Source: an uncultured Clostridia bacterium
GTDB taxonomy: Bacteria; Bacillota; Clostridia; Oscillospirales; UBA644
Length of the DNA: 64,000 nucleotides
Direction: 5' to 3'
Assembly (NCBI GenBank): GCA_948443805.1
Contig: CAOJUB010000010.1
Location: 1-64,000, forward strand
Shown here in pieces: positions 1 to 64,000 of this stretch. The translations under genes were made by a program, and so were the position numbers. The notes beneath the pieces were generated by a model. It searched no databases. It was not told the origin of the DNA and saw nothing but the letters and a program-made list of their open reading frames with translations. Numbering within the stretch: the stretch's first letter is position 1; the number at the start of each line of letters is the position of its first letter.

Positions 1-23
1 TACTTGGTCGGCGACGACCCGGG

Positions 24-54
24 AAGATAAGTCGATGCCGACTCTATCTTTTTA
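24..54 (+). terminator. Intrinsic terminator of an upstream unit
   Basis: AAGATA pairs with TATCTT and an inner GTCG pairs with CGAC, followed by a T-rich run. It probably ends a transcript entering from the left. A frame ending at the TAA at 28-30 could be the tail of that gene, but only nine codons are visible, so no product can be named. Confidence 0.5.
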
Positions 55-77
55 TCTAAATTTTTTTTGTTAGATTG

Positions 78-166
78 GGAGAGATATCGAAGTGGTCATA
101 ACGAGGCGGTCTTGAAAACCGTTTGGGGGAAACCCCACAAGGGTTCGAATCCCTTTCTCTCCGCCA
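78..166 (+). tRNA. tRNA-Ser (UGA)
   Basis: The acceptor stem GGAGAGA/TCTCTCC closes an 89-nt cloverleaf with the long variable arm expected of tRNA-Ser. The anticodon loop CTTGAAA gives anticodon TGA (positions 113-115). The T arm carries GGTTCGAATCC and CCA is encoded at 164-166. An integrase remnant lies immediately 3', as is usual when an element has used the tRNA 3' end as its attachment site. Confidence 0.95.
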
Positions 167-173
167 TATAGCT

Positions 174-206
174 AAAACCGCCTGGAATCAGGCGGTTTTT
201 TCTTTT
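174..206 (+). terminator. Terminator after tRNA-Ser
   Basis: AAAACCGCCT and AGGCGGTTTT form a 10-bp stem with a six-base loop, followed by TTTTCTTTT. Confidence 0.9.
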
Positions 207-233
207 CCGTACATGTTTTTTACACGTTTCTCA

Positions 234-440
234 CTATTTTATTCGGTTTAGAATCTGAATCGCGCGTTCTTCTTCTCTTGGATACAGATGCGAATAGGTA
301 TTCCATGTTTGTTCTATTATAGCATGTCTGAGTCTCCGGGCGATCTCTTGGATATTGATTCCTTCATTGGCCAGCAAGGAAGCATGACTGTGTTTGAAAT
401 CATGGATTCATATTCTCGCTAAACCATCTGTTTCTGCATA
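234..440 (-). pseudogene. Tyrosine recombinase (integrase) C-terminal remnant
   Basis: Reading the minus strand gives a recognisable integrase C-terminus: IHDFKHSHASLL, then NIQEIARRLRHA, then WNTYSHLYP with the expected nucleophile Tyr, ending NRIK-stop at 234-236. Three lesions mark it as dead. The catalytic Arg of the HxxR motif is Lys (HDFK). An in-frame TGA at 408-410 stands where this family normally has Arg (RI-R-IHDF), consistent with a CGA to TGA change. The reading frame closes at about 441, so the N-terminal two thirds are missing. It lies 70 bp from tRNA-Ser, which suggests an old integration at that tRNA. Family assignment is confident; the history is inference. Confidence 0.85.
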
Positions 441-1104
441 TTATTTATCATATTATATGCAGAAAATCAGCTTCTGTTCGAATTTATCTGCATATAAATC
501 CGGAAGAAATAGGAAAAAGTGAGATTTTTTTTATAACAATCCGGTAAACTTTTCATTATGGAGAATTCGCCGTAATGAAAATTGGCGTTAAGGGAACAAT
601 TATCGGGGAATTTTCAATACAGTCATTTCCCAATGGCGCCCTCAATTCTGGAAAATGACTATTTTTCTGCTATAGTTGAGGTTTTATATTTTTTCGGTTC
701 GAAAATGGCAAGAATTTGCATGGGAAGGCTAAGTAATATCTAAGAATCGGTTGTAACCGCCGGCCGATCGGAATCCAATAACACAGCCTGTGTTTTTTAA
801 TTTCTTCTGTTGAGCCTGCCGGATTGCCGATACGGGAATTATCACTTTTTCATTCTCATGTTTGCCGAATAAACAATATGAATGAAACTTCATTTGCAAG
901 CAGTCAGTCTTTTCTGCCCTTATGATGTCTGAATTCGTTTGTTTTCTGTGCCGTTATGATGGTACAGGCGGTAATTTGTTCTGTAAAGAAATGAAAATCA
1001 TTGGTAAATCGGACTTCGTTTTGATGCAAACCGCTATTTTGGCAAATAATGAGTTGTACATTCCGCGTTGTTATTGAACTTTTTTAAAAATATGCGCGTA
1101 TCTC
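441..1104. other. Gene-less stretch with two inverted repeats
   Basis: No convincing reading frame was found on either strand. Two hairpin-forming repeats stand out. TTTTCATTA at 550-558 pairs with TAATGAAAA at 573-581. AGTCATTTCC at 621-630 pairs with GGAAAATGACT at 650-660 with one bulged base. AT-rich composition and the flanking integrase relic suggest residual mobile-element DNA. Confidence 0.5.
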
Positions 1105-1133
1105 TTGACAAAATCATAGTGTTATGATATGAT
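1105..1133 (+). promoter_or_regulatory. Sigma-A promoter of the T-box leader
   Basis: TTGACA at 1105-1110, a 17-bp spacer, and TATGAT at 1128-1133. Predicted start near 1140, just before the T-box stem I. Confidence 0.85.
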
Positions 1134-1140
1134 ATGAAAA

Positions 1141-1430
1141 AATAAATAAAACCGTTGACGCGGAGATAACGGCAATGATGCCTTTACAGAGAGCCTGCGA
1201 TGCTGAGATTCAGGCAAGAAACAAGTTGTCAAATGGACCGCTGAGGGTGCAGTCAAATGTAGCTAGCTACAGAGTATTCTGCAAAGTGCGGGCATACGTC
1301 AGTTGCCGGGGATATGTTGGTATCCTGCTAAGAGCGCGGATTATACCGTGAATCAAGGTGGCACCGCGGATAATGTTTGTATTGTTCGTCCTTGACAGAT
1401 AGGATTATTCTGTCAAGGACGTTTTTGTTT
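1141..1430 (+). promoter_or_regulatory. T-box leader, probably tRNA-Trp responsive
   Basis: A T-box antitermination leader that would sense uncharged tRNA. The diagnostic T-box sequence AAGGTGGCACCGCGG is at 1355-1369, so the NCCA of an uncharged tRNA could pair with TGGC. The stem I distal loop is represented by AGAGAGC near 1187-1193. An intrinsic terminator follows, with 13-bp arms at 1387-1399 and 1409-1421 plus TTTTTGTTT. The likely specifier is TGG at 1234-1236, set in the usual AA-NNN-A context, which suggests Trp; I could not fold stem I, so this is moderate. No tryptophan gene follows: the next ORF is a hypothetical without a clear ribosome-binding site. Confidence 0.85.
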
Positions 1431-1463
1431 ACGCCTTTTGCAGAAAGTCAAAGGCGTATTTTT
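1430..1463 (+). terminator. Second terminator behind the T-box
   Basis: TACGCCTTT (1430-1438) pairs with AAAGGCGTA (1450-1458), then five T. Two terminators in tandem precede the next ORF, so readthrough would require more than release of the T-box terminator. Confidence 0.65.
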
Positions 1464-1465
1464 CC

Positions 1466-2170
1466 ATGGAAAATGGAGAATTAACGCCGCTTGATAAACT
1501 GTTATACTATGAAAGTCCGGGAGATAAATATGTTAAAGTCAATGGCGAAGAAGCGGACGAAACAACATTTTTGCAGACTGCCGATCAATATACCGAACCG
1601 TCCGACCCTAAGTACCTATTTACAGACTATTACTGGAAGTCTTTACGCACCATGATGGAAGACTACGGATTTCAGTTAAGTTCTTCAGGCGCCGCAGGCA
1701 ATTCAACAGATATCGGCGCAGCTGCGATAAATATAGATGATTATGTTGGAGACTGGCGTTACGGTTCATATATCAATGATTATGATACCTATGAAAGGAA
1801 CTTGTCTATTTCCAAATTAGAAGGTAATCAACTTTCCTTGGGATTTTTTTATTGGCATGAATGTGCTATAGATTGTGAAGCAACGCTTAATGGAAATATC
1901 GCTTCCTTTGCTTATAAGGATGCATCCGTGGAGGTAAAAGGAACGCTGATTTTCAATGAAAATTCAATTACCGTTAAAATTACCTACTCAAATTTTATCA
2001 GTATGCCGGCCGAAACCATGACCTTTGACAGAAGAGATGTATCTGATGGCTCTTGTTCTCTTTTTGGCAGGGAAATAACCTATGGAAACTCGTGTGACTG
2101 TACTTGGTGTGATGTATGCAACGCCTGGATGGGCGGTCATGGACACGGGGAAGGGGAATTGGAGTGGTAG
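1466..2170 (+). CDS. Hypothetical beta-rich protein, possibly 5' truncated
   Basis: This 234-residue ORF is not recognised by name. Residues about 90-195 (IDDYVGDWRYGSY onward) look like a beta-strand-rich lipocalin-like domain of the kind found at the C-terminus of Clostridia surface or zinc-ribbon proteins. The C-terminus contains CDCTWCDVC and GGHGHGEG, a potential metal site. The ATG follows directly on a terminator T-run and has no Shine-Dalgarno sequence; the frame stays open upstream only to a TAG at 1400-1402, inside the T-box terminator. There is no signal peptide. I read it as the surviving C-terminal part of a larger protein left in a degraded region. An intact small cytoplasmic protein is the alternative. 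Confidence 0.45.
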   Translation: MENGELTPLDKLLYYESPGDKYVKVNGEEADETTFLQTADQYTEPSDPKYLFTDYYWKSLRTMMEDYGFQLSSSGAAGNSTDIGAAAINIDDYVGDWRYGSYINDYDTYERNLSISKLEGNQLSLGFFYWHECAIDCEATLNGNIASFAYKDASVEVKGTLIFNENSITVKITYSNFISMPAETMTFDRRDVSDGSCSLFGREITYGNSCDCTWCDVCNAWMGGHGHGEGELEW

Positions 2171-2316
2171 CACTAAATGCAAATTCCGACTGCGAAATAA
2201 GCCGTTGATATATTATGAGAGCGCTGCTGCCGATCGGAGAAGGCTGGAAATTTTGTGTTTCACTGCGCGTTTTTTGAAAGGCTTTAAGCTTTTCTTTCTT
2301 GATAAGGGCGGGGGAT

Positions 2317-2886
2317 ATGGGAAAAGAATTATCGGAAATGTCAGTCGAAGAATTATGGGAATTGTTTCCTATTTCCCTTGTTTCGTATAAGGATACCTGG
2401 GAAATCGATTATCATGAAATGTCGGTCTTTTTGGAAAACGTATTGTCAGTATGTCCGGTTGAGAGAATCAGCCATATCGGAAGTACGGCTATCGCCGGGA
2501 TCTGGGCAAAGGACATTATTGATATCTTGGTCGAAATATCCCAAAATTCTGATATGGAAAAAACGGCAGCGGTCATAGAAGCAAACGGCTGGATTCGAAT
2601 GTCGGCTGAAAAAAGCCGAATCTCTTTTAACCGGGGATATACCAAAGACGGATTTGCCGCGAAAGTGTTTCACCTGCACCTTCGCTATGCGGGGGATCAC
2701 GATGAATTGTATTTCCGAGATTATTTGAAGGAACATCCGCCGGTTGCAGGGGAATATGAAGCGCTGAAATTACGGTTATGGAAACAGTTTGAACGGAACC
2801 GGGACGCCTACACCGAAGCCAAAACGGCATTTATCCGGAAATGGACGCGGGAAGCAAAAAAAGTTTACGCAAAAAGGTATGAATGA
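2317..2886 (+). CDS. GrpB/UPF0157 family nucleotidyltransferase-fold protein
   Basis: A 189-residue GrpB-family protein. The signature HIGSTAIAGIWAKDIIDI matches the family motif (HIGSTAV-G--AK--IDI) that places GrpB among minimal nucleotidyltransferase folds. Its substrate is not established for the family. I start it at ATG 2317, which has AAGGGCGGGG five to ten bases upstream, rather than at the in-frame TTG at 2299. It stands alone between the degraded T-box region and ddh, with a terminator at 3001-3037 downstream. Confidence 0.8.
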   Translation: MGKELSEMSVEELWELFPISLVSYKDTWEIDYHEMSVFLENVLSVCPVERISHIGSTAIAGIWAKDIIDILVEISQNSDMEKTAAVIEANGWIRMSAEKSRISFNRGYTKDGFAAKVFHLHLRYAGDHDELYFRDYLKEHPPVAGEYEALKLRLWKQFERNRDAYTEAKTAFIRKWTREAKKVYAKRYE

Positions 2887-3000
2887 CTTTTCGTTGATTG
2901 CTGATTTTCTCTTGAAAATTGTGACAGAAAGGATTTTCTATCTTCGTTATAAAAAAGAACAAGTTCTGAAAAAAATCTGTAAGAATCGCATTCTGCCAAG

Positions 3001-3037
3001 AAGAAACACGCCGTTTTACCGGGTGTTTCTTTGTTTT
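3001..3037 (+). terminator. Terminator downstream of the GrpB-family gene
   Basis: AAGAAACAC and GTGTTTCTT arms with an inner CC/GG pair, followed by TTGTTTTT. The 320 bp between the GrpB-family gene and ddh otherwise holds only the ddh promoter. Confidence 0.85.
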
Positions 3038-3104
3038 TATCGGAAAAAGTTTTTTATCGTCGTTTTTGCGCGCTTTTTGTAAAAGTTAATTTACTTTCTT
3101 TTCC

Positions 3105-3133
3105 TTGCAATCCGGCCTGTTTTGTGGTATGAT
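3105..3133 (+). promoter_or_regulatory. Promoter of ddh
   Basis: TTGCAA, 17-bp spacer, TATGAT. It gives a leader of about 70 nt before the ddh ATG. Confidence 0.7.
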
Positions 3134-3207
3134 AAAAATCAGACAGGCCGATTCTGCGGCAAGAATGCCGCCGGCTGAAGAGACGGAAAAAGAACGGAGG
3201 AAGAAAT

Positions 3208-4194
3208 ATGAATCAAATAAAAGTAGGAATCGTTGGTTATGGAAATCTGGGCCGGGGAACCGAATATGCCCTGGAACAGGCGGCGGATATGACGCTCGCA
3301 GGCATCTTTACCCGCCGGGATCCGGCAAGTGTGCGGCCGAGAACCGGCGTTCCGGTTTATACGATGGAACAGGTAGAAAGGTTTCAGGATGAAATCGATG
3401 TGATGATTCTTTGCGGCGGAAGCGCGAACGACCTGCCCCACCAGACGGCGGAACTGGCAAAATTCTTTAATCTGGTAGACAGTTTTGATACCCATGCGAA
3501 GATTCCGGAACATTTTGAAACAGTGAACAAAGCCAGTCTTGAAAGTAAAAAAATCAGCGTGATCTCTGCCGGATGGGATCCGGGCATGTTTTCTCTGAAC
3601 CGTCTGTACGGACAGGCTATTTTGCCTAACGGCGCCGATTATACCTTTTGGGGACCGGGCGTAAGCCAGGGGCATTCTGACGCCATCCGCCGGATCAGCG
3701 GTGTTGCCGATGCCAGGCAGTATACCATTCCATCGGAATCGGCATTGGCAAGAGTTCGCGCCGGCGAAGCGCCGGAACTCAGCGTTCGTGAAAAACACAC
3801 CCGCGAATGTTATGTTGTTTCCGAGGACGGGGCTGATAAAACCGCGATTGAAAAAGCGATAAAAACCATGCCGAATTATTTTGCCGATTATGATACGACC
3901 GTGCATTTTGTTACGCAGACGGAATTGGATCAGAATCATGCGGGGATTCCTCACGGCGGCGTTGTTTTCCGTACGGGAACGACCGGGGAGAACGGAAAAA
4001 ACCGTCATGTGATCGAATACCGGTTGTCGCTGGATTCCAACCCCGAATTTACCACCGGAGTGCTGGTTGCCTGCGCAAGAGCCGCCTGCCGGATGAACCG
4101 GGAGGGCATGAGCGGCTGTAAAACGGTGTTTGATATCGCGCCGGCATATCTGCATCCGGAGAACGGAGATTTCCTGCGTAAAAATCTGCTGTAA
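3208..4194 (+). CDS. ddh: meso-Diaminopimelate D-dehydrogenase
   Basis: An NADPH-dependent enzyme interconverting L-2-amino-6-oxopimelate (as tetrahydrodipicolinate) and meso-diaminopimelate, the one-step branch of lysine and cell-wall DAP synthesis. The 328 residues match the family length. The N-terminal Rossmann motif is VGIVGYGNLGRG (residues 6-17). Family segments are ILCGGSANDLP, DSFDTHAKIPEH, SAGWDPGMFSLNR and GPGVSQGHSDA, and the C-terminal half carries the substrate-binding region HAGIPHGG. The start ATG has ACGGAGGAAG upstream. The gene is monocistronic between its own promoter and a strong terminator. It implies DAP-type peptidoglycan, consistent with a Clostridia host. Confidence 0.95.
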   Translation: MNQIKVGIVGYGNLGRGTEYALEQAADMTLAGIFTRRDPASVRPRTGVPVYTMEQVERFQDEIDVMILCGGSANDLPHQTAELAKFFNLVDSFDTHAKIPEHFETVNKASLESKKISVISAGWDPGMFSLNRLYGQAILPNGADYTFWGPGVSQGHSDAIRRISGVADARQYTIPSESALARVRAGEAPELSVREKHTRECYVVSEDGADKTAIEKAIKTMPNYFADYDTTVHFVTQTELDQNHAGIPHGGVVFRTGTTGENGKNRHVIEYRLSLDSNPEFTTGVLVACARAACRMNREGMSGCKTVFDIAPAYLHPENGDFLRKNLL

Positions 4195-4219
4195 AAAACA
4201 GAAATTCTAATCAAATAGT

Positions 4220-4260
4220 GAAAAAAGGACGGAAACCGGAAGGTCTTCGTCCTTTTTTTG
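4220..4260. terminator. Bidirectional terminator between ddh and the serine hydrolase
   Basis: AAAAAAGGACG pairs with CGTCCTTTTTTT, so T-runs are produced on both strands between two convergent genes. Confidence 0.9.
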
Positions 4261-4285
4261 TTTTTATAGAGAAGATTTGGTTCTG

Positions 4286-5425
4286 TTAGTCCAGTCCTGC
4301 GTAAATCAGGTTGCGGAGCCGGGGATGAACATACGGTTCCAGATTGTCAAGCATATGCTGAACATAAAAGACGGCCAGTTCATTTTCCGGGTCGGCAAGA
4401 AAATACGCGCCGGCAGCGCCGCTCCAACCAAATTCTCCCGCAGGGCTCAGCGCGCCGCCCCCGGCCGGATCAATCATGGTGCGAACGCCGAGCCCATAAC
4501 CGTAACCGGCCAGAGCGTCCCAGTCAAAGGTTTTCAGCATTTCGTCTGAAAGCCGGTTGGTTCTCATTAAATCAATCGTTCGCCGGCTGAGAATCCGGTT
4601 CCCCGACAGGCCGGTTCCTCCGTTGGCCAAGGCGTCGGCAAGCAGGATATAATCATCAACGCAGGAATACAGCCCCGCGCCGCCGCTTTCGTAGCGGCTG
4701 CCCAAGCAAAAGGTGTTTTCTTTTCCGATTTTATCGGCCGATTTTTTCTCCCGGTTGTAGGTATACTGGCTTGCCATGCGGGCTTTTACCGCTTCATCGG
4801 CCAGCATGCCGGTATTTTTCATGCCGAGCGGATCAAACAGATTTTCCTTCAGATAAACGCTGAAACGTTTCCCCGAAACAACCTCAATCAGTCTGGCCAG
4901 AATATCATGGCTCAGGCCATAACACCACTGCGTTCCTGGTTCGAAGGCCAGCGGTGTTTTTGCCATGGCGCGAACCATTTCCAACGTGGTAGAATGCCCG
5001 CCGGACCGTTCTTTTTCGGCTTTGATTTCTTCGGTTTCGCAATTGTAGGTATAGCCGGAGGACATAGAAAACAAGTTGTGAATGTAAATTTTGTTTTTGG
5101 CCGAAACGGTTTCCCATTTTCCGGGAGAAACTTCAGCCGATACCGTCATGTCCCGGAATTCCGGCATATATTCTGAAAGCGGGTCGGTCAGAAGAAATTT
5201 CCCCCGTTCATATAACTGTAATGCGGCCACACAGGTGGAAATTTTGGTCTGGGAATAGATATTGAATAAGGTTTCGGACGTTATTTTTGTTTGGCTTTCC
5301 TTATCGGCATATCCGTAATCGTGCCGGTAAATCGGTTTTCTTTTTTGATAAATCAAGCATTCTCCGCCGGGGATTCCCAAATCCCAGAGACTGTCGAGAA
5401 ATTGATCGAGCTGGGTAAAATTCAT
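4286..5425 (-). CDS. Beta-lactamase-fold serine hydrolase (class C/EstB family)
   Basis: A 379-residue member of the serine beta-lactamase/penicillin-binding-protein-like family, which includes esterases, D-aminopeptidases and AmpC enzymes. The catalytic SxxK is in IYSQTKIS (about residue 57). The second motif is YGLS (about 170, in WCYGLSHDIL) rather than the canonical YxN. A GWSGAAG segment near the C-terminus takes the place of the HxG/KTG triad. There is no signal peptide, so it acts in the cytoplasm, which argues against beta-lactamase and for an esterase or peptidase. It lies 35 bp downstream of a GNAT gene on the same strand and probably shares its transcript. The real substrate is unknown. 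Confidence 0.8.
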   Translation of the reverse strand: MNFTQLDQFLDSLWDLGIPGGECLIYQKRKPIYRHDYGYADKESQTKITSETLFNIYSQTKISTCVAALQLYERGKFLLTDPLSEYMPEFRDMTVSAEVSPGKWETVSAKNKIYIHNLFSMSSGYTYNCETEEIKAEKERSGGHSTTLEMVRAMAKTPLAFEPGTQWCYGLSHDILARLIEVVSGKRFSVYLKENLFDPLGMKNTGMLADEAVKARMASQYTYNREKKSADKIGKENTFCLGSRYESGGAGLYSCVDDYILLADALANGGTGLSGNRILSRRTIDLMRTNRLSDEMLKTFDWDALAGYGYGLGVRTMIDPAGGGALSPAGEFGWSGAAGAYFLADPENELAVFYVQHMLDNLEPYVHPRLRNLIYAGLD

Positions 5426-5460
5426 TTTCTTTCTCCATTCCGCCGTTTCCGGTTAAAGTT

Positions 5461-5910
5461 TTATATCTTTTTCAGAAATGCGGTTTTAATATGCTGATCA
5501 AAACCGCAATTTTCATAAAAATGAAGCGTGCTTTCTTTTTTCGAACCCGTCAGCAGCATAATTTTATAACAATCAGCCTGTCTTGCTATTTCACTCGCGT
5601 GAGCCATCAGCGTTGTCGCAATATGATTCCCGCGAAAATCACAATGGGTTACGACATTTTCAATTACCGCATAAGGCCTGCAATTGTGCGTCAGGTTTGG
5701 TATAATGACTAAGGTAACCGAGGATACGATTTTATGGCCGATTTCTCCGACGAGCAGATGATAGAATAGATTTTCTTCAAAGGATTGGATCATGCTTTCC
5801 CATTTTTTCATATCTTGTTTTTCTGCCGGAGGAAACGCTGTTAAATGATGAAAGTAAAGTTCCCGAAGTTGCTCGGCATCTTGTCTCTTTGCTTTTCGGA
5901 CAGTAAGCAA
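5461..5910 (-). CDS. GNAT family N-acetyltransferase
   Basis: An acetyl-CoA-dependent acyltransferase of unknown substrate. The acetyl-CoA pocket motif appears as DFRGNHIATTL (the R-G-x-x-I/G-A loop), followed by CYKIMLLTGSKKE and HFYENCGF, the usual motif A/B ending. The longest frame begins at ATG 5934, but that lies only about five bases from the predicted transcription start. TTG at 5910-5908 has AGAAAGGA ten bases upstream and makes a normal GNAT N-terminus (LTVRKAKRQDAEQL), so I prefer it (149 residues). It is transcribed divergently from birA and precedes the serine hydrolase in the same apparent operon. Confidence 0.8.
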   Translation of the reverse strand: MLTVRKAKRQDAEQLRELYFHHLTAFPPAEKQDMKKWESMIQSFEENLFYHLLVGEIGHKIVSSVTLVIIPNLTHNCRPYAVIENVVTHCDFRGNHIATTLMAHASEIARQADCYKIMLLTGSKKESTLHFYENCGFDQHIKTAFLKKI

Positions 5911-5945
5911 TGATATACAGTCCTTTCTTCGCATTTGTTGTTTTT

Positions 5946-5974
5946 ATTATATAACATTCTTCCCGGTTTGTCAA
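5946..5974 (-). promoter_or_regulatory. Promoter of the GNAT/hydrolase operon
   Basis: On the minus strand TTGACA (5974-5969), a 17-bp spacer and TATAAT (5951-5946), a perfect consensus. The BirA operator lies 15 bp upstream of the -35 box. Confidence 0.85.
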
Positions 5975-5988
5975 GCAATTGAAAACTT

Positions 5989-6019
5989 TTGTCAACCTTT
6001 TTTGTTTTTAGGTTGACAA
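5989..6019. promoter_or_regulatory. BirA operator
   Basis: TTGTCAACC and GGTTGACAA form perfect 9-bp inverted arms around a 13-bp AT-rich spacer. This matches the Gram-positive BirA box (inverted TTGT-AACC/GGTT-ACAA half sites). It overlaps the birA -35 hexamer, so binding of biotinyl-AMP-charged BirA should repress birA-bioY. Confidence 0.85.
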
Positions 6020-6041
6020 GAGCTGAAAAAGGCGTTATAAT
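6013..6041 (+). promoter_or_regulatory. Promoter of birA-bioY
   Basis: TTGACA, 17-bp spacer, TATAAT: perfect sigma-A consensus. The -35 box lies inside the right half of the BirA operator. Confidence 0.9.
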
Positions 6042-6091
6042 AACAAACAGACAGATATTTTTTTTGATACGAGGGACGAAGGAGGAGGCCG

Positions 6092-7084
6092 ATGACGGTA
6101 CGGGAGACACTGCTTGAAATATTTGAAAATAACCGGGGCGTTTCTTTTTCCGGGGAAGAGCTGTCCGAAAGGCTTGGCGTTTCAAGAAATGCGGTTTGGA
6201 AAGCGATTCATCAGCTGAAAGAAGACGGATATCAGATTTCCGCTTCCAAAAAGGGCGGTTATTGTTTCAGCGATGAAAACGATATTTTTTCTCCGGCATT
6301 GATTCGGCGTTTTCTCCCTGAAAATTTTCCGGCAGAAATTTCGGTTTTCGACTGTGTTTCTTCAACCAACGCCTTGTTAAAGCAGAAAGCGGCGCAGGGC
6401 GCGGCGGAGGGAACGGTTGTTCTTGCCCGGCGGCAGACCGAAGGCAAAGGCCGTATGGGGCGGCCGTTTTATTCTCCGGAAAATACGGGGCTGTATCTCA
6501 GCCTTCTTCTGCGGCCGACAATTTCTCCTGAAAAATCGCTTTATATCACAACTGCTGCCGCAGCGGCAACAGCGAAAGCTATCGAGACAGCCTCGGGTCA
6601 GCCGGTTGCCGTTAAATGGGTAAACGACCTGTTTTTGAACGGGAAAAAATGCTGCGGAATTCTTACGGAAGCCTCGCTTGATCTGGAAAGCGGCGGGCTG
6701 GAATACGCGGTTCTTGGGATTGGCGTGAATCTTTGTCCGCCGGAAAGAGGTTTTCCTGCGGAATTGGAGGAAATCGCCTGCGGAATTTTTGATAAAAAAC
6801 CAACCGAAATCGAAATCAGCCGTCTTGCGGCGGCAATTCTTACGCAGTTCTTTCATTATTATCATGCGCTGGAAAAAAAGGAATTTCTGGAAGAATACCG
6901 GTCGCGTTCTCTGGTAACCGGGAAAGAGATCACCATTCTTTCCAATTCGCCTGAAAAAGGAACGGCTCTTTATATCGATGAGGAATTCGGACTGCGGGTC
7001 CGGACGCAAACAGGGGAGAAAACGCTCCGGTCCGGCGAGGTATCGGTTCGACTGTCATCTTCTGCAAGCGGGAATGAATCCTGA
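6092..7084 (+). CDS. birA: Bifunctional biotin ligase/biotin repressor
   Basis: Ligates biotin to biotin-carboxyl-carrier domains through biotinyl-5'-AMP and represses biotin genes. The 330 residues comprise an N-terminal winged helix (residues 1-65, with SGEELSERLGVSRNAVWKAI), a central catalytic domain containing the biotinyl-AMP loop GKGRMGR (about residue 120) and KWVNDLFLNGKKCCGIL, and a C-terminal SH3-like domain. The regulatory helix-turn-helix is intact, so this is a class II BirA. AAGGAGGAGG precedes the ATG. The operator at its own promoter and the adjacent bioY indicate feedback control of biotin uptake. Confidence 0.96.
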   Translation: MTVRETLLEIFENNRGVSFSGEELSERLGVSRNAVWKAIHQLKEDGYQISASKKGGYCFSDENDIFSPALIRRFLPENFPAEISVFDCVSSTNALLKQKAAQGAAEGTVVLARRQTEGKGRMGRPFYSPENTGLYLSLLLRPTISPEKSLYITTAAAAATAKAIETASGQPVAVKWVNDLFLNGKKCCGILTEASLDLESGGLEYAVLGIGVNLCPPERGFPAELEEIACGIFDKKPTEIEISRLAAAILTQFFHYYHALEKKEFLEEYRSRSLVTGKEITILSNSPEKGTALYIDEEFGLRVRTQTGEKTLRSGEVSVRLSSSASGNES

Positions 7085-7151
7085 TTTTTTCGGATAAATC
7101 AAATGTTGTTTGGTTGATAAAAAAGAAAAGAAAAAGAAAGGAAAATAAGAG

Positions 7152-7709
7152 ATGGAAACCACTGTAGCAAAAAAGAAACTGAAAGTGAGGGATATGGCGG
7201 TAACGGCTCTGCTTGCGGCGGTCGTTGCCGTGTGTTCCCTGATTACTATTCCCATGCCGACCGGCGTTCCCATTACCTTGCAGACTTTTGCGGTTGCGCT
7301 TGCCGGATATCTTCTCGGCGCTAAAAAAGGAACGGCAGCTGTCATTCTGTATATTTTGATCGGCGCTGTCGGTCTGCCGGTTTTTTCCGGAATGAAAGGG
7401 GGCGTTTCGGTTCTTGCCGGCCCGACGGGAGGATTTCTTTGGGGATTTATTTTCTTTGCACTGCTTTGCGGACTGAAAAGTAAAACCGGGAAAAAATGGA
7501 TTTCGGTGCTGCTCGGAATTGCCGGGTTGATCGTTTGTCATGCGCTCGGCGTTCTGCAATATTCGCTTTTGACGCATCGGCCGTATTTTGAATCGGCGCT
7601 TCTGGTCAGTGTTCCGTATCTTTTAAAAGACGCTATCAGTTTGGTTCTGGCGTTTCTTGCGGCATGGCAGATCAACCGGATTCTGGATAAAACCGAAAAG
7701 GAAAGCTGA
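7152..7709 (+). CDS. bioY: Biotin ECF transporter S component BioY
   Basis: Membrane substrate-binding component for biotin import, expected to work with shared EcfA, EcfA' and EcfT subunits that are not in this window. The 185 residues show about six hydrophobic segments and BioY hallmarks: the N-terminal basic KKKLKVRDMAVTALLAA, PMPTGVPITLQTFAVALAG, GxxGLPVFSG and GPTGGFLWGF. It follows birA by 67 bp, with AAAGGA before the ATG, and ends at a strong terminator. No biotin-biosynthesis genes are nearby, so the organism may rely on uptake. Confidence 0.95.
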   Translation: METTVAKKKLKVRDMAVTALLAAVVAVCSLITIPMPTGVPITLQTFAVALAGYLLGAKKGTAAVILYILIGAVGLPVFSGMKGGVSVLAGPTGGFLWGFIFFALLCGLKSKTGKKWISVLLGIAGLIVCHALGVLQYSLLTHRPYFESALLVSVPYLLKDAISLVLAFLAAWQINRILDKTEKES

Positions 7710-7756
7710 AAAGAAAAAATTTCGTGGCTTTGCGGTAGGTTCGCTGCGATAAAAGG

Positions 7757-7798
7757 AAACGGCCTGTACTCTGAATGGTTGGGTACAGGCCGTTTTTC
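7757..7798 (+). terminator. Terminator of birA-bioY
   Basis: AAACGGCCTGTAC pairs with GTACAGGCCGTTT, followed by TTTCTT. Confidence 0.92.
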
Positions 7799-7911
7799 TT
7801 ATTTTTTTGAAAAAGTTCTGAATTTCTCAGCTGGGAGCAAAATTGTCAGCAGCAAGGTTATTCTATAGAATGCCGGTGGTTTTCGTTTTTTCTGTTCTGT
7901 GTGAAAAGAGT

Positions 7912-8082
7912 TTATTCTCGGTTTGGGAGATTCTGCCAGCAAACCGCGGCGGCGCAAAAGTAGGCCACCGTTGCCGAATAGGCGGAAGAATGCCCGAACA
8001 ATGCCGTGATGAGAAAAATAAATCCCGCTGCCGATAGGTTCAAAACAAGGATTGTTCCCCCTGCTTTATTCGCTTTTTTCAT
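7912..8082 (-). CDS. Small two-helix membrane protein coupled to the XRE regulator
   Basis: A 56-residue ORF beginning MKKANKAGG with two hydrophobic stretches (about residues 10-27 and 33-48). Its ATG at 8082 lies inside the last codons of the upstream XRE gene, overlapping by 17 nt in another frame, which suggests translational coupling. The longer frame that extends it to 8214 is only a shadow of the regulator gene. I do not recognise a family. A small membrane partner that anchors or tunes the membrane-attached regulator is possible, but this is inference from position only. Confidence 0.45.
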   Translation of the reverse strand: MKKANKAGGTILVLNLSAAGFIFLITALFGHSSAYSATVAYFCAAAVCWQNLPNRE

Positions 8083-8620
8083 GGTTGTTTTGTTCGGTAT
8101 CTCGATTTGACTTCCCGATTTTATACAGCAATCTTTGTTTGAGTTTCTGTATTTTTTCTCCATATTTGCTGGTGTACAGCGCGCCGACCAGGAGCGTGCC
8201 GCCGACAATCCCAAGAGAAAAGGAGGCGATCTGCTCCCCTCCGTTTTTCAGGTCAAGTCCGGTTGCATTCAGCGCCGCATAGAGAATAAAGGCAACAATT
8301 GCCGCAATAAATAATCCGCAGACGCGCCTGGAAAATCGCTGCTTTTCATGGCTTTCGTAGTCGGCTACTTTTAAAAGGGTTTGCTCTGTTTTTTTGTCAA
8401 TCATCTCGCTTTTCCTTTCTCCATCCAAAATTTCTTCAATGCTGACGTTATACGTATTGGCGATTTCAATCACCAAATCGAAATCGGGCATGTTTACGCC
8501 GTTTTCCCATCGTGAAATACTGCGATTTGTCACGCCAAGTATTTCCGCCAGCTGCTCCTGGGTCAGCTGTTTTTCTTTGCGCAGCTCTTTTAAGAATCCG
8601 CCGATTTTCTTTTGATCCAT
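8066..8620 (-). CDS. XRE-family regulator with C-terminal membrane segments
   Basis: A DNA-binding regulator of 184 residues. Residues 1-65 form a Cro/CI-type helix-turn-helix (LTQEQLAEILGVTNRSISRWENG), and residues about 105-160 carry two hydrophobic segments, so the protein is probably tethered to the membrane. The start MDQKKIGG at 8620 has AAGGAGGG upstream; the frame extends 20 codons further, but those run through the promoter region. Membrane-attached XRE regulators of this form are common in Clostridia and their signals are generally unknown. The overlapping small membrane protein downstream is its only operon partner. Confidence 0.85.
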   Translation of the reverse strand: MDQKKIGGFLKELRKEKQLTQEQLAEILGVTNRSISRWENGVNMPDFDLVIEIANTYNVSIEEILDGERKSEMIDKKTEQTLLKVADYESHEKQRFSRRVCGLFIAAIVAFILYAALNATGLDLKNGGEQIASFSLGIVGGTLLVGALYTSKYGEKIQKLKQRLLYKIGKSNRDTEQNNHEKSE

Positions 8621-8766
8621 CAGAATTTGCCCTCCTTCTGCCTTGATTATAGCATATCGGATGAAGAAAGTACACGACACGGAACGAGAAATTTCTGTTT
8701 TTCAGCAGAAATCGGTGTCTGTCTGGTTCTCAGGTTGGAATATCTTAGCTTCCGCCCCGGTTTTCG

Positions 8767-8967
8767 TCAGTCTTTGCTTTTATAATAAAGCATGCAGTGA
8801 CAGTAGCCTTCAAAATTGGGGTCGGCGATTGCCTCGCGGAATTCTTTGCAGAGACATTTATTTTCTTCCGACCGTTCCAAACGGCAGGGGCAGTATCCCC
8901 CGGTTTTTTTCAGCCCTTCTTTTACTGTTTTTACAATGTCTGAATTTTCATTTAATCTGACAGCCAT
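8767..8967 (-). CDS. Ferredoxin-thioredoxin reductase catalytic-subunit-like protein
   Basis: A 66-residue stand-alone protein with the full FTR catalytic-chain cysteine pattern: CPC (GGYCPCRLE), CLC (NKCLCKEF) and CHC (GYCHCMLYY). In the known family these ligate a [4Fe-4S] cluster next to a redox-active disulfide and pass ferredoxin electrons to thioredoxin. No variable-chain subunit is nearby, as is typical for non-photosynthetic anaerobes. It has its own promoter (TTGACA-N17-TATAAT) and a good ribosome site (CGGAGGG). It may serve thiol reduction together with the thioredoxin at 53907-54215, but that is inference. Confidence 0.88.
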   Translation of the reverse strand: MAVRLNENSDIVKTVKEGLKKTGGYCPCRLERSEENKCLCKEFREAIADPNFEGYCHCMLYYKSKD

Positions 8968-9006
8968 AGAACCCTCCGTAATTTGTATCGTTTATTTGAT
9001 GTTTTT

Positions 9007-9035
9007 ATTATAATGAAATTTTTTTTTATTGTCAA
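9007..9035 (-). promoter_or_regulatory. Promoter of the FTR-like gene
   Basis: TTGACA (9035-9030), 17-bp spacer, TATAAT (9012-9007). Confidence 0.85.
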
Positions 9036-9116
9036 GCCTGCGCGGTTTAAAAATTTCCAAAAATTGATAATTATAAAACAGGAATCAGCGGCACATAATA
9101 GACTTGCAGGAGACGA

Positions 9117-9199
9117 AAAACCTGTCTCTTTCAGTCGGGAGAGACAAGTTTTGCTCCTGAGAATCAAGTGAAGACGCAAGGCGAAGGCTTTCGCTTCAC
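9117..9199 (+). promoter_or_regulatory. Two hairpins in the leader of the spore-protein gene
   Basis: Hairpin 1 (9117-9152) has 13-base arms with one mismatch. Hairpin 2 (9168-9199) has outer GTGAAG/CTTCAC and inner GCGAA/TTCGC pairs and ends 9 bases before the AAGGAG ribosome site. A CATAATA at 9094-9100 resembles a forespore (sigma-F/G) -10 box, but no good -35 is visible. The hairpins may stabilise a long-lived spore mRNA or control its translation. Confidence 0.5.
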
Positions 9200-9221
9200 G
9201 CATAAAAAGGAGTGAAAAAGA

Positions 9222-9413
9222 ATGGCTAAGAATAACAAACTTGTTCCTGAAGCTAAAGCAGGTCTTGATAAGTTTAAGATGGAAGCTGCTGCTGAAGTCG
9301 GCGTAAACCTGAAAAACGGTTATAACGGTGATCTTACTTCGAAGCAGGCTGGTTCCGTCGGTGGTCAGATGGTTAAAAAGATGATCCAGGCTTACGAAAA
9401 CGGCCTGAAATAA
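9222..9413 (+). CDS. Alpha/beta-type small acid-soluble spore protein
   Basis: A 63-residue DNA-coating protein of the spore core that protects DNA from UV and other damage and is degraded by GPR at germination. The sequence has the two family blocks: LDKFKMEAAAEVGV (the GPR cleavage region, E-x-A-x-E) and GYNGDLTSKQAGSVGGQMVKKM. AAGGAG lies eight bases before the ATG and a terminator follows. Its presence is the strongest evidence in the window that the organism sporulates. Confidence 0.95.
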   Translation: MAKNNKLVPEAKAGLDKFKMEAAAEVGVNLKNGYNGDLTSKQAGSVGGQMVKKMIQAYENGLK

Positions 9414-9461
9414 GGAAAGTAAGTTTTCAGCGTTCTTATCGAACGAAATATTGAATTCTTC

Positions 9462-9496
9462 CGCGGAGAGCACTGCTCTCCGCGATTCCTTTTTTA
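9462..9496. terminator. Terminator between the spore-protein gene and the radical SAM gene
   Basis: CGCGGAGAG and CTCTCCGCG with a five-base loop, then a T-rich tail on the plus strand. Its right edge touches the stop codon of the convergent radical SAM gene. Confidence 0.88.
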
Positions 9497-10405
9497 GCGT
9501 GGAGAAAAAAACAGATCCAGCAGTCCGTTGTCGGAAAAATCGGGCGTGTATACCGACGTCGCCGAATCCGTTTCCTGAAAATAACCGGTAAGCCCCAGTT
9601 TTTTCGCCTGTTTTTTTACGAGAGAATATTCGAGGTATTTCAGTTTTCGGTCAAGCGGCGGAAATTCTTTCGCCCGGCCTGCGGGATAGTACTGGCACAT
9701 GACGCTGACTGGGGTTTGGGGGAATTTTTCTGCAATACAATGCAGGATTTTTATGCTTTCCACCGTCATTCCCGGAAGAACCAAATGACGGATGAGCACG
9801 CCCTGTTTGATCCGGCCGTTTTCAAGAACCGTTTTGGGCTGCTGCCGGTGCATTTCGGCTATTGCTTTTACGGCAACGGAAAAATAATCCGGCGCAGAAG
9901 AAAACGCTGCGGCGTTTTTTTTAGAAAAAAATTTCAGGTCGGGCAGAAAAACATCAACCAGTCCGTCCAGTTTTTTCAGCGTTTCCGGTTTTTCATAACC
10001 GCTGCTGTTCCAGATAACCGGAATGGAGAGCTTCGGCCGAACAGTTTTGAGCGCTTTTGCAATTTCTTCGGTAAAATGCGTCGGCGTTACCAGGTTGATA
10101 TTTTCTACGCCGGTCTGCTGTAAAAATAAAAGAAGCTCGCAAAAATCCGTTTGGGAAAAACAGTGAACAGGGGATGTTTTTCCCGTCAACTTTCGGCTGA
10201 TTTGATGATTCTGACAAAAAACACAGCCGAGATTGCAGCCGCAGAAGAAAACGGTTCCCGAACCGTTCTCTCCGCTGACGCAGGGTTCCTCCCAGAAATG
10301 TTTGGATGCCCGGCAAATTTCAATTTCTTTTCCGCAGCCGCAGAATCCAAGTCCGGAAGTTCGGTCTGCGCCGCAGTTCCGCGGACATTCGTAGCAGGTT
10401 GTCAT
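9494..10405 (-). CDS. Radical SAM protein, PflA-related (COG1313-like)
   Basis: A 303-residue radical SAM enzyme. The cluster motif is CNLGCVFCQN (about residue 55), a CxxxCxxC that binds [4Fe-4S] with S-adenosylmethionine. The N-terminal Cys-rich region YECPRNCGADR...GFCGCG resembles proteins annotated as putative pyruvate formate-lyase activating enzyme. Downstream it has LVTPTHF, WNSSGYEKPETL and LPDLKFF, typical of this subgroup. No glycyl-radical enzyme gene is adjacent, so its target cannot be assigned and a role outside PFL activation is likely. It is transcribed away from the BlaI/M56 pair. Confidence 0.85.
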   Translation of the reverse strand: MTTCYECPRNCGADRTSGLGFCGCGKEIEICRASKHFWEEPCVSGENGSGTVFFCGCNLGCVFCQNHQISRKLTGKTSPVHCFSQTDFCELLLFLQQTGVENINLVTPTHFTEEIAKALKTVRPKLSIPVIWNSSGYEKPETLKKLDGLVDVFLPDLKFFSKKNAAAFSSAPDYFSVAVKAIAEMHRQQPKTVLENGRIKQGVLIRHLVLPGMTVESIKILHCIAEKFPQTPVSVMCQYYPAGRAKEFPPLDRKLKYLEYSLVKKQAKKLGLTGYFQETDSATSVYTPDFSDNGLLDLFFSPR

Positions 10406-10519
10406 TCTACGTCTCCTTTCTGCAATGGAAAGATAAAAACTGTCATGTCTTCCTTGGTCGTTGTTCTCCGAGAAAAAACCGGCATTTTTTGAATAATTTA
10501 TGTCTTTTTGAAAAAAGGC

Positions 10520-10548
10520 TTGACAAATTTGTCGGTAGGCTATAAACT
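10520..10548 (+). promoter_or_regulatory. Promoter of the BlaI/M56 operon
   Basis: TTGACA at 10520-10525, 17-bp spacer, TAAACT (an overlapping TATAAA lies at 10541). The operator covers the -10 box and start site. Confidence 0.7.
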
Positions 10549-10567
10549 ATAAGTGTTGGTAGCCTAC
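10535..10567. promoter_or_regulatory. Candidate BlaI-family operator
   Basis: GTAGGCTA (10535-10542) and TAGCCTAC (10560-10567) are perfect inverted arms separated by 17 bp, overlapping the -10 and transcription start. BlaI/MecI proteins bind such sites as dimers; the half-site differs from the staphylococcal TACA/TGTA type. Confidence 0.7.
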
Positions 10568-10588
10568 AAACAAACAGGGGTGACGGAT

Positions 10589-10954
10589 ATGAATGATTTA
10601 AAATTAGGCGTTGTTGATGAAAAATTTGCCGATATTGTCTGGCGCAACGCGCCGATTTCAACCGGGGAATTGGTGAAACGCTGCGAGGAAGAACTGCACT
10701 GGAAACGACCCACGACATATTCGGCGATCCGTAAATTCTGCCAAAATGGGATTTTCCGGATGGAAAACCGGTTTGTCAGCGTGCTGGTGACAAAAGAAGA
10801 GCTGCAGGGAAAGCAGAGTGCGAAATTTGTGGAGGACGTTTTTTCCGGTTCGCTGCCTGCTTTTATCGCGGCTTTTACAAGCCGGAAAAAGCTGACAGTT
10901 CAGGAAGTGGAAGATATTCAGAAAATGATTGATTCGGCGAAGGAGGAATTGTGA
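10589..10954 (+). CDS. BlaI/MecI/CopY family repressor
   Basis: A 121-residue winged-helix repressor. MNDLKLGVVDEKFADIVWRN followed by TTYSAIRKFCQNG shows the family fold (LG--E--VM-ILW and TTVYT-L-RL--KG). The start ATG at 10589 has AGGGGTGA upstream; the frame's earlier codons lie in the operator. In known systems the repressor is inactivated by proteolysis triggered by the co-transcribed M56 sensor. Here the stop overlaps the start of that sensor gene (TGATG), indicating tight coupling. The inducer need not be a beta-lactam, given the partner's unusual sensor domain. Confidence 0.9.
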   Translation: MNDLKLGVVDEKFADIVWRNAPISTGELVKRCEEELHWKRPTTYSAIRKFCQNGIFRMENRFVSVLVTKEELQGKQSAKFVEDVFSGSLPAFIAAFTSRKKLTVQEVEDIQKMIDSAKEEL

Positions 10955-12606
10955 TGGCAACCTTGGCAGAGCAGCTGCTTCCGCAGATTTTTTTGCAGAT
11001 TGTCAATATGAGTATCACGGCCGGATGGCTGATTTTTGCAGTCTTGCTTCTCCGGAAACTGTTGAAAAAAGCGCCGAAATCGGTTTGCTGCGTTCTGTGG
11101 GCGTTTGTTGCGGTCCGGTTGGTTTGTCCGTTCTCTCCGGAATCTTTTTTCAGCTTGATTCCCAGTTCGCAGCCGATCCGCAGCGATGTTTTTCAGGTAA
11201 ATACCGGGGTTCATCTGGGGGTTCCCGCGCTGGATCCTGTGGGAGACGCTACGCTGAACCTATCGGATTGGGAAGGCACAACGGTTTCTGCAAAGAGTTT
11301 GTTCGGCAATCCGCTTTTTCTTTTTTCTGTTTTGTGGCTTGCGGGGGTTGTCGTGGTTTTCGGATTCGGAATCTGGAGTGTGCTCCGTCTTCGCAGAAAA
11401 ATCAGAATGTCGGTTCCGTATCAGAAGGGTGTTCTTCTTTGCGATACTGTGCAGACGCCGTTTATTTTCGGTATTTTCAGACCGAAAATTTATCTTCCGT
11501 CGAATATTGATTCTGCGCAGGTCCCCTATGTTCTTGCACATGAACGGGCGCATTTGTCCCGAAAGGATCATCTCTGGAAACCGTTGGCATACGGCTTTCT
11601 TGCCGTGTATTGGTTTCATCCGCTCTGCTGGCTGGGATATTTCCTTTTTTGCCGGGATATGGAATTTGCCTGCGATGAACGGGTGGTTAAAAACTGGGAT
11701 TTTGAGAAAAAGCGGGAATATTCGCAAACGCTTTTAAACCTGAGCGTAAACCGCCGGACCTTTGCTGTTTCTCCGCTGACTTTCGGTGAAGTCGGGGTAA
11801 AAGAGCGGATACGGGCGATATTGCATTATAAAAAGCCGACGTTCTGGATGATTTTTGCCGCCGTTATTCTTTGCGCGGTTACTGCCGTTTGTTTTTTAAC
11901 CCACCGGACGGCAACGCTTTCTCCCGAAAACGACGGTTCGGTTCTTTTGGAAACCGGCAGCGACTATAGCGGCGTGACGCTTGAAGCCAGAGCCGTTTCC
12001 GGAGACGCGGCGGCTTTCTCTCTTGAAATTGTCTGGAAAAATTCTACATTGAACGAGTTTATGTACGGAGAACCGTTTGACATTTACCGATGGGAAGAAA
12101 ATGATTGGCAGCGGGTTGAACCGCGGCCCGGCCATGGTTTTTCCATGCCGGCGTATATGATCCCTCCGTATTCTTCACGGACGCATACCTACCGTCCGTT
12201 TGATACCTATGATCTGACGGTCGGAAAATACCGGCTTGTTACCGAGTTTTTCTTTGAAGGAAAGGAAGAGGATACCTATCGCGCATGGGTTGATTTTGAT
12301 TTGGAAACGTTGCCTTCGTTAGAAGGGAACCGTTTGCGGAAATATGTATATCAGGGATCGGAAGATGTTGTTCCGGCCAATTTTGTGTTAGAGGAAGGGA
12401 ACCGTTTTCTCTTCACTTTTTCGGCGGAGAGCAGTTATGTCGGGGTCGGAACCTATGAGATCAATGGCGATAAACTGATTTTGAGAACCGACGACGGCGC
12501 GGTGTATTTCTTTTTTGCCGACGGCGACGGATATGTTTTCGATGCGGAAAATTCTTCCGGTTTCCGTTGGGGCGCCGATTTTGAAAACGGTTCGGTTTTC
12601 CGGTGA
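10954..12606 (+). CDS. M56 (BlaR1-type) membrane metallopeptidase with non-PBP sensor domain
   Basis: A 550-residue membrane protease. Transmembrane segments lie at about residues 20-45, 110-140 and 295-320. The zinc motif HERAH (about residue 196, AHERAHLSRKDH) with EFACDERV further on is the M56 catalytic signature. After the last helix come about 230 extracytoplasmic residues that are not the penicillin-binding domain of BlaR1/MecR1: no SxxK or KTG is seen. An Ig-like beta domain (residues about 330-450) is followed by a small lipocalin-like beta domain (YVGVGTYEINGDKLIL...). The ATG overlaps the BlaI stop. The signal sensed is unknown; envelope stress or a non-beta-lactam ligand is possible. 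Confidence 0.85.
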   Translation: MATLAEQLLPQIFLQIVNMSITAGWLIFAVLLLRKLLKKAPKSVCCVLWAFVAVRLVCPFSPESFFSLIPSSQPIRSDVFQVNTGVHLGVPALDPVGDATLNLSDWEGTTVSAKSLFGNPLFLFSVLWLAGVVVVFGFGIWSVLRLRRKIRMSVPYQKGVLLCDTVQTPFIFGIFRPKIYLPSNIDSAQVPYVLAHERAHLSRKDHLWKPLAYGFLAVYWFHPLCWLGYFLFCRDMEFACDERVVKNWDFEKKREYSQTLLNLSVNRRTFAVSPLTFGEVGVKERIRAILHYKKPTFWMIFAAVILCAVTAVCFLTHRTATLSPENDGSVLLETGSDYSGVTLEARAVSGDAAAFSLEIVWKNSTLNEFMYGEPFDIYRWEENDWQRVEPRPGHGFSMPAYMIPPYSSRTHTYRPFDTYDLTVGKYRLVTEFFFEGKEEDTYRAWVDFDLETLPSLEGNRLRKYVYQGSEDVVPANFVLEEGNRFLFTFSAESSYVGVGTYEINGDKLILRTDDGAVYFFFADGDGYVFDAENSSGFRWGADFENGSVFR

Positions 12607-12655
12607 TTTCGGGAAGAAACGGTTGCGGTTATTCTTCTGTGACTATTCGGTGCGA

Positions 12656-12697
12656 AGCAGAACGCAATCCTTTAAGGATTGCGTTCTGCTTCTTTTT
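12656..12697. terminator. Terminator shared by the M56 gene and mutY
   Basis: AGCAGAACGCAATCC pairs perfectly with GGATTGCGTTCTGCT around a five-base loop, then TCTTTTT. The last codons and stop of the convergent mutY lie inside the right arm. Confidence 0.92.
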
Positions 12698-13793
12698 CAA
12701 AAATTTGTTTCCAGTAGAACCGGAACGCAGATGGAATTGCATATTCGTTCTGAATTTCTGATGCGGTTTTCCAGATAAACAGCGGAGACTCTTCCCGGCA
12801 TTCCGCCCGATATCCGTTCATCCGCCATTCAATATGCGTAAAAATATGTTTTGCTTTTCCGCAGGAACGGCATGAAGTTTGAATGCCCTGCGCGGAAAGA
12901 AAGGATTCCGCTTCGGTTTTCGTCATTTTTTTCTTTTCATTCGGAAATTCCCACATACCGGCGAGCAACCCTTTTTCTTCCCTCTGCCGGAGCGCGTATT
13001 TCCCGTTGCAGGAGAGGAGAAAAACGGTAAGAGTTTCTGTTTTTCGTTCCTTTTTCGGACTTTTCACTGGATAACGGGAAACGGTGTTGCTGCGGTGTGC
13101 CAGACAAACTTTTTGCAGCGGACAGTTTTGACATAAAGGGGTTCCGTTTGGAATGCAGATAACTTCTCCCAGCTCCATAATGCCTTCGGTTAAAAGCGAC
13201 GCCTCCCGGCCGGAAGGATAGAGCTTCCGCAGCGTTTCTGTCACCGACTTTTTGGTCTTTGCCGCCAGAATATCGTCTTCACAGGCGGTCAGCCGCGTTA
13301 AAACCCGCAGTACGTTTCCATCGACAGCAGGTTCCGGCCGTCCAAAAGCAATCGAGGCGATCGCGCCGGCGGTATATTCTCCGATTCCCGGCAGCTTCCG
13401 CAGTTCGTCCGCGTTTTCCGGCAGTTTCCCCTCATAGGCCGAACATACAATCTGCGCGGCTTTTTTCAGATTTTTTGCACGGCTGTAGTAGCCCAACCCT
13501 TCCCAGAGTTTCATCAGTTTGTCATCGTCTGTTTCTGCCAGTTCTTTTACTGTCGGCAATTCCTGCAAAAACCGTTCGTAATACGGAATAACCGTTTCAA
13601 TTCTGGTTTGCTGCAGCATGGTTTCTGAAATCCAGATATGATACGGCGTCGGGCTGAGCCTCCACGGAAGCGGTCTTTGATTGGCGCGATACCAGGCGAT
13701 GATCAGCGGTATTGCTTTTTGCAGAAGCGGTTTTTGTTCCAAAGCGATAGGCTCCTCTCGGAGGTCACAGCCTGTTATTGGGCGTGAGCTCAT
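12672..13793 (-). CDS. mutY: A/G-specific adenine glycosylase
   Basis: Removes adenine mispaired with 8-oxoguanine. The 373 residues include the N-terminal helix-hairpin-helix glycosylase with catalytic Glu in SETMLQQT, the hairpin LPGIGEYTAGAIASIAFG with catalytic Asp in VDGNVLRVLTR, the [4Fe-4S] ligands in CIPNGTPLCQNCPLQKVC (C-x8-C-x2-C-x5-C as read here, close to the usual C-x6-C-x2-C-x5-C), and a C-terminal NUDIX-like 8-oxoG-recognition domain. It overlaps the Fpg-like gene upstream by an ATGA junction, so the pair forms one oxidised-guanine repair operon. Confidence 0.95.
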   Translation of the reverse strand: MSSRPITGCDLREEPIALEQKPLLQKAIPLIIAWYRANQRPLPWRLSPTPYHIWISETMLQQTRIETVIPYYERFLQELPTVKELAETDDDKLMKLWEGLGYYSRAKNLKKAAQIVCSAYEGKLPENADELRKLPGIGEYTAGAIASIAFGRPEPAVDGNVLRVLTRLTACEDDILAAKTKKSVTETLRKLYPSGREASLLTEGIMELGEVICIPNGTPLCQNCPLQKVCLAHRSNTVSRYPVKSPKKERKTETLTVFLLSCNGKYALRQREEKGLLAGMWEFPNEKKKMTKTEAESFLSAQGIQTSCRSCGKAKHIFTHIEWRMNGYRAECREESPLFIWKTASEIQNEYAIPSAFRFYWKQIFEKEAERNP

Positions 13794-14617
13794 TTTTTAT
13801 AGGGTTCCGGCTGGCAGACCGGGCAGAAATAAATGGCGCCGCCCAGATAGGATTGACGGATCAGTTTCCCGCCGCACCGCGGGCACGGACGGGACAGAGC
13901 AGTGTTGGAACATACCGTAGGATAGCCGCCGGCCTTGCCGAATAAATCCTTTTCTGTATCCCGTCCGCCCTGCTCGGCCATTGCTTTTAACGTTTCTTTT
14001 ATGCTTTGATATAGCCGCAGCTGTTCTTTGTCGTTCAGAGATAGTAGGCTTCGTTTCGGATGAAGCGCCGCATTCCATAAGATGTCCTGCAAAACGCCGT
14101 TGCCGAGCCCCGGAATTCGCTGTTCTGTCGCCAGCAGCGCTTTCAGGGACAGATTTTTCGGCGAGGCGCTGCAAAGCTGCTCAAAATACCGTTCATCAAA
14201 GGCGTCGGTCAGCGGCGAAGGTTTTTTGTCGTCCGGAAAAGCCGTTGCCGGTATGCAGAAAAGCGCTCCCCACATTTTCACCGTGCAGCTGATGAAAGAA
14301 TCATCATCAAAAGTTAATAACAGCTGATGTTTTGCCGGCAGGCGGCTTCCCTTTGGATAGTATCGGATTGGGGTTCCCAGCTCTAACAGCGTATCTTCAC
14401 AGAGAATCATGGTCGAATATCCGCAGCCGGAACCTGCTCCGGCTGCCGAACCGGTGATTTTTTTCCCTGTCAGCATCGCCGGATAATTCCCCGGGTCGCC
14501 GGTATACCATGCAAATTTATGCGGATGGGTATTGGCCTGAACGTTGGTTATTTGTTTCCCGATCAGGTTCTTTCTGATTTGGTCTGCGAGTACGGTTGTT
14601 TCGGGTAGTTCGATCAT
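13790..14617 (-). CDS. Fpg/Nei-family DNA glycosylase lacking the N-terminal proline
   Basis: A 275-residue member of the formamidopyrimidine-DNA glycosylase/endonuclease VIII family. The C-terminal half is canonical: GLGNGVLQDILWNA (helix-two-turn-helix), ALHPKRSLLSL, and a zinc finger CPRCGGKLIRQ...YFCPVCQ. The N-terminus begins MIELPET instead of MPELPE, so the catalytic N-terminal Pro of Fpg/Nei is Ile, although the following Glu is retained. AAAGGA precedes the ATG at 14617; the upstream extension of the frame runs through the promoter. Similar MIELPE-type proteins exist in Firmicutes and their activity is not settled. Translationally coupled to mutY. Confidence 0.85.
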   Translation of the reverse strand: MIELPETTVLADQIRKNLIGKQITNVQANTHPHKFAWYTGDPGNYPAMLTGKKITGSAAGAGSGCGYSTMILCEDTLLELGTPIRYYPKGSRLPAKHQLLLTFDDDSFISCTVKMWGALFCIPATAFPDDKKPSPLTDAFDERYFEQLCSASPKNLSLKALLATEQRIPGLGNGVLQDILWNAALHPKRSLLSLNDKEQLRLYQSIKETLKAMAEQGGRDTEKDLFGKAGGYPTVCSNTALSRPCPRCGGKLIRQSYLGGAIYFCPVCQPEPYKK

Positions 14618-14687
14618 TGGTTTGCAATCCTTTCGGTTATTTGCGATTGATTTTCTCCCTGGTGCGGTTCTTTTTATAATTACTCTT

Positions 14688-14716
14688 AGTGTATCATAAA
14701 TCCGTATGGGTGTCAA
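14688..14716 (-). promoter_or_regulatory. Promoter of the Fpg-like/mutY operon
   Basis: TTGACA (14716-14711), 17-bp spacer, TACACT (14693-14688). Confidence 0.75.
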
Positions 14717-14761
14717 GCCGGTTTCCATAAGAAAATGTTTCTTGTTTTCCCTCTGCTGGTT

Positions 14762-15628
14762 TCATTCTCCCCAATGATTAATTTGCTTTGCCGCATCGGC
14801 GATAATGACATCCGGTTTGTTCTGATTGACGACAACGATCGGCCGCTTCCTGTCGAAGTTTTCGATTTCTCCGTCTTCTCCGAAAACGGGGCGTGCAGAA
14901 ATTTCCATTTTGCAGGCATCCGGCCGGATCAGCAGGCCTTCGGCGCAAAGATCCCAGAGCCCCTGCGCCCAGGAAATTTCGCGGAAACGGCGGCGCAGCC
15001 AGGTGGGAAGCGGCCGGGAAGCGGAAAAAAGTTCGTCAATTTCGTCATTGTTTTTGCGGTAAGGCGCGACCACACGTCCCGCGCATACCAGCGCCATATT
15101 CTCAGCCAAGTCAAAGAGGATTTTTCCGGCTTCGATATCGTTGCGATAGTTATATTCGTCGGTATTGTTTTGTCCCTGCAAATGATCGAGCGCCAGCCAG
15201 ACGACGATAAGTTTGTCCCGGATTTCGGGATACAGGGAAAGAGCGCTTGCCACATTGGTGCAGCAGCCGGTAATGACGGCGTATATCGGTTCTCTGTTTG
15301 ACAGAACCAGTTCCCGCAGCGCTTTTGCCGCCGGACTGTTTATTGGTTTTTTTGTTTCCCGGATAAATGCCGGACTGCCTTCATATACCGGTATCGTAAC
15401 GCCTGCCGCTGAAATGATTTCTTCGCATTCCGCTTTTCCGGCGGCAACAGCTTCTTCCGGTTCGTTATACGGCGCGGAACATACGGCCAGCACCCTGACT
15501 TTATGCGGCGAAGCAATGGCGTACGTAAGAGCGAATTGGTCGTCTCCGTCGGCGCCGGCATCGCAGTCGACAATGATATTTTTAACAGTATCGGACTGAA
15601 TGTGTGTTCTGATCTGTTCCGGGGACAT
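14762..15628 (-). CDS. Inosine-uridine-preferring nucleoside hydrolase family protein
   Basis: Hydrolyses the N-glycosidic bond of ribonucleosides to base plus ribose in nucleoside salvage. The 288 residues carry the Ca2+-binding N-terminal motif IIVDCDAGADGDDQFAL, a variant of DxDxxxDDxxAL with one extra residue before DD. Further family elements are ITGCCTNVASAL (glycine/asparagine loop) and YNYRNDIEAGKILFD, the equivalent of the EFN-x-D-x-EA substrate segment. The C-terminal half diverges from characterised enzymes, so substrate preference cannot be assigned. It stands alone upstream of the repair operon. Confidence 0.82.
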   Translation of the reverse strand: MSPEQIRTHIQSDTVKNIIVDCDAGADGDDQFALTYAIASPHKVRVLAVCSAPYNEPEEAVAAGKAECEEIISAAGVTIPVYEGSPAFIRETKKPINSPAAKALRELVLSNREPIYAVITGCCTNVASALSLYPEIRDKLIVVWLALDHLQGQNNTDEYNYRNDIEAGKILFDLAENMALVCAGRVVAPYRKNNDEIDELFSASRPLPTWLRRRFREISWAQGLWDLCAEGLLIRPDACKMEISARPVFGEDGEIENFDRKRPIVVVNQNKPDVIIADAAKQINHWGE

Positions 15629-15738
15629 AAAAAACTCCTTTTTATTTATTTTTTACGGAACCGAAGCTCTTTTTTCTTTTATTGAGAGACCTTTAATAAA
15701 TAGGTTATCAGGAGGAAGGGGAGAGGCGACACTATAAA

Positions 15739-15773
15739 ACAAAAAGAATCACCGGTGAGGTGATTCTTTTTGT
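15739..15773 (-). terminator. Terminator of the tRNA cluster
   Basis: AAAAAGAATCACC pairs with GGTGATTCTTTTT around a five-base loop. On the minus strand it follows tRNA-Cys directly. Confidence 0.92.
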
Positions 15774-15774
15774 T

Positions 15775-15849
<75 letters not shown>

Positions 15850-15935
15850 GTTTTAAACGGCAATGGAATAAAAGACAAGCTTTGCCGTTATAGTAAAAAA
15901 CGAACACTTGCGTGCTCATTTTTCCGGATGTAAAA

Positions 15936-16011
15936 TGGAGCGGAATACGGGGCTCGAACCCGCTACCTCAACCTTGGCAAGGTTGCGCTCTACCAGATGA
16001 GCTAATTCCGC
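15936..16011 (-). tRNA. tRNA-Gly (GCC)
   Basis: Acceptor GCGGAAT/ATTCCGC, anticodon loop TTGCCAA (GCC), T arm GGGTTCGAGCCC, encoded CCA. Confidence 0.95.
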
Positions 16012-16050
16012 ATACAGACTGTGGAGCGTTGGGTTCCGACAGTCTAAGGA

Positions 16051-16126
<76 letters not shown>

Positions 16127-16167
16127 ATAACCCTTTTTCCCTTACGGGACTTTCTTAAAAAAGAAAG

Positions 16168-16244
16168 TGGCGACTTCGATGGGGTTCGAACCCACGACCT
16201 CCGCCGTGACAGGGCGGCGTTCTAACCAGCTGAACTACGAAGCC
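16168..16244 (-). tRNA. tRNA-Asp (GTC)
   Basis: Acceptor GGCTTCG/CGAAGTC with one G-U type pair, anticodon loop CTGTCAC (GTC), T arm GGGTTCGAACCCC, encoded CCA. Confidence 0.95.
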
Positions 16245-16261
16245 ATAGAAAAACCGAAGCG

Positions 16262-16337
16262 TGGTGGGAGTTACAGGGCTCGAACCTGTGACCCTCTGCT
16301 TGTAAGGCAGATGCTCTCCCAGCTGAGCTAAACTCCC
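16262..16337 (-). tRNA. tRNA-Val (TAC)
   Basis: Acceptor GGGAGTT/AACTCCC, anticodon loop CTTACAA (TAC), T arm AGGTTCGAGCCCT, encoded CCA. First gene of the cluster. Confidence 0.95.
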
Positions 16338-16373
16338 AAACGGAAAACCGCTGTTTTTGCTGTCGGCCTATAT

Positions 16374-16402
16374 ATAATACCACAAACCGAATCGGTTGTC
16401 AA
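16374..16402 (-). promoter_or_regulatory. Promoter of the tRNA cluster
   Basis: TTGACA (16402-16397), 17-bp spacer, TATTAT (16379-16374), about 35 bp before tRNA-Val. Confidence 0.88.
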
Positions 16403-16470
16403 TACTTTTTGGAAAAAAAAATTGTAAACAAATTATGAAGCGAAAAGGATACTTTTCAAGGCTGCCGATC

Positions 16471-16992
16471 CTATCCTCCGGCACAATCAGAGCAAGGCGA
16501 CAGCCCTTTTGACGCTGCTTCTTCCCGGCTGATTTCTGTTACCGTTTTGCTGTTGTGAAGATAGTGGCAGTTGCGGTCAAGATGAAATTTACTGCCGCTG
16601 GCGGTGCAGTACGCGATTTCAGGCAAAGCGGGGTTCTGTTCCGGCGCTATGTTTTCAGGAGAATCCGGAGCCGAGGCTTGTTCCAACCAGTTTTTACAAA
16701 CAGAACAAAGTGTGCGGCCGCTCGATTCGGCAAAGATTTTATCTGAACTGTAAACGGTTTTCCCGGCAATGCTTCTGCAGTCGGGCCGCAGATGATATTT
16801 TGTTCCGTTCGCGGTATAATAAATCAGTTCTCCCGAAAGCTTTTCTTCTGCGGAAGCGACAAAGGTTTCATTTGCAGAAGCTGAAAAGCGAAGAGGTTCT
16901 TCGGCCGTTTTCTCAGGACGGTATTCCAGGATCAGAAAGGAAAGAAACGCCAGGCAAAGAGAAAGACAGGGGAGAAATTTCATCTTTTTCAT
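16471..16992 (-). CDS. Secreted protein with duplicated Cys/His domain
   Basis: A 173-residue exported protein: a basic start and hydrophobic segment (residues 5-22) form a signal peptide or anchor. Two copies of one domain follow. Copy 1 (about 58-103) runs YYTANGTKYHLRPDC to CSVCKNW; copy 2 (about 125-171) runs YCTASGSKFHLDRNC to CSDCAGG. Each has the pattern Y-T--G-KYH----C, about 25 residues, then C-x2-C, giving one His and three Cys, a likely zinc site. Single copies of this domain occur at the ends of secreted nucleases and hydrolases in Firmicutes; its role is unknown. It is transcribed divergently from the RluA-type gene through a shared palindromic promoter. Confidence 0.75.
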   Translation of the reverse strand: MKKMKFLPCLSLCLAFLSFLILEYRPEKTAEEPLRFSASANETFVASAEEKLSGELIYYTANGTKYHLRPDCRSIAGKTVYSSDKIFAESSGRTLCSVCKNWLEQASAPDSPENIAPEQNPALPEIAYCTASGSKFHLDRNCHYLHNSKTVTEISREEAASKGLSPCSDCAGG

Positions 16993-17024
16993 CTGATTTC
17001 CTCCTTTTTTTCGATTCTTTTTCC

Positions 17025-17089
17025 ATTATATTCCTTTTCGGCGAAAAAGTCAAGTTCCGCTTGACTTTTCCCCGGTTTTATGCTATTAT
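17025..17089. promoter_or_regulatory. Divergent promoters inside a 10-bp-arm palindrome
   Basis: AAAAGTCAAG (17045-17054) and CTTGACTTTT (17060-17069) are perfect inverted arms with a five-base spacer. The plus -35 (TTGACT 17061) with TATTAT at 17084 serves the RluA gene. The minus -35 (17053-17048) with TATAAT (17030-17025) serves the secreted protein. Both spacers are 17 bp. Confidence 0.8.
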
Positions 17090-17109
17090 TTTTACGGAGG
17101 GACGCAGAC

Positions 17110-18015
17110 ATGGAGCGAACCGTTACGCTATGGGCCGACAAAGAAGAAATAGTCCGGGACTTACTGTTCCGGGAACTTGGCCTGTCGTTCGGTCTGCTTG
17201 CGAAAATCAAAAACATTCCGAACGGGCTGACCCAAAACGGCGTTCCGGTTTTCGTCACAGCCAAAGTAAACAAAGGCGATGAAGTTCGGGTGATTCTGGA
17301 AAGCGGAGAGGACTATTCCGAGAATATTTTTCCTGAAAAACTGCCGCTTCGAATGATTTATGAAGACGAGGATATTTTGATTCTGGACAAGCCGGCCGGA
17401 ATGCCGGTTCATCCTTCAAAGGGGCATATCCGGGACAGTCTTGCCAACGGCGTTGTCGGATATTATGCCGAAAAAGGCCTGAAGTTTACGTTTCGCTGTG
17501 TAAATCGGCTGGATAAAGATACTTCCGGACTTGTTGCGGTCGCCAAAAACGCCTATACGCATCATAAGCTGACCGAACAAATGAACACCGGCGAACTGAA
17601 ACGGACTTACCTGGCGCTTGCCGAGGGGATTGTGACTCCATCGGAAGGAACGGTTGAAACCGATATCCGGCGGATCCCCGGCAGAGCGACGATTAAGCGA
17701 GAGGTCTGTCCGGACGGGCAGGGAGAAAAAGCCATTACGCAATACCGGGTGTTAGAGCGGATCAATGGCCGGAGCTTGCTGAAGATACAATTGGAAACCG
17801 GCAGAACGCATCAGATCCGCGTCCATTTTTCCCATCTCGGCTATCCCTTGACCGGAGACTGGCTCTATGGCCGAGAACAGGATACTTTTCGTCAGGCGCT
17901 TCATTCGGCGGCGCTTCGGTTGGTTCAGCCGCTGACCAAAAAAGAATTGTTTTTCTCTTCGCCGTTGCCCGAAGATTTTCTTCTTATGGTAAACGCTCCG
18001 GAAACCGGAGAATAG
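17110..18015 (+). CDS. RluA-family pseudouridine synthase
   Basis: Isomerises specific uridines in rRNA or tRNA to pseudouridine. The 301 residues comprise an N-terminal S4-like RNA-binding part (residues 1-80, LLFRELGLSFGLLAKIKN) and a catalytic domain with VNRLDKDTSGLVAVAKNA, in which the Asp of RLDxDTSG is the nucleophile, followed by LETGRTHQIRVHFSHLGYPLTGDWLYG. The ATG at 17110 has GGAGGG upstream; the longer frame crosses the promoter. The paralogue (RluC, RluD or YlyB type) and target site cannot be told from sequence alone. Confidence 0.93.
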   Translation: MERTVTLWADKEEIVRDLLFRELGLSFGLLAKIKNIPNGLTQNGVPVFVTAKVNKGDEVRVILESGEDYSENIFPEKLPLRMIYEDEDILILDKPAGMPVHPSKGHIRDSLANGVVGYYAEKGLKFTFRCVNRLDKDTSGLVAVAKNAYTHHKLTEQMNTGELKRTYLALAEGIVTPSEGTVETDIRRIPGRATIKREVCPDGQGEKAITQYRVLERINGRSLLKIQLETGRTHQIRVHFSHLGYPLTGDWLYGREQDTFRQALHSAALRLVQPLTKKELFFSSPLPEDFLLMVNAPETGE

Positions 18016-18047
18016 AAGAGAACGCCTGCTGTCATTTTGTGTTCCTT

Positions 18048-18117
18048 CGGTGGTAAGCACCGTGGAAATAAAGGGACGCCTTTCCGGCGGTCCCGCATCA
18101 ACCCGCCGCATAGCGGC
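18048..18117 (+). other. Three consecutive hairpins before the lipoprotein gene
   Basis: CGGTG/CACCG (18048-18062), GGGAC-CC/GG-GTCCC (18073-18094) and GCCGC/GCGGC (18105-18117) fill the space between the RluA-type gene and the next start codon. None is followed by a T-run, so this is a structured leader rather than a terminator. Confidence 0.45.
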
Positions 18118-18130
18118 AGAACGGAGTTTT

Positions 18131-18661
18131 ATGATGAAAAAATTATTCTTTCTTTTTTTAGCAGCGGCGCTTTGTCTTTCTCTCTGCGCCTGTGAAAAAA
18201 CACAGCCGGAGCCCCCAACGCTTCCGGACGATGGGCAGCAAACGCAGACTCCGAAACCGGAAGAAAACCCCAATCAGCCGTCGGACGAAACCGATGACAA
18301 ACAGCCGGCGCCGGAAGAGAATCAGGAACCGGACGGAGAAGAAGGCGAGTCCGGAGATTCTCCGATTATCAATGGTTGGCCCAAAACCGGTATTGCCAAA
18401 AGAATTCCCACACCGGAAAAGGGAACAATCTATCAAATTACCGATGATCGGACCTTTTTCCGCGCCGATATTCTGGAAACCGATGCCGAATATGCAAAAA
18501 GCTATGCGGAGAAATGCAAAACCGCAGGTTTTGAACTGAATGTCAGCGAAGACGCAATCGATTCCTCCACCTATATTTTCACAGCGGAGAATGAGAAGGG
18601 GTATCGGCTTCATGTCAGCTATACCGGCGTTTTGATCATCACGCTTGCCGCACCTCAGTAA
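18131..18661 (+). CDS. Secreted lipoprotein of unknown function
   Basis: A 176-residue predicted lipoprotein. The N-terminus MMKKLFFLFLAAALCLSLCAC is a signal peptide with lipobox LCAC (Cys at about residue 21). Residues 22-80 form a low-complexity linker rich in Pro, Glu, Gln and Asp, followed by a folded domain (about 85-176) with PEKGTIYQITDDRTFFRADI and a beta-strand C-terminus. Similar linker-plus-small-domain lipoproteins are common in gut Clostridia without known function. ACGGAG lies four bases before the first of two adjacent ATGs, so the second (18134) is equally possible. Own terminator follows. Confidence 0.75.
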   Translation: MMKKLFFLFLAAALCLSLCACEKTQPEPPTLPDDGQQTQTPKPEENPNQPSDETDDKQPAPEENQEPDGEEGESGDSPIINGWPKTGIAKRIPTPEKGTIYQITDDRTFFRADILETDAEYAKSYAEKCKTAGFELNVSEDAIDSSTYIFTAENEKGYRLHVSYTGVLIITLAAPQ

Positions 18662-18669
18662 TCAAATAC

Positions 18670-18698
18670 AAATCCGGCGTTTTTACGCCGGATTTTTT
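18670..18698 (+). terminator. Terminator of the lipoprotein gene
   Basis: AAATCCGGCG pairs with CGCCGGATTT, then TTT. Confidence 0.9.
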
Positions 18699-18724
18699 AT
18701 GTATGTAATCAGAAATTTTCAGAT

Positions 18725-20194
18725 TCAGAAGACAAAGGCTCCGATCCGGTAGGGAATATTCCATTTTGCCAGCCAGCGCTTCAAAAGTACGCAGTCTTTC
18801 ACGTTTACGGCCTGATCGCCATCGATATCCCCGGTTTTTAATGAACAGGAAATTCCCGACCAGCCGGCGAGCATCCGTCCGAAAGAAACCGCGTCCTTCG
18901 TATTCACCGCGAGATCTCCGTTGATATCGCCCAGCATATCCGGCAGATTTACTTTCAGCGTCTTGATTTCCGAAATTTTTCCGGGCGTTGATTCCGCAAC
19001 GTATTGAATTATGCCGTCCGACATTGTCAGTCCGAAAATTTGGCTGCCTTCTTCCGGCAGGGTATACAGTGTTTCAGTTTTTCCCGAGACCGGGTCGAAA
19101 AAACGGATTTCAGAGGGGGTATTGTAAAACAGCAGTCCGCCGAAAGACGCCAGGCCGGAAAAGGCGATGCTGAAGTAGGCGGGAGCTCCTGCGACTGACC
19201 ATTTCTGATCGAACGGAAGAAGGACGGCCGCCGGATTTTCCGTGCAGTAAATTCCATTATTTCCGATATAATACCATTTTCCGCCGCAGACTGCAACCGG
19301 AGCGATACTGTCTTTCCAATAGGCCTGTTCAAAAGACGGATCGTCGCAGACCTGTTCTTCCGTTATCCAGTACCAGTCAGAATGTTCCCGTTCGCGGATG
19401 GCCTGATCGCTGAGTAAAAAGAAATCATGCCGTGCAACGCCGTAATAGTCCTGCTGGTCCTGCGAAAGCGGATCGTCCCATGTGATATCGACATGATACC
19501 ATTTTTCGCCGATTTTTACCACGTTCCAGGTATGATTCATCGAATCGCTCGCGACCGCCGATGCTTCTACCCCTACTTTATTGAGCAAATATTGGTATAA
19601 ATCGGTATAGGCTTGGCAAACGCCCTTTTTCTTGGTTAAAAAGTTGTAGAGATCGAAAATCTCGCTGTTGCTGTCATAGGCATAATTGGCGGCGAGATAA
19701 TCGTGCAGAAACAGCGCTTTTTCCACCTCTGACCAGGAACTGCCGACCTGTGAAAGGATATGGGAAGTTTCCCGGTTAAAAATTTTCTTTACCTCCGCCA
19801 GCGGCTGGTCGTAGGTATAATACTGCGGTTCAAATCCGAAAGTCTGGCCGTTTTCTTCAAAATAATAATAGGTATATACCCCGGAAAAATAAAAAAATTC
19901 CTGATGGGTATGGCTAATCTGCGTGACGATTTGATGCAGTTCATCCGCAGAAATCATGCAGTCCTCAAAGGAGGCAGATTCTTCTCCTTTGGTAAGACAG
20001 GTTACAATCCGGTTGTAAACCGTTTGGCCGTTTTCTGAAAATGCCAGAGAATACGGCAGAGACGCTTCAGCTGCCGCAAGGCAGGTTTTGCGTGTGACCT
20101 GCTCGGTTCGGCTTTCGGCAGACAGCGGCAGACAAAGCCCCAAAAAAAGCGACAGCGCTACCAGAATTGATCCGTATTTTTTAATAAATTTCAT
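18725..20194 (-). CDS. Secreted transglutaminase-like protein with C-terminal dockerin
   Basis: A 489-residue exported protein. Signal peptide residues 1-26 end at PLSAES. A transglutaminase/protease-like core follows, with catalytic Cys in KKGVCQAYTDLYQ (about 194), His in MNHTWNVVKIG and Asp in HVDITWDDP. The C-terminal 65 residues are a type I dockerin with two calcium loops, GDINGDLAVNTKDAVSFGR and GDIDGDQAVNVKDCVLLKR, each followed by an F-helix. Dockerins bind cohesins on scaffoldins, so the protein probably docks to a cellulosome-like surface complex; no cohesin gene is in this window. The substrate is unknown, and a peptidase role on surface or dietary protein is inference. Confidence 0.9.
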   Translation of the reverse strand: MKFIKKYGSILVALSLFLGLCLPLSAESRTEQVTRKTCLAAAEASLPYSLAFSENGQTVYNRIVTCLTKGEESASFEDCMISADELHQIVTQISHTHQEFFYFSGVYTYYYFEENGQTFGFEPQYYTYDQPLAEVKKIFNRETSHILSQVGSSWSEVEKALFLHDYLAANYAYDSNSEIFDLYNFLTKKKGVCQAYTDLYQYLLNKVGVEASAVASDSMNHTWNVVKIGEKWYHVDITWDDPLSQDQQDYYGVARHDFFLLSDQAIREREHSDWYWITEEQVCDDPSFEQAYWKDSIAPVAVCGGKWYYIGNNGIYCTENPAAVLLPFDQKWSVAGAPAYFSIAFSGLASFGGLLFYNTPSEIRFFDPVSGKTETLYTLPEEGSQIFGLTMSDGIIQYVAESTPGKISEIKTLKVNLPDMLGDINGDLAVNTKDAVSFGRMLAGWSGISCSLKTGDIDGDQAVNVKDCVLLKRWLAKWNIPYRIGAFVF

Positions 20195-20238
20195 AGAGAA
20201 CCCCTTTTCTGTTTTTTTCTTGTGTTATGAAGGCCAGT

Positions 20239-20787
20239 TTACGGGGATTCGTTTCCACCGCGGAATTTTGGCCGGATTTTTTTCCAATAAAGGGTTTGAA
20301 GCATGTTTAACAGGCGATCATATATAAGAAAGGTAAAATTGCCGAGCAGCAGAAGAACCATCATATAGGAACCGCTGTTTTCGGAAAAATCCTGAATGAC
20401 GCTTTCCAGCGCAATGATTTTCAGCAGAAGAAAATACATGCCGATAACCGAAACATTAAAAACCGCCAGTTTTAAAAGATAGGAAACAATTCGGTTCCGG
20501 ATATGATCCAGCGTTTCTTTCAGGATGGGATAATACCCGAACAGAAATAGAAAACAAAACGCCATCTCTTTATCGGGTATCAAAATCAGGGCGAGAACGC
20601 CGGCTGCGGCAAAAGAAATACAGGCGAGCCGGATTCCGCATTCGATCCGAACCGGGAAAAGGCAGAGCCCTGCCAGCATTGCGCCGATATAGGTTGCGAT
20701 ACCCAGAGGGGTGCAGAGTAGCATAACAAGAACCGCCAGCGCGCCGAGAACGCCTCCGAGGGTCACCGATAAAACTTTAGACGACAT
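20239..20787 (-). CDS. Conserved integral membrane protein, function unknown
   Basis: A 182-residue very hydrophobic protein with about five or six membrane helices. LPDKEMAFCFLFLFGYYPILK-like (IPDKEMAFC...FGYYPILKETLDHIRNRI) and a C-terminal basic tail resemble a widespread unnamed Firmicutes membrane family, distantly like ECF S components. The ATG at 20787 is preceded by AAAGGAG; the upstream extension reads through the promoter. It is transcribed divergently from the alpha/beta hydrolase gene through one shared palindromic promoter region, which links the two units in regulation. Confidence 0.7.
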   Translation of the reverse strand: MSSKVLSVTLGGVLGALAVLVMLLCTPLGIATYIGAMLAGLCLFPVRIECGIRLACISFAAAGVLALILIPDKEMAFCFLFLFGYYPILKETLDHIRNRIVSYLLKLAVFNVSVIGMYFLLLKIIALESVIQDFSENSGSYMMVLLLLGNFTFLIYDRLLNMLQTLYWKKIRPKFRGGNESP

Positions 20788-20833
20788 AACCCGCTCCTTT
20801 TTTGTTGTCAGCGGCTGATTTTCCGCTGGGTCT

Positions 20834-20902
20834 ATTCTAACACAAAGTCCCGTTTTTGTCAATAGCAGGTCTCTTGACAAAAACGGGAATATCTGATATA
20901 CT
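20834..20902. promoter_or_regulatory. Divergent promoters inside a 15-bp-arm perfect palindrome
   Basis: The 15-base arm at 20848-20862 is the exact reverse complement of that at 20874-20888, with 11 bp between. Each arm contains a -35 TTGACA. The plus promoter uses TATACT (20897-20902), the minus promoter TAGAAT (20839-20834); both spacers are 17 bp. A dimeric repressor bound here could switch both directions at once. Confidence 0.82.
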
Positions 20903-20944
20903 ATGTGACGTAGTTTTAAAAACCATATTTAAAAAGGGGACCTC

Positions 20945-21832
20945 ATGGCTATTTCCACAAAACTGCTGCGAATGCAGCTGAATCTTCTCAAGCCGCTGGC
21001 GAACAACTGTTCTATTGAATTGGCTCGCGCTACGCAGGACCGGATCGGCGCGCTGATGGGAACGAAAAGACGTTCCAAGATTCGGTTTTCCAATAAAGTT
21101 TTCAAAAATTTCATGGGACGGTGGATTATCCCGAAAAAATGCCGCAGCTCCGGTATGATTTTATTTCTGCACGGAGGCGGTTATGTCTGCGGGGAACTGG
21201 ATTATGTCAACGGGTTCGGCTCTATGCTTGCGGAAGAAAACGAACGGAAAGTTTTTGCGCCGGCTTATCGCCTTGCGCCGGAATCGCCTTATCCTGCCGC
21301 GTTGGAAGACGTGTTGGAAAGTTATGAATATTTGCTGAGTTGCGGATACGGCGCCGAAGATATTTTTCTCTGCGGTGAATCGGCCGGCGGCGGATTGGTT
21401 TATGCGCTGCTTCTGAAGCTGAAGGAAAAAGGCCTGCCGATGCCCCGCGGCGTCATTGCTCTTTCTCCCTGGGTTGATCTGACCTTTTCGGGAAAATCGT
21501 TTCTGACCAATAAGGACAGAGACCCGTCGCTGACAAAAGAGCGGCTGGAATATTACGCTTCTCTGTATGGGGGAGATGCTCTGGATCCGTTTGTGTCTCC
21601 GGTGTTCGGAAATCTGGAGGGGCTGCCGCCTTCGATTGTATTTGTCGGCGGTGCAGAGATTTTGCTGGACGATTCGGTGCTTCTGCATAATACGCTGCTG
21701 GAAAAGGGAAATCAGTCCCGGCTGGTCGTGACGAAAGATATGTGGCATGTCTATACGCTTTACGACGGACTGAAAGAGTCGCAGAAAGATATGAACAAAA
21801 TCCGGGATTTTATTAAGAAAATCGAGGGTTAA
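20945..21832 (+). CDS. Alpha/beta hydrolase (hormone-sensitive-lipase family)
   Basis: A 295-residue carboxylesterase-type enzyme. The oxyanion-hole motif HGGGYVCG (about residue 75), nucleophile Ser in CGESAGGGL (about 145), and a C-terminal His in KDMWHVYTLY (about 268) define the HSL family (GDSAGG type); the catalytic Asp probably lies in SPVFGNLEGLPP or just after. GGGGACC stands before the ATG. It leads a three-gene operon with a condensation-like acyltransferase (16 bp downstream) and a zinc-ribbon membrane protein. The grouping suggests paired acylation and deacylation of one small molecule or lipid, but that is inference. Confidence 0.87.
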   Translation: MAISTKLLRMQLNLLKPLANNCSIELARATQDRIGALMGTKRRSKIRFSNKVFKNFMGRWIIPKKCRSSGMILFLHGGGYVCGELDYVNGFGSMLAEENERKVFAPAYRLAPESPYPAALEDVLESYEYLLSCGYGAEDIFLCGESAGGGLVYALLLKLKEKGLPMPRGVIALSPWVDLTFSGKSFLTNKDRDPSLTKERLEYYASLYGGDALDPFVSPVFGNLEGLPPSIVFVGGAEILLDDSVLLHNTLLEKGNQSRLVVTKDMWHVYTLYDGLKESQKDMNKIRDFIKKIEG

Positions 21833-21848
21833 AAGAAAGGAAAGGGAT

Positions 21849-23147
21849 ATGGCGGAAGCAAAAAAACGCTGGTTGAAGCTGGATAATGCGGCGAAAATAT
21901 ACCCGGCGGCGAAACGCCGGCGGTGGAGTTCCGTATTCCGGGTCTCGGTGACGCTCAGCGAGGAAATTTCGCCCCTGACGCTGAAAAAAGCGATCCGCCG
22001 CGCCGCAAAGCGGTTTCCTTCGTTTTTCGTCCGGCTTCGGCGGGGCATGTTCTGGTATTATTTTGAGGAAGTGCCGGCGCCGGCGCCGGAAAAGGACGAC
22101 GCTTTTCCCTGCCGCCGGATGACAAGGGCGGAATTGTCCCGGTGCGCCATCCGGATTCTGTATTACAGGGATCGGATCGCCGTGGAACTTTTCCATGCGG
22201 TTACCGACGGAAACGGCGCGATGATTTTCTTGAAATCTCTGGTGGCGGAATATCTCCGGCTTCAATACGGGGCGGAAATTCCTTCGGAAGCTGGGGTTCT
22301 GAATCTGAACGATGAACCGAAACCGGAGGAACTGGAAGATAGTTTTCTGAAAAATGAAGACGGCTGCGTCAGCGCGGGAAGAGGCGCCGACAATGCTTTC
22401 TATCTGAGAGGAACGCGTTTCCGGACGGATTTTCTGTCGCTGACTACCGGGATGATGCCCGTTGATATCGTGACGGAGAAGGCCAAACAGGGAAATGTCA
22501 GCGTAACGGTTTATCTGGCGGCATGTTTGATCTGTGCAATTGAACATATTCAGAAAAAAACGGTCGGAAAACGAAAACATTATAAGCCGGTCAAGCTGCT
22601 GATCCCCGTTGATCTACGGAAATTTTATGAAAGTGAGACGCTTCGGAATTTTGTTTTGTATATCACGCCCGGCATTGATCCGAAATCGGGCGAATATACC
22701 TTTGAAGAGACGCTGAAAGCGGTGCATCATCAAATGGGCGGCGAACTGACCCGGCAAAACTTTAACGCCAAAATCCGGGCCAATGTCCGTTCGGAAAAGG
22801 CCTTTATTCTGAAGATTATGCCGCTGTTTATCAAAAACTGGGCGATGCGGCTTGTCTATAATCTGGTCGGTGAAAAAAAATCCTGCCTGACGCTTTCTAA
22901 TCTCGGGCCGATTCAGATTCCGGAAGAAATGAAAAAATATGTCCGGCGTTTTGATTTTGTTCTTGGCGCGCAGGCGAAAAATAATTTTAACTGCGCCGTG
23001 CTGTCCTATCAAGGAAAATTATACTGCAATGTGACAAGGAGCGTAAAAGAACCGCTGCTTGAGCGGGAACTGTTTCCTCTTTTGGTTGAAAAGGGAATAC
23101 CCGTTGAAATTGAAAGCAATTTTTATCAGGAAGATCTTCCTCATTAA
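21849..23147 (+). CDS. Condensation/alcohol-acetyltransferase-like acyltransferase
   Basis: A 432-residue member of the CoA-dependent acyltransferase fold. The catalytic motif HxxxDG appears as FHAVTDGNGAMIFLK (about residue 117), as in alcohol acetyltransferases and NRPS condensation domains. The C-terminal half contains LIPVDLRKFYESETLRNFVLY, equivalent to the family's second-domain DFGWG-side segment although that exact motif is not seen. The N-terminus is unusually basic (KRRRW). Acyl donor and acceptor are unknown. AAAGGAAAGGG precedes the ATG. Its position between an esterase and a membrane protein makes a role in making or remodelling a secreted acyl product plausible. Confidence 0.75.
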   Translation: MAEAKKRWLKLDNAAKIYPAAKRRRWSSVFRVSVTLSEEISPLTLKKAIRRAAKRFPSFFVRLRRGMFWYYFEEVPAPAPEKDDAFPCRRMTRAELSRCAIRILYYRDRIAVELFHAVTDGNGAMIFLKSLVAEYLRLQYGAEIPSEAGVLNLNDEPKPEELEDSFLKNEDGCVSAGRGADNAFYLRGTRFRTDFLSLTTGMMPVDIVTEKAKQGNVSVTVYLAACLICAIEHIQKKTVGKRKHYKPVKLLIPVDLRKFYESETLRNFVLYITPGIDPKSGEYTFEETLKAVHHQMGGELTRQNFNAKIRANVRSEKAFILKIMPLFIKNWAMRLVYNLVGEKKSCLTLSNLGPIQIPEEMKKYVRRFDFVLGAQAKNNFNCAVLSYQGKLYCNVTRSVKEPLLERELFPLLVEKGIPVEIESNFYQEDLPH

Positions 23148-23165
23148 TGCCTGAAAGGAGACTGC

Positions 23166-23867
23166 ATGTCTTATTGTGTGAAATGCGGGGTGAAACTGTC
23201 CCCCGGAAGCAAAAGCTGTCCGCTTTGCGGAACGGCGGTCATTTCTCCGGAAGAGCAAGAAACCGCTGTTCCGACTTTTCCTCGGAATCCGAAATCGCCG
23301 CCCGGTCAGCGGATCCGGCGAAGCACCGTTGCGCTGTTGCTTGAATTGCTTCTGATTCTGCCGCCTGCGGTTTGTCTGATCTGCGATTTTGTTCCCGACC
23401 GTTCGCTTGGCTGGTCTTATATTGTGCTGGCCAGTATTCTTCTTGCCGGTGTTTTTATTTTGCCTCCGGTATGGAAGGGAAAAAAATTCCTTCCGTTTTA
23501 TTTTTTCTTGGATTTTTCCGCAGTCGGCGGTTTCCTTGCTTTTCTCTGCGCGTTTACGGGCGGAAACTGGTTTTGGGAATCTTCGCTGCAGGTTTTACTT
23601 CTTGCGGCGGCGGAGGTTTATATCGCCTGGGTCGTTCGGATCAAAACAAAAATTTCCGCCCTTCGGTTTGCCGCGCTGATTCTGACCGAGATCGGCTTTT
23701 TCTGCCTGGGATTGGAAATTTTGCTGAACCGGGCCTATCATTTTCACAGCATGCCGGTCTGGTCGCTTTATCCTCTGGTTGCGCTGTCTGCCATTGGCGT
23801 TATCCTGACCGTGATCGACCGGGATCCGGCACTGAAGGAGAAATTAGCCAGAAAATTTTTTACCTGA
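23166..23867 (+). CDS. Zinc-ribbon membrane protein (DUF6320-like)
   Basis: A 233-residue protein whose N-terminus is a rubredoxin-like zinc ribbon, YCVKCGVKLSPGSKSCPLCG (C-x2-C ... C-x2-C), followed by a basic linker and six or so membrane helices (residues 55-215). This architecture matches the unnamed family I know as DUF6320, which is often encoded beside predicted acetyltransferases in Clostridia; the identification is from memory and pattern. AAAGGAG precedes the ATG. Last gene of the operon, ending in a terminator. Confidence 0.72.
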   Translation: MSYCVKCGVKLSPGSKSCPLCGTAVISPEEQETAVPTFPRNPKSPPGQRIRRSTVALLLELLLILPPAVCLICDFVPDRSLGWSYIVLASILLAGVFILPPVWKGKKFLPFYFFLDFSAVGGFLAFLCAFTGGNWFWESSLQVLLLAAAEVYIAWVVRIKTKISALRFAALILTEIGFFCLGLEILLNRAYHFHSMPVWSLYPLVALSAIGVILTVIDRDPALKEKLARKFFT

Positions 23868-23872
23868 AAAAG

Positions 23873-23908
23873 AAACGGACGAAGCCTGCCGGGTTTTCGT
23901 CCGTTTTT
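23873..23908 (+). terminator. Terminator of the hydrolase/acyltransferase operon
   Basis: AAACGGACGAA pairs with TTCGTCCGTTT, then TTAT. It reaches the stop codon of the convergent racemase gene. Confidence 0.88.
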
Positions 23909-25052
23909 ATGTTATGATTCGCGTAAGGCGGTTTCCCAGACGGCTTAGAATCTCGTTGGCGATCGTTCCGCACTGGGCCGCGATATCGCAGGCGGTGATT
24001 TCGGCGTCGCCCGACCGGCCGATCAGTATGGCGGTGTCTCCGGGATTGATTTCCGGGATTTCCGTTACGTCTACAATTGTTTGATCCATGCATATTTGCC
24101 CCACAATCGGCGCTTTCTTTCCGTGGATCAGCACCGAGCCGACACCGCAGGACAGAGCCCGGGGAACCCCGTCTGCGTAGCCGATTGCCAGTGAGGCGAT
24201 TTTTCGGTTTTGTTTTGCGGTAAACGCCCGGTTGTATCCGGCGCTTTCTCCGGCAAGAATCTCCCTGACCGAAGCAACCCGGGTTTTCAGCGACAGGGCG
24301 GGGATAAGGGGTACCGGACACTCATCGGCATCTGCTTTTTTGCTGAGAATGCCGTAAAGAGCGATTCCTGCACGCAGATAATCTCCGCCGTACTGCGGAT
24401 AATGGATCGCACCGTAACTGGAAAGCAAATGCGTTTTAGGGCGTGGGATTCCCTGTTTTTGAATTTCTGCTACCGTTTGTTCAAAGGCCGCGGCCTGTTT
24501 TTCGGTAAATGCCCGGCTTTCCTCCGTTAGGCTGTCGTCATCGCAAAGATGGCTGTATATTCCGTTGACAATGAGATTTTTCATCCGGAAAACTGAGAGG
24601 ATCGCATCGGTATTTTCACTTTTTTCTCCCAACCGCCGCATACCGGTGTCGATACCGATATGAACAGCGAGTTTTTTTCCGTACCGGTTCAGTTGTTTGG
24701 CGTATGCTGCGTCAATGACGGTTTGCGTCAGCCGGTATCGGTGAAGAAGTGTGAAATCGTCCGGGTGCGTGTAGCCAAGAATCAAAATATCCCCTTTTAT
24801 GCGGCCTTTGCGGAGCTCAACCCCTTCAGAAACGCAGGCGACGCAAAAGGCGTTTACGCCGATTTGATTCAGTTCCCGCGCTACGCCGACGGCGCCGTGT
24901 CCGTAGGCGTTTGCCTTTACAGCCGGCATGAGCCGGCAGCCTTTTGGGCAGAGAGCAAGGAGAGTTTTTGCATTTTCCCGTAACGCTTGCCGGTCGATTT
25001 CCACCCATGCTCTGCCGTTGGCTGAAACCGGGGCGTTTTGCTGTTGTTTCAT
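23907..25052 (-). CDS. Soluble alanine/serine racemase (VanT-like position)
   Basis: A PLP-dependent racemase of 381 residues. The PLP lysine is in PAVKANAYGHGA (about residue 50), the second catalytic base Tyr lies in AGYNRAF, and VGQICMDQTIVDVT is the family's C-terminal signature. In VanC/VanG loci this place is held by VanT, which makes D-Ser and has an N-terminal membrane acyltransferase domain. Here that domain is absent, so the protein is cytoplasmic and could be either a D-serine racemase or an ordinary alanine racemase. AGAGGA precedes ATG 25052. It is the last gene of the minus-strand van-like operon, 13 bp after the peptidase. Confidence 0.88.
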   Translation of the reverse strand: MKQQQNAPVSANGRAWVEIDRQALRENAKTLLALCPKGCRLMPAVKANAYGHGAVGVARELNQIGVNAFCVACVSEGVELRKGRIKGDILILGYTHPDDFTLLHRYRLTQTVIDAAYAKQLNRYGKKLAVHIGIDTGMRRLGEKSENTDAILSVFRMKNLIVNGIYSHLCDDDSLTEESRAFTEKQAAAFEQTVAEIQKQGIPRPKTHLLSSYGAIHYPQYGGDYLRAGIALYGILSKKADADECPVPLIPALSLKTRVASVREILAGESAGYNRAFTAKQNRKIASLAIGYADGVPRALSCGVGSVLIHGKKAPIVGQICMDQTIVDVTEIPEINPGDTAILIGRSGDAEITACDIAAQCGTIANEILSRLGNRLTRIIT

Positions 25053-25065
25053 AAAAAATCCTCTT

Positions 25066-25833
25066 TTACGCCTTTTCAGTCTGTTTCCATTCGGTAATGA
25101 TAAACCCGTCGCTGTTGTTGCCGGAAACCGAACAGCAGACATTGTCTTCTGTTTCCAGTATCGTTGTGCCCGAAGCGGAGGCTTTTTGATAGGAAACGGT
25201 AAAATGCCGGCCGTTTCCCTGATAGGATAATCCTCGTTTTCCGAACGGATAGGCTTTGATTTGTTCTATGTATTCCTCCAGTGTCAGCCGGTTTTTGGTT
25301 ATGATCCGTGCATGGGCAATTCCTACATAGCGGAAGTGCCACGGTTCATGGCCGATTCCCGTTATGGATTCCCGTCCGTCGGGATAGCGTTCAATAAAAC
25401 CGAATTGGGGAGCCTTTTCCCGGAAAAGCTGGCAGATTCCCTCATAAGGAAAATGGGGGCGGATGGGATCAATCAACGGCTGTTTCAGGGCAAGATCAAC
25501 GGCGAGCCCGGTCTGATGTTCGCTGTGTCCGGGAACGGCGACATAGGTTTCGGTAAAATGCCTGCCGTTTTCTTTCAGGGAGTCCGACCATATCCGCTGC
25601 TGTTCCGAAAAAGGCCGCCAGCCGCTGGTTGCAACAATCCCCTGCCAGCCGCTGACGGCATTCATCAGCAAAGAAAGAGCGCGTGCGGCACGGTGGTGGA
25701 GCAGCACGGAGCCGTGATTCTCCGGGATTTCTGAAAGCGGGATCTGTTTTTTTTCATGATACCGGTAATCCCGGTTCACCAGAATGAGGTCTCCGGTATA
25801 TATGGTTTCGTTTTTCAGCGTCAGGGTTTTCAT
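25066..25833 (-). CDS. D,D-peptidase/D,D-carboxypeptidase of VanXY/VanY type
   Basis: A 255-residue zinc peptidase of the M15 family. Zinc ligands are the SxHxxGxAxD motif in GHSEHQTGLAVDLAL and the EPWHFRYVG segment. Like VanXY proteins it lacks an N-terminal membrane anchor and would act in the cytoplasm, removing D-Ala-D-Ala dipeptide or the terminal D-Ala of precursors so that altered termini predominate. A C-terminal extension (about residues 195-255) beyond the catalytic core is unassigned. Its start overlaps the ligase stop by four bases. Context strongly supports a glycopeptide-resistance role. Confidence 0.88.
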   Translation of the reverse strand: MKTLTLKNETIYTGDLILVNRDYRYHEKKQIPLSEIPENHGSVLLHHRAARALSLLMNAVSGWQGIVATSGWRPFSEQQRIWSDSLKENGRHFTETYVAVPGHSEHQTGLAVDLALKQPLIDPIRPHFPYEGICQLFREKAPQFGFIERYPDGRESITGIGHEPWHFRYVGIAHARIITKNRLTLEEYIEQIKAYPFGKRGLSYQGNGRHFTVSYQKASASGTTILETEDNVCCSVSGNNSDGFIITEWKQTEKA

Positions 25834-26906
25834 ACGGAACCGTTCCTTTCCGTTCCGGTTTTCAGCGTGTGTTCCAGCATGCGGGACAGCAGTTCTCCGA
25901 AAGAAATTCCGGCTGCTTTCATCATCCCCGGATAGCGGCTGTGTTCGGTAAAACCGGGAATGGTGTTGACTTCGTTGAAAACAATCCGCCCCTGGGGGGT
26001 GACAAACAGGTCGACCCGGGCAAAACCGGAGCAGCCCAGAGCGCGGTAAATTTTTTTTGCCGTTTGTTTGATCTCTTCTGCTTTTTCCGGCGGGATTCGT
26101 GCCGGGACATGAATTGCCGACGTCTGCAGGGTGTATTTTTCCGTAAAGTCGAAAAAACCGCCTGCCAGTTCAATTTCATCAACTTGCCCGGTCGTCAGCT
26201 GCTCGTCTCCCAGCACGGCGCAGCCGACCTCAAACCCTTCGATGTTTTCTTCCAGCAGAATCCGACCGTCATGCCGGAATGCCAAAGCGACGGCTTTTGG
26301 CAGCTGATCCGGGGAGGTTACTCTGGTAATGCCGTAAGAAGATCCGGAGCGAACCGGTTTGACAAACAGCGGAAAGCCGATTCTGTCGGCAAACATCCGG
26401 ATTTTTTCTATGCTGTCGGTTCGGAAAAAGACCGATGAATGGGGGATGTCTGCACCAGCTGCCGCAGCGAGAATATGCGCGCGGTCTTTATCCATACACA
26501 GCGCCGAGGCAAGAACGCCGCACCCGACAAGAGGAATGCCGGCCAGTTCGATCAGCCCCTGAACCGTTCCGTCCTCTCCGTTTTTTCCGTGCAGTACGGG
26601 GAAAGCCAGATCAACGGGAATCGATTCGGTTTTGCCTTCCCGCAGCAATAGAAGGCGGTGATTTTCTCTGGAAGGGGAAAGGACGCAGGGCGTGCAGTCG
26701 GCCTGATTCAGCCAGCGATCCTGTCGGATTTTTTCAGTATTTCCCCGGAAAAAGAACCATTCTCCGCTTTTGGAAATGCCGATTGGAATTGCTTGAAAAC
26801 GGGCTTTGTTAATATTTCGGAGAACGGCGTAAGCGGATTGCAGGGAAACGCTGTATTCCGAAGAACATCCGCCGAAAAAAACAGCGAGACGATACGGTTT
26901 TATCAT
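25830..26906 (-). CDS. D-alanine--D-serine-type ligase (VanG-like)
   Basis: An ATP-grasp ligase of 358 residues. The N-terminus YRLAVFFGGCSSEYSVSLQSA, VDLAFPVLHGKNGEDGTVQG, and VNTIPGFTEHSRYPGMM identify a D-Ala:D-X ligase. The omega-loop region reads FFDFTEKYTLQTS, which resembles VanG and VanC (D-Ala-D-Ser) enzymes rather than the D-Lac ligases. ATG 26906 overlaps the stop of the acetyltransferase gene (ATGA), with AAAGGAG upstream. Replacing D-Ala-D-Ala by D-Ala-D-Ser gives low-level vancomycin resistance in known VanC/E/G systems. Specificity here is inferred from that short segment and gene context. Confidence 0.87.
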   Translation of the reverse strand: MIKPYRLAVFFGGCSSEYSVSLQSAYAVLRNINKARFQAIPIGISKSGEWFFFRGNTEKIRQDRWLNQADCTPCVLSPSRENHRLLLLREGKTESIPVDLAFPVLHGKNGEDGTVQGLIELAGIPLVGCGVLASALCMDKDRAHILAAAAGADIPHSSVFFRTDSIEKIRMFADRIGFPLFVKPVRSGSSYGITRVTSPDQLPKAVALAFRHDGRILLEENIEGFEVGCAVLGDEQLTTGQVDEIELAGGFFDFTEKYTLQTSAIHVPARIPPEKAEEIKQTAKKIYRALGCSGFARVDLFVTPQGRIVFNEVNTIPGFTEHSRYPGMMKAAGISFGELLSRMLEHTLKTGTERNGSV

Positions 26907-27427
26907 GGTTTCTGCTCCTTTTCTTCTTTTTCGTTGACGTTTTCGTCTGTTTCTGAAAAATTTATTTTGGGATTGATGATGATCCGGCCGGGCTGGCAGA
27001 CAACGGTGCAGTGATCCGGGATATCGGTGCAGACAACGGCGCCTGCGCCGATCTTGACTTGGCAGCCGATCCGGATTCCTCCTACCACAACAGCGCCTGC
27101 GCCGATCAGACAGCCGTTTCCGATGACCGGTGCCTGTCCGTCGATTTCCCCAATCGTTACATTCTGATAAATCCGGCAGTTTGTTCCGATTTCGGCATAC
27201 CGGGAGATGAACACGCCGTGCAGTCCGTGCGGAAAAACCGGTTCTCCGTTCAGTTTTGCGCCGGGACCGACATAGCCGCCGCGGCGTTGCGCGCACCGGT
27301 TCACCAAAAAGGTGAGAATATCATACCGCAGGCCTTTTTTCAGTTTTTCCCGCCGGTGATACAGCCGCCAGAAACGGCGGAGGGAATCGCCTTTCGAATA
27401 ATCGATGATCCGTTCTCTGAATCCCAT
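26903..27427 (-). CDS. Hexapeptide-repeat acetyltransferase, CysE-like
   Basis: A 174-residue left-handed beta-helix acyltransferase. HGLHGVFISRYAEIGTNCRIYQNVTIG corresponds to the serine O-acetyltransferase active region (HHGxGxVI...YQGVTLG). Hexapeptide turns continue through VIGNGCLIGAGAVVVGGI. It lacks most of the N-terminal helical domain of CysE, and the C-terminus ends in a charged tail. It is the first gene of the operon with the VanG-like ligase, an unusual partner: known vanG operons have no such gene that I recall. It might modify serine or a wall precursor, but this is speculation. Confidence 0.78.
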   Translation of the reverse strand: MGFRERIIDYSKGDSLRRFWRLYHRREKLKKGLRYDILTFLVNRCAQRRGGYVGPGAKLNGEPVFPHGLHGVFISRYAEIGTNCRIYQNVTIGEIDGQAPVIGNGCLIGAGAVVVGGIRIGCQVKIGAGAVVCTDIPDHCTVVCQPGRIIINPKINFSETDENVNEKEEKEQKP

Positions 27428-27469
27428 AACCTGTCCTCTCTGTGCATGTCTGTTTGGTTTGTGTCTTTC

Positions 27470-27523
27470 ATTATAACCGGCGAAGATGACTCTCCGGTGA
27501 CTGAGTAATTACGAATCCGTCAT
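27470..27523 (-). promoter_or_regulatory. Likely VanR-dependent promoter of the van effector operon
   Basis: On the minus strand TATAAT (27475-27470) has no recognisable -35 at 17 bp, as expected for an activator-dependent promoter. The region upstream contains ACCGG/CCGGT inverted arms around 27477-27499 and AT-rich sequence that could hold VanR sites. Confidence 0.5.
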
Positions 27524-27573
27524 AAAAAAACGCCCGCTCTGTATCTTTAGTATACAATAGCGGACGTTTTTTT
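27524..27573. terminator. Bidirectional terminator separating vanRS from the effector operon
   Basis: AAAAAAACGCCCGCT pairs with AGCGGACGTTTTTTT with one mismatch, and an inner TGTAT/GTATACA element extends it. It divides the cluster into separately transcribed effector genes; on the minus strand it lies just upstream of the effector promoter, after the vanS side is to the right (vanS ends at 27619). Confidence 0.85.
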
Positions 27574-27618
27574 GTTTTCAGTTTTTCTTTTGGAAATCTT
27601 GTTTTTTTCTTTTTTAAA

Positions 27619-28725
27619 TCATACGATTTTCTGACAGTCTGCCGGGATGGTTATCGTAAAGGTGACGGTTTCTTCTTCGCTTCTCGCCTGGATTTTGCCG
27701 CCGTGGAGTTCCACAATTTCTCTTGCGATAGCCAGCCCCAGTCCGGCTCCGCCGGTAGCTGACGCACGGGAGGTATCGATCCGGAAAAACTGTTCGAAAA
27801 TCCGTTCCAGTTTTTCTTCAGGAATGGTTTTTCCTTTGTTTTGCACAATGATTTCTACGGCGTCTTCGATGCGGCGAAGAGAAAGAAAAACTGCAGTTTT
27901 CCGGGTACTGTAGCTGACGGCGTTGCGGATCAGGTTGTCAAATACCCGTTCCAGTTTATTGGGGTCGCAGACGATTTCGATATTCGGTTCGATTTCTGTG
28001 TGGAAAACCAGCTCTTTTTCCGCCAGAATCGGAATGAATTCGCTCGTGATCTGTTCCAGCATCCGGCTCAGGCCGATCCGTTCCGGTTCCAGCGTCAGTT
28101 TGGAAAGGCTGAACCGGGTAATGTCAAACAGCTCATTAATCAAATCTTCCAGCCGCTGCGCTTTATTGAGGGCGATTCCGGTGTATTTTGCCCGAAGTTC
28201 GGCTGAAATATCCGGTTCATCGCGCAGCAGCGAAAGATATCCGATCACCGAAGTTACCGGGGTTTTCAGATCGTGGGCAAGATAGGTTATCAGATCATTT
28301 TTCCGCTGTTCCGCGTCTTTGGCTATTTTATCCTTGTTGATCAGATCGACTTTGGTCTGATTCATCTGTTTTTCAATTTCTTTGAGCGGGTCGGAAAGTT
28401 CAATCAGCCGGTTATCACCGCGGTAAACCCGGTCGGTCGCATCGGAGACTTCCTGCAGATATGCAAAGGGTTTCCGCCAGAAATAGAAGAGGATGGCAAG
28501 ATATCCGACGGCAAAATATCCGATAGCGAAAAGGTCCCAACGGATTTTCAGCCATTGAACAATCCGGTAAATCAGGTCGTCGGCCTGATAAGCGGTCCGA
28601 TGGTACAGATTCCCGAAGAGCCAGAAAAGCGCGATCCCCAGAAATGTATACAGCGCCCCAAAGGCCAGCATTTGCAAAAACAGCCGGATGCTCAGCCCTG
28701 TCAACGGTTTTTTCTTTTTATTCAA
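27619..28725 (-). CDS. vanS: VanS-like sensor histidine kinase
   Basis: A 368-residue membrane histidine kinase. Two membrane helices (about residues 15-40 and 65-85) flank a short external loop, as in VanS-type sensors. Phospho-accepting His is in YLAHDLKTPVTSVIGYL (about residue 152). ATP-binding boxes follow: N box NLIRNAVSYS, G1 as QNKGKTI (lacking the canonical DxG), F box FEQFFRID and G2 GGAGLGLAIA. The degenerate G1 also occurs in VanS proteins. The start overlaps the vanR stop by eight bases. It should control the ligase operon to its left in response to glycopeptides. Confidence 0.88.
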   Translation of the reverse strand: MNKKKKPLTGLSIRLFLQMLAFGALYTFLGIALFWLFGNLYHRTAYQADDLIYRIVQWLKIRWDLFAIGYFAVGYLAILFYFWRKPFAYLQEVSDATDRVYRGDNRLIELSDPLKEIEKQMNQTKVDLINKDKIAKDAEQRKNDLITYLAHDLKTPVTSVIGYLSLLRDEPDISAELRAKYTGIALNKAQRLEDLINELFDITRFSLSKLTLEPERIGLSRMLEQITSEFIPILAEKELVFHTEIEPNIEIVCDPNKLERVFDNLIRNAVSYSTRKTAVFLSLRRIEDAVEIIVQNKGKTIPEEKLERIFEQFFRIDTSRASATGGAGLGLAIAREIVELHGGKIQARSEEETVTFTITIPADCQKIV

Positions 28726-29413
28726 TGGTGTATCCGACCCCCCAGACGGTTTTAATAAAGCGCGGTTTGCGCGCGGGTTCGTTCATTTTTTCCCGCAGAC
28801 GAGCAATATGCGCCATGACGGTATTGTTGTTATCCCAGAATTTTTCGCCCCAGACGTTTTCAAACAGTTCTTCGGAGGAAACCACATTCCCCTGTCGTTC
28901 GCACAGATACCAGAGAATATTGAATTCGATCGGTGTCAGCGAGAGCTCTTTTCCGTCAAGAGAACATTTATGGCTGGCGCGTGAGATATGCAGTCCCCGG
29001 ATATATTTTTCATCGGTTTCCGGATGCCCCGTTTCTGCGGTGTTATAACGGGTATAGCGGCGCAGCTGCGTTTTAACCCGCGCCATCAGTTCCAGCGGGT
29101 TAAACGGTTTGGTGATATAATCGTCGGCGCCGAAGGTCAGGCCGGTGATCTTGTCCGCGTCTTCCACCCGTGCGGTCAGCATAATGATCGGAAACAGATA
29201 GTCCTGCCGAATTTTCTGGCAGAGCGAAAAGCCGTCGATATCCGGCAGCATGACGTCCAGGATCGCCAGACTGATTTTTTCTGCTTTTACACACTGCAGC
29301 GCGTCCGTGGCATTATAGAACTTTAATACTCTGTAATTTTCATTGCGGAGATAAACTTCCACTAAATCCGCAATTTCCTGCTCATCGTCTACGATCAGTA
29401 TGGAATCCCCCAT
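28718..29413 (-). CDS. vanR: VanR-like OmpR-family response regulator
   Basis: A 231-residue regulator. The receiver domain has the acidic pair VDDEQE, phospho-Asp in AILDVMLPDIDG (about residue 52), Thr in MLTARVE and Lys in YITKPFNPLELMARV. A winged-helix effector domain follows (LSLTPIEFNILWYLCERQGNVV...TVWGVGYTIE). The closest family resemblance is to VanR of VanG/VanD-type systems. AAAGGAG precedes ATG 29413. It is co-transcribed with vanS from a promoter at 29493-29465. Confidence 0.9.
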   Translation of the reverse strand: MGDSILIVDDEQEIADLVEVYLRNENYRVLKFYNATDALQCVKAEKISLAILDVMLPDIDGFSLCQKIRQDYLFPIIMLTARVEDADKITGLTFGADDYITKPFNPLELMARVKTQLRRYTRYNTAETGHPETDEKYIRGLHISRASHKCSLDGKELSLTPIEFNILWYLCERQGNVVSSEELFENVWGEKFWDNNNTVMAHIARLREKMNEPARKPRFIKTVWGVGYTIE

Positions 29414-29464
29414 TTTTTTCACTCCTTTTCCGTTTTTAACAAATCTCAATTTATTACTTAATTT

Positions 29465-29503
29465 ATTATACTTTTTTTTGAGACAAAATGCAAGCCCCCC
29501 CCC
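29465..29503 (-). promoter_or_regulatory. Promoter of vanRS with an abutting C9/G9 tract
   Basis: TTGCAT (29493-29488), 17-bp spacer, TATAAT (29470-29465). Nine consecutive C on the plus strand (29495-29503, G9 in the sense of transcription) sit one base upstream of the -35 hexamer. Confidence 0.75.
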
Positions 29504-29575
29504 ATAAAATTCCCCGGATCAGTTTTCTGAAAACGAAGAAAAACAGGCATTTTTTTGGCTTTTCCCGGGAAAATC

Positions 29576-29604
29576 TTGACGGAAAAACTTTTTTATGCTA
29601 TACT
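29576..29604 (+). promoter_or_regulatory. Promoter of argS
   Basis: TTGACG, 17-bp spacer, TATACT, about 33 bp before the argS start. Confidence 0.85.
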
Positions 29605-29643
29605 TTAGGCAAACTAAAATTTATAATTAAGGAATGAAAAACC

Positions 29644-31410
29644 ATGCAGGCAATCACAAAAATACTTAGCGGTTATGCGGCGAAAGCCTTTGAATCATGC
29701 GGATACGATTCCACACTGGGGACCGTTACCTCTTCAGATCGGCTGGATTTGTGCCAGTTTCAGTGCAACGGCGCGTTCGCCGGTGCGAAGCAATACCGGA
29801 AAGCGCCGATGATGATTGCGGAAGAGGTATGCAGGGCGCTTGCCATGGAAGAAATTTTTGAGAAGGCGGAGGCCGCGGCGCCCGGTTTTATTAACCTGAC
29901 CCTGAAAGACAGTGCGCTGATGGCTTTGGCAAAAGAACTTGACGCCGATTCGGAAAGCGGCATTCCCCAGCCGGAAAATCCGGAAACGCTGCTGATTGAT
30001 TACGGCGGTCCGAATGTAGCAAAACCGCTTCACATCGGACATCTGCGTTCGGCAATCATCGGCGAGGCGCTCAAACGCCTGGCGCGCATCTGCGGCCATA
30101 AGGTTACGGGGGATATTCACCTGGGCGACTGGGGGCTGCAAATCGGGCTTGTTATTTGCGGACTGAAAGAACAAATGCCGGATGAACGCTGTTTTTCCGA
30201 GGATTTCGACCCGGAAAAAGATTCGGTTCCGGTGCTGAACTGTGATCTTCTCAGCCAGGTTTATCCGGAAGCCAGCAAAAAGAGCAAGGAAGACGATGTG
30301 TTCCGCGAGCAGGCGCAGGCGGCGACGTTTGACCTGCAGAACCGGAGACCGGGTTATATTGCGCTCTGGAAAGAAATTATGCGCGTATCGATTGCCGATT
30401 TGAAAAAAAGTTATCAGCGGCTGAATGTGGATTTTGATTTATGGTATGGGGAAAGCGATGCCGACGCGTATGTGGATGAACTGATGCGCATTCTGACCCA
30501 AAAAGAGCTTTTGCGGGAGAGCGAAGGTGCATTGGTGGTGGATGTGGAAAAAGAGAGTGATAAAGCGCCCATGCCGCCGATTATCATCAAAAAATCAGAT
30601 CATTCCAATCTGTATGCGACGACCGATCTGGCGACCCTGATTCAGAGAAAGAAAGATTTTTCGCCTGATCGGATTTGGTATGTTGTCGATACGCGGCAGG
30701 GGCTGCACTTTGAACAGGTGTTCCGCTGTGCGGAAAAAGCCGGGATCACCGATGGCATCCGGCCGGAATTTCTTGGTTTTGGAACGATGAACGGCGCCGA
30801 CGGAAAGCCGTATAAGACCCGTGAGGGCGGTGTGATGCGGCTGAGCGATCTGCTGGATCTTGCCGAAAACGCCGCGTTGGAAAAGCTGGAATCCTCGGCT
30901 TATATAAAGAGTCTTTCCGGGGAAGAAAAGAAACAGATTGCGCAGAAAGTTTCGGTGGCGGCGGTGAAATTCGGCGACCTGCAGAACCACCGTGCGAAAG
31001 ATTATATTTTTGATCTGGATAAATTCCTTGCTTTCGAGGGTAAGACCGGAACCTATATTCTTTACACGATTACCCGAATCAATTCAATTCTGAAAAAAGC
31101 CGGCGTATCGCCGGAGGAAAACCCCGAAATTAAGGGAATTTATTCCGCAACCGAACGGGAACTGCTGCTGAATCTGCTGCTGACCGGCGAGCGTTTTGTC
31201 AAAGCGCTGGAAGAACGCGCCCCTAACTATATCTGCGACAACGCCTTTACGCTGGCTTCGCTTTTCTCCGGTTTTTATCACGACAACCGTGTTGTTGACG
31301 AGGCCGATCCGGAGAAAAAAGAATCGTGGCTGGCTTTGCTGCTGCTGACAAAAAAAATGCTGTTGGTGCATCTTGATGTCCTGGGAATCGAAGCGGTGGA
31401 AAATATGTAA
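29644..31410 (+). CDS. argS: Arginyl-tRNA synthetase
   Basis: Class I synthetase charging tRNA-Arg. The 588 residues show the N-terminal Add-1 tRNA D-loop domain (1-100), the HIGH motif as PLHIGHLRSAIIGEAL (about 128), and a catalytic-core ending in KPYKTREGGVMRLSDLL, where the KMSKS-equivalent is the KTREG loop typical of ArgS. A DALR anticodon-binding domain (about 455-588) follows, with YILYTITRINSIL. AAGGA lies nine bases before the ATG. No T-box is seen in its short leader, unlike many Firmicutes synthetase genes. Confidence 0.96.
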   Translation: MQAITKILSGYAAKAFESCGYDSTLGTVTSSDRLDLCQFQCNGAFAGAKQYRKAPMMIAEEVCRALAMEEIFEKAEAAAPGFINLTLKDSALMALAKELDADSESGIPQPENPETLLIDYGGPNVAKPLHIGHLRSAIIGEALKRLARICGHKVTGDIHLGDWGLQIGLVICGLKEQMPDERCFSEDFDPEKDSVPVLNCDLLSQVYPEASKKSKEDDVFREQAQAATFDLQNRRPGYIALWKEIMRVSIADLKKSYQRLNVDFDLWYGESDADAYVDELMRILTQKELLRESEGALVVDVEKESDKAPMPPIIIKKSDHSNLYATTDLATLIQRKKDFSPDRIWYVVDTRQGLHFEQVFRCAEKAGITDGIRPEFLGFGTMNGADGKPYKTREGGVMRLSDLLDLAENAALEKLESSAYIKSLSGEEKKQIAQKVSVAAVKFGDLQNHRAKDYIFDLDKFLAFEGKTGTYILYTITRINSILKKAGVSPEENPEIKGIYSATERELLLNLLLTGERFVKALEERAPNYICDNAFTLASLFSGFYHDNRVVDEADPEKKESWLALLLLTKKMLLVHLDVLGIEAVENM

Positions 31411-31547
31411 AACCGGCTGTTTTCCCCCTTCTTTTGCTGAAATCGAAATTTTCACAAATATTTGTCCCCGCCTCCGCATAAGATGTTTTAGAGACCGGGC
31501 AAGCCGGCTTTAAAATGGCGGGATTTCCGCCGGAACGGAGTGGGGAT

Positions 31548-33629
31548 ATGAGTTTATCCTTTTTTGAAATGGCTGCGGTGGGGATTGCTGCGCTTTCCTT
31601 TTTTGTTGCGGCCTATCTTTACAGCTGGGTAGCAAAATGCCCATGCAAAAACCCGGAGATTCTCCGGGTCGGAAAACTGATACGAAAAGGCGCGAACACC
31701 TTTCTGCGAAAAGAGTACGCGTCGCTTTCAAAATTTATTCTGATCGCGGCGGCGCTGATCTTTGCTTTTCTTCCGAAACCGGTTCTTGAAGGGGATATTA
31801 CCCCGAACGTGATTATGACCGTTTCCTATATCGCGGGGACGCTTTTTTCGGCAATCTCCGGGAAGATCGGCATTGCGGTGGCGACCAAGGCGAACATGAA
31901 GACCGCCGAGGCGGCCAAGCAGGGGATTCGTCCGGCGTTTATGTGCGGATTCCGGGGCGGGGCGGTCATGGGGATGGCGGTTGTGGGCAGCAGCCTTCTG
32001 GGCGTTGCGCTGCTCTATGCCTATACCGGAAATACCACGGCACTTCTCGGCTTCAGCTTCGGCGCTTCCTCGCTTGCGCTTTTTGCCAAAGCAGGAGGAG
32101 GAATTTTCACAAAAACTGCCGATATCAGCGCAGACCTTGTCGGAAAAGTGGAATTGGGCATTCCCGAAGACGATCCGCGGAATCCGGCGGTGATTGCCGA
32201 TAACGTCGGCGATAATGTCGGCGATGTTGCCGGCATGGGCGCGGATTTGTTTGATTCCAACGTTGCTTCAATGGCGGCGGCTCTGGTCATTGCTTCGGGC
32301 CTGGATCAGGCCTGCGGCACAGATTTTAATGTCATTTCTGTTTTCTGTTATGCGGCGGCAGGGCTGCTGGCTTCCATTATCGGCGTAGCTACGGCAAAAA
32401 TCCGGAAAAACGGAAACCCGACGACGGCGCTCAACAGCAGTACATATTTAACTACCGTTATTTTTTTGGTACTTACCGCCGGCATCACTGCGCTTCTTGA
32501 TTTGGAATGGCGGATTTGGGGCGCTTCGGCGATCGGCCTGATTGTCGGCGTGTTTATCGGAATTGCCTCCGATTATTTTACCGACGACCGGAGAAAACCG
32601 GTGCACAACGTAGCCAAAGCGTCGCGGTCGGGTCCCGCCTTTACTATTCTTTCGGGCGTTTCTTACGGTTTTATCAGCGCTCTGCCTGCGATGGCGGGAA
32701 TCGGGGTGTCTGCTCTTGCCGCTTATAAACTGTGCGAACCGTTGGGCGAAGGGTACGCCATGTTCGGCATTGCCATGGCGGCGGTCGGAATGCTTTCGAT
32801 TGTCGGAATGATTATCTCCAACGACGCTTACGGACCAATTGTTGACAATGCGCGGGGGCTTGCGGAAATGGGCGGCCTCGGCGAAGATGTGATTGAAATT
32901 ACCGATTCTCTTGACAGTGCGGGAAATACCGTGAAGGCGATTACCAAAGGGTTTGCGATCGGCGCGGCGGGGCTTACGGTCATTTCGCTGCTGGGCGCAT
33001 TTATCAGCGAGGTAAACACCGCGGCAAGATCCCTGGGGCTTCCCCAGATTTCCGGTTTTGATATTCAGGATCCTCTGACCTTTTTCGGCATGCTTGCAGG
33101 CGCTGCGGTTCCGGCCGTATTTTCGGCGATGCTGATGCTTGGCGTCGACCGCAATGCGCAGCGGATGGTGGCGGAGATTCACCGGCAGTTCCGTACGATT
33201 GCGGGGCTTCGGGAGGGACGGCCGGGCGCTAAGCCGGAATATGACAAGTGTATTGAAATTGCAACCAAAGGCGCACTATCCGAGTTGATTCCGGCCGGCC
33301 TTTTTGCCATTGCGGCAACGCTGGCCACCGGTTTTATCGGCGGTGTGAACGCCATCGGCGGTTTTCTTTGCGGAAACATCGTCAGCGGTCTGCTGATTTC
33401 TCTGTTCATGTCCAATGCCGGCGGGCTTTGGGACAATGCGAAAAAGTATATTGAAGCCGGCGCGGAAGGCGGAAAGAATTCCGACGCGCACCGGGCCGCT
33501 GTTGTCGGCGATACGGTCGGCGATCCCTTTAAGGACACCGCAGGACCGTCGATTAATACGCAGATTACCGTGGTTTCTCTGATTGCTTCGCTGCTTTCTA
33601 CGGTATTTTTGACGATGTCGATTTTCTGA
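31548..33629 (+). CDS. hppA: Membrane-bound proton-translocating pyrophosphatase
   Basis: Couples PPi hydrolysis to ion export across the cytoplasmic membrane. The 693 residues contain about 15-16 membrane helices. The PPi/Mg-binding signature reads DNVGDNVGDVAGMGADLFDS (about residue 220), preceded by GGIFTKTADISADLVGKVE; the C-terminal acidic cluster is GDTVGDPFKDTAGPS. At the site that separates subclasses the sequence is GNTVKAITKG (about residue 463): Lys where K+-dependent enzymes have Ala, so this is predicted K+-independent and H+-pumping. ATG 31548 has GGAGTGGGG upstream and replaces a longer frame from 31515. Confidence 0.95.
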   Translation: MSLSFFEMAAVGIAALSFFVAAYLYSWVAKCPCKNPEILRVGKLIRKGANTFLRKEYASLSKFILIAAALIFAFLPKPVLEGDITPNVIMTVSYIAGTLFSAISGKIGIAVATKANMKTAEAAKQGIRPAFMCGFRGGAVMGMAVVGSSLLGVALLYAYTGNTTALLGFSFGASSLALFAKAGGGIFTKTADISADLVGKVELGIPEDDPRNPAVIADNVGDNVGDVAGMGADLFDSNVASMAAALVIASGLDQACGTDFNVISVFCYAAAGLLASIIGVATAKIRKNGNPTTALNSSTYLTTVIFLVLTAGITALLDLEWRIWGASAIGLIVGVFIGIASDYFTDDRRKPVHNVAKASRSGPAFTILSGVSYGFISALPAMAGIGVSALAAYKLCEPLGEGYAMFGIAMAAVGMLSIVGMIISNDAYGPIVDNARGLAEMGGLGEDVIEITDSLDSAGNTVKAITKGFAIGAAGLTVISLLGAFISEVNTAARSLGLPQISGFDIQDPLTFFGMLAGAAVPAVFSAMLMLGVDRNAQRMVAEIHRQFRTIAGLREGRPGAKPEYDKCIEIATKGALSELIPAGLFAIAATLATGFIGGVNAIGGFLCGNIVSGLLISLFMSNAGGLWDNAKKYIEAGAEGGKNSDAHRAAVVGDTVGDPFKDTAGPSINTQITVVSLIASLLSTVFLTMSIF

Positions 33630-33663
33630 TTGTTCAAACACGGAAAGGCACGGATGTATAAAA

Positions 33664-34197
33664 ATGCGGATTTGTTATCAAACGCTGACAACAGACAGAC
33701 TGATCTTGCGCAGGCCCCTTTTCTCCGACGCGGCGGATGTTTTCCGCTGTCTTTCGGATGAAGGGGTCTGCCGGTATATCGACGTCGACCGCCATCGCAC
33801 CCTTGCTGATTCGGAGAGTTTTCTCAAACGGCTGATACAGGAAGACCGGGCGGGTATCGGTACGGAATGGATGATCGAAGAAAAAAACGGAAAACGAGTG
33901 ATCGGGATCATTCATCTTTCCTCCCTTTCCGAGGATTTTGCCTACATCGGTTATTTTATCGAAAAAAGACGGTGGGGAAACGGTTTTGCTACCGAAGCGC
34001 TTGCCGCGCTGAAGACGTATGTTTTTTCACAGGAAAAGTTCTCTCGTTTGTACGCGCTTTGTCTTCCTGACAACAAAGCTTCTCTCTGCGTGCTTGAAAA
34101 ATGCGGCTTTTCTTTTGAAAAAAAGGGAGAGTGCCGGGGCGGAAAACATCACGGAAAAGAGATTTACCGCTATGAGGCAAAAAAAATTCAGCCCTGA
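33664..34197 (+). CDS. GNAT acetyltransferase, RimJ/RimL-like
   Basis: A 177-residue acetyltransferase. The start LTTDRLILRRPLFSDAADVF is the classic RimJ/RimL N-terminus; GYFIEKRRWGNGFATEALAAL carries the acetyl-CoA loop (R-x-x-G-x-G/A) and LCLPDNKASLCVLEKCGFSFEKKG the motif B ending. Such proteins acetylate ribosomal-protein N-termini, aminoglycosides or other amines; no substrate can be assigned. The ribosome site is weak: the nearest AAAGG lies about 17 bases upstream. Confidence 0.82.
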   Translation: MRICYQTLTTDRLILRRPLFSDAADVFRCLSDEGVCRYIDVDRHRTLADSESFLKRLIQEDRAGIGTEWMIEEKNGKRVIGIIHLSSLSEDFAYIGYFIEKRRWGNGFATEALAALKTYVFSQEKFSRLYALCLPDNKASLCVLEKCGFSFEKKGECRGGKHHGKEIYRYEAKKIQP

Positions 34198-34246
34198 AAA
34201 AACGGACAGATTTTGTTGAATAAAAAATGGAAGGACGGAATCCAAT

Positions 34247-35686
34247 ATGGAGGAAGAAAGAAAAAGCGAAAGGGAAAATCAAACGGAGTTTCCGACGGTT
34301 CCGGAACCGGTGAATTCGCAGGAGACGATACCGTCTTTCGGACAGAATCCGGACTTCAACCGGACAGAGAACACGGTTTTTGAAGAACTGAAACGCCGGA
34401 CGGAAGCTTCGGCTGAAAAAACAGATAGCTCCTCCGGTTCCGCAGAGGCGGCTAAACCGTCGGTCATCCGGAATCCGGCTTTTACGCCGGAAGGGATTCC
34501 GGTTTCCGGGAAGAAAAAAGAAAGAAATGCCGCGGTTTTGTTTCTTGCGGTGATCGTTTCCCTGGTCGGACTGGTTTTGTTTGTCAGCGGATTGTTTCTC
34601 GCCGCCCATTCCTCGGAATCGGGCAGCCCGGAAAGAGAGATCGGAGAATCCAGGCCGGGTAAGGATCAGAATGCGGGCGGGCAGTCTGTAGACATTCCGC
34701 AGAATCCGGAAAACTCGGTGTCGGTTCCGCCTTCGGTTGATTTTTCTGTCAGCACGCCGCAGAATACGCAGTTAACGACCAAACAGGTGATTCAAAAGGT
34801 GGAACCCAGCGTTGTAATGATCCGGGCTACGGTGTCTTCGGGCACATTTCTTTCCGGAGAATCGATGGGAAGCGGCGTTATTCTGTCGGAAAACGGACAG
34901 ATTCTGACGAACGCACATATTGTCGCCAACGCGGAGTCGATATCGGTTCAGCTCAAAGACGGAACCGAGTACCGCGCCGAAATTCTGGGGGCGGATTCGG
35001 TCTCGGATATCGCCGTGCTTCAAATTGACGCTGCCGGTCTTCCCGCCGCGGAATTTGGCGATTCTTCGCTGCTGGAAAAGGGTGACGAGGTGATCGCTAT
35101 CGGCCATCCCTATTCGGACAAGCTTGCGTATTCTGCAACAAAGGGAATTGTTTCCAATATGCATCAGAATTTCCGTTTTGAGTCTCTCGGCAGTGTTCTT
35201 GACCTGATCCAGCATGACGCGACAATTAATATGGGAAATTCCGGCGGACCGCTGGTGAATATGTACGGACAGGTTGTCGGAATCAATTCGGTCAAAATTT
35301 CGGGGAACTCGTTTGAAAATATCTGTTTTGCCATACAGATCAATTCAGCGCTTGAAATTGCGGGCGATCTGATCCGGCAGGGAGCGGTCGTCCGTCCGGT
35401 CATCGGCGTTCAGTGCCAGACCGATTCTTCGGTCGGCGGCGCGCTGGTTGTCAAAGTTGCGCCGAACGGTCCGGCAGAACAGGCGGGAATTCTTCCCGGC
35501 GATATCATTACCAAACTGAATGGCGAACGGCTTCGTTCCACCGAGGAATTTGTCAGCCTTGTTTCGGCTTTCCAGCCTGGTGATTCGGTCAAAATTTCGG
35601 TATTGCGCGATACCGATGTGTTTGAATTTGAGGTAACGCTAACGGCGGGAAACAAGATAAATTACGACGAAAAAACAGTCGGATAA
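34247..35686 (+). CDS. HtrA/DegP-family serine protease, membrane anchored
   Basis: Extracytoplasmic quality-control protease. The 479 residues begin with about 95 hydrophilic, Glu/Ser/Pro-rich cytoplasmic residues, then one membrane helix (about 98-120), a low-complexity linker, a trypsin-like domain (180-365) and a PDZ domain (380-470). The catalytic triad is His in TNAHIV (about 222), Asp in SDIAVLQI (about 254) and Ser in GNSGGPL (about 331). PDZ binding loop region is NGPAEQAGILPGDIITKLNG. ATG has a GGACGG-type site upstream. Architecture matches Gram-positive HtrA proteins. Confidence 0.93.
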   Translation: MEEERKSERENQTEFPTVPEPVNSQETIPSFGQNPDFNRTENTVFEELKRRTEASAEKTDSSSGSAEAAKPSVIRNPAFTPEGIPVSGKKKERNAAVLFLAVIVSLVGLVLFVSGLFLAAHSSESGSPEREIGESRPGKDQNAGGQSVDIPQNPENSVSVPPSVDFSVSTPQNTQLTTKQVIQKVEPSVVMIRATVSSGTFLSGESMGSGVILSENGQILTNAHIVANAESISVQLKDGTEYRAEILGADSVSDIAVLQIDAAGLPAAEFGDSSLLEKGDEVIAIGHPYSDKLAYSATKGIVSNMHQNFRFESLGSVLDLIQHDATINMGNSGGPLVNMYGQVVGINSVKISGNSFENICFAIQINSALEIAGDLIRQGAVVRPVIGVQCQTDSSVGGALVVKVAPNGPAEQAGILPGDIITKLNGERLRSTEEFVSLVSAFQPGDSVKISVLRDTDVFEFEVTLTAGNKINYDEKTVG

Positions 35687-35713
35687 AAATAGAGAAGAAA
35701 CCGGAGAAATACC

Positions 35714-36394
35714 ATGGCGAAAAAAAAATATTATGCGGTTCGGAAAGGCGTGAAAACCGGCTTGTTTGAAAGCTGGTCGGAATGTGAACCGCTGGTAACG
35801 GGGTTTGTCGGGGCGGAATTCAAATCGTTTCCGACGAAAAAAGAGGCGCTCGGCTATCTGGACGGCGCAGAACCGGAAACCGAACCGAAGGAAAAGACCG
35901 GCAGGACAAAGAAAAAAGACCTTGCTTATTATTTGGAGGAAAGCCGGAATTCTTTTGATTTCGCAGCGCTGCCCGACGATACGGTGGTTGCCTATGTTGA
36001 CGGAAGTTTTGACGGGAAAACCGGGAAATATGCCTGCGGCGTGGTGCTGCTGACAAAAAAAGACGGACTGCAAACCCGGGCGGAAGTCGGCGAAAATAAA
36101 GAAGCCGCGGCGGCAAGAAATGTAGCGGGGGAACTCAGCGGCACGATGCAGGCGGCGGCTTACGCCGTAAAAAACGGCTATCAAAAACTGATCGTTCACC
36201 ATGATTACACCGGAATCGCCGCATGGTACCGGGGGGAATGGAAGGCCGAGAGTTACTGTGCGAGAAATTATGTTGCCTTTATGAAAAAACTTCCGGACAG
36301 TCTTTTAATTTCTTTCCGGAAAGTAAAGAGCCATACCGGCGTTCCGCTCAACGAAGTGGCGGATCTTTTGGCTAAGGGCGCGTTGGGGTTGTAG
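35714..36394 (+). CDS. rnhA: Ribonuclease H1 with viroplasmin-type N-terminal domain
   Basis: Degrades RNA in RNA-DNA hybrids. Residues 1-48 (KKYYAVRKGVKTGLFESWSEC...FKSFPTKKEALGYL) are the caulimovirus viroplasmin-like hybrid-binding domain. After a charged linker the RNase H fold (about 90-226) has the catalytic acids in AYVDGSFD, GELSGTMQAA, HHDYTGIA and NEVADLLAKGA. GGAGAAA precedes the ATG. Twenty-seven bases separate it from the HtrA gene, so they may be co-transcribed. Confidence 0.93.
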   Translation: MAKKKYYAVRKGVKTGLFESWSECEPLVTGFVGAEFKSFPTKKEALGYLDGAEPETEPKEKTGRTKKKDLAYYLEESRNSFDFAALPDDTVVAYVDGSFDGKTGKYACGVVLLTKKDGLQTRAEVGENKEAAAARNVAGELSGTMQAAAYAVKNGYQKLIVHHDYTGIAAWYRGEWKAESYCARNYVAFMKKLPDSLLISFRKVKSHTGVPLNEVADLLAKGALGL

Positions 36395-36397
36395 CTT

Positions 36398-37492
36398 ATG
36401 AACAGAGAATTCATGCATTCACTGGATGTAAAATGCGAGGCAGTCGACGTTTTGGTTGTCGGCGCCGGACCTGCAGGGACTACTGCGGCAAAGGTTCTGG
36501 CCGGAAAGGGGTTTCGCGTTCTTTTGGCCGAACGGTGTAAGTTGCCCCGGTATAAATCCTGTTCCGGCGTTCTGATTCAGAAAACAATGACGCTGATCTG
36601 TCAGATTTTCGGAAAGACGCCGCCCGCTTTGGTTACCTGTTCGCCGGCAGAAAACCGGGGGATGGTTTTTACCGATGACAGAGGAAAGTCCTACCGCTTT
36701 GAACAGCCGGGGCTGAATGTCTGGAGAGACCGTTTTGATTTCTGGCTGGCAAGCGAAGCTTCCCGCTGTGGCGCGGAGATTCTGGACGGCACTGAAGTGA
36801 CGGACTGCAAAGAAACGGACGGCGGCGTTCTTGCGGCCTTGCAGGGAAAGAAAACCGGTTTGGTACAAGCCAAATTTTTGGTCGACTGCGAAGGTGTTAC
36901 CGGCGTCCTGAAACGAAAACTGACGGGGGGCGCCCGGGATTTTATCACGACATTTCAAACCTTCAACCGGGGGACGGTTGCGCTTGATTCGCATTATTTT
37001 TACGCCTATTTGCAGCCGGAATTTTCAGAGTATGACGCCTGGTTTAATGTAAAGGACGATTTGCTGGTTTTGGGCGTTTCTGTCAAAGACCGGGGTAAAA
37101 TTTCCGGTTTTTATCAAAAGTTCACTGCGTATCTGGCCGAACATCATCAGCTGTGTATACAGGAGCAACTCCGGCAGGAGTCCTGGCTGATGCCCCGAAT
37201 TCTTCCGGGATGTCCGGTTTTTACAGGATCGGACCGTATTCTTTTTGCCGGAGAGACTGCCGGTTTTCTGAATCCTATGGGCGAAGGCATTTCCGCTGCG
37301 ATAGAAAGCGGATATCATGCGGCCTATGCGATCGCGTCTGCCTGGGAAACACCGGAAAAGGCAAAGGAACGGTATCGGGAAAGGATACAGCCTTTGGCTG
37401 CCTATATGCGCCGGCAATGGGATTTTACCGCACGGCTTGCCGCGCCTTTTAAAAATATGAAAAAAGCAGAAAACGAACCCGATTCTTTATGA
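36398..37492 (+). CDS. FAD-dependent oxidoreductase, geranylgeranyl-reductase-like
   Basis: A 364-residue flavoprotein. The FAD-binding motif is [21 protein letters not shown] (residues 17-37) followed by [16 protein letters not shown], a pattern of the geranylgeranyl reductase/digeranylgeranylglycerophospholipid reductase group. A second FAD motif is [26 protein letters not shown]. In the known family it reduces isoprenoid double bonds; many bacterial members are unassigned. It starts four bases after the RNase H stop with no clear ribosome site, so translation is probably coupled. Confidence 0.82.
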
Positions 37493-37507
37493 ACCGGGTT
37501 CGTTTTT
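37471..37507. terminator. Bidirectional terminator overlapping two convergent stop codons
   Basis: AACGAACCCG pairs with CGGGTTCGTT. The flavoprotein stop (37492) and the TepA stop (37487) both lie within the hairpin, and the genes overlap by six bases. Confidence 0.88.
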
Positions 37508-38170
37508 CTGGTTTGCAATCAGTTCCCGCAGTTTTGCCAGCGCATCCTTCAGTCCGCCGATTTGGTCGATAATGCCTTCTTTGACCGCTTCTGTACCGTC
37601 GATGATCGTTCCGATATCGGTTGCCAGGCTGTCGGTTGAGGTCATCAGATTGCGCAGCCTTTCGGGAGAAATTTTTGAATTATCGGAGATAAAACGGATA
37701 ATTCGTTCCTGCATTCGTTCAAAATACGAATAGGTCTGCGGTACGCCGATAACCAGCCCGTTCATCCGTACCGGGTGCAGTGTCATCGTCGCCGACGGCG
37801 CAATGAAGGAGTAGGAGGTGCAGACGGCGAGCGGCACGCCGATGGAATGACCTCCGCCTAACACAAGAGACACTGTCGGTTTGCTCATGCCGGCGACCAT
37901 TTCCGCGATAGCAAGTCCGGCCTCCACATCGCCGCCCATGGTATTCAGGAGTATCAGAAGACCTTTGATATCGTCTCGTTCTTCGATGGCGACGAGCGAC
38001 GGCAAAACGTGTTCATATTTGGTGGCTTTATTCTGAGAGGAGAGCATATAGTGACCTTCGATCTGACCGATGATCGTCAGGCAATGAATCCCTGCGACGC
38101 TGACGGCGCCGTCATGGGCTTCTGAGCCGGCTTCTTCTTCCGGCATCGGATTTTCTTCCGGTTGATCCAA
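37487..38170 (-). CDS. tepA: ClpP-fold protease TepA/YmfB-like
   Basis: A 227-residue member of the ClpP/crotonase-fold S14 group, resembling translocation-enhancing protein TepA of Bacillus. Catalytic Ser lies in [13 protein letters not shown] (about residue 117) and His in [10 protein letters not shown] (about 140); [22 protein letters not shown] is a family segment. There is no signal peptide. The first 20 residues are acidic and low-complexity. In Bacillus the gene neighbours ftsK/spoIIIE; here its neighbours are the flavoprotein and trmL, so that context is not conserved. Confidence 0.85.
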
Positions 38171-38280
38171 TAAAAACGCTTCCTTTCTTTTACGCCGTTT
38201 TTTGAAACCGGCGCTTCATTCTGTCAAATATTATTTACACAAATTTTATGAATATTCCCTGAATTTTGAGCTGTGAAATC

Positions 38281-38309
38281 TTGTAAAAAATTTCATTCTG
38301 TGTTATACT
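38281..38309 (+). promoter_or_regulatory. Promoter of trmL-degV
   Basis: TTGTAA, 17-bp spacer, TATACT. Confidence 0.7.
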
Positions 38310-38349
38310 AAAAAAAGAAAAAGAAACGCTGCGGCGGCAGGAGGTTTTG

Positions 38350-38853
38350 ATGAAACAGCTGAATATTGTTCTTGTTGAACCGGAAATCCCTCAGAACACC
38401 GGAAATATCGCAAGAACCTGCGCCTGTACCGGATGCCGCCTGCATTTGGTGGAGCCGTTTCTGTTTAAGCTGGAAGACCGGTACCTGAAACGTGCCGGGC
38501 TGGATTACTGGAGCAGTCTGGATCTGACGATTCACAAAAGTCTGGATGATTTTCTTGCTTTTGCGGCAGGGAAACCGATGATTCTTGCCTCGACTAAGGC
38601 CGGAAAAAATCATACGCAGGTTTCCTATCCTGACGGCTGTTTTATCCTTTTCGGAAAAGAGACGGCCGGGCTGCCGGAATCACTGCTCCGAGCGCATTAC
38701 GAAAACTGTGTCCGGATTCCTATGAGAAAAACGCTGCGGAGCCTGAATCTTTCCAATTCTGCGGCAATCGTTATTTATGAAGCGCTGCGCCAATCCGGTT
38801 TTGACGGCCTGGAAGAGGCCGGCTGCCTGACAAAAGAAGAAAATAACAGATAA
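38350..38853 (+). CDS. trmL: tRNA (cytidine(34)/cmnm5U(34)-2'-O)-methyltransferase
   Basis: Methylates the ribose of the wobble base in tRNA-Leu. The 167-residue SPOUT protein has IVLVEPEIPQNTGNIARTCA at the N-terminus (motif 1) and the knot region LFGKETAGLPESLL...RIPMRKTLRSLNLSNSAAIVIYE, which form the SAM-binding trefoil. AGGAGG precedes the ATG at 38350. The degV gene follows by 31 bp on the same strand. Confidence 0.94.
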   Translation: MKQLNIVLVEPEIPQNTGNIARTCACTGCRLHLVEPFLFKLEDRYLKRAGLDYWSSLDLTIHKSLDDFLAFAAGKPMILASTKAGKNHTQVSYPDGCFILFGKETAGLPESLLRAHYENCVRIPMRKTLRSLNLSNSAAIVIYEALRQSGFDGLEEAGCLTKEENNR

Positions 38854-38884
38854 TAAAAAATAAGAACAAAGGAGATTTCAGTTT

Positions 38885-39763
38885 ATGGAGAAATTTATTC
38901 TGTCTACCGATTCTACCTGTGATATGCCGATGTCTTACTATGAGGAAAATGAAATCGTTCTTTCCCCGCTGACATTTATCATGGAAGGAAAGGAATACGG
39001 CGGCGAAGGCCTTCCTCAGATGGACGATAAAGAATTTTACAGCAAACTGAAAAACGGAAGCATGCCGAAAACTTCGCAGATCACGCTGGACGGCGCTCTG
39101 CAGAAACTGGAGCCGTTTGCAAAGGAAAACAAACCGCTGCTGCATATTGCCTTTTCTTCCGGCCTGAGCGGCACCTATAACAGTTTTTTGCTCGCTTCCG
39201 AAGAACTCAAGGAAAAATATCCCGATTGGAACGTGATTGTGATTGATTCTCTCTGCGCTTCTATGGGTGAGGGACTGTATTTGGATTATGCCGTAACGCT
39301 GCGCAACGAAGGAAAAAGCATGGAAGAAACGGCGGAGATTCTGGAGCGTGACAAACAGAAACTGTGCCATTTCTTTACCGTTAATAATTTATTTCATTTG
39401 CAGCGGGGCGGCCGTGTTTCCAAAGTATCGGCGGTATTCGGTTCCATGCTTGGCATTAAGCCGGTTCTGCATGTAAATAACGAGGGAAAACTGATTCCGA
39501 TCGCCAAGGTTCGCGGACGCAAAGCTTCACTGGATTATCTGGTTAATGCGGCAATGAAAAAGCTGGATAAAGAGAAGGCGAAAAAATTCTTTGTCAGCCA
39601 CGGAGACTGTTATGACGACGCGAAGTATGTCGCCGACAGGATGACAAAAGAATTCGGAATTCAGGAAAATATGATTCATATGATTGGTCCGGTCATCGGT
39701 TCCCATTCGGGAGACGGTACCGTTGCCCTGTTTTTCCTTGGCTCGGACAGAGATCCTGTTTAA
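38885..39763 (+). CDS. DegV family fatty-acid-binding protein
   Basis: A 292-residue DegV/FakB-type protein. The N-terminus ILSTDSTCDMP and the SSGLSGTYNSFLLA segment line the fatty-acid pocket in the known family, and HLQRGGRVSKV with LGIKPVL are conserved further on. FakB-type proteins present fatty acids to FakA kinase; no fakA is in this window. AAAGGAG precedes the ATG. Ends at a terminator. Confidence 0.9.
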   Translation: MEKFILSTDSTCDMPMSYYEENEIVLSPLTFIMEGKEYGGEGLPQMDDKEFYSKLKNGSMPKTSQITLDGALQKLEPFAKENKPLLHIAFSSGLSGTYNSFLLASEELKEKYPDWNVIVIDSLCASMGEGLYLDYAVTLRNEGKSMEETAEILERDKQKLCHFFTVNNLFHLQRGGRVSKVSAVFGSMLGIKPVLHVNNEGKLIPIAKVRGRKASLDYLVNAAMKKLDKEKAKKFFVSHGDCYDDAKYVADRMTKEFGIQENMIHMIGPVIGSHSGDGTVALFFLGSDRDPV

Positions 39764-39773
39764 TCATCAAGGC

Positions 39774-39818
39774 AAAAAGCGGTTTCCTTCCGCCGGAAGG
39801 GTTCCGCTTTCTTCTTTC
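39774..39818 (+). terminator. Terminator of trmL-degV
   Basis: AAAGCGG/CCGCTTT outer and CCTTCC/GGAAGG inner stems, followed by CTTCTTTC. Confidence 0.8.
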
Positions 39819-39932
39819 GCAGAAAATTCGGAATGGCAATAAGGAGACAACCGGGGCTTGTTCCGGAAGAAACTGTGTTCGCTGGTTTTCGCCGTTATTT
39901 GTGCCGCCATTGGCGGCGGAATGGAGATTTTT

Positions 39933-40922
39933 ATGAAAAAAGACCTGACTTTTGAAGAAGAAGTCCGGAGGGAAAGAATAAGCGACGGTTTTACCTCGCC
40001 GCTGGTTGCCGCCTGTTTGATTTGTTTTCTGCAGGTGCTTCTCGGTGCACTGCAGGATAAGATTTTTCGTTCGGTACCTGAATCGGAGGATTCTTTTTTG
40101 CTGTATTTGCTTCTTCCGCTTCTGTTTTCCGGGATTTCTGTCCTTGTTCCTTTTTATATCTATAACCGTTTGATCGGTGAAAAAATCACGCCGCTGTTCA
40201 AAAGAGAAAATTTGTCGGTAAATCCGTTGGTTTTGCTTTGCGGAATTCTTTCGGTCTGCGGTTTCGGCGTTCTGTTCCGTTTTTTTTCCATGCAGCTTAC
40301 CGGCGCAATGGAAGCTTCGGGTTTTGTTTTTACCCGGGCGGTTCCCCCAACCTACAACCCGGCGCTTTTTATCCTGTTTTCCTCGCTGATTCCTGCTGTT
40401 TTTTACGAACTGGCCTTCCGGGGGATTCTGGCGGAAAGGCTCAAGTTCTGGTCGCCGGCGGCGGCTGTGATTCTTTCGGCGATGGTTTATTCTTTCTGTC
40501 ATTTATCGCTGGATATTATTCCGCATACCTTCGTTTGCGGTTTGCTTCTCAGCTGGCTTTATATCAAAACCAATTCGATTGTGCTGACAGCTGCTGCAAA
40601 TGCCGTGACCAATGCCGTGATTGCTGCGCTCTGGGTCTTTGATTCGCTTTCCGTAACGGCCGCGGTTATCGGCGGGGCGGTTGGCGTCTCCGGTCTGATC
40701 GGCTGTTGGTTTTTGTTGAAAAAAGAACCCGGAACCAAGAAAAATGAGTATTCCGGGAAAGAGGTTCTCCGGGCTGTTTTCACCTCGTTTGCTCTCTATG
40801 TTTTTCTTGTCATCACTTTTTTAGGACTGATGTTTTATCATATCAACAAACCGGATCCCGAACAGCAAACGCCGCCGCTTCAACAGGAGGATAACTCTTT
40901 TGTAATTGAAACGGAGCGATAA
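39933..40922 (+). CDS. CPBP-type intramembrane protease-like protein
   Basis: A 329-residue membrane protein with about eight helices, of the CAAX-prenyl-protease-2/bacteriocin-processing (CPBP) family. Motif 1 appears as FYELAFRGIL: the usual EExxxR has a single Glu (YELAFR), and motif 2 His is in SFCHLSLDIIPH. The loss of one Glu makes catalytic competence uncertain. I choose ATG 39933 (MKKDLTFEEEV) with TGGAGA upstream; a TTG start at 39858 would add 25 residues after an AAGGAG. It is the last gene before the hairpin-chain repeat at 41022. Confidence 0.72.
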   Translation: MKKDLTFEEEVRRERISDGFTSPLVAACLICFLQVLLGALQDKIFRSVPESEDSFLLYLLLPLLFSGISVLVPFYIYNRLIGEKITPLFKRENLSVNPLVLLCGILSVCGFGVLFRFFSMQLTGAMEASGFVFTRAVPPTYNPALFILFSSLIPAVFYELAFRGILAERLKFWSPAAAVILSAMVYSFCHLSLDIIPHTFVCGLLLSWLYIKTNSIVLTAAANAVTNAVIAALWVFDSLSVTAAVIGGAVGVSGLIGCWFLLKKEPGTKKNEYSGKEVLRAVFTSFALYVFLVITFLGLMFYHINKPDPEQQTPPLQQEDNSFVIETER

Positions 40923-41021
40923 ACAGGCTTTTTGTATTCGCTGAGGTTGGCGTAGGCTTTGTGGTCTCAGAAACCTTGCTTTGTAAGCTTTTGCGGTTGC
41001 CGTCGCCCCGTAGCGTTGCGC

Positions 41022-41169
41022 CACCGGTGTTTTTCCGGTGCAAAAAAAGAACAGCAAGCTGTTTCAAAGAACAGTAATCTGTTCTTATGAAAAATAACCA
41101 TTTTAACCTTTCGGTTGAATATCCGTTCCGGATAACCGCTTGTTCTCGGCGTAAAATTCATGGTACAAT
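41022..41169 (+). repeat. Hairpin-chain repeat element, copy 1
   Basis: A run of short palindromes: CACCGG/CCGGTG (41022-41040), AAGAACAG/CTGTTCTT (41067-41086, perfect 8-bp arms with a TAAT loop), TTAACC/GGTTGAA (about 41102-41116) and TCCG/CGGA. It ends in AAAATTCATGGTACAAT, whose TACAAT may be the -10 box of the next gene. The order and sequence match copies at 51205-51419 and, in part, 54241-54359. The 100 bases to its left (40923-41021) are non-coding and unexplained. Confidence 0.7.
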
Positions 41170-41205
41170 GAAAGAATATTTGTGTAAAAGGGGGAAGATT
41201 TGCCT

Positions 41206-41745
41206 ATGCAAACAAAGGAGTTCTTTATAAAAGGAGTAAAACTAACCATTATTGAAAAGCCGGAGTTTGAGATGGTGGGATACAAACAGCCGGTGAATTT
41301 GGGCGACGGCTCCATCGGGGCGTTTATTCATCGGCTGACTGAAGACGGAAAAATAAAAAAATTGGAAGAAACACTTGCGGCGCCGCAGCAGATATGGGTC
41401 TGTTTATCGGACTGTCAGTCCTGTGGCCTGGGTTGTTCTGGTTTTCAGGTTTGTTGCAGAGTTTGTGTTGAAAAAACAGCGGCGCACGATTTTTCCAAAT
41501 TTGCTGACGGCGAAATATCTGCATTCCACTTGGACGCTTCGGAATGGGTACTTTATGAAACGAAGGACAAACAGTCTACTGAGAATTTGCACAAAATCGG
41601 TGCTTACGAATTGGTTAAGGAAATCGGTTATCGATGGAATGAAAACATCCGGCTTCATTTCGATAATGAACATGAATGCTTCAATAAGGATGGGTGGATT
41701 GCTGGTAAAACGTACCATTTTCTTTTACCTGTGGTTCCTGTGTAA
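41206..41745 (+). CDS. GyrI-like effector-binding domain protein
   Basis: A 179-residue stand-alone small-molecule-binding (SRPBCC-unrelated GyrI/AraC-effector) domain. Features are the N-terminal VKLTIIEKPEFEMVGYKQPV strand pair and a C-terminal GYRWNENIRLHFDNEHE plus WIAGKTYHFLLPVVPV. A Cys-rich insert (CLSDCQSCGLGCSGFQVCCRVC, six to eight Cys within 22 residues) is unusual. It lacks a DNA-binding domain, so it may sequester a ligand or modulate another protein. ATG 41206 and TTG 41200 are both possible starts behind AAAAGGGGGAAG. Its promoter seems supplied by the repeat element upstream. Confidence 0.75.
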   Translation: MQTKEFFIKGVKLTIIEKPEFEMVGYKQPVNLGDGSIGAFIHRLTEDGKIKKLEETLAAPQQIWVCLSDCQSCGLGCSGFQVCCRVCVEKTAAHDFSKFADGEISAFHLDASEWVLYETKDKQSTENLHKIGAYELVKEIGYRWNENIRLHFDNEHECFNKDGWIAGKTYHFLLPVVPV

Positions 41746-41822
41746 AATGAGCAGGCATCTTTGCCGGCGCTGCCCGAAAGCGTTATTGTGAGTTTTATGT
41801 TTTCAGAAGGTTATCTATAGTG

Positions 41823-41862
41823 AAAATCGAGGTGCAGTCAACAGACTGCACCTCGATTTTTA
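41823..41862. terminator. Bidirectional terminator between the GyrI-like and amt genes
   Basis: AAAATCGAGGTGCAGTC pairs perfectly with GACTGCACCTCGATTTT around a four-base loop. Confidence 0.93.
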
Positions 41863-42009
41863 AGTTTTCAGTGAAATCTCATTATTTTTTTGCAGGATTA
41901 TCTCTTGTTTCTAACGCGGCTGTGAAAGATTCCGATTCCATGCGGGGATACCTTGCCTGAGCCGGCAGAAAAGCAGAGAGGTGTTTCCCCGAACCTCGGA
42001 ACGGGTTTT

Positions 42010-43701
42010 TTATTCCACGTCCTGCAATGCGTCATAGCCTTCTTCTCCGGTACGAACCTTGACTACGTTTTCCACATGATAAACAAAGATTTTTCCGTCG
42101 CCGACATGGCCGGTATAAAGAACTTTTTTCGCGGTTTCGATAACGGTGCTGACCGGAACCTTGCAGACAACAATATCTACCTGAACTTTCGGCAGCAGCG
42201 ACGGCGCCAGTTCTACGCCCCGGTAGTATTCCGGACGGCCTTTCTGCAATCCGCAGCCCAGTACGTGCGATACTGTCATTCCGGTGATTCCGATTGCCAT
42301 CATGGCGTTTTTCAGCGCTTCAAAGCGGGCTTCCTTGCAGACAATTTCTATTTTTGTCATTTTCAGCCCGTTTTCCGGCTGATCAAAGGTGGGAATACTC
42401 TTAACTTCAACGGCTTCGGCCACAGGAACCGTACCGGTTACTTCCACCGGCGCGTCTCCGGAAAGGGCTTCCACGGTCGGAACAAAATCGGCGTAAGCAT
42501 TGGGAAGTCCGTGTTCTGTTGAATCCAGCCCGGCAATTTCTTCCTCCGCCGTTACCCGCAAACCATGCGTCTTTTTTATAATAAAGAAGACTGCCGTCAT
42601 CAGAATGACCGTATAAAGCGCGATGGCTCCGACACCGAGCGCCTGAATTCCGAGAAGCTGAAAACCGCCGCCGTAAAACAGGCCTTTTAAGGGGGTTGTT
42701 CCGTTTCCTGTAGCGAACAGGCCGACGGCAATTCCGCCGAACAGACCGTTTGCACCATGTACGGCGACCGCACCGACCGGGTCGTCGATATGCAATTTCA
42801 AATCTAAGAGTTCTACTATGACAACAACCAGAATTCCAGCAATTGCTCCGACAATTGCCGCGCCGATGGCGTCCAGATCAGCGCAGCCTGCCGTAACGGC
42901 GACAAGGCCGGCAAGAGAGCCGTTCAGACACATGGAGACGTCCGGTTTTCCGTTTTTGATCCAGGTAAAGGTCATGGTGGAAACGGTGGCAATCGCCGCG
43001 GCTATGGTTGTTGTTCCGAAAATCTGGGCCAGTTCTGCCGTATCGCCCGCCGCTGCTCCGTTAAAGCCGTACCAGCCGAACCAGAGGATGAAAACGCCGA
43101 GCGCACCGATAACGATGTTATGGCCGGGGATTGCCCGGACTTCGGTTTTTCCGGTTTTTTTGTTTTTAAAATATTTCCCGATCCGGGGCCCGAGAAGGAT
43201 TGCGCCGATCAGGGCTGAAATTCCGCCGACCATATGGATTGCCGAAGAACCGGCGAAATCTACATAACCCATCTGCTGAAGCCATCCGCCGCCCCAGACC
43301 CAGTGCGCTTCGATGGGATAGACAACCGCGCTGATTACCGCGGAATAAATGCAGTAGGCGCTGAATTTTGTCCGTTCCGCCATCGCTCCCGAAACAATGG
43401 TGGCCGCTGTGGCGCAGAATACCAGATTAAAAGCAAAATTTGCCCAGTCATATCCGGTAAAATCGGTAAACAGGCGGAGCGAAGGCGTTCCGATCAGCCC
43501 GAAAAAAGCGTCTTCGCCCAGCATCCGGCCGCCGCCTAAAAGAACAAAAACCACTGTGCCAAGACAAAAGTCCATTAAATTTTTCATAATGATGTTTCCC
43601 GCGTTTTTGGCTCGGGTAAATCCGGATTCTACCATGGCAAAACCTGCCTGCATGAAAAAAACCAACGCGGTTCCCATCAGAAACCATACTGTCATATCCA
43701 T
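42010..43701 (-). CDS. amt: Ammonium transporter fused to a PII domain
   Basis: A 563-residue fusion. Residues 1-410 are an Amt/MEP/Rh channel with about 11 helices; key segments are FFMQAGFAMVESGF, the HWVWGGGWL and DFAGSSAIHMVGG pore motifs, and ILWFGWYGFNGAA. After a linker (about 410-450) the C-terminal 112 residues are a PII protein, MTKIEIVCKEARFEALKNAM through GDGKIFVYHVENVVKVRTGEEG. In separate systems GlnK blocks AmtB; here the regulator is tethered. The T-loop region RPEYYRGVEL keeps Tyr residues that could be modified. ATG 43701 has GAGGAGGAAG upstream. A terminator hairpin lies in the leader. Confidence 0.93.
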   Translation of the reverse strand: MDMTVWFLMGTALVFFMQAGFAMVESGFTRAKNAGNIIMKNLMDFCLGTVVFVLLGGGRMLGEDAFFGLIGTPSLRLFTDFTGYDWANFAFNLVFCATAATIVSGAMAERTKFSAYCIYSAVISAVVYPIEAHWVWGGGWLQQMGYVDFAGSSAIHMVGGISALIGAILLGPRIGKYFKNKKTGKTEVRAIPGHNIVIGALGVFILWFGWYGFNGAAAGDTAELAQIFGTTTIAAAIATVSTMTFTWIKNGKPDVSMCLNGSLAGLVAVTAGCADLDAIGAAIVGAIAGILVVVIVELLDLKLHIDDPVGAVAVHGANGLFGGIAVGLFATGNGTTPLKGLFYGGGFQLLGIQALGVGAIALYTVILMTAVFFIIKKTHGLRVTAEEEIAGLDSTEHGLPNAYADFVPTVEALSGDAPVEVTGTVPVAEAVEVKSIPTFDQPENGLKMTKIEIVCKEARFEALKNAMMAIGITGMTVSHVLGCGLQKGRPEYYRGVELAPSLLPKVQVDIVVCKVPVSTVIETAKKVLYTGHVGDGKIFVYHVENVVKVRTGEEGYDALQDVE

Positions 43702-43772
43702 TTTATCTCTTCCTCCTCTTATTCCAAACCGTCCGGAAGCGGCGCCTGCTTGAAGCGGTTTTTCAAAAAAAG

Positions 43773-43802
43773 AAAGACGCCGGAGAAAACTCCGGCGTCT
43801 TT
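43773..43802 (-). terminator. Terminator hairpin in the amt leader
   Basis: AAAGACGCCGGAG pairs perfectly with CTCCGGCGTCTTT around four bases. Read on the minus strand it is followed by CTTTCTTTTTTT. It lies between the amt promoter and the amt start, beginning about six to ten bases after the predicted transcription start. Confidence 0.85.
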
Positions 43803-43816
43803 GCCTTTCTATTTGG

Positions 43817-43845
43817 ATTATACCACAGCAATGCCGTTTTGTCAA
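43817..43845 (-). promoter_or_regulatory. Promoter of amt
   Basis: TTGACA (43845-43840), 17-bp spacer, TATAAT (43822-43817), a perfect consensus. No alternative promoter is visible between the hairpin and the gene. Confidence 0.88.
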
Positions 43846-43924
43846 CCCTTTTTTCCCGGGAAAACTTATTTTCTGGTAAAATAGATGGAATCACAGGCAA
43901 AGTTTGATAGATTTCGGTTTATTT

Positions 43925-44899
43925 TCACAAGGAGAGAGGAGGGGCTGTTTCTTTTTTGGGGGAAATGAAAAGAACGCAGAGAATCGCCGTCAGCAAAACA
44001 ATCGTCACCGGGAGCCCGCCTTCCGGCCCGAAAGCGCCCCCATCCAGCAGCGGTTTGCCGGTTTGTTCAAAAACAAACACCGAGGGCATTCCCTGCATTC
44101 CGCTGACACTCAGGCCGAAAAGATTTCCCTGCGCAAAGTTCCAGATGGAGTGGATCGCCGCAACGCCCCAGATATTGCCGCTTTTCAGCATGTATACCGA
44201 GGCGAAGAATCCGAATAAAAACAGGTTGATTACCGCAAGCGTAGACAGGCCGCTGTTCAGCGAGTGAAGCAGGGCAAACAGCAGTGAATTGGTCAGAACG
44301 GCGGCGATGACGGAATTTTTTCTGGCCGAAGAGATCATAAAATATCCCCGGCACAGGACTTCTTCGTTCATCCCCTGAAAAACAAAGCCGAAAAAGAAAA
44401 AAATCAGCATTATCGGGGAGAAATCGGGGGAAATGCCGATAAACCGGAATCCTCCGAAAAGCATTCCCAGCAAAACCACGGCGCTGAACAGAAGCAGCCC
44501 GATCAGGAGACCCTTTCCGTAGTGAATCAGCGCATGTTTTTGTTGAAAACCGACGCTTCTGAGATTCCGTTTTTCCAAAAAACGGCAGTAAAGCAGATAA
44601 ACAGCGGTCGCGGCCAGCGTCAGATACAGGCTGAACAGAATTGTTCCGTCGGGGAAAAGCCCTTCTGGGTCGGAAAGCAGTTCAACCAGCGAAGCCGGAT
44701 CGTCTGAAAATACGGCGGAGAAAAAAGTAGGGGAAAGAAACAGACGTACAATCATAAAGACAACGGTAACAGCGCCTTCAACGGCGGTACCGCTAAAAAA
44801 CACCGCGATAAAAATCAGAATTTCCAGCCAGAGTTTATGGCCTTTTCCTGTTTTTTTTGCTTCTTCCACAAGCGAAAACTGTTGTTTGAAAAAATTCAT
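43925..44899 (-). CDS. CPBP-family intramembrane metalloprotease
   Basis: A 324-residue membrane protein with about eight helices. The catalytic motifs are complete: NEEVLCRGYFM (EExxxR, about residue 192), FALLHSLNSG and IHSIWNFAQGNLFG with the third-motif His and Asn. Family members process prenylated proteins, bacteriocin leaders or anti-sigma factors; the substrate here is unknown. GGAGGAG precedes the ATG. It lies 60 bp downstream of the LRR-dockerin gene on the same strand and may share its transcript. Confidence 0.85.
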   Translation of the reverse strand: MNFFKQQFSLVEEAKKTGKGHKLWLEILIFIAVFFSGTAVEGAVTVVFMIVRLFLSPTFFSAVFSDDPASLVELLSDPEGLFPDGTILFSLYLTLAATAVYLLYCRFLEKRNLRSVGFQQKHALIHYGKGLLIGLLLFSAVVLLGMLFGGFRFIGISPDFSPIMLIFFFFGFVFQGMNEEVLCRGYFMISSARKNSVIAAVLTNSLLFALLHSLNSGLSTLAVINLFLFGFFASVYMLKSGNIWGVAAIHSIWNFAQGNLFGLSVSGMQGMPSVFVFEQTGKPLLDGGAFGPEGGLPVTIVLLTAILCVLFISPKKETAPPLSL

Positions 44900-44958
44900 T
44901 GGCTCCTCCTTTACACCGTTTTCCGGTGCGTTTTCTTTATCTTTATATGGATGCGTTT

Positions 44959-47528
44959 CTATTCAGCCGTTTTTCGTGTGCCGACCGGATAGGGCAGGTT
45001 TTTCCATTTTGCCAGATACCGTGCGATGACGACTGCCTCGGCCGCGGTAATGTCTCCGTCGTTATTAAAGTCTGCGGCCTTTTTGCTGAACTTTCCGTCC
45101 ATCTGCCATTTTGCCAGATAGCGGGAAGCAAGCACCTTATCTTTGGTTTCAACTCTTCCGTTTTGATCCACGTCTCCGAGGAGAATCTCTTCGGTTTCCT
45201 GTGCTTGAAATACAACGGGCAGTCCTTTCAAATCTCCGTAGTCGCCTGAGAGATTGATAATCCGGTTCCACTCGGCTTCGGTTCCCAAATAGATGATCTG
45301 CGACAGATTTGGGCAGGAAACAAACGCGGACGGTTCGATGATGGTTACGCTTTTGGGAATGGTTACGTTTTCCAGACTGGTGCAGCCGGAAAAGGCAAAT
45401 GAATGAATTTTGGTTATATTTTTTGGAACAGTAATCGTTGTTAAAGAAGAGCAATGGCTGAACATCCCCATACTGATTTCGGTTAAACTGTCAGGAAGAT
45501 TTACTTTTTTTAATGATATACATTGGTCAAATACAAAAGAGCCATATGATTTTACGTTTGATGGGATCGTTATTTCTGTCAGGGAATGGCAACCGGAAAA
45601 TGCTTGGCTTTCGATTTCTGCTATGTTTTCCGGAAGAGCAATGCTTTTTAGGGCAGTACATCCGTTTAATGCATTCGAACCTATTTTCGTTATACTCATT
45701 GGAAGTTCTATCTGCGTTAACGAAGAACAAGCGATAAAAGCGAAATCATCAATTGTTTTAACCCCTTCTGAAAGAATAACTTTTTTTAATGAAACACAGC
45801 TGTTAAAAGTCCATTCTTTTACCGACAAAACATTTTTTGGAATGATTATTTGTTCAAGTGATGTGCAAGATGAAAATGCGTTTGATCCAAGTGTATTTAG
45901 ACTGGAAGGCAGATGATATTGGTAAGTGCTGTGCAACAGCCGAAAGCATGGTCTTCAATGGTTGTTATTCCTTCGGGAATTGTTAACTTTTTTAAATGTG
46001 AGCAGTAAGAAAACGCATCTTTGCCAATGGCCGTTACCTTGACTCCATTGATTTCTGAAGGAATTTCCACAGAAGTCACATTTTCAGAGCAATCAACGAT
46101 CGTTCCGGTCGATTCATCGAAAGTCAGCGTTCCCCCGATGACGCCGGGGAGAGAGACTTCGATGGGCGTTTGCGGGAGAAAGGAGATTTCTACATTTTGC
46201 AGAATGTCATTCCCCTCTTCTTCTATTGTAACGCCGTTCCATGATTCTTCAGTTCCCCGGAAAACGAGTGTTGATAACGATTGACAGGAAAAAAAAGCTT
46301 CAGAACCGATTTTTTTGATCGTACCGGAAAGCGTTACTGTTTGCAGCGAGAAACAGGATTGGAACATCTGGTATTCCAGCTCTGAAACCGAGGCCAGAAA
46401 ATCTACAGTTTCCAAAGAGGGACAAAACGAAAAAAGGTTAGAGCCGCAAGTCGAAACCGTTGACGGTATGGTGATGTTTTTTAAAGAAGGACAACTCGAA
46501 AACACCGTATTCCCGAGTTCTGTCACGCTGGCAGGAATGGAGATTTGTTCCAGCTTCTGGCAGTTATGAAAAGCCAGCGATTCGATCCGTTCTACGGAGG
46601 ATGGGATCGACCGTACGGTAAGGGTTTGCCCTTCCGGGCAGAGAAGCAGCGTTTTTTTGTCTTTGGTATACAGGATATCGTCGAGCGCCGTATAGGTCGG
46701 GTTTTTTGGTGAAACTGAGATGGATTGCAGCGAAATGCAGCCGGAAAACGCCCCGTAGCCGATTTCTGTTACATTTTCGGGAATAACGATGTGTTTGAAA
46801 GAAGTGCAGTCGAGAAAGGCATAGTCTTCTATTTTTTTCAAAGATTCCGGAAGATTCAGTTTCGGCAGCGCTGAACAGCCGGAAAATGCGGCGATCCCGA
46901 TTTCCTGAATTGTGTGGGGAAGGATGATTTCTGACAAGTGTGCACAAGATGAAAACGCATTTTGATCGATCCGGATTGTTTGTTCCGGGATCGAGCGAAC
47001 CGGTGTGTCTCGTCCGCTGGGACAGAAGAGAAGAGTTTTTCGATCTTTTGTATACAGAATGTTATCCTGAACTGTATACGTTTCGTTCAGCGGAGAGATT
47101 TCGATTGTTTTCAGATTGGAACAATTGAGAAAGGCCCATTGATCGAGGAATTCCAAGCTTGCCGGAAAAGAAACCAGTTCCAGTGAGGAACAGCCGGAAA
47201 AGGCGCCGAACGGAACGATAAATAACCCTTCCGAGAAAGAAATCTTGGTTAGCTGCCGGCAGGAGGCAAACGCGTTTGCCCCCACTTCCAAAACGGTTAC
47301 TCCGTTGATTTCCGGCGGAATTTCCGCGGAAGTTACCGCCGGGGAGCATCCGGTGATCGTGCCGGTCGATTCATCGAAGGTCAGCGTTCCCCCGACGACG
47401 CCGGGAAGCGAAATTTCAATGTCCGCCGCTTTAACGGGAACGGAAACTCCCGGGAAAAAGTGTACGGCAAAAGCCGCCGCAAACAGAATAGCAAAATGCC
47501 GGAAGAAACGGCTGTTCTTTTTTTTCAT
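44959..47528 (-). pseudogene. Secreted leucine-rich-repeat protein with dockerin, split by a frameshift
   Basis: One gene read in two frames. The 5' part (47528-45897, about 543 residues) has a signal peptide (MKKKNSRFFRHF...VKAAD) and BspA-type LRR_5 repeats. It stops at a TAA after CTALTNIICLPV. The next frame continues the same repeat at once (HLPSSLNTLGSNAFSSC) through ten more repeats to a type I dockerin (GDVDQNGRVETKDKVLASR and NNDGDITAAEAVVIARYL). The break is near 45911-45922 and is repaired by inserting one base. The LRR part contains two copies of a SLPGV-GGTLTFDESTGTI block (about residues 40 and 470). AGGA precedes the ATG. Either a true frameshift or a sequencing error; no slippery site is apparent. 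Confidence 0.88.
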
Positions 47529-47581
47529 ACAATGTCCTGCTTTCGATAAAAATAGAATCATGGCGCAAAAAAATCCGGCGA

Positions 47582-49540
47582 TTATGATGGGGTTTGCTCC
47601 TGTTCCAGTGCTTCCAGCTCCGTGAGCCAAACGGCCGCCGAGGCGTCGGACGGCATTCGCCAGTCTCCCCGTGGAGAAAGGCTGATACTGCCGATTTTCA
47701 CACTGTCGGGCAGGCAGCTGCGCTTGAATTGCTGAGAAAAAAAACGCCGGCAAAAATTCTTCAGCCAATGGAGAATTTCTTCCCTGCTGAATTCTTTGGC
47801 GAAGGCTTTTTCGGCCAAAAAGAGTATTTTCGCCGGAGAGAAGCCAAAGCGGAGCAGATAATACAGAAAAAAATCGTGCAGAATATACGGCCCGACAAGC
47901 TGCTCGGTTTTCTGTGAAATACTTCCGTCTTTTTCGGGGGGCAAAAGTTCAGGGCTGACCGGCGTTTGCAGAATATCGGAAAGAACCTCTGCGCTTTCGG
48001 GGAACAAACGGGATTTTATCAGGCTTTCGATCATCCACCGGATCAGGGTTTTCGGAACGCCGGCATTGACGCCGTACATGCTCATATGGTCGGCGTTATA
48101 GGTGCACCAGCCTAGCGTAAGTTCGCTCAAATCGCCGGTGCCTACTACAAGCCCGTTTTTCCGGCCGGCCACATCCATTAAAATCTGGGTGCGTTCCCGT
48201 GCCTGCGCGTTTTCATAGGTCAGGTCGTGTTGGGCTTCGTTCTGGCCAATATCCCGGTAATGCAGCCGGCAGGCTTCACTGATATTGATTTCTTCCGCCG
48301 TCACGCCGAGAAGTGCCATGAGTTTTGTTGCATTGTCATAGGTCCTTCCGGTCGTGCCGAATCCCGGCATGGTAATGCCGATAACATCGGAAACCGGGCG
48401 GTTTTGTTCTTTCATCGCCTGAACCGAGACCAGCAGGGCAAGGGTGGAATCCAGCCCGCCGGAAACCCCAACAACCGGACGGCAGCCGGTTGCCGAAAGA
48501 CGTTTTTTCAGCCCGGCTGTTTGCAGGGCGAAAATTTGCAGACACCGTTCTCTGCGGACTTTTTCGCCGGCAGGGACAAACGGTTGTTTTTCCGGAAAAA
48601 GGAATTTTCCGTCGCTTGCCGGAACAAATCCGGGAATCTCTATTTTCCGAAACGGCTTGGTGGGATAATAGGTTGCGGCGTCCTGAAAGGTTTTCTGTTT
48701 TTTTCTGTCCGTGCGGATTTTTCCGAGATCCAGGTCGGCAAAGACAAGCGTTTTTTCGGTGACCGGCGGTTCGCTTTCGGCGAGAACCGTTCCGTTTTCT
48801 GCAATGATGCTGTGCCCGGAAAAAACAAGATCGGTTGTGGATTCCCCCGCGCCAGCAGAGGTGTAGACATAGGCGCAGAGCAGACTTGCCGACTGCTGTT
48901 TTACCAGATTTTTTCGGTATTCCCGCTTGGCGATCAGTTCATTGCTTGCCGAAAGGTTAAAAATCATTTCCGCTCCGTTCATTGCAAGAAAGGCCGAGGG
49001 TGCAACCGGCGCCCAGAGGTCTTCGCAAATTTCTATGCCGAAAGGGAAACCGCCAGCCTGAAAAATCAGATCGTTTCCTACCGGAATGGGTTCTTGTTTC
49101 AGGCCGAAAAGCGAGGCGCTGATTTCGGTTTCTGAAAGCGCTGACGCCGAAGAAAACCAGCGTTTTTCGTAAAATTCCAGATAGTTCGGAAGAAAAGTTT
49201 TCGGCACAATTCCATAGATTTTCCCCTGAAAAAGAACAATACCGCAATTATACAATTGTCCCCCGATTGTTATGGGAGCGCCGATTGCGACAATGCCGCG
49301 GAACCGGCGGGAGGCTTTTGCTATTTCGTTGATTCCCTGATATACCGCCGAAAGCAGCGGTTCCTGAAAAAAGAGATCCGCCGCCGTATAGCCGCAGAGG
49401 CAGAGTTCCGGGAACACGGCAGCGTCAGCTTTTTCTTTCTGGCACTGTTCAATTTGCCGGCAAATTCTTTGTGTGTTTTTCGGAACATCGGCCACCTCCG
49501 TTTCGGGTACGCAGCAGGCCGCCCTGAACAGATCAAACAT
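47582..49540 (-). CDS. nadE: Glutamine-dependent NAD+ synthetase
   Basis: Last step of NAD synthesis: amidation of nicotinate adenine dinucleotide with glutamine-derived ammonia. The 652 residues comprise an N-terminal nitrilase-type glutaminase (Glu in FPELCLCGYTA, Lys in VPKTFLPNYLEFYE, Cys in GIEICEDLWAP) and a C-terminal synthetase with the PP-loop VGVSGGLDSTLAL (about residue 355) and VGTGDLSELTLGWCTY. Length matches the two-domain form. Upstream on the same strand are traX and the phosphopantetheinyl transferase; the LRR gene follows by 53 bp. Confidence 0.95.
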   Translation of the reverse strand: MFDLFRAACCVPETEVADVPKNTQRICRQIEQCQKEKADAAVFPELCLCGYTAADLFFQEPLLSAVYQGINEIAKASRRFRGIVAIGAPITIGGQLYNCGIVLFQGKIYGIVPKTFLPNYLEFYEKRWFSSASALSETEISASLFGLKQEPIPVGNDLIFQAGGFPFGIEICEDLWAPVAPSAFLAMNGAEMIFNLSASNELIAKREYRKNLVKQQSASLLCAYVYTSAGAGESTTDLVFSGHSIIAENGTVLAESEPPVTEKTLVFADLDLGKIRTDRKKQKTFQDAATYYPTKPFRKIEIPGFVPASDGKFLFPEKQPFVPAGEKVRRERCLQIFALQTAGLKKRLSATGCRPVVGVSGGLDSTLALLVSVQAMKEQNRPVSDVIGITMPGFGTTGRTYDNATKLMALLGVTAEEINISEACRLHYRDIGQNEAQHDLTYENAQARERTQILMDVAGRKNGLVVGTGDLSELTLGWCTYNADHMSMYGVNAGVPKTLIRWMIESLIKSRLFPESAEVLSDILQTPVSPELLPPEKDGSISQKTEQLVGPYILHDFFLYYLLRFGFSPAKILFLAEKAFAKEFSREEILHWLKNFCRRFFSQQFKRSCLPDSVKIGSISLSPRGDWRMPSDASAAVWLTELEALEQEQTPS

Positions 49541-49575
49541 AATGGTTCACTTTCTTTCTTTTTCTCTTTCTCTTT

Positions 49576-50331
49576 TTAACTGCCGATCATAACCCCGATA
49601 TTTCCGTACAGAACAATTCTCAGGATTCCGCAAAGGATTAAATGCAGCGGGTAGTAAAGATAAAAAAACCATTTCATGCCTTTCCAGCTGCCCCTTGTTC
49701 CGTTATATTGCTTCAGCAGAGGAATAGACAGCGCCGTAAACAGTTGAATGACACCGTAGACCGGATCGATAAAGAGCACATATACGGCGGCATATATGGC
49801 CGTCCAAAAGAACATCCACGCCATTTGTTTTTTGAAATTTCCGCGGTTCTGGCCGAGAGAAACAATCGCCATAACGGCAATGCAGCTCCAGTCGGAACAA
49901 AAAGTTATCAGGCAGATCCCCAGCAAAATCAATGTTTTGCACCAGTTTTTCAAGCGGGGATTTTCCGAAACGGCAAGAGCGATTAGCCCCCAGGCTAGAG
50001 ACCAGATTACGCTGGTCTGATTAAAAAAGGAAGTCTGGAACGGAAGAAAGGGGATGCCGAATGCAAAATTATAGGCGAAATGGGAAATCAGGGCAAAAAA
50101 GAACAGTCTTCCGGCGTATTTTTTTAAATTTTTCGTGTAGAAGTAGCCTTCCGCAATAAAAAACCACATGATCGGTGCGGTCAGCCTGCCGAGGATATGA
50201 ATCCCAAGAATCCACCAGTCTTTCGGGTAATTCGGGAAAATCACCGAGACAAGATGGTCGGCAGTCATCGCGAGAATGGCAATAATCTTCAATTGATTGG
50301 CGTTGAATCCGCCTTGTTTTTTACCGGACAT
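49576..50331 (-). CDS. TraX family membrane protein
   Basis: A 251-residue protein with about seven or eight membrane helices. The family start NANQLKIIAILAMTADHL, GRLTAPIMWFFIAEGYFYTKN and the C-terminal FYLYYPLHLILCGIL match TraX, which in the F plasmid N-acetylates pilin. Chromosomal TraX homologues are widespread in Firmicutes and are thought to be acyltransferases of unknown substrate. GGAGCGC precedes the ATG. Thirty-five bases separate it from nadE. Confidence 0.87.
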   Translation of the reverse strand: MSGKKQGGFNANQLKIIAILAMTADHLVSVIFPNYPKDWWILGIHILGRLTAPIMWFFIAEGYFYTKNLKKYAGRLFFFALISHFAYNFAFGIPFLPFQTSFFNQTSVIWSLAWGLIALAVSENPRLKNWCKTLILLGICLITFCSDWSCIAVMAIVSLGQNRGNFKKQMAWMFFWTAIYAAVYVLFIDPVYGVIQLFTALSIPLLKQYNGTRGSWKGMKWFFYLYYPLHLILCGILRIVLYGNIGVMIGS

Positions 50332-50385
50332 TTTTATTGCGCGCTCCTTTCTGAAATCAGGAAATTTTTCGCTTGGTTTGCCGAT

Positions 50386-51054
50386 TCAATCCGAATATTT
50401 TGATTCGGCAAAGGCGAGGATTTCTTTTGCATGAACCGCTATCGGCGTTGGTTGTGTGTCTATTTTTTTCTGGCATAGCGCAAGGGAAAAGTCGGGATGA
50501 CTCATTTGATAAAAATCTTTTTCATATCGATGGAACAAGTGGCCGGATTCAGAAAAATCAAGCTGGGAAAGATCTCCGGAAATTCCTTTTCCGGTCTGTT
50601 TGACATAGCTTTCTTTTAATGTCCAGAATCGGGTAAAGGCTGCTTGAGGATTTGACGACAATGCAATTTCCGCCTGTTCTTTCTGGCTGCATACCCGCCG
50701 GAGAACAGCCGGGGAAACCGGGCGGGGTTCCTGTATGTCGATCCCGGTTTCTCCTTCGGTTTGATCCGAAAGGGAACAGGCCGCGCCTTTTTGGCAGTGG
50801 CTCAGGCTGAAACAGGCCGACGTAAACTTCCAATAAGGTTTCCCTGTTTGGGTATAGGAAAATGGTTCGTTTTTCGGCAGGAGAATCCGGTATTCCTGAT
50901 ACAGCGCCAGCGCCAGCAGAAGATAGGTTGCAACGCAGTTGTTTTGATCGCCGGGGTTTCGGTATCTTTCGGCTTTTTGCCGCCGGTCAGGCGGAAGAAA
51001 GCGGAGAAAATGTGAAAAATCAACCTGGTGCAGCGTATCGCAATAATAGATCAT
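50386..51054 (-). CDS. Sfp-type 4'-phosphopantetheinyl transferase
   Basis: Transfers phosphopantetheine from CoA to a serine of carrier proteins. The 222 residues carry SLSHCQKGAACSLS, GIDIQEPRPVSPAVLRRVC (Mg-binding Asp, about residue 105) and RFWTLKESYVKQTGKGI (W-x-x-KE-x-x-K, about 155). This is the Sfp type associated with peptide or polyketide synthases rather than AcpS, yet no carrier-protein gene is in the window. ATG 51054 has GGGGAGGAAG upstream; the longer frame reaches through the promoter. Confidence 0.9.
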   Translation of the reverse strand: MIYYCDTLHQVDFSHFLRFLPPDRRQKAERYRNPGDQNNCVATYLLLALALYQEYRILLPKNEPFSYTQTGKPYWKFTSACFSLSHCQKGAACSLSDQTEGETGIDIQEPRPVSPAVLRRVCSQKEQAEIALSSNPQAAFTRFWTLKESYVKQTGKGISGDLSQLDFSESGHLFHRYEKDFYQMSHPDFSLALCQKKIDTQPTPIAVHAKEILAFAESKYSD

Positions 51055-51204
51055 AGGCTCTTCCTCCCCGCCGTTTTCTTCATGATACACTTTTCGGTTG
51101 CGGTTGTCAACGCTTTTTTCTTGAAGAAATTGCGAAATCTGAAAAAGAATGGGATCGTTATTTGTTATAAATGGTTTTATGGAACAACGAACATGAAAAT
51201 TCTC

Positions 51205-51419
51205 TTGCAATTCTGCATAGGCCGTGGTATAATAAAGAACAGCAAGCTTGTTCTAAGGCACAGTAAACTTGTTCTAAAGCACAGTAAACTTGTTCTAAAG
51301 CACAGTAAACTTGTTCTAAAGAACAGTAAACTGTTCTTGGGAAAAAAGCGTTTCAACCATTCGGTTGAAGTTCTGTTCCGGATTCCCTCTTTTTTCCGGT
51401 GCAGAATTCATGGTAAAAT
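51205..51419 (+). repeat. Hairpin-chain repeat element, copy 2, with 21-bp tandem repeats
   Basis: A promoter (TTGCAA 51205, 17 bp, TATAAT 51228) leads into five tandem units of 21 bp (51239-51338) built on ACAGTAAACTTGTTCTAAAG. The last unit is the palindrome AAGAACAG-TAAA-CTGTTCTT. Then come TTCAACC/GGTTGAA (51351-51369) and GAATTCATGGTAAAAT at 51404-51419. Order and sequence match copy 1. A reading frame through the tandem units is an artefact of the 21-bp period. Confidence 0.78.
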
Positions 51420-51429
51420 ATATACGCAG

Positions 51430-51481
51430 AAAGTTTTGCTATGCAAAACTTTGCGGCTTTGCCGCTCCGTGCGGAACACGG
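51430..51481 (+). repeat. Cluster of three hairpins beyond repeat copy 2
   Basis: AAAGTTTTGC/GCAAAACTTT (10-bp arms), GCGGC/GCCGC and CCGTG/CACGG lie end to end, each with a three- to five-base loop. They continue the hairpin chain but have no counterpart in the right flank of copy 1. Confidence 0.65.
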
Positions 51482-51492
51482 TATAGAATCAA

Positions 51493-51530
51493 TAAAAAAA
51501 GAAGCCGTACCTGTTGGGATCGGTACGGCT
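51493..51530 (-). terminator. Terminator of the CoA-disulfide reductase gene
   Basis: GCCGTACC and GGTACGGC arms; read on the minus strand the stem is followed by TTCTTTTTTT. Confidence 0.9.
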
Positions 51531-51535
51531 ATCTG

Positions 51536-53206
51536 TTACTTCTGTTTGGCGCAGCTGTATTCGGGAACGGTTTTTTCATGAATCACCGATTCATAGAGCC
51601 GCCAGCCGCCTGCTAGATTAAAACAATCATAGCCGTTTCCGGCAAGAATGCGGCAGGCAATATAACTGCGCAGGCCGCTGTGGCAGTGAATATAAACCGG
51701 CTTGTTTTTGGGGATCTCACCGATACGTTCCCGTAGCGAATCCAGCGGAATATTCATAAATCCGTCTATTTTTCCATGCCGGACTTCGGCTTCTGTTCTT
51801 ACGTCAAGGAGCGTTGCGCTTCCGTCTCGGGGCAGTTTTTTTACATCGTGCCAGAAAAATTGTTTGATTTTTCCTGTGACGATGTTTTCTCCGACAAAAC
51901 CGAGCATATTGACCGGGTCTTTCGCGCTGCCGAAAGGCGGCGCATAGCACAGTTCAAGCGTTGTAAGGTCGGTGATTTTCGCACCGAACCGAATCGCTGT
52001 CGCGAGTATGTCCATGCGTTTGTCAACCCCATCAAAACCGACGATCTGTGCCCCGAGGATTTTCTTTGTTTTTTTATCCCAAAGCGCTTTGATCGACATA
52101 TTGACGCCGCCCGGATAATAGGAAGCGTGCGGGGCGGAGTAAAGATAGGTTTTATCGTAATCGATCCCGGCTTCCTTGGCCTGCTGTTCATTCAGCCCGG
52201 TGGCTGCCACCGTCATATCAAAAAGCTTCAGGATGGCCGAACCCTGCGTTCCGGTATATTCGCTGTCAAAGCCCGCGATGATGTCGGCCGCAATCCGACC
52301 CTGCTTGTTTGCCGGACCGGCCAGCGGGAGAAAAGCCGGTTTTCCGGTAATAAAGTCTTGGATTTCAACCGCATCGCCTACGGCATAAATATCGGGAATA
52401 TTGGTTTTCATGTTTCGGTCAACAAGTATACTTCCGCGGCGGTTGGTCTGAATGCCGCATTCCTGTGCCAATGCGGTTTCCGGACGAACGCCGACCGACA
52501 GAATCGCCATATCGGCGCTGATTTCACCGTTCTGCAAAAGGATTGTGCGGCCGTTCATTGCCTGTACGCCGTTGTTCAGATAAAGCCGGATTCCTTTGGA
52601 TTTGATATAGCGGTGAACCTCCGCTGCCATATCAAAATCAAGCGGCGCGATCAGGTGGTCGGCAAGTTCCACAACCGAGACTTTCAGCCCGGCCTCTTTT
52701 AAATTTTCGGCCATTTCTATGCCGATGTAACCGCCTCCGATGACCACCGCCGATTTTGGTTTTTTGTTTTCGATAAAAGTTTTTATCCGTAAGGCATCGG
52801 GAATATTGCGCAGCGTAAACACTCTATCGCTGTCGATTCCCGGGATGTCCGGCTTTATCGGTTCCGCGCCGGGAGAAAGGATCAGGGTATCGTAGTTTTC
52901 AATATCGGATTCTCCCGTTTTCCGGTTTTTTACGGTGACAGTTTTTGCCTGGGCATCGATTTTTATCGCTTCGCAGTTCGCGCGGACACGAATCCGGAAC
53001 CTTGCCTGAAAACTTTCGGGCGTTTGCAGCGTTAGGTTCTTTTTTTCGGGGATGACGCCTCCGATAAAGTACGGCAGTCCGCAGTTGGCAAACGAGACGT
53101 ATTCTCCGCGCTCCAGAATGGTGATTTCCGCCTTTTCATCCAGCCTGCGCAGCCTTGCCGCTGCGGAAGCGCCGCCGGCAACGCCGCCGATAATCACTGT
53201 TTTCAT
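51536..53206 (-). CDS. cdr: CoA-disulfide reductase/NADH oxidase fused to a rhodanese domain
   Basis: A 556-residue flavoprotein. FAD motif IIGGVAGGASAAARLRR is at the N-terminus, the active-site Cys is in SFANCGLPYFIGG (Cys42), the NADH motif is VVIGGGYIGIEMAENL (about 152), and YAVGDAVEIQD is the second FAD motif. Residues about 460-556 form a rhodanese domain with active Cys in YIHCHSGLRSY. CoADR-rhodanese fusions reduce CoA disulfides or polysulfide/persulfide. It is divergent from a Crp/Fnr gene 38 bp away and close to thioredoxin, so a thiol or sulfur redox role fits. Confidence 0.92.
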   Translation of the reverse strand: MKTVIIGGVAGGASAAARLRRLDEKAEITILERGEYVSFANCGLPYFIGGVIPEKKNLTLQTPESFQARFRIRVRANCEAIKIDAQAKTVTVKNRKTGESDIENYDTLILSPGAEPIKPDIPGIDSDRVFTLRNIPDALRIKTFIENKKPKSAVVIGGGYIGIEMAENLKEAGLKVSVVELADHLIAPLDFDMAAEVHRYIKSKGIRLYLNNGVQAMNGRTILLQNGEISADMAILSVGVRPETALAQECGIQTNRRGSILVDRNMKTNIPDIYAVGDAVEIQDFITGKPAFLPLAGPANKQGRIAADIIAGFDSEYTGTQGSAILKLFDMTVAATGLNEQQAKEAGIDYDKTYLYSAPHASYYPGGVNMSIKALWDKKTKKILGAQIVGFDGVDKRMDILATAIRFGAKITDLTTLELCYAPPFGSAKDPVNMLGFVGENIVTGKIKQFFWHDVKKLPRDGSATLLDVRTEAEVRHGKIDGFMNIPLDSLRERIGEIPKNKPVYIHCHSGLRSYIACRILAGNGYDCFNLAGGWRLYESVIHEKTVPEYSCAKQK

Positions 53207-53243
53207 TAATATATCAACCTTCTTTCCGAAAGGAATTTTTGCT

Positions 53244-53918
53244 ATGGGACAAAATTTGTTTGAGCCTGTTTACCGGAAGATTTTTCCGTTTTGGAATGAA
53301 ATTCCGGAATCGGACCGGGAGTTTATCTGCCGGAATTCTTTTTCTCTGACCTATCCAAAGGGCGCGGGGATTCATGACGGAAACGAATGCTCCGGTGTGA
53401 TTTTTGTCCGCTCGGGTAGCCTTCGTCTTTCTATGATGTCGGAGAACGGCAAGGATATTACCCTGTACCGTTTGCATCCGGGGGATATGTGTATGCTGTC
53501 CGCTTCCTGCGTGTTGCAGTCTATCACTTTTGACGTGTTTGTCGAGGCGGAGGAAAACAGCGAGTGCTATGTGATCAGCGGCCCTGCTTTTGCGGAAGTT
53601 GCCGCCCGGAATCCGCAAATCAAAATATTTGCCCTGGAAACGGCCGTCAGCCGTTTTTCAGATGTGATGTGGGTAATGCAGCAGATTCTTTTTATGAGTA
53701 TGGATAAGCGGCTTGCCATTTTTCTCACAGACGAATCTGCCCGGACAAATTCCGATATGATTCTGCTGACTCACGAGCAGATTGCCCGCTATATGGGGTC
53801 TGCCCGTGAGGTCGTTTCGAGAATGCTGAAATATTTTGCAAATGAAGGCCTTGTTGAAGTCTCCCGCAAGGGAATAAAAATTCTTGACAAAAAGCGGCTG
53901 CGGAAATTAGCCCTCTAA
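53244..53918 (+). CDS. Crp/Fnr-family transcription regulator
   Basis: A 224-residue regulator. Residues 20-130 form the cyclic-nucleotide-binding beta-roll (GVIFVRSGSLRLSMMSENGKDITLYRLHPGDMCMLSASCVL). A helix-turn-helix of Crp type follows (THEQIARYMGSAREVVSRMLKYFANEGLVEV). There is no N-terminal cluster of four Cys as in FNR; scattered Cys at CRNSF, NECS, MCML and SCVL might sense redox state. ATG 53244 has AAAGGA upstream; the longer frame lies antisense within cdr. It sits divergent to cdr and overlaps thioredoxin at its 3' end, so these are likely targets. Confidence 0.9.
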   Translation: MGQNLFEPVYRKIFPFWNEIPESDREFICRNSFSLTYPKGAGIHDGNECSGVIFVRSGSLRLSMMSENGKDITLYRLHPGDMCMLSASCVLQSITFDVFVEAEENSECYVISGPAFAEVAARNPQIKIFALETAVSRFSDVMWVMQQILFMSMDKRLAIFLTDESARTNSDMILLTHEQIARYMGSAREVVSRMLKYFANEGLVEVSRKGIKILDKKRLRKLAL

Positions 53919-54215
53919 CATGGCGAGTATCTGCGGTTTCGGTTTTGCACCAACGGCCTGTTGAACGATTTTCCCGTTTTTCATAACAACCAGCATGGGG
54001 ATGCTTGCCACGCCAAAAGCCTGCGCCAGCGCCGGTTCTTCGTCTACATTGATTTTTCCGACCAGGTACTGCGGGTTTTCTTCTGCAATTTCATCCACCA
54101 GCGGGGATACCATGCGGCACGGTCCGCACCAGTCGGCATAAAAATCGAGGAGAACCGGCTTGTCGCTGTTTTTTACCGAATTGAAGTTTGTGTTGTTTAC
54201 ATGCAAAACTGACAT
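53907..54215 (-). CDS. trxA: Thioredoxin
   Basis: A 102-residue thiol-disulfide reductant. The active site is ADWCGPCRM (about residues 27-35), with the cis-Pro in VASIPMLVVMKNGK and the usual VDEEP loop. Length is standard. It overlaps the 3' end of the Crp/Fnr gene by 12 bp in convergent orientation. Its leader is about 130 nt and consists of the hairpin element at 54241-54359; an upstream palindrome may be a Crp/Fnr site. Confidence 0.95.
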   Translation of the reverse strand: MSVLHVNNTNFNSVKNSDKPVLLDFYADWCGPCRMVSPLVDEIAEENPQYLVGKINVDEEPALAQAFGVASIPMLVVMKNGKIVQQAVGAKPKPQILAMLEG

Positions 54216-54240
54216 CGTTTATAACTTCCTTTCTGTTGTT

Positions 54241-54359
54241 TGTGAGAATTGTATAATGCGCTGAATTGTTCTCTGTGAAAACGGCGGCGGCGCAATGCGC
54301 TGTTCGGCGGGATAGCCGAAAGATGTTATTCCCAAGAACCGTTTACTGTTCTTATTATA
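54241..54359 (-). repeat. Hairpin-chain repeat element, copy 3 (trxA leader)
   Basis: On the minus strand the element starts at TATAAT (54359-54354) and reads AAGAACAG-TAAAC-GGTTCTTGGGAA, as in copy 2, then TTCGGC/GCCGAA and GCGC/GCGC hairpins, ending 25 bases before the trxA start. It would form most of the trxA 5' leader. Confidence 0.65.
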
Positions 54360-54380
54360 CCCCTATTTTTATCTCTGTTT

Positions 54381-54397
54381 CCGTGACTAAATCACAG
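54381..54397. promoter_or_regulatory. Possible Crp/Fnr-family site upstream of trxA
   Basis: CCGTGA and TCACAG arms with a five-base centre, centred near 54389. That is about 42 bp upstream of the start predicted from TATAAT at 54359-54354, the class II activator position, and no good -35 box is present. The five-base gap differs from the usual six. Confidence 0.45.
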
Positions 54398-54457
54398 AAT
54401 ATCATTTTTGTCTGGGGGAAAGATAAATAGCGAATAACCAATAACTGCGATAAGACC

Positions 54458-54486
54458 TTGATTTTTGTTCGGATTTCGGTTATCAT
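54458..54486 (+). promoter_or_regulatory. Promoter of the NifX-like gene
   Basis: TTGATT, 17-bp spacer, TATCAT. A small CAGCCTT/AAGGCTG hairpin (54517-54534) lies in the leader. Confidence 0.55.
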
Positions 54487-54558
54487 CGTTTTGTAATAGG
54501 ATCGTGTTAATTTTTCAGCCTTTCCGAAGGCTGTTATTATCAGAAAGGAAGTTCATAA

Positions 54559-54975
54559 ATGAAAATTGCAGTAACTTATCAAAACGGAGACGTATTTCAG
54601 CATTTCGGCCATACGGAACAATTCAAAATTTATTCGGTTGAGAACGGAAAGGTGACGGATTCTCAGGTCGTTCCTACCAACGGCAGCGGTCACGGCGCCT
54701 TGGCCGGAATGCTTTGCGAATGGAAGGTCGATACCCTGATCTGCGGCGGAATCGGCGCGGGCGCTCAGAACGCGCTTCATGAAGCCGGAATTAAATGGTA
54801 CGGAGGCGTATCCGGAAGCGCGGACGAGGCGGTCGCTTCGCTGCTTTCGGAAACGCTTGTATACAATCCGAATGTCCGCTGCAACCACCATGACCATGAA
54901 CACCGCTGCGGAGAACACCATTGCGGTGAAGAGAAACATGGTTGTTCAGGAAACGAACATCATTGTCATTCCTAA
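54559..54975 (+). CDS. NifX/NifB-type cofactor-binding protein with His/Cys-rich tail
   Basis: A 138-residue protein. Residues 1-105 form the dinitrogenase iron-molybdenum cofactor biosynthesis domain (MKIAVTYQNGDVFQHFGHTEQF, CGGIGAGAQNALHEAGI, VSGSADEAVASLL), a fold that carries Fe-S or Fe-Mo clusters in NifX, NafY and NifB. The last 30 residues are an unusual metal-binding tail, with His-Cys runs such as CNHHDHEHRCGEHHCGEE and EHHCHS. No nif genes are present, so a role in iron-sulfur or metal handling is more likely than nitrogen fixation. AAAGGAAG precedes the ATG. Confidence 0.87.
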   Translation: MKIAVTYQNGDVFQHFGHTEQFKIYSVENGKVTDSQVVPTNGSGHGALAGMLCEWKVDTLICGGIGAGAQNALHEAGIKWYGGVSGSADEAVASLLSETLVYNPNVRCNHHDHEHRCGEHHCGEEKHGCSGNEHHCHS

Positions 54976-55041
54976 CGGTTTCGTTTTTTTTCAGAACCAA
55001 AATTGCCGCCGTAAAAACCGGCTTGCTTATCCGATGCGGCT

Positions 55042-55100
55042 AAAAAGCAGGAAGTCTGTGTGCCAAAAAGATCACACAAGCTTCCTGCTTCTTTTTTCAA
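55042..55100. terminator. Bidirectional terminator between the NifX-like and DUF3021 genes
   Basis: AAGCAGGAAG/CTTCCTGCTT outer stem and TGTGTG/CACACA inner stem, with A/T runs on both sides. Confidence 0.85.
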
Positions 55101-55127
55101 CCTGTTTATTCTCAACGTTTCGCTTTT

Positions 55128-55589
55128 TCATTGTTTTTTTGTTTTTTGCAGGGTTTGGTTCATTTTTTTTACATTTCTCGCGATTCGTCCGTATTGCATT
55201 AGCCAGATGACGAAAAAAATCACGGCAAAAATACCGAGGTATTGCAGCGCGCCCCAAAAGCTCCGTTCCATCCAATACAGGATATAGGCGGCGGAAAGAA
55301 GAACCGAACCGCAGAGCAGAAAATATACCCCCGTTTGTCGGGCAATGCTCCAGCGTTCTATTTCCCAGATCAACGAAGCTCCGGCAAATACCGCGCCGAT
55401 GATCGCGCAGAGAATTGTCTGCAAAAGCACCGCGCCGACCTCGTTTCCTACGGAGGATACCAGTTCGGGTACGCAGGGCGAATAGGCGCCGCCGCCCCAG
55501 ATCAGGGAAGTTATAACCGAGATCAAATGCCCGATACTGATTCCGACGGGAAGGCCGATCAGCCCCCGAAGTAAAATTTTTTTCTTCAT
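55128..55589 (-). CDS. DUF3021 family membrane protein
   Basis: A 153-residue protein with four membrane helices (about 8-30, 50-70, 85-105 and 112-132) and a basic C-terminus. The pattern, including GLIGLPVGISIGHLI and the FWGALQYLGIF region, matches DUF3021 proteins, which are nearly always encoded directly after a LytTR regulator. Here it follows one by nine bases. In known pairs the membrane protein restrains or modulates the regulator; that applies here by analogy. Confidence 0.87.
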   Translation of the reverse strand: MKKKILLRGLIGLPVGISIGHLISVITSLIWGGGAYSPCVPELVSSVGNEVGAVLLQTILCAIIGAVFAGASLIWEIERWSIARQTGVYFLLCGSVLLSAAYILYWMERSFWGALQYLGIFAVIFFVIWLMQYGRIARNVKKMNQTLQKTKKQ

Positions 55590-55598
55590 GTTTTTCCC

Positions 55599-56039
55599 TC
55601 ACAATCCCAGAACACGTTTGATTTTTGTTACATATCGTCTTGACACATAGGTTTCGGTTCCGTTTTTCATTTTTACGCGGATGGTTCCCGACAGGCTGAC
55701 ATCAAAATTTTTTACTTTTTTCATGTTGATGATTTCGGATTGAGAAATCCGGACAAATTGTTTTTTTGTCAGCCGTTCCTCGGCTTCATAAAGCCGGAGC
55801 CGAAGCTGAAATTCCCCTTTTTCCGTCGCGGCGAATACTTTTCCGTCGCTGGAAAAAACAGAAAAAATTTCCGCCGGTTCCAGCATTGTCACGCCGTTGT
55901 CGCGGAAACCGGGCAAAAATGATGCTTCTTCCTGCGATAATTTTTTTATCAAGGTTTCAATTTCTTCGGTGACGGCCGGCGCGGTTACCGTTATATACGG
56001 TTCTTTGCAGGTTTGGTCGATCCGGATTTCAATGCGCAT
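55599..56039 (-). CDS. LytTR-domain transcription regulator
   Basis: A 146-residue regulator without a receiver domain. The N-terminal half is a beta-rich segment of unknown role, and residues about 45-146 are the LytTR DNA-binding domain (VFSSDGKVFAATEKGEFQLR, EAEERLTKKQFVRISQSEIINMKKVKN, YVSRRYVTKIKRVLG). ATG 56039 has AAGGAGG upstream. Paired with the DUF3021 gene. LytTR-only regulators of this kind often control their own operon and a nearby membrane function. Confidence 0.9.
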   Translation of the reverse strand: MRIEIRIDQTCKEPYITVTAPAVTEEIETLIKKLSQEEASFLPGFRDNGVTMLEPAEIFSVFSSDGKVFAATEKGEFQLRLRLYEAEERLTKKQFVRISQSEIINMKKVKNFDVSLSGTIRVKMKNGTETYVSRRYVTKIKRVLGL

Positions 56040-56211
56040 GATTACTGCCTCCTTACAACAATAGCATAACACAGCCGTCGGCCTCTGTCAACATTTTTTC
56101 TTTTATCGGTTTTTTTTCTTTGATAAGCGGTAACGGGATGAATCTGTCAGGTTTTTGGATACGGTTCTCGGAATGTGTTTGTCGGATAAAAAATATTTTT
56201 TACAAAAGGGC

Positions 56212-56254
56212 TTGACAAACTTAAAAAAATAGATTATAATTAGAATAATTCTAA
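56212..56254 (+). promoter_or_regulatory. Promoter and PerR/Fur box of the Fur-family gene
   Basis: TTGACA (56212-56217), 17-bp spacer, TATAAT (56235-56240). A perfect 7-1-7 palindrome TTAGAATAATTCTAA (56240-56254) overlaps the -10 end and start site, matching the PerR/Fur box form. Autorepression is likely. Confidence 0.88.
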
Positions 56255-56269
56255 AACAGTGGTGAGACG

Positions 56270-56644
56270 ATGACGAAAAACGCAGCGCATATCTTGGAGC
56301 TGATTCAGAGCTCCGACAATCATCCGACGGCAGAACAAATTTACGATAAGCTCAGAGAAAATTCCTGTAAAATGGCATTGGCCACCGTTTATAATAATCT
56401 GGCCTATCTTTCTTCGCAGGGGCTGATTCGTAAAATTTCGGTGGAGGGATGGCCCGATCGGTATGATAAGATAATAAAGCACGATCATCTGATCTGTAAA
56501 AAATGCGGAAGGCTGGCGGATATTAAGTTGAAGGATCTGACGGAACAATTGCAACTGCAAATGGAAGACGAAGTTCTTTTTTACGATTTGAAAATCGGAT
56601 ATCTTTGTCCTGTTTGCAGAGAGAAAGGGAAGAATCCCTTTTAG
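56270..56644 (+). CDS. Fur-family regulator, PerR-like
   Basis: A 124-residue metal-dependent repressor. The winged helix (HPTAEQIYDKLRENSCKMALATVYNNLAYLSSQGLIRKI) is followed by HDHLICKKCGRLADI, where His and CxxC mark the regulatory and structural metal sites; a second CPVC pair is in YLCPVCREKG. The four Cys bind structural zinc as in PerR. The protein is short for Fur and fits PerR. Residues that sense peroxide (regulatory His and Asp) are probably in WPDRYDKIIKHDH. The rubrerythrin gene follows, the standard PerR target in anaerobes. Confidence 0.87.
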   Translation: MTKNAAHILELIQSSDNHPTAEQIYDKLRENSCKMALATVYNNLAYLSSQGLIRKISVEGWPDRYDKIIKHDHLICKKCGRLADIKLKDLTEQLQLQMEDEVLFYDLKIGYLCPVCREKGKNPF

Positions 56645-56891
56645 TATCAAGATCGGCAGAAAATACGGCAGACTATTTCTGTCGCCTTAGTCAGGTTTCT
56701 GCTGCGTTTCAACGCGGTACAGTACCGTTTGGTGATTTTTCGTCCGCGGGCATGATATTGTCTGCCAACAAAATGTAAAATGGGAATATCTTCTGTTTTT
56801 TAGAATATAAGATTATCTGTTTCGGCGTTTTCTTTCTGTTCTGGAATGACGGATTTTTGTATGATTTCTATAAATTATACGGAAAAATAAA

Positions 56892-56904
56892 TTGTAAATT
56901 ACAA
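56892..56904. promoter_or_regulatory. Possible PerR-type box before rubrerythrin
   Basis: TTGTAA-A-TTACAA is a perfect 6-1-6 palindrome just upstream of the AGGAGG ribosome site. It resembles PerR boxes but lies downstream of the expected transcription start. Confidence 0.5.
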
Positions 56905-56921
56905 ATAGGAGGGTTTTTATC

Positions 56922-57458
56922 ATGAGCAACAAATATGCAGGCACACAAACCGAAAAGAATCTGGAGGCGGCTTTTGCCGGGGAATCTCAGGCGAGAAACA
57001 AGTACACTTATTTTGCCTCTGCCGCGAAAAAGGAAGGCTACGAGCAGATCGCATCTTTGTTTTTGAAAACGGCCGACAATGAAAAAGAACATGCGAAGAT
57101 GTGGCTCAAAGAACTGAAGGGGATCGGCGATACTGCTGCTAATCTTGCCGCAGCCGCCGACGGTGAAAATTACGAATGGACCGATATGTATGAAGGCTTT
57201 GCCAAGACGGCAGAAGAAGAGGGCTTTCCGGAACTTGCCAAAAAATTCCGTATGGTAGCGGCTGTTGAAAAACATCACGAGGAACGCTACCGCGCCTTGC
57301 TGAAAAATGTGGAAACCGCGGCGGTATTTGAAAAAAGCGAGGTTAAGGTTTGGGAATGCCGCAACTGCGGTCATATCGTCGTCGGCACAAAAGCGCCGGA
57401 GGTTTGCCCTGTTTGCGCCCATCCCCGGAGTTATTTTGAAATCCATGCCGAAAATTAG
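56922..57458 (+). CDS. rbr: Rubrerythrin
   Basis: Reduces hydrogen peroxide in anaerobes using a diiron site fed by a rubredoxin-like centre. The 178 residues have a four-helix bundle with diiron ligands in [42 protein letters not shown] and VEKHHEERY. The C-terminal rubredoxin domain binds iron through [12 protein letters not shown] and [15 protein letters not shown] precedes the ATG. Adjacent to the PerR-like gene. Confidence 0.96.
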
Positions 57459-57659
57459 TAAACCGCAAGATAACGGAGGGTATGGGGCAGAAATTCTATC
57501 GTAGTAAGACTCGCTGCGGCAGTGAAAAAAAACGGATCTTTTTACTCGGCGCTGCGGCTGGAAAAGAAGGCAGAGATAAAGGGCATCGGTTAGGCTTACT
57601 TGAAATCTGTACAGCCTAAAGAGCGGATTATTTTTTACAAAAATAACATTTTTTTGTGG
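57459..57659 (+). other. Non-coding stretch after rubrerythrin
   Basis: No supported gene. A 45-codon ORF begins at the ATG at 57482 (GQKFYRSKTRCG), faintly like the desulfoferrodoxin start MxxKFYxCxxCG, but its cysteines are wrong and the ribosome site is only one base away. It may be a decayed relic or chance. Confidence 0.3.
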
Positions 57660-57688
57660 TTGACAGATGACCGTATCCCGAGTATACT
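57660..57688 (+). promoter_or_regulatory. Promoter of the hydrogenase-maturation operon
   Basis: TTGACA, 17-bp spacer, TATACT, giving a leader of about 148 nt before the first gene. Confidence 0.85.
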
Positions 57689-57694
57689 ATATTT

Positions 57695-57842
57695 GTATCC
57701 TGACGCCAAAAAAGATTTTTGAGGGGAAAGGTTCGGCTTGATAATGTTTTTCGGAACAGTGTTTTTATGCAGCCTGTTCTGCGTTGCCGTACCTTTTTGA
57801 AAGGTACGGCATTTTTTATTATTATGAAAAGGTTGTGAAAGA
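57695..57842 (+). promoter_or_regulatory. Candidate attenuator or riboswitch leader of TM1266-hydG-hydF
   Basis: An intrinsic terminator (GCCGTACCTTT 57786-57796, AAAGGTACGGC 57800-57810, then ATTTTTTATT) lies inside the leader between promoter and first gene. Upstream, AAAGGTTCGGC at 57727-57737 copies the terminator's 3' arm except for one base and could pair with the 5' arm as an antiterminator. Between them lies GAACAG/CTGTTC (about 57754-57780). Mutually exclusive folds are the hallmark of transcription attenuation. I do not recognise a known riboswitch class. Confidence 0.65.
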
Positions 57843-58109
57843 ATGGAAACCCGGATCGCCGTGATCGGCGTTGTTGTTGAAAATCCGGAATCCACTGAAA
57901 TTCTGAACGGAATCCTGCATGAATACCGGCAGTGGATTATCGGCAGGATGGGGATTCCGTACCGGCAGAAAAAGGTAAGTATTATCAGCCTTGCCGTGGA
58001 TGCGCCGCAGGAGATTATTGCGGCTCTTTCCGGAAAAATCGGAAAATTACCGGGCGTTTCTTCCAAGACGGCCTATTCGGCGGTTAAAAACGGAACGGAA
58101 ACGGCCTGA
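57843..58109 (+). CDS. TM1266-type iron-only hydrogenase system regulator
   Basis: An 88-residue ACT/ferredoxin-like-fold protein of the TM1266 family, which is encoded beside [FeFe]-hydrogenase maturases in many anaerobes. Sequence features are ETRIAVIGVVVENPES, RQWIIGRMGIPYRQKKVSIISLAVDAP and GKLPGVSSKTAYS. It is annotated as a putative hydrogenase regulator; no DNA-binding motif is visible and its ligand is unknown. It is first in an operon with hydG, which begins 48 bp downstream. Confidence 0.88.
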   Translation: METRIAVIGVVVENPESTEILNGILHEYRQWIIGRMGIPYRQKKVSIISLAVDAPQEIIAALSGKIGKLPGVSSKTAYSAVKNGTETA

Positions 58110-58157
58110 CAGCGCCAAAACCATGAGAATATGGAAAAAAGAAGGGACTTGATCGCA

Positions 58158-59573
58158 GTGTACAATCCGAAATCAATGAAAGCGGAAGAATTTATCAGCC
58201 ATGAGGAAATTCTTGATACGCTGGCATTTGCGGAGGAAAATAAAAATAATCTTATTCTCATTGACGAGATTTTGGAAAAAGCTCGGCAGAAAAAAGGGCT
58301 GACGCACCGGGAGGCTTCGGTTCTTCTCGCGTGTGAAAATCCGGAAAAAAACAGCGCGATGTTTGAACTCGCCGAGCAGATCAAAAAAGATTTTTACGGA
58401 AACCGGATTGTGATTTTCGCACCGCTGTATCTTTCAAACTATTGTGTCAACGGCTGTCTGTACTGCCCGTATCATTTGAAAAATACCCATATTGCCCGTA
58501 AGAAACTGACGCAGGAAGAAGTGAAAAATGAGGTTATTGCGCTGCAGGACATGGGGCATAAGCGGTTGGCGATCGAGGCGGGCGAAGACCCGGTCAATAA
58601 CCCGATCGAATATATTCTGGAGTGTATCAACACCATCTATTCCATCAAACATAAAAACGGAGCGATTCGCCGGGTAAATGTGAATATTGCCGCGACGACG
58701 GTGGAAAATTACCGGAAACTGAAAGAGGCCGGAATCGGAACCTATATCCTGTTCCAGGAAACGTATCATAAAGAAAGCTATGAGACGCTGCACCCAACCG
58801 GGCCGAAGCACAATTACACCTATCATACCGAGGCGATGGACCGTGCCATGCAGGGCGGGATTGATGATGTGGGGCTTGGCGTTCTGTTCGGGCTGGAGCT
58901 GTATAAATATGAGTTTGCAGGGCTTCTTATGCACGCCGAGCACCTGGAAGCTGTACACGGCGTGGGGCCGCATACGATCAGTGTTCCCCGGATTAAGCGT
59001 GCTGACGATATTGATCCGGACGTCTTTGACAATGGGATCAGCGATGAAATTTTTGCAAAACTTTGCGCTCTGATTCGTATTGCCGTTCCGTATACGGGGA
59101 TGATTATTTCTACCCGGGAAAGTCAGCAGGTTCGTGAAAAGGTGATCCGTCTCGGCGTTTCACAGGTCAGCGGCGCTTCAAGAACCTCCGTGGGCGGATA
59201 TTGCGAAAAAGAGCGCCCGACCGATACCGAACAGTTTGACGTTTCCGACCAGCGGACGTTGGACGAAGTGGTAAAATGGCTGATGGAGATGGGATATATT
59301 CCTTCCTTCTGCACCGCCTGTTATCGGGAGGGGCGGACCGGCGACCGTTTTATGGCTCTTTGCAAGAGCAAACAGATTCAGAACTGCTGCCATCCCAATG
59401 CTTTGATGACGCTGAAGGAATTTTTGACCGATTACGCATCGGAGGAAACAAAGAAGATCGGCGAGGCGTTGATTGCGGCGGAACTGAACAATATTCCGAC
59501 CGATAAGGTTCGGACCCTATGCAGCGATCATCTTGCGAAGATTGAACAGGGAATCCGGGACTTCCGGTTTTGA
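58158..59573 (+). CDS. hydG: [FeFe]-hydrogenase H-cluster radical SAM maturase HydG
   Basis: Cleaves tyrosine to form the CO and CN ligands of the H-cluster. The radical SAM motif is YCVNGCLYCPYH, and the second C-terminal cluster lies in SFCTACYREGRTGDRF...LCKSKQIQNCC. Other family blocks are IEAGEDPVNNPIEYILE and GPHTISVPRIKRADD. The longest frame starts at ATG 58131 without a ribosome site. I prefer GTG 58158, with GAAGGGA ten bases upstream, giving the usual start V/M-YNPKSMKAEEFI (471 residues). HydE, the third maturase, is not in this window. Confidence 0.95.
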   Translation: MYNPKSMKAEEFISHEEILDTLAFAEENKNNLILIDEILEKARQKKGLTHREASVLLACENPEKNSAMFELAEQIKKDFYGNRIVIFAPLYLSNYCVNGCLYCPYHLKNTHIARKKLTQEEVKNEVIALQDMGHKRLAIEAGEDPVNNPIEYILECINTIYSIKHKNGAIRRVNVNIAATTVENYRKLKEAGIGTYILFQETYHKESYETLHPTGPKHNYTYHTEAMDRAMQGGIDDVGLGVLFGLELYKYEFAGLLMHAEHLEAVHGVGPHTISVPRIKRADDIDPDVFDNGISDEIFAKLCALIRIAVPYTGMIISTRESQQVREKVIRLGVSQVSGASRTSVGGYCEKERPTDTEQFDVSDQRTLDEVVKWLMEMGYIPSFCTACYREGRTGDRFMALCKSKQIQNCCHPNALMTLKEFLTDYASEETKKIGEALIAAELNNIPTDKVRTLCSDHLAKIEQGIRDFRF

Positions 59574-59598
59574 CCGGTCAGAAAAGAAAGGAAGAACG

Positions 59599-60795
59599 AT
59601 GGGATTGAATGGAACGCCTTCGGCCGAACGGCTTCATATCGGTTTTTTCGGACGGCGCAATGCTGGAAAATCAAGCCTTGTCAATGCGGTAACCGGGCAG
59701 GAGCTTTCGGTGGTCTCCGATGTCCGGGGAACGACGACCGATCCGGTTTACAAATCGATGGAACTGCTGCCGATGGGACCGGTGTTGATCATTGATACGC
59801 CGGGCTTTGACGATGAGGGCTCGCTTGGGGAACTTCGCGTGAAAAAAACCCGGCAGATTCTTAACCGTGTAGACTGCGCCGTGCTGGTCGTTGACGCATC
59901 GGTTGGAAAAACAGCGGCAGACGAAGAACTGACGGCCTTGTTTCAGGAAAAAGAGATTCCGTTTCTTGTAGCCTATAATAAAGGCGATCTTCTTGCCGGA
60001 CAGAAGAATGCTTTTTCCGATGGACTTTTGGTCAGCGCCGAAACGGGGGCGAATGTCTGGGATCTGAAGGAGCGGATTGCGCAGCTGGTCAAAACCGGGG
60101 AAAACCGGAGTTTGATCCGGGATCTGATATCGGACGGCGATTTGGTCGTTTTGGTTACGCCGATTGATTCAGCCGCGCCGAAAGGGCGGATGATTTTACC
60201 GCAGCAGCAGATGATCCGGGATATTCTCGACGCCGACGCAATGTCTGTTGTTGTGAAGGAGTTCCAGTTTGAAAGCGCGCTGAAGAAATTATCTTCGCCG
60301 CCCGTTATGGTTGTGACCGACAGCCAGATTTTTGAATGGATGGCCAAAGTTACGCCGCCGGAGATTCCGCTGACGTCATTTTCGATCCTGATGGCTCGGT
60401 ATAAGGGGTTTCTTGAAGAAGCCGTGCGGGGCGCTGCGGCAATCGGCCGGCTGAAAGACGGCGACCGGGTTCTGATTGCCGAAGGCTGTACGCATCACCG
60501 GCAGTGCGATGATATCGGCAGTGTGAAAATCCCCCGGTGGTTGCGGGAATTTACCGGAAAGAACCTTGTCTGCGAGAATTCTGCCGGACGGGATTTCCCC
60601 GAGGATCTCGCAGAATATGCACTGGTGATTCATTGTGGCGGCTGTATGCTGAATGAACGGGAACTTCGTTATCGGAAAAAATGCGCGATCGATGGTGGTG
60701 TCCCCTTTACGAATTACGGGATTGCGATTGCTTATATGAAAGGAATCCTAAAACGCAGCCTGTCGCTTTTTCCGGATTTGGAAAAGCTGCTTTAA
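59599..60795 (+). CDS. hydF: [FeFe]-hydrogenase maturation GTPase HydF
   Basis: GTPase scaffold that assembles the 2Fe subcluster and loads it into HydA. The 398 residues have G1 GRRNAGKSSLVNAV, G3 DTPGFDDEG and G4 YNKGDL in the N-terminal domain, a dimerisation domain, and a C-terminal cluster domain with the Fe-S ligands in EGCTHHRQCDD and CGGCMLN (pattern C-x-HH ... C-x2-C). The ATG at 59599 has AAAGGAAG upstream. Last gene of the operon. Confidence 0.95.
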   Translation: MGLNGTPSAERLHIGFFGRRNAGKSSLVNAVTGQELSVVSDVRGTTTDPVYKSMELLPMGPVLIIDTPGFDDEGSLGELRVKKTRQILNRVDCAVLVVDASVGKTAADEELTALFQEKEIPFLVAYNKGDLLAGQKNAFSDGLLVSAETGANVWDLKERIAQLVKTGENRSLIRDLISDGDLVVLVTPIDSAAPKGRMILPQQQMIRDILDADAMSVVVKEFQFESALKKLSSPPVMVVTDSQIFEWMAKVTPPEIPLTSFSILMARYKGFLEEAVRGAAAIGRLKDGDRVLIAEGCTHHRQCDDIGSVKIPRWLREFTGKNLVCENSAGRDFPEDLAEYALVIHCGGCMLNERELRYRKKCAIDGGVPFTNYGIAIAYMKGILKRSLSLFPDLEKLL

Positions 60796-60829
60796 GGTGA
60801 AAAAACAGTAGTTTCTGTTTGAATAATAA

Positions 60830-60863
60830 AAACCCGGCGGAGAATTTTTCTCCGCCGGGTTTG
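60830..60863. terminator. Bidirectional terminator between hydF and the sortase gene
   Basis: AAACCCGGCGGAGAA pairs perfectly with TTCTCCGCCGGGTTT. Confidence 0.93.
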
Positions 60864-60893
60864 TCGAAAATCATAACTTTTTGGGTTTCTTTT

Positions 60894-61973
60894 TTACTGC
60901 TGTCTCGGCTGGGACTTGACCAGAACCGCGTGCATGGCGACGCGGACGTTTTTATCCAGACCCTTACAGGTTGAAAGGGTGATAATCCGGGAATCCGGGG
61001 TGAATTCAAAGGTCTGGAAGACCGAATTGCCGGCGGCGTCCTTGATCGCGTTTTTGCTCTGAACGAGATTGGCAAAGTCGACAAATTCTTCGCCGGAATT
61101 GAAGTTGACCTGAATATAATAGAAATCGGTTCTTGTTTCATACCACGAGAAAACCTGCCATACGGTTTCTTCTGTCGGCGTGGTGATTTTAATGAAGTGG
61201 TTGTAGCCGTTTTCGTACCAGATGGGGTTGTCGTTCAGGTATTTCAGGCCGCCGAACATATTGTCGCTTCTTGCATGACCGTAGAAAACAGAGTTATAGG
61301 AATTGCCGATATCCTGCATATCGTTTTCATAGTCGGCAAAAAGCCAGCCGTTGACATTTTCGTTTTTGTAGAACGTATGGTCAAGGTAATAAGCGTTATC
61401 GGTAGTCTGGACGACCGACATATCGATCGGCAGGCCGGCTACGTCCGTGGGACCGGGGAGATAGAGCCATGCCACCATATCGGAATTGATTTCTTTGTAA
61501 TGCTCAAAGTTGTTGACTTTCAGGTAGCTGATTTCGTCCAGCGAAATTTCGGAAATCGGGGCGTTTTTGCCGGATTCACCGGATTCACCGTCCCTCTTGT
61601 GCTGGTTCGCTTCTGTTTCATCGCCTGCTTCCATGCTGTAGGTTTCGTCTTCTCTTTTGAGCCTGTTGATTTCTTCCTGCTGTTTTTTTTCGTCGACTAC
61701 GCCTTTGATAATCATGGCCACGGCGCCGACAAAGACGAGGGCGCAGACGACGAGGATCACAATGGATACCGGTCCGAATTTTTTATTCTTTTTCTTCGTT
61801 TTTTTTGCAGGCGGCTGGTTATTTGCTGCCTGTGCCTGCCGTCTTCTGGAAACCGGCTGCTGTGGGGCGCTGTTTTCCACTGCGGCCTCTTTTTTTTCTG
61901 CTTCTGCCGGCGTTTTGGTTTCCGGCGCCTTTTCCGTGTTGTTCAGATCGTTTTTGTTTTCATTTTCGTTCAT
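60894..61973 (-). CDS. Class B sortase
   Basis: Transpeptidase that attaches proteins to the cell wall or builds pili. The 359 residues have an unusual N-terminal cytoplasmic region of about 65 residues rich in Glu, Lys, Gln and Ala, one membrane helix (about 68-90), a coiled acidic linker, and the sortase domain. The catalytic residues are His in FYGHARSD (about 232), Cys in LSTCKG (about 334) and Arg in NVRVAMHAVL (about 341). Class B members usually sit next to their substrate or a pilin; here the neighbours are transketolase genes 23 bp upstream, so its target is unknown. Confidence 0.9.
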   Translation of the reverse strand: MNENENKNDLNNTEKAPETKTPAEAEKKEAAVENSAPQQPVSRRRQAQAANNQPPAKKTKKKNKKFGPVSIVILVVCALVFVGAVAMIIKGVVDEKKQQEEINRLKREDETYSMEAGDETEANQHKRDGESGESGKNAPISEISLDEISYLKVNNFEHYKEINSDMVAWLYLPGPTDVAGLPIDMSVVQTTDNAYYLDHTFYKNENVNGWLFADYENDMQDIGNSYNSVFYGHARSDNMFGGLKYLNDNPIWYENGYNHFIKITTPTEETVWQVFSWYETRTDFYYIQVNFNSGEEFVDFANLVQSKNAIKDAAGNSVFQTFEFTPDSRIITLSTCKGLDKNVRVAMHAVLVKSQPRQQ

Positions 61974-61996
61974 CGTCGTTGACCTCCTTGTTCAGG

Positions 61997-62968
61997 TTAA
62001 AGGTTTTCAAACTCGGCTTTCCATTCGGGGTATTTTGCTTCCGCAATCCGGACGGCAACCGATTTTGCGTCAAGCCCGTATTTTTTCAGAATTTCCGCCG
62101 GCGTTCCCGAGGTTCCGAACTGATCGTCGGCTCCAAGCCGGAGAACCTTCGGCGAAGGATATTCCGCCGGCAGGGACGCCAGCGTTTCGCAGACGGCGCT
62201 TCCGAATCCGCCGACCGTGTTGTGATCTTCCAGCGTAACGATAAAACCGGTTTTCGCCGCTTCTTTAACCGCCTCTTCCGACATTGGCTTGATTGACGGA
62301 ACATCAAGAACCTTGACCGATATTCCTTTGGCTTCGTAGATTTCTTTTACGTCCAGCGCCGTTTGATAAAACGGACCGGTATAAAGAATCGTCATATCGT
62401 TTCCTTCGGCTATTTTTACATAAGAACCGGGGGTAAAACGGTATCCTTCCTTGTGAACGACCGGAACGGCAAGCCTTCCGACCCGGATATATACCGGCCC
62501 TTCCGTTTCGCAGGCATAGCGCAGCGCGGCTTTTGTCTGAACCGCGTCGGACGGCGAGATAACCGTCATGCCCGGAATCGCGCGCATCAGCGCCATATCT
62601 TCCAGGCACTGGTGGGTTGCGCCGTCTTCGCCGACGGTCAGCCCTGCGTGGGTCGCCACGATTTTGACATTGGTTCTGGGGTAGGCAATGGAGTTGCGGA
62701 TCTGTTCATAAGCCCTTCCGGCCGCGAACATCGCAAAGGTTGAAGCGAAAACAATATTTCCGCAGGTGGCGAGGCCGGAGGCCACGGACATCATATTTCC
62801 TTCGGCGATACCGCAGTTGATGAACCGTTCCGGGAATTTTTTCTTAAAAACTTCTGTTTTGGTTGATTTTGTCAGATCGGCGTCCAGGACGAAAAGGTTG
62901 TCAAATTCTTCTCCCAGTTCGGCAATTCCCTCGCCGTAAGCGTCTCTGAGGGCTTTCATTTCACTCAC
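61997..62968 (-). CDS. Transketolase, C-terminal subunit
   Basis: The pyrimidine-binding and C-terminal part of a split transketolase, 323 residues, acting with the N-terminal subunit encoded immediately upstream in pentose-phosphate carbon transfer. Features are the Glu-containing NCGIAEGNMMSVASGLA (the thiamine diphosphate N1' contact), THAGLTVGEDGATHQCLED and LEDHNTVGGFGSAV. The stop of the N-terminal gene is followed at once by GTG 62968, with GGGGAGGT eight bases upstream; ATG 62959 is a weaker alternative. Split transketolases are common in Clostridia. Confidence 0.93.
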   Translation of the reverse strand: MSEMKALRDAYGEGIAELGEEFDNLFVLDADLTKSTKTEVFKKKFPERFINCGIAEGNMMSVASGLATCGNIVFASTFAMFAAGRAYEQIRNSIAYPRTNVKIVATHAGLTVGEDGATHQCLEDMALMRAIPGMTVISPSDAVQTKAALRYACETEGPVYIRVGRLAVPVVHKEGYRFTPGSYVKIAEGNDMTILYTGPFYQTALDVKEIYEAKGISVKVLDVPSIKPMSEEAVKEAAKTGFIVTLEDHNTVGGFGSAVCETLASLPAEYPSPKVLRLGADDQFGTSGTPAEILKKYGLDAKSVAVRIAEAKYPEWKAEFENL

Positions 62969-63769
62969 TTACCGTACCTCCCCGATGGCTTGATTGTATT
63001 GTTCTTCACTGGGCGCAGCGCCGTGCCAGGAAGCGATGTCTTCCATAAATGAAACGCCTTTGCCCTTGACGGTTTTTGCCAGAATTGCCGTGGGTTTTCC
63101 TTTGACGGTTTTTGCTTCGGCAAGCGCCGCTTTAATCTGGCCGTAATCATGTCCGTCAATTTGAATCAGGTGCATGCCGAAAGCCAGCAGTTTTTCTTCA
63201 AAGGGCAGGGGCGACATGACGTCGGTGATTTTTCCGTCGATCTGCAGCCCGTTATTGTCGATGAAAAAGCAAAGGTTATCCAGCTTGTAATGCGCGGCGA
63301 ACATCATGGCTTCCCAGACCTGGCCTTCCTGACATTCCCCGTCGCCGAGAACCGAATAAACCCGGTATTCTTTTCCGTTTCGTTTTGCCGAAATCGCCAT
63401 GCCGCAGGCGGTGGAAATCCCCTGGCCGAGCGAACCGGTGGACATGTCGACGCCCGGAATGTGCTTCATATCGGGGTGTCCCTGCAGAATACTGTCTATT
63501 TTTCTCAGATTTTTTAGTTCGTCGGTCGAAAAGAAGCCCTTGAGGGCGAGCGCCGCATAAAGAGCCGGACAAGCGTGGCCTTTTGACAGAACGAAGCGGT
63601 CCCGGTCTTCCATTTTCGGGTTTTTCGGATCGATTTTTAATTCTTCATTGAAAAGAACGGCAAGAATGTCGGTGCAGGAAAGCGAACCTCCCGGATGGCC
63701 GCTTTTAGCCCTGTAAATTCCTTCAAGAATCAGTTTCCGCATTTCTCTTGCAAATTCCTGATTATTCAT
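62969..63769 (-). CDS. Transketolase, N-terminal subunit
   Basis: The thiamine-diphosphate pyrophosphate-binding half of a split transketolase, 266 residues. Diagnostic segments are SGHPGGSLSCTDILAVLF, SKGHACPALYAAL, TGSLGQGISTACGMA and the ThDP motif GDGECQEGQVWEAMMFAAHYKLDNLCFFIDNN (GDG-x~25-NN). I choose ATG 63769 (MNNQEFAREM), which has GGAG six bases upstream, over the in-frame ATG at 63781. It heads the tkt-tkt-sortase operon. Confidence 0.94.
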   Translation of the reverse strand: MNNQEFAREMRKLILEGIYRAKSGHPGGSLSCTDILAVLFNEELKIDPKNPKMEDRDRFVLSKGHACPALYAALALKGFFSTDELKNLRKIDSILQGHPDMKHIPGVDMSTGSLGQGISTACGMAISAKRNGKEYRVYSVLGDGECQEGQVWEAMMFAAHYKLDNLCFFIDNNGLQIDGKITDVMSPLPFEEKLLAFGMHLIQIDGHDYGQIKAALAEAKTVKGKPTAILAKTVKGKGVSFMEDIASWHGAAPSEEQYNQAIGEVR

Positions 63770-63831
63770 AGCAAGCTCCATATCTTCAGTTTTTTCATTT
63801 CCGCGCGGTGAATTACCGCAATTCCGTACTT

Positions 63832-63860
63832 ATTATACACTACGCCGGATGTAAAATCAA
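63832..63860 (-). promoter_or_regulatory. Promoter of the transketolase-sortase operon
   Basis: TTGATT (63860-63855), 17-bp spacer, TATAAT (63837-63832). Confidence 0.8.
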
Positions 63861-63967
63861 GAGAGTTGCCTAAAGTATCTTTCTTTTTTCACAAATTTGT
63901 TCATATTCAGAACCGGATTTTTCTTGTCTTTCCTGTGGCGGGAAGAGGAGGAAATGTTTCGGAATTC

Positions 63968-63996
63968 TTGACAGGCATGTTTTTTTGTGCTATGCT
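63968..63996 (+). promoter_or_regulatory. Promoter facing out of the window
   Basis: TTGACA, 17-bp spacer, TATGCT. It belongs to a gene beyond the right edge. Confidence 0.75.
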
Positions 63997-64000
63997 ATAT

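Follow-up and report, generated by a model that had tools for sequence, protein, structure and literature searches.

Modular hairpin repeats, probably mobile, located directly downstream of sigma-A promoter -10 motifs in an uncultured Oscillospirales bacterium

Three repeat chains in the window

Three copies of a hairpin-containing repeat were found by re-reading the sequence of the window, i.e., the whole stretch of 64,000 nucleotides that was analyzed, essentially at the coordinates given in a first-pass annotation. Copy 1 lies just upstream of a GyrI-like ORF (41200-41745), copy 3 is part of the trxA leader (start codon ATG, 54215), and copy 2 has no same-strand gene downstream, all in agreement with that annotation. 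Two further ORFs were judged by eye: an ammonium-transporter-like ORF with a PII-like stretch at the C-terminus (42010-43845, minus strand) and a flavoprotein disulfide-reductase-like ORF with a rhodanese-like stretch at the C-terminus (51536-53206, minus strand). At 44959-47768 (minus strand), two overlapping ORFs resemble a single BspA-like leucine-rich-repeat protein and are probably frame-shifted or split; the downstream one of the two (44959-45936) has dockerin-like repeats at its end.

The copies had been described as sharing one ordered set of palindromes. This holds for the first hairpin, termed H (AAGAACAGYAARCTGTTCTT), which is the same in copies 1 to 3, and fails for the part behind it, where two module types occur: module A, with the TTCAACC/GGTTGAA hairpin noticed before, in copies 1 and 2, and another module, B, in copy 3. 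A search of the window for GAACAGTAAACTGTTC with up to three mismatches resulted in 11 matches, compared to 0.44 expected and a maximum of 3 in 100 shuffles.

Copy 1 (plus strand) is decayed, and no clear promoter is seen at the head of the chain. It opens with the 3′ half of a B unit (41012-41041, ...GTTGCGCCACCGGTGTTTTTCCGGTGC), assigned by comparison with the B consensus, and continues with a degenerate (41047-41066) and a second H hairpin (41067-41086, AAGAACAGTAATCTGTTCTT). Module A follows at 41089-41146 with a decayed outer stem and two inner hairpins, as identified by alignment A7 and the R1 model match (41057-41162, 78.9 bits, E 3.6e-18). The conserved tail with a terminal extended -10 (CGGCGTAAAATTCATGGTACAAT, 41147-41169) adjoins the GyrI-like ORF on its upstream side, and this gene may have taken over the terminal TACAAT.

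Copy 2 (plus strand) is headed by the sigma-A promoter TTGCAA-N17-TATAAT with a TG before the -10 (51205-51233, 10 of 12 matches), followed by an array of five H hairpins with a period of about 21 (51235-51338), module A (51341-51396; R1 match 51309-51412, 95.4 bits, E 8.0e-23) and the tail with a joint -10 (CGGTGCAGAATTCATGGTAAAAT, 51397-51419). Beyond 51419, it continues with a third module, C, which is truncated, had been overlooked and reaches from 51411 to about 51483 (R3 match 51411-51497, 62.7 bits, E 1.1e-11). Copy 3 covers 54362-54256 on the minus strand and consists of a -10 (TATAAT, 54359-54354) and hairpin H (54353-54334), together 54334-54359, and of module B in the trxA leader (54256-54333; R2 match 54256-54362, minus strand, 77.3 bits, E 6.5e-19). 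Its -35 is weak (GAAACA, 3 of 6). Copies 2 and 3 had both been annotated earlier with a TATAAT immediately before the first hairpin. Transcription of the copies, taken as apparent before, is predicted from promoter-like sequence only.

Module architecture and distribution of the family

Dispersed hairpin repeats are common. The first-pass annotation had read the element as such a dispersed, non-autonomous repeat and not as an insertion sequence, and this reading clearly stands, since further copies are abundant genome-wide. In the genome of 1.81 Mb, the models matched 63 times for unit A (R1), 65 times for unit B (R2) and 21 times for unit C (R3), the first two counts overlapping because the A and B models cross-detect each other's units. 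In total, the family comprises roughly 50 sites with at least 60 units; the catalogue of sites was built from model and pattern searches and from individual stretches, and all genomes are draft assemblies. Allowing up to two mismatches, GAACAGYAANCTGTTC was found 45 times per strand in the whole genome, compared to one or two matches for a reversed control.

The units have lengths of about 104 nt (A), about 108 nt (B) and about 130-150 nt (C). Each of them begins directly 3′ of a TATAAT, and they are chained head-to-tail via joints of the sequence TGGTATAATA, an extended -10 here called P. The resulting layout is P-unit-P-unit...-P, for example with the order C-A-A (C7:50160) or B-C-A-B (C1:282286). 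Module A is composed of an outer stem (GAAAAAAGCG/CGCTTTTTTC) around two hairpins (TTCAACC/GGTTGAA and ATCCG/CGGAT), module B of an outer stem AAAAA/TTTTT around TTCGGCT/AGCCGAA and GCGC/GCGC, and module C of a closing stem around three hairpins, which is followed by a conserved 3′ hairpin. The tail CGGTGCGAAATTCATGG is common to A and B, and the 3′ terminus TTCATGGTATAATA to all three. Near-identical C units are located in unrelated flanks at C1:42213 and C4:102423, and diverged units (C17:39777, C5:45265, and C14:21351) keep the layout with a new sequence.

Modules A and B are known only from this genome: the R1 model found A in none of 58 relatives, and the P+H pattern gave no match in pattern scans of GTDB r220 and IMG/VR, in which records of the own genome may be hidden. 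For module C, a species-restricted repeat is overturned by the R3 search over 394 genomes of the order, 32 of which (own genome included) carry the module, often in tandem, in 24 of 168 genera. Its occurrence is sporadic, with 5 of 24 species in one genus. A phage or plasmid origin was also considered and discarded, as no match was obtained among phages or plasmids. At L251, L259, L278, and L288, the terminal TATAAT of module-C arrays is followed by 12-45 nt of a further, incomplete unit, which looks like the result of a cut through the array or of a copied target stretch.

Position relative to promoters and an orthologous empty site

At 50 chain starts, a TTGACA-like hexamer is located exactly 17 nt upstream of the first TATAAT of the chain. 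The mean match to TTGACA at this spacing is 4.02 of 6, compared to 1.65 ± 0.15 in shuffled sequences (2,000 shuffles, maximum 2.12), and at all other spacings scanned between 10 and 25 it ranges from 1.0 to 1.84. The TATAATs at unit ends have a -35 score at background level, with 1.75 for A, 1.39 for B and 1.75 for C. While the first -10 of a chain matches in at least five of six positions in 45 of 50 cases, this applies to only 36 of 62 unit-end -10s, suggesting that it is the head promoter that is used. The same positioning is seen outside this genome, where 47 module-C sites have a -35 match of 3.26 vs. 1.64 ± 0.16 in shuffled sequences. In the window, copy 2 fits the rule well and copy 3 only weakly.

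Earlier, the element had been thought to supply promoters. This could not be upheld, since the -35 and the spacer at the chain heads differ among sites and the orthologous promoter described below is present without the element; the contribution of the element itself is limited to a 3′-terminal extended -10, and this motif is decayed in old copies. To judge from these sequences, the chains begin at pre-existing sigma-A promoters of the host. Most of them precede a gene on the same strand as part of its leader, the downstream genes having been called from ORF length and Shine-Dalgarno matches alone. Their products, read by eye from the sequence, appear unrelated and include DegV-like, Nudix-like and LysR-like proteins, an alcohol dehydrogenase, UMP kinase, MATE, a penicillin-binding protein, thioredoxin and others.

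Filled and empty states could be compared at a single orthologous locus, with the unit in the genomes G325 and G289 and without it in G276, G301 and G395, the last being more distant. In G301, the empty site reads TTGATT-N17-TATAATGATTGCAGAAAACAAGAG, whereas G289 is identical to it up to AAAACA and continues with the unit and then with TGGTATAATGATTGCAGAAAACAAGAG. The net insertion amounts to 134 bp between 23-bp direct repeats (TGGTATAATGATTGCAGAAAACA), and this repeat is present as a single copy in G301. In the outgroup G395, whose 1-kb flank is only 62-64% identical, the same TTGATT-N17-TATAAT promoter (-35, spacer and -10) is present without a unit, and the promoter is therefore older than the insertion at this locus. 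In G301, the 14 nt after the -10 are shared with the unit start; a loss scar is possible in G301 and G276, not in G395.

In a tree of the flanks, filled and empty sites alternate (G325 with G276, G289 with G301). Two units at the orthologous promoter (L272 and L273) differ at 3 of 152 positions, with 79% identity of the 1-kb flanks. Taken together, this indicates either that the same unit arrived twice or that it was precisely lost twice while being conserved; both would fit mobile DNA, and neither would fit a conserved leader.

Interpretation and relation to known repeats

The element probably represents a family of non-autonomous, non-coding, modular and mobile repeats that insert specifically at the -10 of sigma-A promoters. 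The terminal TTCATGGTATAATA of one unit can act as the joint for the next, leading to mixed head-to-tail chains, and recombination between the repeated joints could account for chain growth and loss. As the -35, spacer and -10 of the host would stay upstream, an insertion would do little harm, which may be the reason for the persistence of the chains at promoters of unrelated genes. An insertion locked to the -10 would turn the element into the 5′ leader of host mRNAs, the intact host promoter presumably transcribing the chain as a structured leader. Several observations count against this explanation: some chains, like copy 3, lack a good -35, copy 2 leads to no same-strand gene, a Y1 transposase is present in only about half of the carriers, the empty sites of G301 and G276 could be loss scars, and the alternating flank tree demands repeated precise loss or independent insertion.

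A regulatory or stabilizing role of the RNA, proposed in the first-pass annotation, would mean that the fold of the 5′ transcript has been retained because it controls the stability, termination or translation of the mRNA. The chains are indeed located in 5′ leaders directly behind a promoter, the units fold more stably than shuffled sequence, and the stems covary, with scores of 0.122 vs. 0.090 (A), 0.161 vs. 0.103 (B) and 0.183 vs. 0.122 (C), in each case above all of 500 shuffles that left the relatedness among units in place. The covariation collapses in all three modules once the pairing partners are slid. However, selection on the fold of the transcribed strand, as expected of a functional leader RNA, is not apparent from the stems, in which 25 G-U vs. 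24 A-C events were counted, nor from the stability of sense and antisense RNA, which is equal for A and B and favors the antisense fold in 38 of 48 module-C units of other genera (p 0.003; L246-L295). A conserved leader RNA should favor the sense strand, and the absence of such a preference speaks against it, as do the unrelated downstream genes, the many congeners without the element and the lack of a same-strand gene behind copy 2. Rfam likewise offers no relative, with only tRNAs found in the window and no match for the units in eight loci at E up to 1. A role of this kind is thus disfavored and was judged unlikely. Among the sequences searched, a sub-threshold T-box leader was noted in the own genome (L143:814-1065, 86.1 bits, gathering 93) and a T-box adjoining a tRNA in another genome (L254:3083-3512, 111.7 bits). 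The antisense-leaning folds of module C are reminiscent of elements that are recombined as a folded bottom strand.

It appears very unlikely that the repeat acts as a promoter carrier in the manner of Correia elements, with the 3′ extended -10 as an outward promoter for the next gene. Unit ends of the form CATGGTATAAT, with a TG before the -10, would suit such a function, as would copy 1, where the chain head lacks a clear promoter and TACAAT is found just upstream of the GyrI-like ORF. Against this, the terminal -10s have no -35 (mean 1.4-1.75 of 6) and are decayed in many cases, while the head promoter is kept and exists without the element. An array of operators, in which a repressor would bind the GAACAG-N4-CTGTTC palindromes and the sites would form a regulon, is in line with a palindrome fixed just behind the -10 at many promoters, but can hardly be reconciled with the rest of the data: the palindrome varies in sequence with its pairing kept (GAACAACAAGTTGTTC), longer unrelated hairpins replace it at C5:45265 and C14:1-71, module C follows the -10 directly without any palindrome, and the genes are unrelated.

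Several known repeats resemble the family. BOX of Streptococcus pneumoniae, in the excerpted description by Croucher et al. (2011; PMC3049150), is a dispersed, hairpin-rich mosaic of tandem modules (boxA-(boxB)n-boxC) with terminal inverted repeats, judged parasitic; some copies are transcribed and may act on co-transcribed genes. Compared by description and not by sequence, the module mosaic and tandem amplification of that excerpt recur here (C-A-A, B-C-A-B), whereas a fixed place behind a -10 does not figure in it and A and B have no terminal inverted repeats above chance. The mobile bcr1 of the Bacillus cereus group has 100-400 bp and dozens of copies per genome and is linked to one or more TTTAT repetitions as well as to a mechanism resembling site-specific recombination (PMC6542083); in the present family, by contrast, the motif corresponds to a functional promoter's extended -10, and the chains consist of mixed modules. 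In kind, the element would work like BOX and bcr1, with membership in either not assigned.

Correia elements are small non-coding repeats that affect transcription, one of them immediately downstream of the mtrCDE promoter (PMC10969869). They have terminal inverted repeats and carry promoters, whereas the head promoter here is that of the host and no complete outward promoter was found on the element, its 3′ extended -10 being without a -35. Terminal inverted repeats as in MITEs are absent from A and B (5.1 and 4.5 matches in 20 nt vs. 5.2 and 4.9 in shuffled sequences) and weak in C (8.6 vs. 5.5), partly because TATAATA is nearly palindromic. The 23-bp direct repeat at one insertion, single in the empty ortholog, would fit a target duplication. 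A simple duplication of constant sequence seems unlikely, as the left and right -10s differ at most sites; duplication-like ends occur at two sites of the own genome (TAGAAT on either side of C12:50637, TAAAAT at C5:70940).

REPINs, which depend on RAYT/Y1 transposases, are hairpin-forming, non-autonomous, dispersed and locally amplified (PMC8049555). Subterminal hairpins (behind TATAATA and near the 3′ end) and insertion 3′ of a fixed TATAAT are shared with REPINs and IS200/IS605 elements, whereas an inverted REP pair is lacking. A Y1 transposase (Y1_Tnp, PF01797) was discarded as the probable mover, being present in 17 of 32 carriers, lacking in 15, and absent from the own assembly, which is 98.85% complete; since draft assemblies may miss multi-copy genes, this absence only makes Y1 less likely.

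Within the reading as a promoter-directed mobile repeat, a more specific and tentative proposal is a promoter-homing class, whose units would integrate, always in one orientation, into the -10 region that RNA polymerase melts in open sigma-A promoters. Transcription initiation would then itself mark the insertion target. Speculatively, a melted -10 as the target would explain position and orientation together and would suit hairpin-forming single strands; a single-strand mechanism would also fit the strand-neutral or antisense-leaning hairpins and the fact that A and B are without terminal inverted repeats.

No earlier description was found in the open-licence literature on TATAAT insertion, gut Clostridia repeats and mobile promoters. 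What appears to be new is that the repeat is coupled to sigma-A promoters with single-base precision in different genera, and such a fixed distance from the -10 in many genera would amount to a new target rule in bacterial mobile DNA. If this is true, a notable share of the 5′ leaders in these bacteria would be parasitic sequence, and the element could serve as a natural promoter mark in uncultured bacteria. It would also allow a clear-cut test of open transcription complexes as targets for insertion.

Follow-up and report, generated by a model that had tools for sequence, protein, structure and literature searches.

A candidate attenuator with a palindromic RNA hairpin in the leader of TM1266-hydrogenase maturation operons of Clostridia

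Analysis of a 64,000-nucleotide stretch of DNA from an uncultured Clostridia bacterium (here called the window) showed a hydrogenase maturation operon on the forward strand, and curated models matched all three genes downstream of its leader in the order given by a first-pass annotation of the sequence, TM1266-hydG-hydF. These genes encode a TM1266-family protein of 88 amino acids (57843-58109, +; TIGR03959, 111.5 bits against a curated cutoff of 60.8, E = 1.2e-32), the H-cluster radical SAM maturase HydG (58131-59573, +; TIGR03955, 937.5 bits), and the H-cluster maturation GTPase HydF (59533-60795, +; TIGR03918, 544.1 bits), the true start of which is probably near 59599. They are preceded by a sigma-70 type promoter (57660-57688, +; TTGACA-17-TATACT, 11 of 12 consensus bases), whose position would place the start of the transcript near 57695. 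Shortly before the operon, and on its strand, are genes for a Fur/PerR-like regulator and rubrerythrin (56270-57458), an oxidative-stress neighborhood; elsewhere in the window, five tRNA genes are clustered at 15778-16337 (-), and another tRNA gene lies at 78-163 (+).

The leader contains an intrinsic terminator, as the first-pass annotation had noted: a stem-loop at 57785-57811 (+), with the stem TGCCGTACCTTT-TTG-AAAGGTACGGCA, is followed by the T-tract TTTTTT (57812-57817, +). The same annotation had pointed to an upstream duplicate of one terminator arm, and this was borne out, in that the 3' arm AAAGGTACGGC (57800-57810) is repeated with one mismatch by AAAGGTTCGGC (57727-57737); the upstream segment can indeed sequester the terminator 5' arm, since an antiterminator fold of -26.9 kcal/mol is obtained when the 3' arm is left out. 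The antiterminator 5' strand GAAAGGTTCGGC (57726-57737, +) shares bases with the 3' arm of the dyad hairpin described below, its partner is the terminator 5' arm (57786-57796, +), which serves also as the antiterminator 3' strand, and a hairpin CGGAACAG/CTGTTCTG (57752-57781, +) is nested within the antiterminator. The full leader folds as the terminator (-37.6 kcal/mol, z = -2.8 versus dinucleotide shuffles). The riboswitch, T-box, and leader families of Rfam 15 gave no gathering-threshold match in the window leader or in 10 homologous loci, in line with the earlier remark that no known riboswitch was recognizable here; permissive matches (PyrR, RNAI, P34, and others) all fell under the gathering threshold and were rejected as resemblances of terminator or architecture.

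A DNA search with the leader itself as query yielded no homologous leader among relatives. Homologous leaders were therefore gathered by way of the TM1266 gene, by taking the DNA 5' of TM1266 genes throughout the family, order, and class; a further sample of 80 TM1266 loci was drawn from a different genome collection, and a few of these may be the same genomes. The antiterminator pairing, on whose conservation in homologous leaders the proposal of an attenuator had been made to depend, is kept and is locus specific. Among 96 leaders, the segment paired with its own terminator arm at a mean of -10.49 kcal/mol, versus -7.52 kcal/mol (standard deviation, 0.25) with swapped arms, and the best of 5,000 permutations reached -8.38 kcal/mol, weaker than the own-arm mean; these permutation statistics, like the Fisher tests below, are inflated by shared ancestry, which leaves the slid-column controls unaffected. 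A terminator follows the hairpin in 100 of 130 hairpin-carrying leaders. The motif and the attenuator are thereby supported computationally, and the first-pass description of a candidate new attenuator stands, with a conserved antiterminator pairing, terminators in most hairpin-carrying leaders, and no Rfam match at the gathering threshold; the tyrosine and SAM signals that it suggested are not favored (see below), and it overlooked a conserved anti-antiterminator hairpin.

Side-by-side comparison of leaders revealed this hairpin as a common element 5' of the terminator, composed of P1 (YCU/AGR), a GA/RA internal loop, P2 of 3 to 4 bp, an RA/GA internal loop, and P3. In the window it occupies 57699-57731 (+), with P1 at 57699-57701/57729-57731, the GA/AA loop at 57702-57703/57727-57728, P2 at 57704-57707/57723-57726 with one G.G mismatch (57705/57725), the AA/GA loop at 57708-57709/57721-57722, and P3 at 57710-57713/57717-57720. 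It scored 36.5 bits (E = 1.5e-7 in its own genome) with the covariance model R3 and 32.3 bits with the model R2, the training sets of which both include the window's copy. Covariation in related leaders, which the first-pass annotation had proposed to look for, was found: in an alignment of 29 hairpins, each of the 10 pairs has changes in both partners, and 92% of the cells are paired, versus less than 50% when the partner is slid by 1 to 3 columns. Because these hairpins were partly chosen for pairing, P2 was retested on hairpins picked by sequence anchors alone, which are blind to P2. Here, 63% of P2 was Watson-Crick paired, versus 37% with the 3' strands swapped (z = 12, n = 125) and 21 to 33% with the partner slid; after hairpins at least 80% alike were dropped, the value was 48% in register versus 21 to 32% slid.

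The same consensus, 5'-YCUGA-N(3-4)-RAAG-3', is found position by position on both strands of the hairpin, and the two GA/RA internal loops flank a covarying helix of 3 to 4 bp, while the terminal loop is variable. The sequences thus describe what appears to be a palindromic, two-fold symmetric RNA operator with covarying stems, and such an RNA palindrome is of a kind that a protein with two-fold symmetry could recognize. The hairpin 3' arm AAAGG is also the start of the antiterminator strand, so that hairpin and antiterminator are mutually exclusive; as read from the sequence, the upstream hairpin is an anti-antiterminator, and it would be the conserved sensor. Unaided, the hairpins are weak (minimum free energy of -5.9 kcal/mol in the window and a mean of -7.7 kcal/mol for the 29 hairpins), whereas the window's antiterminator is strong (-22.5 kcal/mol), and a stabilizing factor is therefore expected; the default state is probably read-through, and something must stabilize the hairpin for termination to occur.

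A covariance-model scan of some 580 genomes placed nearly all of the 57 strongest genome-wide matches just 5' of TM1266, hydG, or hydE, and in the 80 further TM1266 loci every match (63 of 63 with R3, 26 of 26 with R2) lay on the TM1266 strand. R3 was trained mainly on 4-bp forms of P2 and misses many 3-bp forms, so that motif counts are lower bounds. The motif is common to many gut and soil bacteria, being found throughout Clostridia and, in front of the same genes, in other classes of the phylum; further sites precede hydF, an aspA-hydF pair, a GNAT-hydG pair, FecCD/FecB iron-type and NitT/TauT-type ABC transporters, and NifH/NifD-like operons. At one such locus (L190), the aspartate ammonia-lyase gene carries the attenuator and hydF directly follows; in two related genomes (L181 and L204), the tandem hairpins plus terminator are separated from hydG by a GNAT acetyltransferase gene; and at six loci (L191, L194, L210, L316, L319, and L321), NitT/TauT-type (NMT1-like) ABC transporters come after the hairpin or directly after TM1266. 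Most leaders have one copy of the motif and tandem copies occur, and in many operons a second copy abuts the hydG Shine-Dalgarno sequence (for example, at L239, CUGACGGGAAAG...CUGACCCAAAAGAAAGGAUGAAUUACUAUG). Cultured carriers include Lacrimispora amygdalina, Mobilitalea sibirica, Sporobacter termitidis, and Massilioclostridium coli (loci L239, L240, L236, and L289). The use of one hairpin at terminators as well as at ribosome sites implies that the site of binding is the hairpin. Weak extra R2 matches in the window (50780-50842, -; 30488-30528, +) and a second R3 match in its own genome (G000, contig C4, 25575-25610) were dismissed as chance, each lying in or beside coding sequence with no hyd gene. 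A CRISPR array with a Cas12a-like repeat (GTCTAATCACCTCTAATAATTTCTACTGTTGTAGAT) was seen just upstream of one hydrogenase leader (L053).

When the same genomes were cross-tabulated for TM1266, HydG, and the motif (R3, E of 0.001 or less, pooled), the motif was present in 75 of 177 genomes with both proteins versus 4 of 30 with HydG alone (p = 0.002), and in 18 of 42 with TM1266 alone versus 2 of 135 with neither (p = 2.7e-11), these being Fisher p values that ignore relatedness between genomes. The motif tracks TM1266, irrespective of HydG. Tyrosine and SAM, two of the signals put forward in the first-pass annotation, are disfavored by the 18 of 42 genomes in which TM1266 and the motif occur without HydG. 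Six TM1266-negative genomes gave motif matches. Four of these matches look like chance, three lying in or overlapping coding sequence (G129, G308, and G315) and one preceding an unrelated gene (G002); two are convincing (G370 and G219), with the motif at hydG and no TM1266 detected, and since both are incomplete metagenome-assembled genomes, the TM1266 gene may be missing from the assemblies. Overall, the motif was detected in 93 of 219 TM1266 genomes at the same threshold; in the rest, either TM1266 acts on other targets or diverged copies escaped the models.

Where HydG is absent, TM1266-motif units stand at the front of operons that carry FecCD and NifH-like genes or NitT-type ABC genes, and others contain an apparent ECF-type transporter and NADH-dependent hydrogenase genes (named from translations). 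TM1266 is thus the constant neighbor while the enzymes change. At three loci (L314, L315, and L318), the gene after TM1266 encodes an ECF-type S-component-like membrane protein, and two of these (L314 and L315) also have apparent HndABCD-like NADH hydrogenase genes, again read from translations. NifH-like and nitrogenase component-1-like genes were seen in TM1266- or motif-linked clusters at six loci (L192, L212, L231, L312, L313, and L317), sometimes with HydE, HydF, or FecCD and without HydG; these clusters are an uncharacterized nitrogenase-like system linked to H-cluster maturases.

By curated cutoffs, the window protein is a member of the TM1266 family (TIGR03959, PF21699; structure 2nzc), for which annotation goes no further than putative (hydrogenase) regulator. 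Its AlphaFold2 model (pLDDT, 92.8) has a single ferredoxin-like domain, for which 2nzc (Thermotoga maritima TM1266) was the best Foldseek match, followed by NikR's metal-sensing domain (query TM-score of about 0.8); R4, R35, K75, and several glycines are invariant in TM1266. Neither the model nor the Foldseek search showed a ribbon-helix-helix DNA-binding domain in the 88 residues. TM1266 is thus predicted to share the metal-sensing fold of the nickel-responsive repressor NikR but to lack the ribbon-helix-helix domain with which NikR binds DNA, and a NikR-like homo-oligomer would fit a two-fold symmetric RNA. A search of open-access literature found no description of the RNA element or of an RNA role or target for TM1266, and a report in a subscription journal is possible. 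A second, low-scoring TM1266-like family (L218-L230), found near prfB, fusA, and other housekeeping genes, has no hyd linkage and was set aside.

The explanation that we favor, with somewhat more confidence than doubt, is a three-state attenuator built on a new RNA operator, in which the hairpin is bound by an oligomer of TM1266, which thereby reduces expression of its own operon and of related ones; we infer the identity of the binder, the OFF direction, and the signal. Among the signals listed in the first-pass annotation, RNA binding by TM1266 itself would fit best, because the motif tracks TM1266 with or without hydG, the hairpin is dyad symmetric, and it is used both transcriptionally and next to ribosome-binding sites. 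In the OFF state, the 5' hairpin (57699-57731) would form and take up the AAAGG segment, leaving the terminator to form; in the ON state, the hairpin would not be held, AAAGGTTCGGC would pair with the terminator 5' arm, and no terminator would form. By stabilizing the hairpin, TM1266 would bring about termination; since its gene usually comes first in the operon, this would amount to negative feedback on its own synthesis. A hairpin lying against the hydG Shine-Dalgarno sequence would, when bound, block the ribosome site and repress translation, and tandem copies could sharpen the response. Because TM1266 has the fold of the NikR metal-sensing domain, an input related to metal, redox state, or Fe-S clusters is plausible; the fold and the regulon, which includes H-cluster assembly, iron-type transport, and NifH-like enzymes, point toward a cue from metal or redox state and away from tyrosine or SAM. 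Counted against this explanation are the G.G mismatch in the window's own P2, the TM1266 genomes in which the motif was not detected, the motif copies before transporter or NifH-like operons away from TM1266, and the two convincing motifs in genomes with no detected TM1266.

The proposed arrangement resembles several known systems. PyrR is a regulator often encoded by the first gene of its operon, acting by termination in some lineages and by control of translation in others. PyrR attenuators (RF00515) likewise combine an anti-antiterminator hairpin, an antiterminator, and a terminator, often with the regulator gene first, and we propose by analogy that the TM1266 leader may work in a PyrR-like manner, through negative feedback on its own operon as PyrR exerts on pyr. 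The RF00515 model matched the window leader at only 24.1 bits (E = 0.12 to 0.35) against a gathering threshold of 54, the match starting inside the hairpin at 57712. The window differs in the sequence of its CUGA/RAAG dyad, in its genes (TM1266, hydG, and hydF, with no pyrimidine genes or pyrR), and in the proposed protein; because the Rfam cutoff is missed and genes and sequence differ, the leader is not a PyrR site. The RAT elements of LicT/BglG, which lie near a terminator, are hairpins whose two internal loops are recognized by a dimeric protein. There, however, the bound hairpin acts as the antiterminator and overlaps with the terminator, whereas the window hairpin overlaps with the antiterminator; the window's operon showed no BglG-type protein. 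ANTAR two-hairpin elements are protein-responsive hairpins before terminators; they are read through their hairpin loops, whereas here the internal loops are conserved, the terminal loops are variable, and mostly one copy is present.

Other readings of the same data have to be weighed. Instead of a protein, the short hairpin might bind a small ligand such as a metal ion or a cofactor precursor, with TM1266 a frequent member of the regulon. Such a riboswitch, to which we assign a minor but appreciable chance, would be in keeping with the tandem copies and with the use of one motif in termination and ribosome-binding-site settings, both also typical of riboswitches, and the FecBCD-type and NitT/TauT-type transporters could carry the ligand or its precursor. 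However, an aptamer in the form of a two-fold symmetric helix, with a pair of similar GA/RA loops and only about 14 conserved positions, would be unusual, the diverse downstream enzymes have no obvious single metabolite in common, and the motif tracks TM1266 even where HydG is absent. That last association also bears on an unlinked RNA-binding factor that reads the hairpin while TM1266 is merely co-regulated: this would require the factor to accompany TM1266 from family to family, and TM1266 is the most constant neighbor of the motif, operons without hydG included. We regard this factor as improbable, although G370 and G219 carry the motif with no detected TM1266 and the literature searched yielded no TM1266-RNA interaction. 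TM1266 could also act in the opposite direction, disrupting the hairpin or stabilizing the antiterminator to turn the operon on, as LicT/BglG-type proteins bind two-loop hairpins and promote read-through. This direction seems unlikely, slightly less so than the unlinked factor, since a stabilized hairpin holds the AAAGG needed by the antiterminator and should favor the terminator, and the hydG copies abutting ribosome-binding sites suggest repression on binding.

A DNA operator for a transcription factor, with the hairpin incidental, is suggested by an inverted repeat close to a promoter, but we consider it very improbable: the stems show covariation on either side of the conserved GA/RA internal loops, a conserved antiterminator shares the 3' arm, copies lie at the hydG ribosome-binding site inside operons, away from promoters, and TM1266 has no DNA-binding domain. 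Ribosome-mediated attenuation through a leader peptide, or a tyrosine T-box, is scarcely credible even with an 18-codon frame starting at 57745 and the consumption of tyrosine by HydG; short frames preceded by a Shine-Dalgarno sequence occur in 77 of 180 leaders against 74.9 expected by shuffling, which is no enrichment, and neither a T-box nor any other Rfam family matched at the gathering threshold.

If repression through TM1266 bound to the hairpin is correct, TM1266, a protein with a solved structure (2nzc) for which the sources searched name no target, gains a concrete candidate target and mechanism, and [FeFe]-hydrogenase maturation in fermenting gut and environmental Clostridia gains a layer of control after transcription start. 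Binding of the hairpin by TM1266 would represent a new use, RNA binding, of the NikR/ACT-like fold and would provide an uncommonly clear case of a palindromic RNA operator. The regulon ties uncharacterized NifH/NifD-like clusters and ABC transporters to hydrogenase assembly. On the widest claim our judgment is evenly balanced: a new palindromic RNA operator read by TM1266 may define a new family of RNA-binding regulators, NikR-type metal-sensing domains working on RNA rather than DNA, that couples cofactor assembly for hydrogenases and nitrogenase-like enzymes to metal or redox supply, through both termination and translation.
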